Below, in pieces: positions 1 to 23,389 of a DNA stretch of 23,389 bases (position 1 is the first letter of the stretch; each line of letters begins with the position of its first letter). The stretch covers positions 1-23,389 of the IMG/VR virus record IMGVR_UViG_3300042507_000109; one strand, given 5' to 3'. A program made the position numbers and the translations under genes. The notes beneath the pieces are model-generated. The model was not told the DNA's origin, made no database searches, and was given only the letters and a program-made list of their open reading frames with translations. The DNA comes from a virus.

Positions 1-47
1 TGATTAAAACTGGCGGTGGTTGTACAATAATTTTAGCTACCCTGTGA
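1..47 (+). CDS. C-terminal end of an upstream gene (partial)
   Basis: An open frame enters from the left edge (first full codon at base 3) and reads IKTGGGCTIILATL before a TGA at 45-47. The sequence looks like the tail of a small protein, and its stop codon overlaps the GAGG ribosome binding site of the next gene, a spacing typical of the tightly packed genes here. Fourteen residues are too few to name a family, and an open frame of this length can occur by chance. Confidence 0.35.
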   Translation, partial: IKTGGGCTIILATL

Positions 48-54
48 GGTCAAT

Positions 55-426
55 ATGAAAGAACTAGACGCAGCATCAAGATTACTAATGGTTTTGCTGC
101 ACTCAGCAACCATTGCCCATGTCTTGCATTGGAAAACGCCTAGTTATTCAATCCACAAGGCTTTAGGCAAATATTACAAGCAAATACCTGATTTGACTGA
201 TACTCTTGCAGAAACTATATTTGGCAAGTATTCTACGATTACGGATTATGAAGATCACTTTATGCTAGAGGATTCACCTCTGCAATACATGACTGAGATT
301 CAGGAATATGTCACAAGTCAGCGTAAACTTATTGCCCAAGATTCGGAGATTCAAAATTCCGTGGATACAATTATGGATTTGCTGAATACAACGGTGTATA
401 AACTCCGTCAATTTAGTGAAGAATAA
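55..426 (+). CDS. Dps/ferritin-like phage protein
   Basis: This is a 123-residue, mostly helical protein. Residues 22-53 resemble the core of Dps-type ferritins: an HVLHW motif at 22-26, a histidine nine residues further on (H34), and a D-x3-E pair at D49 and E53. Counting from H34, D49 and E53 sit exactly where E. coli Dps has D78 and E82 relative to H63, and H25 matches H51. The remaining Dps ligand, D67, is replaced by G38. Dps proteins oxidise and store iron and coat DNA at dimer interfaces. The match to this fold is from motif spacing only, and I recall related phage proteins being filed as a domain of unknown function. The ribosome binding site is GAGG at 46-49. Whether it still oxidises iron, assembles into a shell or simply uses the four-helix fold for another purpose is unknown. 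Confidence 0.6.
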   Translation: MKELDAASRLLMVLLHSATIAHVLHWKTPSYSIHKALGKYYKQIPDLTDTLAETIFGKYSTITDYEDHFMLEDSPLQYMTEIQEYVTSQRKLIAQDSEIQNSVDTIMDLLNTTVYKLRQFSEE

Positions 427-447
427 ATTAATTTAAAAGGAAATATT

Positions 448-1065
448 ATGCCTAACAGTAAAGCAATTGGTGTCGCATATTCTGACCCACAACTAGATTC
501 ATATCAAGTCGGCAGCTCTAATGACCCGATTGCCATTACATCGGCAAGTATCCTAAACGGTTCGTACGCCACGACTTCAGCCGCTTCTGGTGATACCCGT
601 CTTAACTATAGCCGTTTAGCTTTCACATCAACTGGATCTGGCGAAACTAGCCGTGTGTTTTCCACAGTGACTGGTGTTGGCGCAGCGGCTGGTGGCACTA
701 TTAACGGCGAACACGTTAGTATGTCAGTCAATGGCTCAGGCACAATCAGCGGTGCGGGTAACGCACTTCGTGCAACCATTGGCGGTACATCGACAAACCC
801 AGGCGGCACTTTGGCAGCTATTCAAGCTGACTCAAACTTTGCAAGCGGTGGCACTTGGTCAAACACTTCATTTATCCGTTTCACAAACAGCGGAACTGGA
901 ACTGTAGCGTATCTCGCCAATGTACCGACAACTGGTAGTGGTCTATTGATGGCCCCGCACACTACGCAAGTAATGACTGATTCAATTCGTATCGTAATGG
1001 CAGACGGGTCGGTTCGTTACATTATGTGTACAACATCTTCTGCTAATCGTACTGGCGGCGCATAA
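448..1065 (+). CDS. Gly/Ser/Thr-rich probable virion protein
   Basis: This is a 205-residue protein with very low charge and a beta-rich composition dominated by Gly, Ser, Thr and Ala, like phage decoration or fibre proteins. The start SKAIGVAYSDP (residues 4-14) and the end, a SIRIVMADGSVRYIMC stretch followed by a short TGG tail, look like a family I have seen repeatedly in environmental phages without a known job. It has one of the strongest ribosome binding sites in the window (AAGGA, about six bases before ATG), of the same type as the coat protein, which suggests a high dose. It lies far upstream of the other virion genes, before the terminase. No signal peptide or catalytic motif is visible. 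Function is not assigned; a capsid-surface role is only an inference. Confidence 0.6.
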   Translation: MPNSKAIGVAYSDPQLDSYQVGSSNDPIAITSASILNGSYATTSAASGDTRLNYSRLAFTSTGSGETSRVFSTVTGVGAAAGGTINGEHVSMSVNGSGTISGAGNALRATIGGTSTNPGGTLAAIQADSNFASGGTWSNTSFIRFTNSGTGTVAYLANVPTTGSGLLMAPHTTQVMTDSIRIVMADGSVRYIMCTTSSANRTGGA

Positions 1066-1215
1066 GTGATTAGTAAAGAGTTTTTGTTATCGGAAATCTC
1101 TGACTTAGAGGCTGAATCACAGAAGGCGCAAACCTTTTTGATTCAGGCTCAAGCTACTATTGCCGCGTACAAGATGTTGATACATAAGTTAGAAGAACCA
1201 CCAATTGAGGGATAA
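1066..1215 (+). CDS. Small helical phage protein (49 aa, GTG start)
   Basis: The gene starts with GTG immediately after the TAA of the preceding gene and ends immediately before the ATG of the GroES-like gene, so it fills the gap exactly. The product is MISKEFLLSEISDLEAESQ followed by a segment ending in LIQAQATIAAYKMLIHKLEE. It looks like one continuous amphipathic helix with heptad-like leucine/isoleucine spacing, so a small coiled coil is likely. Similar short proteins upstream of phage co-chaperonin genes seem familiar, but I know of no function. The 0-base spacing on both sides suggests translational coupling. Confidence 0.65.
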   Translation: MISKEFLLSEISDLEAESQKAQTFLIQAQATIAAYKMLIHKLEEPPIEG

Positions 1216-1482
1216 ATGAATTTACGTCCATTAAAAGACAGAATCGTAATTGAACCTCTCGAACGAGTAAAAAGCGAGGTTCTTCAAGTAATAATGGCTG
1301 AGAAAGATAACATGGGCGTAGTGGTCGCAGCTGGGCCAGACGCAGCAAAGCATTTAAAAGAAGGCGAATTTGTCCGGTATGGCACAATGGGCAAAGATGA
1401 GTATCTAAAGTATCAAGAATATTTTGTAGACAACAAACGTTACTTAATTATGTCTTGGCAAGATGTATGTTTTGTTCAATAG
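1216..1482 (+). CDS. GroES-like co-chaperonin (Cpn10 family)
   Basis: This is an 88-residue protein with the Cpn10 layout: an N-terminal RPLKDRIVIEPLE strand (residues 4-16) matching the RPLHDRV start of bacterial GroES, a mobile-loop region (about 17-33) with a hydrophobic V25-I26-M27 in place of the GroEL-binding I-V-L, a GVVVAAGPD turn (34-42), and a C-terminal LIMSWQDVCFV matching LIMSESDILAIV. GroES caps GroEL so that a substrate can fold inside. The segment after the GVVVAAG turn is short compared with GroES, so the roof hairpin is reduced, as in phage-encoded cochaperonins such as T4 gp31. No GroEL-like gene is visible in the window, so it would act with the host GroEL. Coat protein of P22 is a known GroEL/ES client, which makes coat folding the most attractive role, though this is inference. 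Confidence 0.85.
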   Translation: MNLRPLKDRIVIEPLERVKSEVLQVIMAEKDNMGVVVAAGPDAAKHLKEGEFVRYGTMGKDEYLKYQEYFVDNKRYLIMSWQDVCFVQ

Positions 1483-1494
1483 GAAATATTTATT

Positions 1495-1587
1495 GTGCAT
1501 AAGAAACCTGAACCCAAAAAGAAAGAGCAAAGCGGTAAGATGCCATTGGCGGCGTTAATCATTGCTTTTAAACGTAAAAAGAAATAA
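1495..1587 (+). CDS. Very short basic peptide (30 aa, GTG start)
   Basis: A GTG at 1495 is preceded by AGGAA at about eight bases and opens a 30-residue frame whose TAA overlaps the next ATG (TAATG). The peptide has a lysine-rich start (HKKPEPKKKEQSGK), a short hydrophobic middle (MPLAALIIAF) and a KRKKK end. It could be a tiny membrane-active or nucleic-acid-binding peptide, or simply a leader that couples translation into the next gene. No family is recognised. The good ribosome binding site and exact overlap support it; the length keeps confidence modest. Confidence 0.45.
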   Translation: MHKKPEPKKKEQSGKMPLAALIIAFKRKKK

Positions 1588-1847
1588 TGGCTAAGAAATC
1601 TGTGTCGTTATCGGTTGGGCGTGGCGAAAAGCTACCAGTCAGCCAAGGCGCAGGATTAACGGCTAAAGGTCGTGCAAAGTACAACGAAGCCACAGGCAGC
1701 AATTTAAAAGCACCAGCACCTAAGCCTAAGACTGAAGCCGATAAAGGTCGCAAAGCATCATTTTGTGCGCGTATGTCGGGAGTTGTAGCGCAGGCAAAAG
1801 GGCCAGCGGAACGTGCGAAAGCATCACTCAAACGATGGAAATGTTAA
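1587..1847 (+). CDS. Small basic conserved phage protein (DUF6321-like)
   Basis: This is an 86-residue basic protein. Its recognisable elements are GAGLTAKGRAKYNEATGSNL (residues 21-40), an SFCARMSGV motif around 58-66 and a terminal LKRWKC. I associate this set (a GL.A.GR.KYN..TGSNLKAP block, then SFCARMSG and a final KWKC) with DUF6321, a phage family with no known function. The two conserved cysteines (C60 and the last residue) could bind a metal or form a bridge; neither is shown. Its start overlaps the previous stop, and the next gene begins two bases after its stop. Together with its neighbours it forms a run of small coupled genes before the terminase. Confidence 0.7.
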   Translation: MAKKSVSLSVGRGEKLPVSQGAGLTAKGRAKYNEATGSNLKAPAPKPKTEADKGRKASFCARMSGVVAQAKGPAERAKASLKRWKC

Positions 1848-1849
1848 TT

Positions 1850-1999
1850 ATGGCTACTAAATCTGGTTTATATGCCAACATTCATGCTAAACGTGAGCGC
1901 ATTGAGAAAGGCGCAAAAGAGAAGATGCGTAAGCCTGGCACAGAAGGCGCACCCACAGCTAAAGCATTTAAGCTCGCTGCTAAGACTGCTAAGAAATGA
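1850..1999 (+). CDS. Small basic conserved phage protein (49 aa)
   Basis: The product begins MATKSGLYANIHAKRERIE and ends in a TAKAFKLAAKTAKK tail. It is strongly basic, rich in Lys, Arg and Ala, with no hydrophobic core. The ATG at 1850 is chosen over an upstream in-frame start because a GGAA lies nine bases before it and the SGLYANIHAKR start is a pattern I recognise from other phages. It overlaps the next gene by four bases (ATGA). Its role is unknown; DNA or RNA binding is possible from charge alone. Confidence 0.7.
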   Translation: MATKSGLYANIHAKRERIEKGAKEKMRKPGTEGAPTAKAFKLAAKTAKK

Positions 2000-2193
2000 C
2001 TCCTAACGTCTATTTACCTTACCCATCGCCACAAACCGTGGATGAGCTAAATCAGGATGTATTAGCGTTACTTAAACAGCCTGGTGTACCGGACAGCCTG
2101 ATGAACGAATACAATGCTGTGGTTGATAACCCTGAAACACAAGACGATATTGACCAAGAGCAAGCTAACTCTGATTCAATGGCTAACGAATGA
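1996..2193 (+). CDS. Small acidic protein (65 aa), unknown
   Basis: This is a 65-residue acidic protein, MTPNVYLPYPSPQTVDELN at the start and Asp/Glu/Gln/Asn-rich at the end. It is linked by ATGA overlaps to both the preceding basic protein and the following small terminase. The contrast of a basic and an acidic protein made from coupled frames would suit a pair that bind each other, but nothing in the sequence proves it. No family is recognised. Confidence 0.6.
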   Translation: MTPNVYLPYPSPQTVDELNQDVLALLKQPGVPDSLMNEYNAVVDNPETQDDIDQEQANSDSMANE

Positions 2194-2609
2194 CTAACCC
2201 TGTAGGTAGACCAAGCAAGTATGATCCTGCCTTTTGTGAGCAGGTGATCAAACTTGGAAAACTAGGTAAGTCAACTGAGCAAATAGCTAGTGAATTAGGG
2301 TTATCTACTAGAGTAATGTTCAAATGGCGAGACGAACATGAAGATTTTATGCACGCCTTGGCTGACTCTAAAGAATACTCTCAGGCTTGGTGGGAAGATA
2401 TGTGTCAAACGCACATGATTGAAGATAAAGATTCGCCTAAGTTAAATGCGTCTTTGTGGTCAAGATCAATGGCTGCAAGGTTTCCAAAGACTTACAGAGA
2501 ATCAACCAAACAAGAGATTACTGGTGCAGATGGCGCACCGTTACTAACAGGTATCCAAGTATCCTTTGTGAAGCCTAATGAATCTAGCGCAAGCAATAGC
2601 GAAGGCTGA
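2190..2609 (+). CDS. terS: Terminase small subunit
   Basis: This is a 139-residue protein. Residues 6-50 carry a GRPSKYDP start followed by a helix-turn-helix (STEQIASELGLSTRVMFKW, about 28-46), the standard DNA-recognition part of phage small terminases. The remainder is helical with conserved-looking WSRSMAARFPKTYRE and a loose polar tail. The small terminase recognises the packaging site and loads the large subunit. The identification is reinforced by a 32-base overlap with the large-subunit gene. It is shorter than P22 gp3 (about 160 residues) and closer in look to the small subunits paired with PBSX-type large terminases. Confidence 0.85.
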   Translation: MTNPVGRPSKYDPAFCEQVIKLGKLGKSTEQIASELGLSTRVMFKWRDEHEDFMHALADSKEYSQAWWEDMCQTHMIEDKDSPKLNASLWSRSMAARFPKTYRESTKQEITGADGAPLLTGIQVSFVKPNESSASNSEG

Positions 2610-3855
2610 GTTTCCAGAGAAACTGTCTTGTCTGTTTGATCCACCACGTTCAAGGTATCGAGTTTTATTTGGTGGTCGAGGCGGTGCTAAGTCATGGGGC
2701 GTGGCGAGAGCGTTACTAATCCTTGCAGCTCGTGACCAGTTACGCATACTGTGCGCTCGTGAATACCAGACCTCAATCAAGGATTCAGTACATAAGCTCT
2801 TATCGGATCAGATCAGCGAGCTGGGTCTAGACGGATTCTACGAGATCACCCAGGCATCGATCAAGGGTAAAAACGGCTCAGAATTCTTCTTTGTCGGTTT
2901 AAAGAACAACATCAGCAACGTTAAATCCTTTGAAGGTGTTGATATTTGCTGGGTTGAAGAAGCTCAAACCGTATCAAAAACTAGTTGGAACGTGCTGATC
3001 CCAACGATCCGTAAAGAACAGTCTGAAATATGGGTAACATTTAACCCAGAGTTAGAAACCGACGATACGTTTCAGAGGTTTGTTGCTCACCCACCGAAAG
3101 ACTGCGTAATTGAAAAGATCAACTGGTCGGACAATCCGTGGTTTCCTGAGACGCTCAGACTTGAGAAAGACGCACTAAAAGAGCGTGATATTGAGTCTTA
3201 CAACACAGTCTGGGAAGGAGTTTGCAGGCAGACGGTAGACGGTGCGGTGTTTGCTCGTGAGATGCAGGCAGCTGATCTTGAAGGTCGCATCATGCGAGTG
3301 CCTTACGATCCTGCCAAACCTGTTCATGCGGTGTTTGACTTAGGCTGGGCAGATGCTACAGCTATTTGGTTTATCCAGTTTATCGGCATGGAGATCCATT
3401 TAATCCGGTACATCGAGGATAACCAGCGCACGATCAGCCATTATCTGTCTGTGATGCAAACCTATGGATACGTCTACGATACCTTATGGTTGCCGCACGA
3501 TGCACAGAATAAGACACTAGCGGCTAACGGTCGCAGCATTGAGGAAATCGTGCGAGCTGCGGGTTATAAAGTACAAATTACCGCAAAAGTGCCTGTTTCT
3601 GATAGCATTAATGCTGCTAGAACGATATTCCCCAAGTGTTACTTTGACCGTGAAGAATGTGCAGAGGGTCTACAATGTTTGAGGCACTATCGTTATGATG
3701 TAGACCCAGACACTAAAATGTTTAGCAAAAGTCCGTTGCATGATAATTATTCGCACGGTGCAGACGCATTTCGTTATATTGGCTTAGTGGTTAATGAGCC
3801 TCGCAAGATTAAGAAACAGACAACGTATCAATTACCTGCAAGCTGGATGGGATGA
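2578..3855 (+). CDS. terL: Terminase large subunit (PBSX/P22-type ATPase-nuclease)
   Basis: This 425-residue packaging motor pumps DNA into the prohead using ATP and cuts the concatemer. The ATPase half has a Walker A GGRGGAKSW (residues 32-40), a Walker B VDICWVEEA (121-129) with E127/E128 as catalytic carboxylate candidates, and a coupling motif TFNP (154-157). The nuclease half has the RNase H-like acidic residues in FDLGWADATA (D254, D259), PHDAQNK (H307, D308) and SHGADAFRY (D396). All expected motifs are present, so the enzyme looks intact. The gene starts inside the small-terminase gene and overlaps the portal gene by four bases. With a P22-type portal, headful packaging is likely but not demonstrated. 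Confidence 0.95.
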   Translation: MNLAQAIAKAEFPEKLSCLFDPPRSRYRVLFGGRGGAKSWGVARALLILAARDQLRILCAREYQTSIKDSVHKLLSDQISELGLDGFYEITQASIKGKNGSEFFFVGLKNNISNVKSFEGVDICWVEEAQTVSKTSWNVLIPTIRKEQSEIWVTFNPELETDDTFQRFVAHPPKDCVIEKINWSDNPWFPETLRLEKDALKERDIESYNTVWEGVCRQTVDGAVFAREMQAADLEGRIMRVPYDPAKPVHAVFDLGWADATAIWFIQFIGMEIHLIRYIEDNQRTISHYLSVMQTYGYVYDTLWLPHDAQNKTLAANGRSIEEIVRAAGYKVQITAKVPVSDSINAARTIFPKCYFDREECAEGLQCLRHYRYDVDPDTKMFSKSPLHDNYSHGADAFRYIGLVVNEPRKIKKQTTYQLPASWMG

Positions 3856-5969
3856 TGGACAACGAAAACGACCCACGCATTGCTGCGGCAATGAAATTCT
3901 TACGTCTGACTACAGATGCAGATCAATCAAACCGTAGCGAAGCGTTAGAGGATTTAAAGTTTGCCGCTGGCGATCAATGGCCTACCGAGATTCAGAACAG
4001 TCGCAACCTTGAAGCTCGTCCATGCCTGACGATTAACAAGATTGATCCGTATATCCGACAGGTTACAAACCAACAACGTCAAGCTCGACCACGCATTAAG
4101 GTGCATGGCACAAACACTAGTTCTAACGAGAAACTAGCGGAAATCCTGACAGGCGTGATCCGTCACATTGAGGTCAACTCAGACGCAGATCAGGCTTATG
4201 ACACGGCTTTTGATTATTCTGTACGCATGGGTTGGGGCTACTTTCGGGTAATTACTGACTACATTCGTGACGATTCGTTTGACCAAGAGATTTACATTCG
4301 CCCGATTGATAATCCATTTACCGTATATTTCGACCCTAATTCAATCCTACCTGATGGTTCTGACGCTGATCGTTGCTTAATTACAACGGTTATTGAAAAG
4401 AAAATCTTTCAGGAAATGTATCCAAATGCCGATCTAGGCAGCTTTACGTACCGTGGAACTGGTGACGATTCCGCTGAATGGATTATGAAGGATGATATTC
4501 GGATTGCCGAATACTTCTACACTGAGCGGAAAGCAGCAAAGCTAGTTCAACTGTCGGATGGTACATCTGTTTATAAGGATGAGCTGCCCGATCAAGCAAT
4601 CCTAGCAATGGCAGGAATCACGATTGTTAGCGAACGTGAGTCTATGCGTAAGCAAATTAAGTGGTGCAAGTTGACCGCTATGGAAGTGCTTGAGGAGAGT
4701 GATTGGCCTGGCAAGTACATCCCGATTGTTCCGGTCTACGGTCAGCAGCTAGTCATCGAGTCTAAGCGTAAGAAGTACGGCTTGGTTCGCAATGCTAAAG
4801 ACCCGCAGCGGATGCTTAACTTTTGGCAAACGTCTATCACCGAGTCTGTCGCACTCGCACCAAAAGCTAAGTGGTTAATGGCTGAAGGGCAAGACGAAGG
4901 GCATGAGATGGAATGGGCTTCAGCTAACATCAAGTCAAGTCCTGTGCTGCGTTACAAGCAAAAAGACATTGAAGGTGTGCCAGCGCAGCCACCAACACGG
5001 CTACAGCCTGAACCACCACCAGCGGGTATTCTTGCTGCAAGTGCGTCAATCAACAACGATTTGCAGGCTGTACTAGGTATCTTTGACCCTAATCAAATGC
5101 CTAGCGGTAACCTATCGGGCAAAGCTATCAATGGTCAGCAACAACAGATTGATCTGACTAACTTTCATTACTTCGATAATCTGACACGTTCAATCCGCTA
5201 TGCAGGCAAGATTCTGCTCGATCTGATCCCTAAAATATACGATCACGAACGAGTTATGCGGATCATTGGCTACGACAATCAGCCTGAATTAGTGGTCTTG
5301 AACCAACGTACCGTTGACGATGCAGGCGTGACTAAGATTCTCAATGACGTAACTGTTGGCGAATATGACGTTGTGATGGAGACAGGCCCAGGCTACAACT
5401 CCAAGCGTCAAGAGGCTGTTGCCAACATGATGCCATTGCTCGCTGCAAGCCCAGACTTGATGAAAGTGGCTGGCGATCTAATCTTTAGAAACATGGACTT
5501 CCCTGGCGCAGACATTATTGCCGATCGTTTGGCAGCGTCTAACCCATTGGCAAACGTTGACGAGAAATCAGATATACCGCCACAAGTGCAAATGCAACTG
5601 GCGCAATCTAAACAGATGATGGATCAAATGCAGCAGCAAATGCAGCAGATGGATATGATTATTAAGAGCCGAGCTGATGTTGTCGCAATGCAGCAAGATG
5701 GTGAAACTAAACGTAAATTGATGGATGTTACGTCGAGGGCGCACAATACTGAAACGATTAACGAGGCAAAAGTTAATCAAAACATTATGAATTCGATGGT
5801 TTCGCAGAATAAAGCCGAACTGGAAGCCATGACCAAGTTAATGCTTGCTCGCATGGATACTAACCAGTTACAAGCAGAGATTGATAAACGTGACGCTGAA
5901 ACACAAAGAATGTACGCATTTTCTGAAGGCGAGATCCATACCGAAACCAGCCCATTCATACAACGTTGA
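3852..5969 (+). CDS. Portal protein (P22 gp1-like)
   Basis: This 705-residue protein is close in length to P22 gp1 (725). Recognisable are the N-terminal RPCLTINKIDPYIRQVTNQQR block (about residues 56-76), the aromatic/Gly-rich RMGWGYFRV (124-132), the PIDNPFTVYFDP block (150-161) and the long stem/crown region. Portals form the twelve-fold ring at one head vertex through which DNA enters and leaves. The C-terminal part (about 575-690) is a Met/Gln-rich helix with MQQQMQQMDM, matching the helical barrel of P22-type portals, which helps sense head filling. Two adjacent ATGs (3852, 3855) can serve as start. The stop codon overlaps a perfect TTGACA promoter element for the next gene. Confidence 0.93.
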   Translation: MMDNENDPRIAAAMKFLRLTTDADQSNRSEALEDLKFAAGDQWPTEIQNSRNLEARPCLTINKIDPYIRQVTNQQRQARPRIKVHGTNTSSNEKLAEILTGVIRHIEVNSDADQAYDTAFDYSVRMGWGYFRVITDYIRDDSFDQEIYIRPIDNPFTVYFDPNSILPDGSDADRCLITTVIEKKIFQEMYPNADLGSFTYRGTGDDSAEWIMKDDIRIAEYFYTERKAAKLVQLSDGTSVYKDELPDQAILAMAGITIVSERESMRKQIKWCKLTAMEVLEESDWPGKYIPIVPVYGQQLVIESKRKKYGLVRNAKDPQRMLNFWQTSITESVALAPKAKWLMAEGQDEGHEMEWASANIKSSPVLRYKQKDIEGVPAQPPTRLQPEPPPAGILAASASINNDLQAVLGIFDPNQMPSGNLSGKAINGQQQQIDLTNFHYFDNLTRSIRYAGKILLDLIPKIYDHERVMRIIGYDNQPELVVLNQRTVDDAGVTKILNDVTVGEYDVVMETGPGYNSKRQEAVANMMPLLAASPDLMKVAGDLIFRNMDFPGADIIADRLAASNPLANVDEKSDIPPQVQMQLAQSKQMMDQMQQQMQQMDMIIKSRADVVAMQQDGETKRKLMDVTSRAHNTETINEAKVNQNIMNSMVSQNKAELEAMTKLMLARMDTNQLQAEIDKRDAETQRMYAFSEGEIHTETSPFIQR

Positions 5970-5993
5970 CATTTAACATATTTGGATTATTAT
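5966..5993 (+). promoter_or_regulatory. Probable sigma-70-type promoter upstream of scaffold and coat
   Basis: TTGACA (5966-5971, a perfect -35) and TATTAT (5988-5993, five of six against TATAAT) are separated by 16 bases in an AT-rich stretch. Transcription would begin near 6000. It lies in one of the few real gaps, immediately before the most heavily needed head genes. This is a sequence match; activity is not shown. Confidence 0.65.
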
Positions 5994-6005
5994 TAGCAAA
6001 TCTTA

Positions 6006-6023
6006 CCAGTTAGACACAACTGG
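6006..6023 (+). promoter_or_regulatory. Perfect 6-bp stem-loop in the scaffold 5' leader
   Basis: CCAGTT (6006-6011) and AACTGG (6018-6023) form a perfect inverted repeat around a six-base loop. It is not followed by a T-run, so it is not an intrinsic terminator. It would lie within the first bases of a transcript starting near 6000, where 5' stem-loops are known in other systems to protect mRNA. An operator is an alternative. Confidence 0.45.
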
Positions 6024-6043
6024 GTTAATTCTTGGATAAAACC

Positions 6044-6916
6044 ATGTCAGAACGTGAAGCACAAACAGTAGTAACGAGTGAAAATATTGCAGAGTTTACG
6101 GCACAAAAATTAGGTTTAGCTGACCGTGCAGATACTGAGGCTGATAATTCAGAGCCAGATCAAGCAGCGGAACAGAGTGAACCGAAGTCCGAAGATGAAG
6201 CTAAAACAGGTAAACAGAATCCTAAACTTGAAAAGCGGTTTTCTGAGATTACCAAGCAACGTGAGGCGGCTCGTGAAGAAGCGAAGCGTGAACGTGAAGC
6301 TAGGGAATCTTTAGAAGCAAAGGTAGCGGAACTAGAACGGCGTGGACAACCACAACAACGGGTTGAGACGCTAGACGAAGAACCTAAGCCAGAGCAATTC
6401 AACGATGCTTTTGAATATGCAAGAGCACTAGCTGAATATTCTGCTGAACAGGCGTTAAAGAATCGTGATCGAGTAGAGCTTGAAAAGAAGTATCAAGCAG
6501 AGCATGACAAACTAATTGAGGTTTGGAATGATCGGCTAGAGACTACTAAGAAAGAGCTACCGGATTATCAGGACATGATTGAGTCATCAGACGTAATGGT
6601 TTCAGACCAAGTGCGTGATGCTCTTTTAGAAAGTGATGCAGGCCCAAGAATCCTGTACCACTTAGCTGAGAATCCAGATTACGCTGAAAAGCTGTCAAAG
6701 ATGACGGTGATTAGCGCATTGAGAGAGATTGGGAAACTGGAAGCTAGGTTTGAAAAGACTGAAACTAAACCTGTTGTGCGGTCTAAAGCACCAGCACCGA
6801 TTAACCCTTTGCGGGCTACGGGCGGTTCGATGGATACCTCAGTAGGAAGTGATGGGGAATTTCACGGAACGTATAGCCAATGGCGGGAAGCCAGAAAAGC
6901 GGGGAGAATTAGGTGA
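6044..6916 (+). CDS. Scaffolding protein (P22 gp8-like role)
   Basis: This 290-residue, highly charged, helical protein lies between portal and coat, where P22 has its scaffold gp8 (303 residues). An acidic disordered N-terminus is followed by a long Glu/Arg/Ala coiled coil (about residues 60-105, KQREAAREEAKREREARE), a second helical block around 120-160 and a very basic C-terminal YSQWREARKAGRIR. P22 scaffold binds coat through a basic C-terminal helix-turn-helix, so this end may serve the same purpose. The ATG at 6044, preceded by GGA at about seven bases, is preferred to an in-frame TTG at 6032. Assignment rests on position, size and composition rather than on clear sequence identity. Confidence 0.8.
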   Translation: MSEREAQTVVTSENIAEFTAQKLGLADRADTEADNSEPDQAAEQSEPKSEDEAKTGKQNPKLEKRFSEITKQREAAREEAKREREARESLEAKVAELERRGQPQQRVETLDEEPKPEQFNDAFEYARALAEYSAEQALKNRDRVELEKKYQAEHDKLIEVWNDRLETTKKELPDYQDMIESSDVMVSDQVRDALLESDAGPRILYHLAENPDYAEKLSKMTVISALREIGKLEARFEKTETKPVVRSKAPAPINPLRATGGSMDTSVGSDGEFHGTYSQWREARKAGRIR

Positions 6917-6936
6917 TGGAAAATCTAATTTTTGAT

Positions 6937-6940
6937 AGGA
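6937..6940 (+). promoter_or_regulatory. Ribosome binding site fixing the coat protein start
   Basis: AGGA lies six bases before the ATG at 6947 and selects it over an in-frame TTG at 6932. The AGGA-spacer-ATCATGG form recurs at the other highly translated genes (8241, 8727, 19257). Confidence 0.7.
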
Positions 6941-6946
6941 TTTATC

Positions 6947-8185
6947 ATGGCAAACCAACTACTTACCATTAGCAAGATTACTAACGAGGCCTTAATGGTT
7001 CTCGAAAACGAATTGACTTTTACAGGTCAAGTCGAGCGCAAGTACGATGACCAATTTGCTGTTGTCGGCGCAAAGATCGGTAACACAATAAATGTTAGAA
7101 AACCTGGACGATTCATTGGAACTACAGGGCCAGCTTTGAACGTTGAAGATTTCAACGAGACTTCTGTGCCTGTTACTTTGTCAACCCAGTTTCACGTTGA
7201 TACACAGTTTACGACTCAAGACTTGGCATTAAGCCTCGATTCATTTTCGGATCGTGTGCTTAAACCCGCTATCGCAGCGATTGCCAACAAGGTCGATGCT
7301 GATGGTCTGACTATGGCTAAAAACGCCACAGCCAACACCGTTGGTACTGCTGGTACAACTCCTAACGCTTTGCTTACCTTTTTGACTGCACAGGCTTTTC
7401 TGGACAGCGAAGGCGCACCTCGTGACGGTAAGCGTTCTTGCATTATTGAGCCATTCACTTCAGCCTCAATTGTTGACTCGCTCAAGGGCTTGTTTGTTCC
7501 ATCGAACGTGATTGCCGATCAGTACAAGAAAGGCATGATGGGTCGTGACTCAGGCGGCATGAACTGGTACATGGATCAGAACGTTGTCAATCAAACTTAT
7601 GGCACATCGGCTGGTACTGCTGTTGTTGCTACAACGACTGCTACAGGCTTTCTAACTAGCGGTTGGGCATCAACATCAACCATCAGCCTAACTTCAACTG
7701 GTGCTGTCAGCTTAAACGTTGGCGATACCATCCAGATCGCTGGTGTGTTTGCTGTCAACCCACAGAACCGTGCTGCATACGGCACAAACAAGCTACGCAG
7801 CTTTGTTGTGACTACCGCTGCATCAGGTACTGGCGCAACGTTTAACGTAGTGGTTTCACCTGCTGTCATTACCGCAGGTCAATTCCAAAACGTGTCAATT
7901 CCGACCACTTCGGCTACTGCTGCTGTGACTTTCTTTAACAAAACTGGTACTGTTTCGCCACAAAACATTGTGATGCACAAAAATGCTTTCACTTTGGCTT
8001 GTGCTGATTTAGAGCTGCCAGACGGTGTGCATTTCGCAGGTCGTGCCTCTGATAAAGAGCTAGGGCTTTCGATTCGTGTCGTTCGTCAGTACACCATCAA
8101 CAACGATTCGATTCCGACTCGTTTAGATGTACTGTACGGCTGGGCGCCCCTGTATCCCGAACTGGCCTGCCGAGTCGCAGCCTAA
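6947..8185 (+). CDS. Major capsid (coat) protein, P22 gp5 family
   Basis: This is a 412-residue protein; P22 coat is 430. The N-terminal arm (KITNEALMVLENEL, residues 10-23), the GNTINVRKPGRF strand (45-56), the FHVDTQFTTQDLALSLDSF segment (82-100) and the long helix with RVLKPAIAAIANKVD (103-117) are the HK97-fold core as seen in the P22 coat family. Residues about 220-332 form a Thr/Ser/Val-rich inserted domain with GDTIQIAGVFAVNP (259-272), equivalent to the telokin-like I-domain of P22 coat, which stabilises the monomer. The C-terminus carries a DVLYGWAPLYPE block (394-405). It forms the icosahedral shell around the scaffold. The gene is followed by a G6/C6 stem-loop. Confidence 0.93.
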   Translation: MANQLLTISKITNEALMVLENELTFTGQVERKYDDQFAVVGAKIGNTINVRKPGRFIGTTGPALNVEDFNETSVPVTLSTQFHVDTQFTTQDLALSLDSFSDRVLKPAIAAIANKVDADGLTMAKNATANTVGTAGTTPNALLTFLTAQAFLDSEGAPRDGKRSCIIEPFTSASIVDSLKGLFVPSNVIADQYKKGMMGRDSGGMNWYMDQNVVNQTYGTSAGTAVVATTTATGFLTSGWASTSTISLTSTGAVSLNVGDTIQIAGVFAVNPQNRAAYGTNKLRSFVVTTAASGTGATFNVVVSPAVITAGQFQNVSIPTTSATAAVTFFNKTGTVSPQNIVMHKNAFTLACADLELPDGVHFAGRASDKELGLSIRVVRQYTINNDSIPTRLDVLYGWAPLYPELACRVAA

Positions 8186-8191
8186 TTTAGT

Positions 8192-8210
8192 GGGGGGTTA
8201 ATCGCCCCCC
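8192..8210 (+). promoter_or_regulatory. G6/C6 stem-loop directly after the coat gene
   Basis: Six G (8192-8197) and six C (8205-8210) flank a seven-base loop, TTAATCG. No U-tract follows, so it is not a standard intrinsic terminator. A role as a 3' end stabiliser or partial terminator that raises coat mRNA over downstream genes is plausible. Confidence 0.55.
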
Positions 8211-8240
8211 GTTAATCTAAAACATTTAAAGGAAATTATC

Positions 8241-8660
8241 ATGGCGAATCCAGGCCCAGCAGTCACCATTAGCTCGCATCCACAGGTTGCGGGTACTAAC
8301 CAAGCGTTGCGTTTGCTTGCATCGTTTCAAGGCGTTAACTGTAACGTTTTGGGCGATACCGTGTTGCCTATCATCAACACAAGCAGCTACAGCGTTTCTA
8401 ACGTTATCTTTACCAACGCAAGCACAAGCCTAACAACTGCTGCTGCGGGACTGTTTACAGCCCCAGCTGCGGGTGGTACGGGTATTGTTGCAAACGCAGC
8501 GTTGTCGGCTCTTTCGGCGGCATCTGTTGTATCGCAACGTTCAGTAGCAAGTACAGCAGCTCAAGCAGGGCAAAATCTCTACTTTAACGTAGCGACTGCT
8601 CAAGGTGCTGCGGCAACTTGTGATGTGTTTGTTTATGGCTACGATTTGACGTTTAATTAA
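8241..8660 (+). CDS. Small Ala/Ser/Thr-rich probable head protein (139 aa)
   Basis: This 139-residue, almost uncharged protein has alternating hydrophobic and Ser/Thr residues (SYSVSNVIFTNASTSLTTA) and an Ala-rich middle, suggesting a beta sandwich. It follows the coat gene, has a strong AAAGGAAAT ribosome binding site and is closed by a strong terminator, so it would be made at high level with coat. That position and dose suit a decoration or head-stabilising protein. No family with a known function is recognised; the role is inferred from context. Confidence 0.65.
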   Translation: MANPGPAVTISSHPQVAGTNQALRLLASFQGVNCNVLGDTVLPIINTSSYSVSNVIFTNASTSLTTAAAGLFTAPAAGGTGIVANAALSALSAASVVSQRSVASTAAQAGQNLYFNVATAQGAAATCDVFVYGYDLTFN

Positions 8661-8677
8661 TTAGTCAAAGCGTCAAG

Positions 8678-8709
8678 AAAGCCACTCAGTAAATTGGGTG
8701 GCTTTTTTT
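8678..8709 (+). terminator. Intrinsic terminator after the head operon
   Basis: The stem AAAGCCACTCAG (8678-8689) pairs with the segment ending in GGGTGGCTTT (8694-8705), with two G-T pairs and a TAAA loop (8690-8693), and is followed by a run of seven T (8703-8709). The stem is about 12 pairs with a GC core. It separates the scaffold/coat genes from the adhesion cassette. Confidence 0.9.
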
Positions 8710-8726
8710 CTTAAAAAAGGATCATC

Positions 8727-9059
8727 ATGGCTTACAACAGTCCATTTTCACCATTCGGGCCAACTTACTTAGTCGGTACGTCATCGGTGCAAGTACAATC
8801 AAGTAACGGCAATCAACCCACCAGTTATAGAGTTAAAAATATGCTGGGTACGACACAATACTTTTCATGGTTGCCACCACAGCCTAACAATGCAACACAA
8901 AGCATTACTGTGACTGCACCAACAGCGGGTAATCCATCTGCAAACACAATTGGTATGCTGCCGTATTCTGTCGAAATCTTTGGCGGATTACCTGGCAACG
9001 CATGGTTTGAAGCTGATGCGGCTGCTGCGTTTGAAATCACAGCAGGAGAGGGACTATGA
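8727..9059 (+). CDS. Small beta-rich protein (110 aa), probable virion component
   Basis: This is a 110-residue protein, MAYNSPFSPFGPTYLVG at the start, with aromatic and Thr/Ser/Pro-rich beta segments (TQYFSWLPPQPNNA, about 42-55) and an acidic end. It lies directly after the terminator with a good AGGA site and is coupled by ATGA to the next gene. No family with a known function is recognised. Its place at the head of the tailspike cassette suggests a tail or head-surface protein. Confidence 0.55.
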   Translation: MAYNSPFSPFGPTYLVGTSSVQVQSSNGNQPTSYRVKNMLGTTQYFSWLPPQPNNATQSITVTAPTAGNPSANTIGMLPYSVEIFGGLPGNAWFEADAAAAFEITAGEGL

Positions 9060-9427
9060 GTTTGCGAGCCGTATCTTTGGGGACAAGTCCCGCAGTAACA
9101 AGCATTACTTCAGACGCTTTTATTCTAAGCTCTGCTGGCATAATTACCGAAGCAACAACGGCTCGCACACTTTCCGCTAGTGATAACGGTAAAGTTATTT
9201 ACTGTACAAGCGGTTCTGCTACGACAATCACTTGTGCGGCAAGTTTAGGTAAAGGGTTTAGTTGCACAATTATCCAAGGTGGTGCGGGTAAGGTCACAGT
9301 CGCAGCTGGCGGTCAGACGCTTGTGTCTTATTCGAGCTTGTTTAGCACAATGGGGCAATATGCTGTTATCTCTGCAATCTGTCCTGTTGCTAATACTTTC
9401 CTGCTTGCTGGTAATTTAGGAGTCTAA
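9056..9427 (+). CDS. Small fibre-domain-like protein (123 aa)
   Basis: The product contains an ARTLSASDNGKVIYC block (about residues 36-50), a GFSCTIIQGGAGKVTVAAGG block (67-86) and an ending with ICPVANTFLLAGNL. I have seen this beta domain as part of phage tail fibres in many environmental phages. Here it is a free-standing protein that sits directly before the tailspike and starts within the last bases of its predecessor (ATGA). It may be an accessory or capping subunit of the adhesion structure. Function is not established. Confidence 0.55.
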   Translation: MSLRAVSLGTSPAVTSITSDAFILSSAGIITEATTARTLSASDNGKVIYCTSGSATTITCAASLGKGFSCTIIQGGAGKVTVAAGGQTLVSYSSLFSTMGQYAVISAICPVANTFLLAGNLGV

Positions 9428-9428
9428 G

Positions 9429-11264
9429 ATGGCGGTCACATTATCCAGTTTGGCAGGTGCAGGCGCACAATTCTTTGATAACAATGGTGTGCCACTTGCA
9501 GGCGGGTTAATTTATACCTACCTTGCAGGAACAAGCACGCCTGCTACAACATATACATCAAGTACAGGTTTAATAGCCCATGCAAACCCTATTGTTCTTG
9601 ATGCAGCGGGGCGCATTGCTACTGGTGAGGTATGGTTAACGTCAGGCATTGATTATAAATTTATTGTTCAAACTTCACTTTTTGTGCAACTTGGGTCGTA
9701 TGACAACATTCCAAGCGTTAATGACTTTACGTCTATTTATGTTGCACTTGCTAATACATCAAACGTAGCATTGGGTGATGCTTTAATTGGATTTAAACAA
9801 TCAAACGCAAGTGGTGTACTAGGAGGTGCGGTAGGTAAAACTGTCCATCAAAAGTTGCAAGAAACTGTAAGTGTTATGGATTTTGGTGCTGTCGGTGACG
9901 GGTCTAACGATGACACAGCGGCAATTCAAGCAGCTTTAAATACAGGCAAATACGTTTATTTACCTAAAGGTACATACAAAACAACGTCTACTTTAAATGT
10001 AACGATTGATTCAACAGGTATGTACGGTGAAGGTCAATCTTCTTTAATTCAACCTAGTTTTGTATCTGGCGATATATTTGCAATTGGTGATGGGTCAAAC
10101 CAAATTTCTGAGCTTAACTTTAACAACTTTTTAATTTGGCCATCTGTTGTAAAAACTTCTGGCTATGCGTTTAATTGCCGATTTATAACAAGCTCAACTT
10201 GGACAAATGTATTTGTAGGTTCGCTAAATGTATATGTTACGCATAGGTTATACGATGGGTTTTATTTTGACCGATTTGGGGAATGTAAAGTTTCCGGTGG
10301 TCAAATTATTGTTGCAGAAACGGCTATAAAAGCTAGAGGTAATGCTGATCAAACTTTTGGCGCAGAATTAAGTTTTTCTGATAGTTTAAGAATTGTTGGC
10401 GCAACAAAAGGCATTTGGATTGGTGGGGCTTGTGGCGGTATTTATTTAAACCGCATGGATGTAAGTGACTGTACTAACGGCGCATATTTTGACGATACGT
10501 TGCAGCCTGGTGTTCAAAACCGTGAAATATTCTTTAATCCTGGTTGCACAATTGATTCATCAAAAGAATGGGGCATTATATTTCGTTCAAATGGCGGTGC
10601 TGTTGTACAAGCAAATGGTTTATGGTTAGCTAATTCTGGAACAGCTTTAGCTACGGCTGGCGGTGCTTTAATTGAATCAACAGGGTCGTTTGCTTGGTCA
10701 AATTTAATTTGTTATTTTAATAAGTATGACGGAATAAATATAACAGCTGGAGCGCACAATTTTAGTGGTGGCTATATCCGCAATAGCGGCACAGGTGCAT
10801 CGGGCGGCAATGGTATTACTGCAACGGGTTTTGCTTTTTTATCCATTACAGGAATGGCGATACATAATAACGGCAACGTAACTAGAGGCTATGGTGTTGA
10901 TTTAGTTGGAACGCCGAATAATTTTATTATTGAAGCTAACATTTTTTTCAGCAATGGGCAGGGTCAAGTATATTCAGTTAACTCTACGTTAACTCAAATG
11001 ATTAGAGATAACAGTGGTCACATAACTGAAAATAGTGGTTATGCAACAATTTTGACGGGTAACAGTACAGTTGTAGTTAATCATGGACTAGCAGACACAC
11101 CAACTTTTGTTGACGTAGGATTTGCAGGGCCAATGGATTCAACAAGTGTTTATGTCTACGTTTTAACTTCATCGTTTACTAGTACACAATTTACTATTAC
11201 ATATTCCGGTGTAGCGGGTGTAGATAGAGTTTTTTGTTGGCGAGCTACAAGAGGTCAAGCATGA
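9429..11264 (+). CDS. Tailspike with P22-like head-binding domain and pectate-lyase-type beta helix
   Basis: This is a 611-residue protein. Residues 1-85 form a head/tail-binding domain of the podovirus tailspike kind (QFFDNNGVPLAGGLIYTYLA, 14-33; ANPIVLDAAGR, 52-62; SGIDYKF, 72-78). Residues 147-170 carry VSVMDFGAVGDGSNDDTAAIQ, the entry motif of the pectate lyase 3 / glycoside hydrolase 28-like right-handed beta helix, which continues to about 535 with many short Asn/Gly turns. A C-terminal beta domain (VVVNHGLADTPTFVDVGF and following) probably closes the trimer. Tailspikes bind and often cut host surface polysaccharide. Catalytic residues cannot be assigned from the sequence. The gene is visibly richer in A and T than its neighbours (20 and 21 GC in two 60-base lines, against 30 in a coat line and 24 in a terminase line), suggesting a separate origin. 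Confidence 0.85.
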   Translation: MAVTLSSLAGAGAQFFDNNGVPLAGGLIYTYLAGTSTPATTYTSSTGLIAHANPIVLDAAGRIATGEVWLTSGIDYKFIVQTSLFVQLGSYDNIPSVNDFTSIYVALANTSNVALGDALIGFKQSNASGVLGGAVGKTVHQKLQETVSVMDFGAVGDGSNDDTAAIQAALNTGKYVYLPKGTYKTTSTLNVTIDSTGMYGEGQSSLIQPSFVSGDIFAIGDGSNQISELNFNNFLIWPSVVKTSGYAFNCRFITSSTWTNVFVGSLNVYVTHRLYDGFYFDRFGECKVSGGQIIVAETAIKARGNADQTFGAELSFSDSLRIVGATKGIWIGGACGGIYLNRMDVSDCTNGAYFDDTLQPGVQNREIFFNPGCTIDSSKEWGIIFRSNGGAVVQANGLWLANSGTALATAGGALIESTGSFAWSNLICYFNKYDGINITAGAHNFSGGYIRNSGTGASGGNGITATGFAFLSITGMAIHNNGNVTRGYGVDLVGTPNNFIIEANIFFSNGQGQVYSVNSTLTQMIRDNSGHITENSGYATILTGNSTVVVNHGLADTPTFVDVGFAGPMDSTSVYVYVLTSSFTSTQFTITYSGVAGVDRVFCWRATRGQA

Positions 11265-12538
11265 TTACCCCATCGTTTGCATTAACTGCAACAGAACGAG
11301 TATTGCCAAGATTGGCGTTAGACTTTACGACTGCTAGTTTAGATAGTCGTGTGACGTTTACAAGATCGGGCGGTACAGCAACGGTTACCAACGCTAGCGG
11401 TAATGTGGTAACCATTGGTGCTAATTTGCCCCGTTTTGATTTTGACCCTATTGCGTTAACTTGCAAAGGGCTTTTAATTGAAGAAAGCCGAGTTAATTAC
11501 GTTCAACAATCTGCTGATTTTGCTACAAGTTGGACTTTAATAGGTTCAACTATACAAACAAATCAAATAACATCACCAGACGGAACATTAAACGCAGATA
11601 AAATTATTGAAGATACTTCGAATAGTATTCATTTGTCATTGTGGAACACAGCAATGCCAAATTGCAATCAAAATTTGGCGTTTTCTTGCTATTTTAAAGC
11701 CAACAGCAGAACAAAAGTTAGGCTGTCTATGGTCAATGGCGCAACAGGTTCGGGTTACAACGAAGCCAATTTTAATTTATCTACCGTATCAGTCATTAGC
11801 ACCGCAAATGCAGGAAATGCTACTGGTGTTGCCGCATCAATTACAAGCGTTGGCAATGGTTGGTATCGTTGCGTAATTACAGGACAACCAAGTACCGCAG
11901 CCGATCCTGTTCGTGCAGATATTTATTTGCTTGATGCTGCGGGTTCGGCTAGTTATCTTGGCGATGGCGTGTCTAATTTATACGCATGGGGCGCACAACT
12001 TGAAATTGGTGCATTTGGCACTAGCCTTATTCCCACGGCAGGGTCACAAGTCACCCGCACGGCTGACATAGCAACAATGACGGGAACTAATTTTAGCAGC
12101 TGGTATAACGCAAGTGAGGGGGCGTTTTTAGCTTCAGCGGTACTTACTAGGCAAGCTGCTATTGCTCTTACAGGTATATTTAGCGCAAACGATAATACTG
12201 GTTTAACTAATTACATGAACGCTTTTTACAGAGGTACTGGCGCATTAGGGACAAATATTTACGCAGGGTCTGTTTCACAACTGGATCAAAACACGTTGGG
12301 TGTAACAGTTGCAAATACGGTTGTAAATATTGGGATTGCGTATAAGTTAAATAATTCTGTTTCTTATGCTAACGCTACGGTTCAAACAACTGATACATCA
12401 GTAACAATACCTACCGTTACTCAATTGCAATTGGGTTTTACACCAACAGGCGCATATTTAAACGGCATTTTGAGAAACTTCAGGTTTTGGCCTCAACGTA
12501 TATTAAATGCCGAAGGGCAAGCGTTTTCTAAAGGTTAA
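11261..12538 (+). CDS. Tail fibre/adhesin with lectin-like domain
   Basis: This is a 425-residue protein coupled to the tailspike by ATGA, with GAGG six bases before the ATG. The N-terminal LDFTTASLDSRVTFTRSG block (about residues 19-36) and CKGLLIEESRVNY (68-80) are typical of a large group of phage fibre proteins. The centre has a carbohydrate-binding-module look (GWYRCVITG, then LYAWGAQLEIG). The C-terminus ends with AYLNGILRNFRFWPQRI, the closing strands of a concanavalin A/laminin G-like sandwich. It should bind glycans and may act with the tailspike. No catalytic signature is visible. An in-frame TTG upstream at 11234 lies inside the tailspike and is not used. Confidence 0.75.
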   Translation: MITPSFALTATERVLPRLALDFTTASLDSRVTFTRSGGTATVTNASGNVVTIGANLPRFDFDPIALTCKGLLIEESRVNYVQQSADFATSWTLIGSTIQTNQITSPDGTLNADKIIEDTSNSIHLSLWNTAMPNCNQNLAFSCYFKANSRTKVRLSMVNGATGSGYNEANFNLSTVSVISTANAGNATGVAASITSVGNGWYRCVITGQPSTAADPVRADIYLLDAAGSASYLGDGVSNLYAWGAQLEIGAFGTSLIPTAGSQVTRTADIATMTGTNFSSWYNASEGAFLASAVLTRQAAIALTGIFSANDNTGLTNYMNAFYRGTGALGTNIYAGSVSQLDQNTLGVTVANTVVNIGIAYKLNNSVSYANATVQTTDTSVTIPTVTQLQLGFTPTGAYLNGILRNFRFWPQRILNAEGQAFSKG

Positions 12539-12540
12539 CA

Positions 12541-12858
12541 ATGAACCCGTTAGACATTCATTTAAAGTTTCCCGATCAGGCTACAGCAACGGCTGCGTTT
12601 GTCAAAGCAGGCGTGTGGCTTACCTTTATTGATGAAGATAAACAGGTACGCTACCAAGATGCGCCTAATTACCTGACTGACGTAATTGGTTTGATCTACA
12701 AACCTACAGGTAAAAAACTAGTACACGAAAACGGCTTTGAGTATGATGAAATGGCTGACGTAGGCGGGTGGCACGTTAATTTGCGTGGCAAATTGCCTGA
12801 CGCAATCAAACCTTATCAAATTACAGTACCAAATACACCTCTACGAATTTGGGATTAA
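12541..12858 (+). CDS. Conserved phage protein of tail-fibre neighbourhoods (105 aa)
   Basis: This 105-residue protein starts two bases after the fibre stop. It has a compact mixed alpha/beta look, with [18 protein letters not shown] at the start and [15 protein letters not shown] and VPNTPLRIW at the end. The GWHVNLRG...P.tP.R.W ending is one I recognise from small genes near tail fibres of environmental phages. Function unknown; it could be a fibre chaperone or a small virion protein. Confidence 0.65.
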
Positions 12859-12862
12859 AAAC

Positions 12863-13831
12863 ATGACAACGCCATTAGACATTATCTCAAGATCGTTGAA
12901 AGATATTGGCGCACTTGAAGCGGGTGAAACACCGACAGCTGACGCAACACAAGATGCTTTCGAGATGCTTAACGATCTGTTAGATCAATGGTCAAACGAA
13001 AACATGATGGTGTATTACCAGACTGAAATCATCTTTCCGGTGGTGTCTGGGCAGACTCAGTACACGATTGGCCCAGGGGGTCAGATTGGCGCAATCTTTA
13101 CTGGTTCTATTTCCGGCACGACTTTGACTGTGACTGCTATTGCGTCGGGTGCGATTGCTGTGGGTCAGACTTTAAGCGGCACAGGGGTTACGGCAGGCAC
13201 AACGATCACAGGCTTTTTAACGGGCGCAGGCGGCAACGTTAACGAGATTGGCACTTACACAGTCAGCCTATCGCAAACGGCTGCTAGTACGACTATAAAC
13301 GCTTATTATCAACGTCCTACAAGCATTAACTCTGCGTTTGTCCGAATCAACACAAACTCTAACGGTGTGCCAATTATTAACGGCGGCTTGGACTATCCAG
13401 TAGCGGTGCTAGGGTTAGACCAATATGAAATGATTGGGTTAAAAACTTTGTCAGGGCCGTGGCCTAAAGCGATTTACTATCAACCGACTGAACTGTTAGG
13501 TAACATATTTGTATGGCCTAACCCAAGTCAAGGCGAGTTGCATTTGTTTTGCGACACACAGTTTGCCAAGTTTATGACGTTGACCAACACAATTAACTTA
13601 CCGCCTGGCTTTAATATGTGTCTACGCTGGTGCTTGGCTGAACGTCTAATGCCTATGTACGGTAAGACTAATACAACTCAAATTGCAATGATTAACGCTT
13701 TGTCTGCACAATCTAAAGCAACGCTCAAACGTACTAACATGAAACCTGCACCTGTTGCTAGGTACGATGATGTATTGATAACGGGCAAGGCTAAAGATGC
13801 TGGTTGGATATTAAGTGGCGGCTTTTATTAA
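12863..13831 (+). CDS. gp4-like tail accessory/head-completion protein with inserted beta domain
   Basis: This is a 322-residue protein; P22 gp4 is about 166. The start, [20 protein letters not shown] (residues 5-24) and [15 protein letters not shown] (35-49), and the end, [15 protein letters not shown] followed by [18 protein letters not shown], match P22 gp4-like adaptor proteins that bind the portal after packaging. P22 gp4 also has peptidoglycan hydrolase activity; I cannot show that here. Residues 79-146 are an extra Thr/Gly-rich beta domain between [13 protein letters not shown] and YYQRP, and account for part of the extra length. The same domain recurs in the long fibre at 16170. The ATG at 12863 is chosen for its GGGA site; an in-frame upstream start lies within the preceding gene. 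Confidence 0.85.
13097..13300 (+). repeat. Inserted beta domain, copy 1 (in gp4-like protein)
   Basis: Residues 79-146 of the gp4-like protein share TGSI...LTVTA..SG...GQ..SGTGVT.GT and GTYTV..SQT..STTI with residues 302-366 of the long fibre. The match is at protein level, with DNA differing mainly in synonymous positions and one short gap. Confidence 0.85.
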
Positions 13832-13839
13832 GGATTAAA

Positions 13840-14625
13840 ATGACTACTACAACGTTTGTTGATGGCGTAACCGTCATTGAGGCAGATTGGTTAAATGATG
13901 CAAACAGCGTTATTTATAACGGCACATTTCAAACCAATAACGTGCAACTTGTTACGCCTACGCTTGGAACGCCTGCGTCTGGAACATTGACTAACTGCAC
14001 AGGTCTGCCTGTAGCGTCGGGAGTGTCAGGTTTAGGTACAGGCGTTGCTACCTTTTTGGCAACTCCATCAAGTGCAAATTTGCGAGCTGCGTTAACAGAT
14101 GAAACTGGCACGGGTTCGGCGGTGTTTGCAACGTCACCAACATTAGTTACACCTGCACTTGGAACGGTTGCGTCAGGAAATATCTCAGCTTGTACTAGCA
14201 CATCTATGGTTATGGTAACGCCAGTATTAGGTGCTGCAACTGGCACTAGTTTAAATACTACTGGTAACCAAACCATTACTGGCACAGGTAAGCAAGGCTA
14301 CGCTACAGGCTCAGGCGGTGCTGTTGTTCAATCAAGTAGCAAATCAACGGGTGTTACGTTAGATAAATCAAACGGTCAGATTACGATGAATGCTGCTAGT
14401 CTTTCGGCGGCAACAGTTGTTTCATTTACGCTGACAAACAACACAATTGAGGCTGGCGATATTATTGTAATGAACCATATATCAGGCGGCACATTAGGGG
14501 CATATATATTTAATGCTTCAACGGCGGCTGGGTCTGCATCAATCAATGTAAGCAATTGGACTGGTGGCGCACTTGCTGAAGCTGTTGTGATTCGCTTTGC
14601 TGTGATTAAAGTTGTAAGCGCATAA
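13840..14625 (+). CDS. Short tail fibre with repeated TPxLG motifs
   Basis: This is a 261-residue protein. The start (FVDGVTVIEADWLNDANSV, residues 6-24) is a common phage fibre N-terminus. Three related motifs follow: VTPTLGTPASGTLTNCT (38-54), VTPALGTVASGNISACT (103-119) and VTPVLGAATGT (126-136). The C-terminal half (GYATGSGGAVVQSSSKSTGVTL, 153-174, to the end) is a beta domain found at the ends of many phage fibres and likely the receptor-binding or trimer-forming tip. It is placed between the gp4-like and gp10-like genes, where P22 has no such gene. AGGAT lies just before the ATG at 13840, which is preferred to an upstream in-frame start. Confidence 0.75.
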   Translation: MTTTTFVDGVTVIEADWLNDANSVIYNGTFQTNNVQLVTPTLGTPASGTLTNCTGLPVASGVSGLGTGVATFLATPSSANLRAALTDETGTGSAVFATSPTLVTPALGTVASGNISACTSTSMVMVTPVLGAATGTSLNTTGNQTITGTGKQGYATGSGGAVVQSSSKSTGVTLDKSNGQITMNAASLSAATVVSFTLTNNTIEAGDIIVMNHISGGTLGAYIFNASTAAGSASINVSNWTGGALAEAVVIRFAVIKVVSA

Positions 14626-14634
14626 GGGGTCGAA

Positions 14635-16170
14635 ATGCCTGATTTTGGGTTTGTTGGGCCAAGCTACGAAGCACCTAGTATCTATCAAGATGCACAGGAA
14701 TGTATTAACTTTTTTCCTGAAATTGACCCAATGAAGCCAAAAGAGGAACGAGGCGTAATTGCCTTATATCCTACGGCGGGGCTTGTTCAGCGCACACAGT
14801 TAGCAAACGCACCAGTTCGAGGGATGCGAGCGTTATCAGGTGGGCAGTATTTGGTAGCTGTAGCTGGATCAAATGTTTATTCAATCAATACATCTTGGCA
14901 AGCTACTTTAATCGGTACGCTTACAACAAATACAAATCCTGTATCCATTACTGACAACATAATGACGGGAAGTGGACTGACTGCGTACCTTGTGGATGGG
15001 GTAAACCGATATACATGGATTGCGGCAACAAACACTTTTGCAACATTACCTGCTTTAGACGGTGCTTGGCAAGGTGCTACGGTTTGTGATGTGATTGATG
15101 GGTACGTTGTCTACAATCAGCCAGGCACACAAAATTGGGCAAACACAGACTTAGACTCTCAATTGTCTACTGCGGCTTTGTACGGGTCAAAGAATGGCGC
15201 ACCAGATCCAATTGTGTCTTTAATTTGCGACCATCGGCAAATTTACCTTTTAGGCGAAAAGACTACGGAAACATGGGTAGACGTTGGCGGCACAATACCG
15301 TCGATCACAACTTTCCCGTTTCAACGTATTTCTGGAACAATGATGCAGCATGGCATTGCCGCACCGTTCTCTGTTGCTCGCTTTGATGAATCCATTATGT
15401 TTGTCGGGCGTGATGATCGAGGGATTGCCACGATTGGAATGATTCAAGGCTATCAGTACATTCGCCTATCGACCCATGCGGTTGAGAATACCTTGCAAGA
15501 TGTATACATTGGTGACGCTATTGCCTTTACGCAGCAGCTCATGGGGCATGAGATGTACGTTGTGACATTTCCGGCAGCTGACTTGACTTGGGTTTTTGAT
15601 TACTCAACTAAGCTTTGGCACAAATGGCTGTCTTGGGAAAACGGCGAGTTTCATCGTCACAGGGCTAACTGCGGTGCTTTCTTTAATGGTCAAAACCTTG
15701 TTGGTGATTATGAAAACGGGTCAATTTACGAAGTTAACCTAGAGGTTTACACAGACAACGGCAACACAATTCGCAGAGTTCGACGTTGCCCGCATTTAGT
15801 ATCTGACTTGCAAAGGTTTTACTTTCACGAATTACAGATCCAATTTCAGCCTGGCGTTGGATTGGTTAACAATGTAAACCCCTATGCCGCACTTGCAGGC
15901 GTAGCGATTGCTGGTATTGCTATTGTCGGATCAGGAATATTTACATCTGGCGTTGATCCCCAAGCTATGCTGCGGTGGTCAAATGACGGTGGATCAACTT
16001 ATTCAAACGAGCATTGGACAAGCATTGGACAGATCGGCGCATATAAGAATCGTGCAATGTGGCGACGGCTAGGCTATGCACGGGATCGAATCTTTGAAGT
16101 TGTGGTGACTGATCCGGTTAAAGCTGTCATTGTGAGTGCCAATTTAAAAGCCTCTGTTGGTGACAACTAA
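14635..16170 (+). CDS. gp10-like tail hub / packaged-DNA stabilisation protein
   Basis: This 511-residue protein is similar in size to P22 gp10 (472). It has the same pattern of a short N-terminal arm ([11 protein letters not shown], residues 22-32), an early '[12 protein letters not shown]' segment, repeated beta-propeller-like strands, the [18 protein letters not shown] block and a C-terminal basic strand region ([17 protein letters not shown]). P22 gp10 sits below gp4, closes the tail channel and carries the needle and tailspikes. Position after the gp4-like gene agrees. The ribosome binding site is AGGGG, and the stop overlaps the next start (TAATGG). Confidence 0.85.
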
Positions 16171-17609
16171 TGGCTAATATTATCTTTCCGCAAAGCCCAT
16201 TTTTAGATCCTATGGGCAGACCTGCAAGAGAATGGACGCAATGGTTGCAAAACCCTGACGTTCAAACCCTTACAGCAGCGACGCTTAATGTGACAAACGT
16301 AGTTTTGGATTTGCCGTTAGATGTTCAGTATGGTGGAACAGGCTTATCAACAATTCCTACAGACGGTCAATTATTGATCGGTAATGGTACAGATTACACT
16401 TTAAGCACATTAACGGCGGGTACTGGTTTAACGATTACTAATGCCGCTGGATCAATTACGCCTAGAATTACAAACACAGGTGTAATTGCGGGTGCTTACG
16501 GCTCTGCATCGTCTGTTACGACTTTGACGGTCAACGCTCAAGGGCAATTGACGGTAGCGGGTAACGTAGCGATAGCGATTGCTGCTTCACAAATTACTAG
16601 CGGTACATTGCCTGTAGTGCGTGGCGGCACAGGTCTAGCGTCTTACACCATTGGCGATATTATCTTTGCTAGCGGCACAACAGCGTTATCTAGTTTGCCT
16701 GACGTAGCTACTGGTAACGCACTTATATCCGGTGGCGTAGGTGTCGCACCTAGCTACGGCAAGATTGGTCTGACTACTCATGTGTCGGGTGTTTTGCCTA
16801 TTGCAAACGGTGGCACAAACATTTCAACGTATGCTGTCGGTGACATACTTTATTGCAGCGCAACAAACGTATTGTCTAAGTTGCCTAAGCCAACAGATAG
16901 TTCATATTTGGCAATGACTTCAGCGGGTGTGCCTAGCTGGAAGAATCCAAAATACGGTACGTTTTACAACACAACGACTGAAACCGTTGGCATTATCAAT
17001 ACGGCGTATCCACTTAATTTTGATACAACAGACTTAAGTAATGGCGTAACGGTTGCAACGACTGCTGCGGTGGTAACGGGCAGCATTGCTCTATTTGTGT
17101 TGACTGTCACAGCGGTCACAAGCGGCACACTGTCGATTGGACAAGTAATTAGCGGAACGGGCGTGACTGTTGGAACTCGAATTGTTGCGTTTGTATCTGG
17201 TTCTGGCGGTGCGGGAACTTATACCGTTGATAAATCACAAACTGTTTTAAGCACAACGATTTCAGCAACTAAGCAATCAAGATTAACGGTAGCGGCTGAT
17301 GGGGTGTATAACTTTCAATTTTCTTGCCAACTTGATAAATCAAGTGGTTCTGCTAAAAGTGTTTATATATGGCCTCGTATTAATGATGTTGATGTAACTA
17401 ACTCAGCAACAGAAGTTACGTTAGCTGGCTCAAATGCTGCGACTGTTGCGGCATGGAACTTTGTTTATAACTTGTCGGCTAATAGTTATTTTGAACTAAT
17501 GTGGTCTGCGGAAGATACGGGTTGCATTATGCCCGCATCGGCGGCGGCTGCACCAGTTCCTGCAATACCAGCAATTATTATGACTGTGACGGACAACATT
17601 AGCGTATGA
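16170..17609 (+). CDS. Long tail fibre with GGTG repeats and C1q-like tip, at the needle position
   Basis: This is a 479-residue protein. The N-terminus ([21 protein letters not shown], residues 6-26) is a common virion-attachment segment. Shaft repeats follow: YGGTGLS (54-60), [19 protein letters not shown] (151-169) and [19 protein letters not shown] (213-231), with a spacing of about 62 residues between the last two. The C-terminus ([17 protein letters not shown], 378-394, on to [11 protein letters not shown]) resembles C1q/TNF-like jelly-roll tips. A foreign beta domain (302-366) interrupts that tip between [17 protein letters not shown] and [16 protein letters not shown]. It occupies the place of P22 gp26 (needle) but is not a coiled-coil needle, so it may replace it with a fibre. 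Confidence 0.78.
16320..16940 (+). repeat. Degenerate GGTG shaft repeats in the long fibre
   Basis: Residues 51-81, 149-210 and 211-257 each open with GGTG or GGTN and continue with a G(D/Q)xL(L/I) strand and an LS.LP turn. The last two copies align over about 47 residues with a 62-residue spacing; the first is more divergent. Confidence 0.65.
17073..17267 (+). repeat. Inserted beta domain, copy 2 (in long fibre)
   Basis: Residues 302-366 of the fibre match residues 79-146 of the gp4-like protein through [28 protein letters not shown] and [16 protein letters not shown]. It splits a jelly-roll-like tip domain whose two parts read as continuous if the insert is removed. Confidence 0.85.
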
Positions 17610-17971
17610 GCGCACTATTTATGATCTACAAATCTGTAGAAAATAGATTGCCATTTGGATTTGATAAGTTTAGTGAAGCGGTATCTGATTGGGAAATAAT
17701 CCCTGTAATACAACGGGGCAAGTTATTTGGCGGCGTAATGGTTAAAGGCAACGAAATCCACGTTGGATTTGCTGAAAAGCCTACGGCAAGTATTCGAGGA
17801 AATATTAAAGCGGTATTAAAGCCTTTGTTTGAAAAGCATGGTTTTGTAGTGACAACGGTTAAAAAAGACAATATAAACGGCTTGAATTTTTGTAAACGGC
17901 TTGGATTTGTTGAGTTTGGGTCAGATAGCGATAAAATCTTATTGAAGTGTGACGGGAGTCATTATGTTTAA
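17606..17971 (+). CDS. GNAT-like protein at the P22 gp14 position
   Basis: This is a 121-residue protein. A strand pair ([17 protein letters not shown], residues 39-55), a helix with [16 protein letters not shown] (64-79) and [15 protein letters not shown] (91-105) follow the order of GCN5-type acetyltransferases, the last being the usual NxxAxxxYxKxGF end motif. Catalytic acetyl-CoA loop residues are not clear. P22 gene 14, in the same place, is a small head-assembly protein whose family (DUF2824, as I recall) may be related to this fold. It overlaps the fibre by four bases (ATGA) and the next gene by eight. It could be a structural assembly factor that reuses the fold or a true acetyltransferase. 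Confidence 0.6.
17955..17958 (+). promoter_or_regulatory. Ribosome binding site fixing the gp7-like start
   Basis: GGAG five bases before the ATG at 17964 selects that start over an in-frame GTG at 17949 and an ATG at 18003 that lacks a good site. It lies inside the end of the GNAT-like gene. Confidence 0.6.
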
Positions 17972-19247
17972 AGTTTACTTGAGCCGCAGACAGACAAAAG
18001 CAATGTCTAGCGAATTTCCTATTGGTGATCCAACAGGCGGCGCAGCTTACCGAGAGATGCGTGACCCAGCAACAGCAATGGCTGCGTCAGCTGGTGCAAA
18101 CGTTGTTGGTTCAATTATTGGTGGCGAAGCGTCTAAATCTGCGGCTAAAACTCAATCTAGGGCAGCGGCTAATGCTTCAGCAGCGCAACAGCGCATTGCA
18201 ACCCAAGCAATTAGCGGTATGCAAAAGATGCAAGCGCAGCAGATTATTGAATTGCAAAACGCTCAAACTGATGCAATCAATCGTGGTCAAAATGATCGTG
18301 CGTCTGCTATTCAATTACTTGTCGATCAACGCACAGACGCTTTAGCTCGCATTTACGGATCGAAAGACGATGCTTTAAAAGTAATCAATACTCAACGTGA
18401 AGGTGCATTAGAAACGTTCCAACCATATATGCAGGTTGGTCAACAAGGCGTTGGTGCAATTACTGAGAAACTGCCTTACTTTCAAGAAACGTTCGGGCCA
18501 GAACAATTTAGAGCAAATTTAGACCCTGGCTACGAGTTTATGAAACAGCAGGGTTTGGGCGCAATTCGTCAGGGCATGAACGTTGGGGGCGGTGGTTCTA
18601 ACATTGATCGAGCAGCAACTAAGTTTGCCGAAGATTACGCCAATACTGGATACCAAAACGCTTACAACCGTTTTACAGGTCAACAGCAAAACATCTATAA
18701 CCGTTTAGCAGGCATTGCAGGAATCGGGCAAACGGCTACGGGTACAGCGGCACAAACAGGTCTAGGCTATGGGCAACTTGGCGCACAGACAGGGCTAGGT
18801 TACGAATCCCTTGGGGCGCAAACGGGGCTTGGTTACGGCACGGCAATTGCAAACACAGGGTTAGGCTACGATCAAATGATTGGTAATCAGCAACTTGGTT
18901 ACGGCAGCACAATGGCTAACTTTAACCAAGGTGTAGGCGCAAACATTTCTAATCTAGCTACTGGCATGGGTACGGCTACAGCACAAGGCATCACAGGTCA
19001 GGCTGCTGCACAAGCTGCTGGTGATGTTGGTCAAGCTAATATTTACGGCGGTGCGTTAGGCAACCTTGGGCAACTCGGCACACAGTACGCATATTTTCAA
19101 ACGCCAGGTATTCAAAAAGCATTAGGGTTAGGTCAATACGCACCACAAACAGGCTCAACGCCGATAAGCGGGGCTAGTCCAACTGGCTTACCTATGGGTG
19201 GGGGCAGCGGCATTATGGTAGGCGGCTCGCCTGTTCAATTAGCATAA
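17964..19247 (+). CDS. gp7-position DNA ejection protein with 11-residue repeats
   Basis: This is a 427-residue protein. An Ala/Gly-rich segment (ATAMAASAGANVVGSIIGGEA, about 36-56) could insert in membrane. It is followed by a long helix (about 57-157) showing an 11-residue periodicity with (A/Q)(I/L) pairs at residues 82-83, 93-94, 104-105, 115-116, 126-127, 137-138 and 148-149. A middle helical region (about 160-258) precedes five Gly/Tyr 11-mers (263-317) and a Gly/Gln-rich low-complexity tail ending in GGGSG...GGSPVQLA. Order and size fit the P22 ejection protein gp7 (229 residues), but this one is nearly twice as long. Ejection proteins leave the head with or before the DNA and make a conduit through the envelope. 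Identity by sequence is not visible, so the name rests on position and features. Confidence 0.65.
   Translation: MFKVYLSRRQTKAMSSEFPIGDPTGGAAYREMRDPATAMAASAGANVVGSIIGGEASKSAAKTQSRAAANASAAQQRIATQAISGMQKMQAQQIIELQNAQTDAINRGQNDRASAIQLLVDQRTDALARIYGSKDDALKVINTQREGALETFQPYMQVGQQGVGAITEKLPYFQETFGPEQFRANLDPGYEFMKQQGLGAIRQGMNVGGGGSNIDRAATKFAEDYANTGYQNAYNRFTGQQQNIYNRLAGIAGIGQTATGTAAQTGLGYGQLGAQTGLGYESLGAQTGLGYGTAIANTGLGYDQMIGNQQLGYGSTMANFNQGVGANISNLATGMGTATAQGITGQAAAQAAGDVGQANIYGGALGNLGQLGTQYAYFQTPGIQKALGLGQYAPQTGSTPISGASPTGLPMGGGSGIMVGGSPVQLA
18204..18434 (+). repeat. Helical 11-residue (hendecad) periodicity
   Basis: Residues 81-157 of the gp7-like protein divide into seven successive 11-mers with small/aliphatic residues at positions 2-3, for example QAISGMQKMQA, DAINRGQNDRA, SAIQLLVDQRT, DALARIYGSKD and DALKVINTQRE. 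The DNA shows no obvious 33-base repeat, so the pattern is at protein level. Confidence 0.7.
18750..18914 (+). repeat. Five Gly/Tyr 11-mer tandem repeats (33 bases each)
   Basis: Residues 263-317 are AQTGLGYGQLG, AQTGLGYESLG, AQTGLGYGTAI, ANTGLGYDQMI and GNQQLGYGSTM. Codons vary at synonymous positions between copies (GGTCTAGGCTAT, GGGCTAGGTTAC, GGGCTTGGTTAC, GGGTTAGGCTAC), so the repeat is old and kept at the protein level. A weak sixth copy follows. Confidence 0.9.
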
Positions 19248-19256
19248 AGGAAAATC

Positions 19257-20954
19257 ATGGCTGATAACACCATTGCGCTGCAAGTACGACCAATGCCGCA
19301 AACCAATATTTTGACTCCAATTACAGACGTAATGAATTTGGGTCGTGCTGCTGTCGGATTGCAGCGTGAAACTGAAACCTTACCCTATGCAATTGAAACT
19401 GCAAAGGGTGTGGCATCACAAGCCACAACTGGCGCAGAAAGCTCGATCTTTAAGTTAAATAACGAGCAATCACAATTAGCGTTAAATATTGCAGGCGGTC
19501 TTGCAAACGACGATGCAATTATCAATGCAGGCAAGAATCCTATGGCTGCAATGAATACGATCTTGCAAGCAAAAGCACGGATGCTTGCTCAAGGTATTCC
19601 AGCGCACATCGTAGAAGCCAACACAGCACCTTTGATTACTAATCTAGTGTCTAACCCTAGTGGGTTTTTGCAGACGCTTAAAAACGTGATTCAAGGTGGT
19701 CTTGGCGCACAAGGCCAACAGCAATTGCAAACCCCGCAACTTACTGAAGCAGGCGGCGCACCTGCAACATTCCAAAGCGGCACAGGTACATTACGGACTG
19801 CGCCTATTGCGCCTGCTGGATCAGCACCTAGCTCGACTTCTGGCCCTGCTGCACCATTTACCGGACAACCAACAGCGCAACCAACAGAACCACCACCACA
19901 AGTCATGCCACAAGCAGGCGGCGATTTATACGCAAAAGGTATGCCTACGGGCAAGCCTGGCACATTCTTTGGTGATAACGGTCAGATTGTTGACGCAAGC
20001 GGTAAAGTCGTATTTGATGCTGCGGTGCGGGATTCGTCAGGTCAAGTTGTTGACATGAAAGCCATGCCGCAAGAATACGACCCAATGAATAAGCCGATTG
20101 ATAAAACTCTTGGTACGGTTCAATCTTTCCCTGTTGCGCCACCGCCAAAAATGCAAGGCGCACCGTTACCACCAGCAGCACCGCAAACAGGCGTAAGTGC
20201 GGATCAAATGGCACAGCCTGCATCAACTGGCGCAGGCTTTAAATTATCTTATCCGGTTCGCAAAGCAGGCGAAGCTCGACAAGTGTTGGCTTCAGAAGTT
20301 GCAGATGAAGCGGCAGGTAATTTGTACCGCAATTCGTTAATTAAGAATCAAGGCAACTTGGTCACTAACCGTAGAAACCTTGAAGAAGTTATTTCTGAAG
20401 CAGACAAGGTTGAAAAGAATCTTAGTTTGCTTGGATTCAAAGTTGATAACGCAGGATTTTTAGGCGCAGGCGCACGAAAACTAAACGAATTTTTTGGTAC
20501 GGAAACAGGCATTACGCTAAAACAACTTAACAAAGACTTGGCTAACGTTGCAATTTCAAACATCACGGCAGCTGGTGGGTCAATGGATACCGTGGCAGGT
20601 CAACAATTAACCCGAATGGCTAACGGCGATGAAACTTACCCACCTGTTATTTTGAAAGATATTGCACGGCGAGCAATGGCAGATATGACAAACCTAGATA
20701 TGCAAGCCCGTGGCGCACAGGAATTCTCTCGCAAGTTTGGTGCTGCTAACTTAAATGATTACCGTCAGCAATGGGCTAAAAACGCTGATTCAAGATTGTT
20801 TGAATTAGTTAACATTGAAAACAGTTCAATGAATTCAGATCAACGGCAAGCGGCACGGGTAAAGTTGTTTAAAGGCATGAACGATAAGCAAAAATCTGAA
20901 ATGGCTCAGAAATTGCGTAACTTGCAAAAGTTAAGCACAACCGGACAATTGTGA
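19257..20954 (+). CDS. gp20-position putative DNA ejection protein
   Basis: This is a 565-residue protein with an AAAGGAAAAT site before the ATG. The N-terminal 150 residues are helical (NILTPITDVMNLGRAAVGLQ early; LANDDAIINAGKNPMAAMN later). Residues about 153-330 are a Pro/Gln/Ala/Thr-rich flexible linker. The C-terminal 230 residues are again helical (NRRNLEEVISEADKVEKNLS and LNDYRQQWAKNADSRLFEL). The order of helix, disordered linker and helix suits a protein that must unfold to pass through the narrow portal. P22 gp20 is 471 residues. I see no enzyme motif. The role is assigned from position between the gp7- and gp16-like genes. Confidence 0.6.
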   Translation: MADNTIALQVRPMPQTNILTPITDVMNLGRAAVGLQRETETLPYAIETAKGVASQATTGAESSIFKLNNEQSQLALNIAGGLANDDAIINAGKNPMAAMNTILQAKARMLAQGIPAHIVEANTAPLITNLVSNPSGFLQTLKNVIQGGLGAQGQQQLQTPQLTEAGGAPATFQSGTGTLRTAPIAPAGSAPSSTSGPAAPFTGQPTAQPTEPPPQVMPQAGGDLYAKGMPTGKPGTFFGDNGQIVDASGKVVFDAAVRDSSGQVVDMKAMPQEYDPMNKPIDKTLGTVQSFPVAPPPKMQGAPLPPAAPQTGVSADQMAQPASTGAGFKLSYPVRKAGEARQVLASEVADEAAGNLYRNSLIKNQGNLVTNRRNLEEVISEADKVEKNLSLLGFKVDNAGFLGAGARKLNEFFGTETGITLKQLNKDLANVAISNITAAGGSMDTVAGQQLTRMANGDETYPPVILKDIARRAMADMTNLDMQARGAQEFSRKFGAANLNDYRQQWAKNADSRLFELVNIENSSMNSDQRQAARVKLFKGMNDKQKSEMAQKLRNLQKLSTTGQL

Positions 20955-23278
20955 TGGAATTTCAAAGCGCAATAGATTTTCTCTCAGGGTCAAAAAAGCC
21001 AAAAGAAAAAGATTCAACGGGCTTTGATTCCGCATTGCAATTTTTAGAAGGTTTGCAAAGGCCACCTGTTGCGCCATTAACGCCACAACAAGCACAATCA
21101 CAATTTGCCCAAATCCCGTTTCAGCCATCAGCACAACCTGCACCGCAACAAATGCAACAGCTAGCACCGCAAGGTAACGCTGTGCAACGTGCAATTGCGC
21201 CTGCTGCGTCATTTCTAGATGTAACTCTTGGCGGTCTCGCACCTGGCATTATTGAACCTGTGACTTACGCAGGATCACGAGCATTTGGTGCGACTCCAGA
21301 ACAAGCTACACAATCATCACAAGCGGCTGCTGCGCCGTTTGTAGACCCGTTTGGCAAGGTTCTAGGTGTGTCTAATTTGCCACAGTACAAAGGCGAAGCA
21401 TCTCGTCAACTTATGGAATTTATTGGCACAAACATGGGGAAGGGTGCGGAATACATTTCGCAGAAAACCGGATACCCTGTTGCTGACATTCAAAACATGA
21501 TGGGTACGCTAGTTGCTGGTGGCGGCACAGCAGCTGGTCGAGCGTTAGCGGGTCGTGGCGTAAGCCCTGCTGTTACGCAAATGCAAGATCAATATGCGGC
21601 ATCATTGAAAGCTAGACAGCCACGCATTGAACCTACGATGACACCTGAAGGTGCGGTTACGCCTGAGACGGTTGCAGCGGTAACACCTGAAGCACCTGTA
21701 CCACCAGTAGCGGCTGCGGCTATGCCAGAAGTGCCAATGGCTACGCCTGAAGGTCAATTGGTTGTGTCAAAAGCACCAGGCATCGAGGTGTCGTACATTA
21801 AGCCCACGCCTGACGTACCGAAAGACACGCCATTTATTACTAGCCCGTTGCAAGAAAATATTGCACCGACTTCAACTACTACGCCACGACCAACAATTGA
21901 TAATCCGTTTACTGAGCCAATGTACGCCAAGACGGGTAAATTGCCTGTTGAGGAACAGGTATATCGTGTTGAAACGGTTAAAGAGTTAGGCGTACCGACT
22001 ATTCGGGAAGGTACTAAAACAGGCGATGGGTTCAAGACCGCTGACGAATACGTTACGGCAAAGACTAGTGGCCCGAACAAAGATTTGTTTAATCAACAGA
22101 TTGCTACCGAACAACAGGCGTTGCGAAACTACGCAAACGGTATTGTCGAGAAAACAGGCGGCAGCGTTGGTTTAGATGAAAACGCTCTCTACAACCGTGG
22201 GCAAGCAATTGCACAACCGTTTGATGCGTTTAAAACGCTATTGACTCAGCAAATGCGTCAAGCGTATCAAGCAGCAGGGGAAGTTGCACAAGGTGCGCCA
22301 GCTGTTATGCCTGACACATTTCAAAAGTTTCTAAGCACTAATTCCAATTTTGTTGTTAACGACAGTTTCAAATCTTTGCGAAACGGGATTAAGTCACATT
22401 TGACTGAGCAAGGCTTGATTAACAAAGACGGTAGCATTAAGGCAATGACCGTCGATCAGTCAGAATTGTTAAGACAATACATTAATTCAAACTGGAATCC
22501 TGACCGATCAAGAATTATTCACAAGTTGACCGATTCAATTGATAACGATGTGACACGAGTTGCTGGTACTGACATTTATGAATCAGCTCGTGGTATTCGT
22601 ACCAAAATGGCAAACTTGTTAGAAGATCCAGTAGGCGTGTCTAAGATCATGGATTACGATCCCAAGACCCCTATCAATCGTTCTACGGCTTTCCCTGATA
22701 TTCCTAAAGCTGTGGAAAAGATGACACCGGATCAACAGGCGCATCTGGTTAAAGTCTTGCAAGATATGCCACCTGAATTGCAGCCACAAGCTCAAAAGGC
22801 TATTGCTGAAATTAAGTCACAATTCGCAAATCGAATTGCAGAGGTTGGTGGTAAAGGTGAATTTTGGAACGCACCTGCTGTTAGCAAGTATTTGCGGGAT
22901 AACAACAGATCGTTGCGTATTCTAACTGGTGATCCACAAATGGCTAGATCGTTAACTGTCTTGAATGACGGTGGACACTTTTTGCGTATGGATAACGGCT
23001 ACAAAGGTGCTGCAATCCAGTTTAAAAATATGTACGATAATCCGTTAATTAGCGGCACAACTCAAGCATTGGGCGGTGCAATTGGCGGTGGTATTGCATA
23101 TGGAATGGGTGGCGGCGGTGCTGTAGGGGCTGCGGCTGCGCCTTTTGGTGCGGCGTATGGTAGAAGTGTTGCTGCAGGTAAATTAGAACGTGCTGCGGCT
23201 CGTAGTGCGGCTAGGAAAGGACAAGAAAGTTTACGACCTATTTCTGAAGTTTTAACCTCCTTACAGAAGAAAAAATAA
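20954..23278 (+). CDS. gp16-position putative DNA ejection protein with glycine-zipper C-terminus
   Basis: This is a 774-residue protein; P22 gp16 is 609. A short helical start (MEFQSAIDFLSGSK) is followed by Pro/Gln/Ala linker (about 30-75), an Ala/Gly-rich segment around 75-205 with LVAGGGTAAGRALAGRG, a second Pro/Thr/Val-rich linker (about 212-315), and a long helical region to about 690. Residues 698-741 hold a glycine-zipper-like hydrophobic stretch (GGAIGGGIAYGMGGGGAVG), typical of membrane-inserting segments, before a basic tail ending in LQKKK. P22 gp16 is needed in the infected cell for DNA entry and can act on membranes. Identity is inferred from position, size and these features. 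ATG at 20954 overlaps the previous TGA; an adjacent GTG (20951) could also serve. The stop overlaps the next start (TAATG). Confidence 0.65.
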   Translation: MEFQSAIDFLSGSKKPKEKDSTGFDSALQFLEGLQRPPVAPLTPQQAQSQFAQIPFQPSAQPAPQQMQQLAPQGNAVQRAIAPAASFLDVTLGGLAPGIIEPVTYAGSRAFGATPEQATQSSQAAAAPFVDPFGKVLGVSNLPQYKGEASRQLMEFIGTNMGKGAEYISQKTGYPVADIQNMMGTLVAGGGTAAGRALAGRGVSPAVTQMQDQYAASLKARQPRIEPTMTPEGAVTPETVAAVTPEAPVPPVAAAAMPEVPMATPEGQLVVSKAPGIEVSYIKPTPDVPKDTPFITSPLQENIAPTSTTTPRPTIDNPFTEPMYAKTGKLPVEEQVYRVETVKELGVPTIREGTKTGDGFKTADEYVTAKTSGPNKDLFNQQIATEQQALRNYANGIVEKTGGSVGLDENALYNRGQAIAQPFDAFKTLLTQQMRQAYQAAGEVAQGAPAVMPDTFQKFLSTNSNFVVNDSFKSLRNGIKSHLTEQGLINKDGSIKAMTVDQSELLRQYINSNWNPDRSRIIHKLTDSIDNDVTRVAGTDIYESARGIRTKMANLLEDPVGVSKIMDYDPKTPINRSTAFPDIPKAVEKMTPDQQAHLVKVLQDMPPELQPQAQKAIAEIKSQFANRIAEVGGKGEFWNAPAVSKYLRDNNRSLRILTGDPQMARSLTVLNDGGHFLRMDNGYKGAAIQFKNMYDNPLISGTTQALGGAIGGGIAYGMGGGGAVGAAAAPFGAAYGRSVAAGKLERAAARSAARKGQESLRPISEVLTSLQKKK

Positions 23279-23389
23279 TGGACTGGCAGAATCTTATCAA
23301 TGTGGGTGCAGGTGTTCTACTCGCTATCGGTGGATGGTTTTGCCGACAATTGTGGGATTCTGTTAAAGAGTTAAAGACTGATATTGCCG
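23278..23389 (+). CDS. N-terminus of a small membrane protein (partial, lysis-region type)
   Basis: The visible 37 residues are a membrane segment (NLINVGAGVLLAIGGWF, 5-21) and the start of a charged helix (SVKELKTD). This layout, one N-terminal membrane span followed by a probable coiled coil, is common in small phage proteins just after the virion genes, including holins and spanin subunits, but also in proteins with no proven role. The gene continues past the window edge, so its length and class are unknown. Confidence 0.6.
   Translation, partial: MDWQNLINVGAGVLLAIGGWFCRQLWDSVKELKTDIA

Follow-up and report, generated by a model that had tools for sequence, protein, structure and literature searches.

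What fold does an 11-residue periodicity build in the first of three phage ejection genes, a single helix or one part of a larger structure? The window, referring to the whole 23.4-kb virus record analysed here, encodes P22-type portal, coat and stabilisation families. Downstream of the portal and coat genes, after the head-closure/tail genes and before two more large ORFs, lies the ORF in question on the + strand (17964..19247), which encodes 427 aa plus a stop, with an alternative GTG start possible upstream at 17949. In this P22-type head/tail module it opens a run of three ejection genes, in the 7-20-16 order also seen in P22.

Locus and family assignment

The ORF was assigned as a gp7-position DNA-ejection protein by gene order and by a weak match to PHROG 598 'DNA ejection' (E=1.3e-5) covering residues 137-302. 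Relatives match this family at 1e-4 to 2e-59, including those about 42% identical (6e-15 to 2e-23) and Vibrio phage VvAW1 (2e-59), while P22 gp7 matches it at 2e-95. The Pfam family P22_gp7 (PF25688), which P22 gp7 itself matches at 9e-129, gave no match to the window protein up to E=1; direct hhalign of the family against P22 gp7 also failed, and the connection goes via PHROG 598. A reading made earlier from the sequence alone (hereafter the sequence-only reading) had named this a gp7-position ejection protein, a call backed by the gene order and by PHROG 598, whose members include P22 gp7.

The next two ORFs on the + strand were placed by gene order. The first (19257..20954, 565 aa) has the P22 gp20 / T7 gp15 position and no family match, and the second (20951..23278, 775 aa) has the P22 gp16 / T7 gp16 position and no family match above the cut-off. 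Just upstream of the gp7-position ORF, a 121-aa ORF (17606-17971) without a Pfam/PHROG match occupies the position of an annotated acetyltransferase in phages PBR31 and Pam1.

The protein begins with an N-terminal leader (residues 1-38; 17964..18077, +) of the type hKxYLSRxQT..MS..PIGDPTGG.AYRE..DP.TA, which is found in only some relatives and missing in many. It forms a separate block, 65-81% identical in PBR31 and MW202520, and occurs at 3001-3120 of L014 and 4995-5110 of L011; its presence in the otherwise diverged Xanthomonas phage PBR31 gives it the appearance of a mobile module. The annotation of P22 gp7 includes a 20-aa leader that host OpdA cleaves. The distal N-arm end carries a small/hydrophobic segment (residues 37-54; 18072..18125, +) that is kept in nearly all relatives.

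Two further architectures were seen in the family. An intramolecular chaperone (endosialidase-type) domain, unexpected for an ejection protein, is annotated on L036 778-1689 (Pseudomonas phage PAE2) and on the BFVD entries A0A6J5MX04 and A0A6J5KNM1. L068, L079, L080, L067, L081 and L201 are proteins of 575-754 or more aa that carry a long N-terminal region fused ahead of the ejection core.

Hendecad register of the N arm

The N arm (residues 60-153; 18141..18422, +) was delimited by periodicity, arm-length comparison and a predicted helix. It contains most of the originally flagged stretch (residues 81-157; 18204..18434, +), in frame in the ORF, which reads as seven units: QAISGMQKMQA/QQIIELQNAQT/DAINRGQNDRA/SAIQLLVDQRT/DALARIYGSKD/DALKVINTQRE/GALETFQPYMQ. 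The array stops at the conserved core (P154), and the last of these units overlaps the conserved PYM motif by 4 residues. The sequence-only reading had described seven 11-residue units with small or aliphatic residues at positions 2 and 3, and this was confirmed: A, I, L or V occupies 13 of the 14 sites, with Q93 as the exception, and when these 77 residues were shuffled 20,000 times the pattern was never equalled, even in the best phase (p<5e-5). Period 11 scored 0.93, far above all other periods from 6 to 19.

Fourier analysis on four scales placed the helix-range hydrophobicity peak at 3.62-3.68 residues, close to the 11/3 that had been predicted rather than 3.5. The power at 3.667 against 3.5 was 8.6 vs 1.0 on a binary scale and 5.6 vs 0.5 on the Kyte-Doolittle scale, and the hendecad signal was weaker on the Eisenberg scale (p=0.09). 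The N arms of the homologues L131, L137, L138 and L042 peak at 3.64-3.68 (L042 at 3.76 on one scale) with no 3.5 excess. A heptad helix was ruled out, there being no 3.5 peak in any long arm. Loss of the register in homologues was also looked for; the 11-residue register is kept and lengths shift in steps of 11. The claim that the DNA is not repeated held as well, with no DNA repeat found under the array and no tandem repeats in the DNA of the whole gene. Judged by the 11/3 periodicity, the geometry of the arms would be right-handed or straight.

A second array and matched arm lengths

Beyond the conserved core (residues 154-255; 18423..18728, +), a segment of about 100 aa that holds most of the invariant columns, lies a second 11-residue array, the C arm (residues ~256-353; 18729..19022, +), with units of the AQTGLGYGQLG type near the core and a length that co-varies 1:1 with that of the N arm. 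The single hendecad helix of the sequence-only reading was thus upheld as a helix but incomplete as a description, since this co-varying array about 100 residues downstream makes a hairpin the probable fold.

The co-variation is visible in an alignment of close relatives (>80% identity), in which N-array lengths are offset by +11, 0 or -22 residues and the C array shows identical shifts in the same proteins. Relatives were collected from bacterial genomes, phage records and IMG/VR. Arm lengths were taken as distances between conserved profile-HMM anchors, with A60 and P154 bounding the N arm and G255 and G353 bounding the C arm. In a first pass, both arms changed equally in 38/38 distinct sequences, always by multiples of 11. 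With re-trained anchors, equal multiple-of-11 changes were found in 53/53 distinct relatives with both anchors above 8 bits, a threshold picked after the scores were seen, below which anchors are unreliable and agreement fell to 28/52. Upon addition of further loci, arms were equal in 64/65 distinct relatives and changes were multiples of 11 in all 65.

Per arm, 0, 2, 3, 4, 6 or 7 extra units were observed, with no half-way intermediates among relatives with good anchors, and the window protein has six units per arm more than the shortest relatives. Most measured relatives are in the state of 0 extra units, which leaves about 17 longer sequences from three clades to carry the case; the short forms include L119, Xanthomonas phage PBR31 and Rhodoferax phage P26218. 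The sole unequal case, L167 from an Acinetobacter prophage, was scored as 2/4 units, its N anchor lying on an internal repeat. Counted manually, its N arm has about 4 units plus 3 residues vs 4 in the C arm, an ambiguous result, and arm matching is ambiguous throughout this Acinetobacter prophage branch (L167, L171, L175). The C-terminal arm of these three prophage proteins is a clear 11-residue array, GSANANANGVW/NSANAQANGLL/GAANANASGIV.

Indels within the core of the same proteins served as an internal control. Most of them do not fit the 11-residue step: sizes of -1, 2, 17, 20, 27, 29 and 89 occur, alongside 11 and 22 in three proteins. Quantisation is thus a property of the arms. Unit number was not tracked by the length of the portal (692-719 aa in open frames where complete) or by that of the gp20-position (414-567 aa) and gp16-position (665-1056 aa) proteins, and a ruler matched to other virion proteins was accordingly dropped as an explanation.

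Insertion positions and the probable hairpin

Trees of the core alone indicate that the unit number changed at least 9 times. For pairs differing in unit number, the best gap position was found in each arm separately, and the distances from the core (N/C arm) were 5/8, 6/8, 7/21, 51/48, 43/41, 8/8, 8/13, 7/8, 29/31 and 31/31. Not all of these pairs are independent; grouping them by clade leaves about six independent events, and in five of these the two arms agree to within 5 residues. Same-distance placement was the unconstrained optimum in all pairs except L001/L010. Mirrored placement, as expected of parallel arms, was clearly worse for insertions near the core and indistinguishable for those in mid-arm. 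As read from these alignments, the simplest structure demanding matched placement would be an antiparallel hairpin with its turn inside the core and its arms in register.

The P22 gp7 / T7 gp14-type ejection protein is therefore probably an antiparallel alpha-helical hairpin, with the turn in the conserved core and two hendecad arms side by side. The NVGGGGSN loop (core residues 206-213) is likely to be the turn, and the two arms would be in contact with each other. Eleven residues make three full helical turns. For this reason, a whole unit gained or lost in both arms at one level would keep the packing face toward the partner, while a change in one arm alone would disrupt the packing, and such a change was not seen.

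The core helix of three Vibrio phage proteins (L028, L029, L033) and of PBR31 (L014) has about 11 or 22 extra residues of the YADQYAKESDR type, possibly a third site of hendecad-sized insertions.

Structure prediction was mostly of low confidence for this protein. Two AF2 models, one for the window protein (35 sequences; pLDDT 54, pTM 0.33) and one built for a short relative from 46 sequences (pLDDT 56, pTM 0.29), both left the arms undocked, although the N arm of the window protein was modelled as helices 54-131 and 134-174, with a pLDDT of 80-92 over residues 80-145. Residues 140-253 of the low-confidence model aligned weakly with post-ejection T7 gp14, one of the nearest folds to the core model (8e4g_a, Z 5.8; 9jz0_0, Z 5.7; rmsd 4.2 A over 107-112 residues), both chains being taken as gp14 from entry titles, chain lengths and residue numbering together with PMC11784390. 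This match stands among unrelated helical chains at Z 5.7-5.8, with a Foldseek E of 6.9, below the meaningful level for helical models. Foldseek and VIA searches with the models returned chemoreceptors, coiled coils and T7 gp14, all below that level. Sequence searches of solved structures in the PDB gave nothing relevant, with no link to T7 gp14, and hhalign gave a probability of 0.1% for homology with T7 gp14. If the gp14 match is right, the model would have the two arms prolong the open ends of a gp14-type hairpin. The matched-arm series of 0 to 7 extra units constrains the fold through evolution where the AF2 models do not.

The same matching would be obtained if the arms paired between neighbouring ring subunits, or each with a third partner, their lengths being coupled only indirectly, a reading of fairly low probability. 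The undocked arms of the monomer models and the action of ejection proteins as oligomers would suit pairing between subunits, although the core-matched insertion positions need only adjacency, which arises most simply from one chain turning at the core. T7 gp14 is bridged by gp6.7 in both states (PMC11784390), which would also suit this reading; against it, neither the portal nor the other two ejection proteins follow arm length in their own lengths.

A proposed ring of hairpins and the length of the channel

While the hairpin is supported by evolution, we infer a channel role and its geometry. By analogy with ejected gp14, the hairpins may be aligned in a ring. Most likely, the protein would be ejected first, refold and assemble as a ring of hairpins prolonging the tail channel. 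An envelope-crossing tube or rod is plausible by analogy with T7 gp14, DEV gp73 and the phiX174 H tube. Arm length would then set the reach of the channel across the surface layer or envelope, and each paired hendecad would lengthen a gp14/gp7-type envelope channel by about 1.65 nm; the six extra units of the window protein correspond to about 10 nm more rod (11 x 0.15 nm x 6). That channel length is set by paired hendecads in discrete 1.65-nm steps, related phages tuning the reach of the outer conduit to their hosts' surface layer, is a tentative proposal with somewhat less than an even chance. As the portal and the other ejection proteins do not scale with the arms, a fit of arm length to the thickness of the host envelope or surface layer is only a guess. 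The series supplies natural length variants for asking whether channel length matters.

Alternatively, the rod may act inside the virion, packed round the portal barrel and not in the envelope, as the gp14 helices of mature T7 wind round the portal barrel (PMC11784390). This location is considered unlikely, given that portal length does not track unit number. No high-resolution envelope arrangement of P22-type ejection proteins was found in the literature.

Probable helicity of the C arm

In the proposed hairpin the C arm, like the N arm, is helical. In the window protein, the C arm contains 23% glycine, has a pLDDT of about 40 and shows a hydrophobicity period of 5.5 (=11/2) rather than 3.67, all of which would suit a glycine-rich non-helical repeat, with a helical rod formed by the N arm only. 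Against this, the C arms of L131, L137 and L138 show a periodicity of 3.66-3.70, and both arms of these three proteins peak at 3.64-3.70 with no 3.5 excess. Furthermore, arms matched residue for residue should also rise equally per residue, which would make both of them helical. A non-helical C arm is hence improbable, and that of the window protein is presumably helical.

Neutral growth of low-complexity tandem repeats by slippage, with equal lengths arising by chance or as an alignment artefact, would fit the Ala/Gln/Gly-rich, repeat-like sequence, chiefly the AQTGLGYGQLG of the C arm, but is strongly disfavoured and very improbable, as the gene has no DNA tandem repeats and its N arm no DNA repeats of any kind, equal changes at two sites about 100 codons apart occur in 64/65 well-anchored relatives and can be seen by eye among the closest, insertion positions match, and well-anchored intermediates are lacking.

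Comparison with known systems

P22 gp7 (PF25688, PHROG 598) shares with the window protein its gene position, PHROG family, an N-terminal Ala-rich helix followed by a P[FY] motif and the general layout, and resembles the form without extra units. It differs in its length (229 aa vs 427) and in having no long hendecad arms, and the window protein does not match PF25688.

T7 gp14 (internal virion protein B), also encoded by the first of three ejection genes, is the functional counterpart. In the DNA-ejected state it forms two antiparallel helices, and six copies of the protein extend the tail channel at the outer membrane (PMC11784390). It has 196 aa, showed no clear hendecad period when tested and has no sequence link to the window protein. 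Proteins of the gp14 type are described as the size-conserved member of the ejection trio, with size variation <30% (PMC8954989), in contrast to the 0 to 7 extra units per arm found here. The Schitovirus protein gp73 of Pseudomonas phage DEV is a gp14-like pore in the outer membrane whose channel is lined by a long helix (PMC10925440).

Hendecads in a DNA conduit are known from phiX174 H, a DNA pilot protein whose tube is built of Gln/Asn/Arg-rich hendecad helices of the QKEIAEMQNET type (PMC7354561). The likeness was judged on composition and period; this unrelated phage uses one helix per subunit vs two matched arms, with only three hendecads followed by heptads. Searches of the open-access literature turned up no paper that connects hendecads with podovirus ejection proteins. 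Relative to that literature, hendecad-quantised, matched-arm variation in a gp7/gp14-position ejection protein is new, while symmetric hairpin indels and phage hendecads were already known.

A parallel for the mode of variation is found in the antiparallel cytoplasmic hairpins of bacterial chemoreceptors, for which symmetric indels in both arms, built of heptads, are described in a passage of PMC5907407 citing Alexander and Zhulin. These signalling proteins are non-homologous to the ejection protein and use heptads rather than hendecads, yet the ejection protein behaves like them in its equal, quantised and mostly position-matched length changes in both arms, and the matched arms described here are the hendecad counterpart of the chemoreceptor heptad rule.
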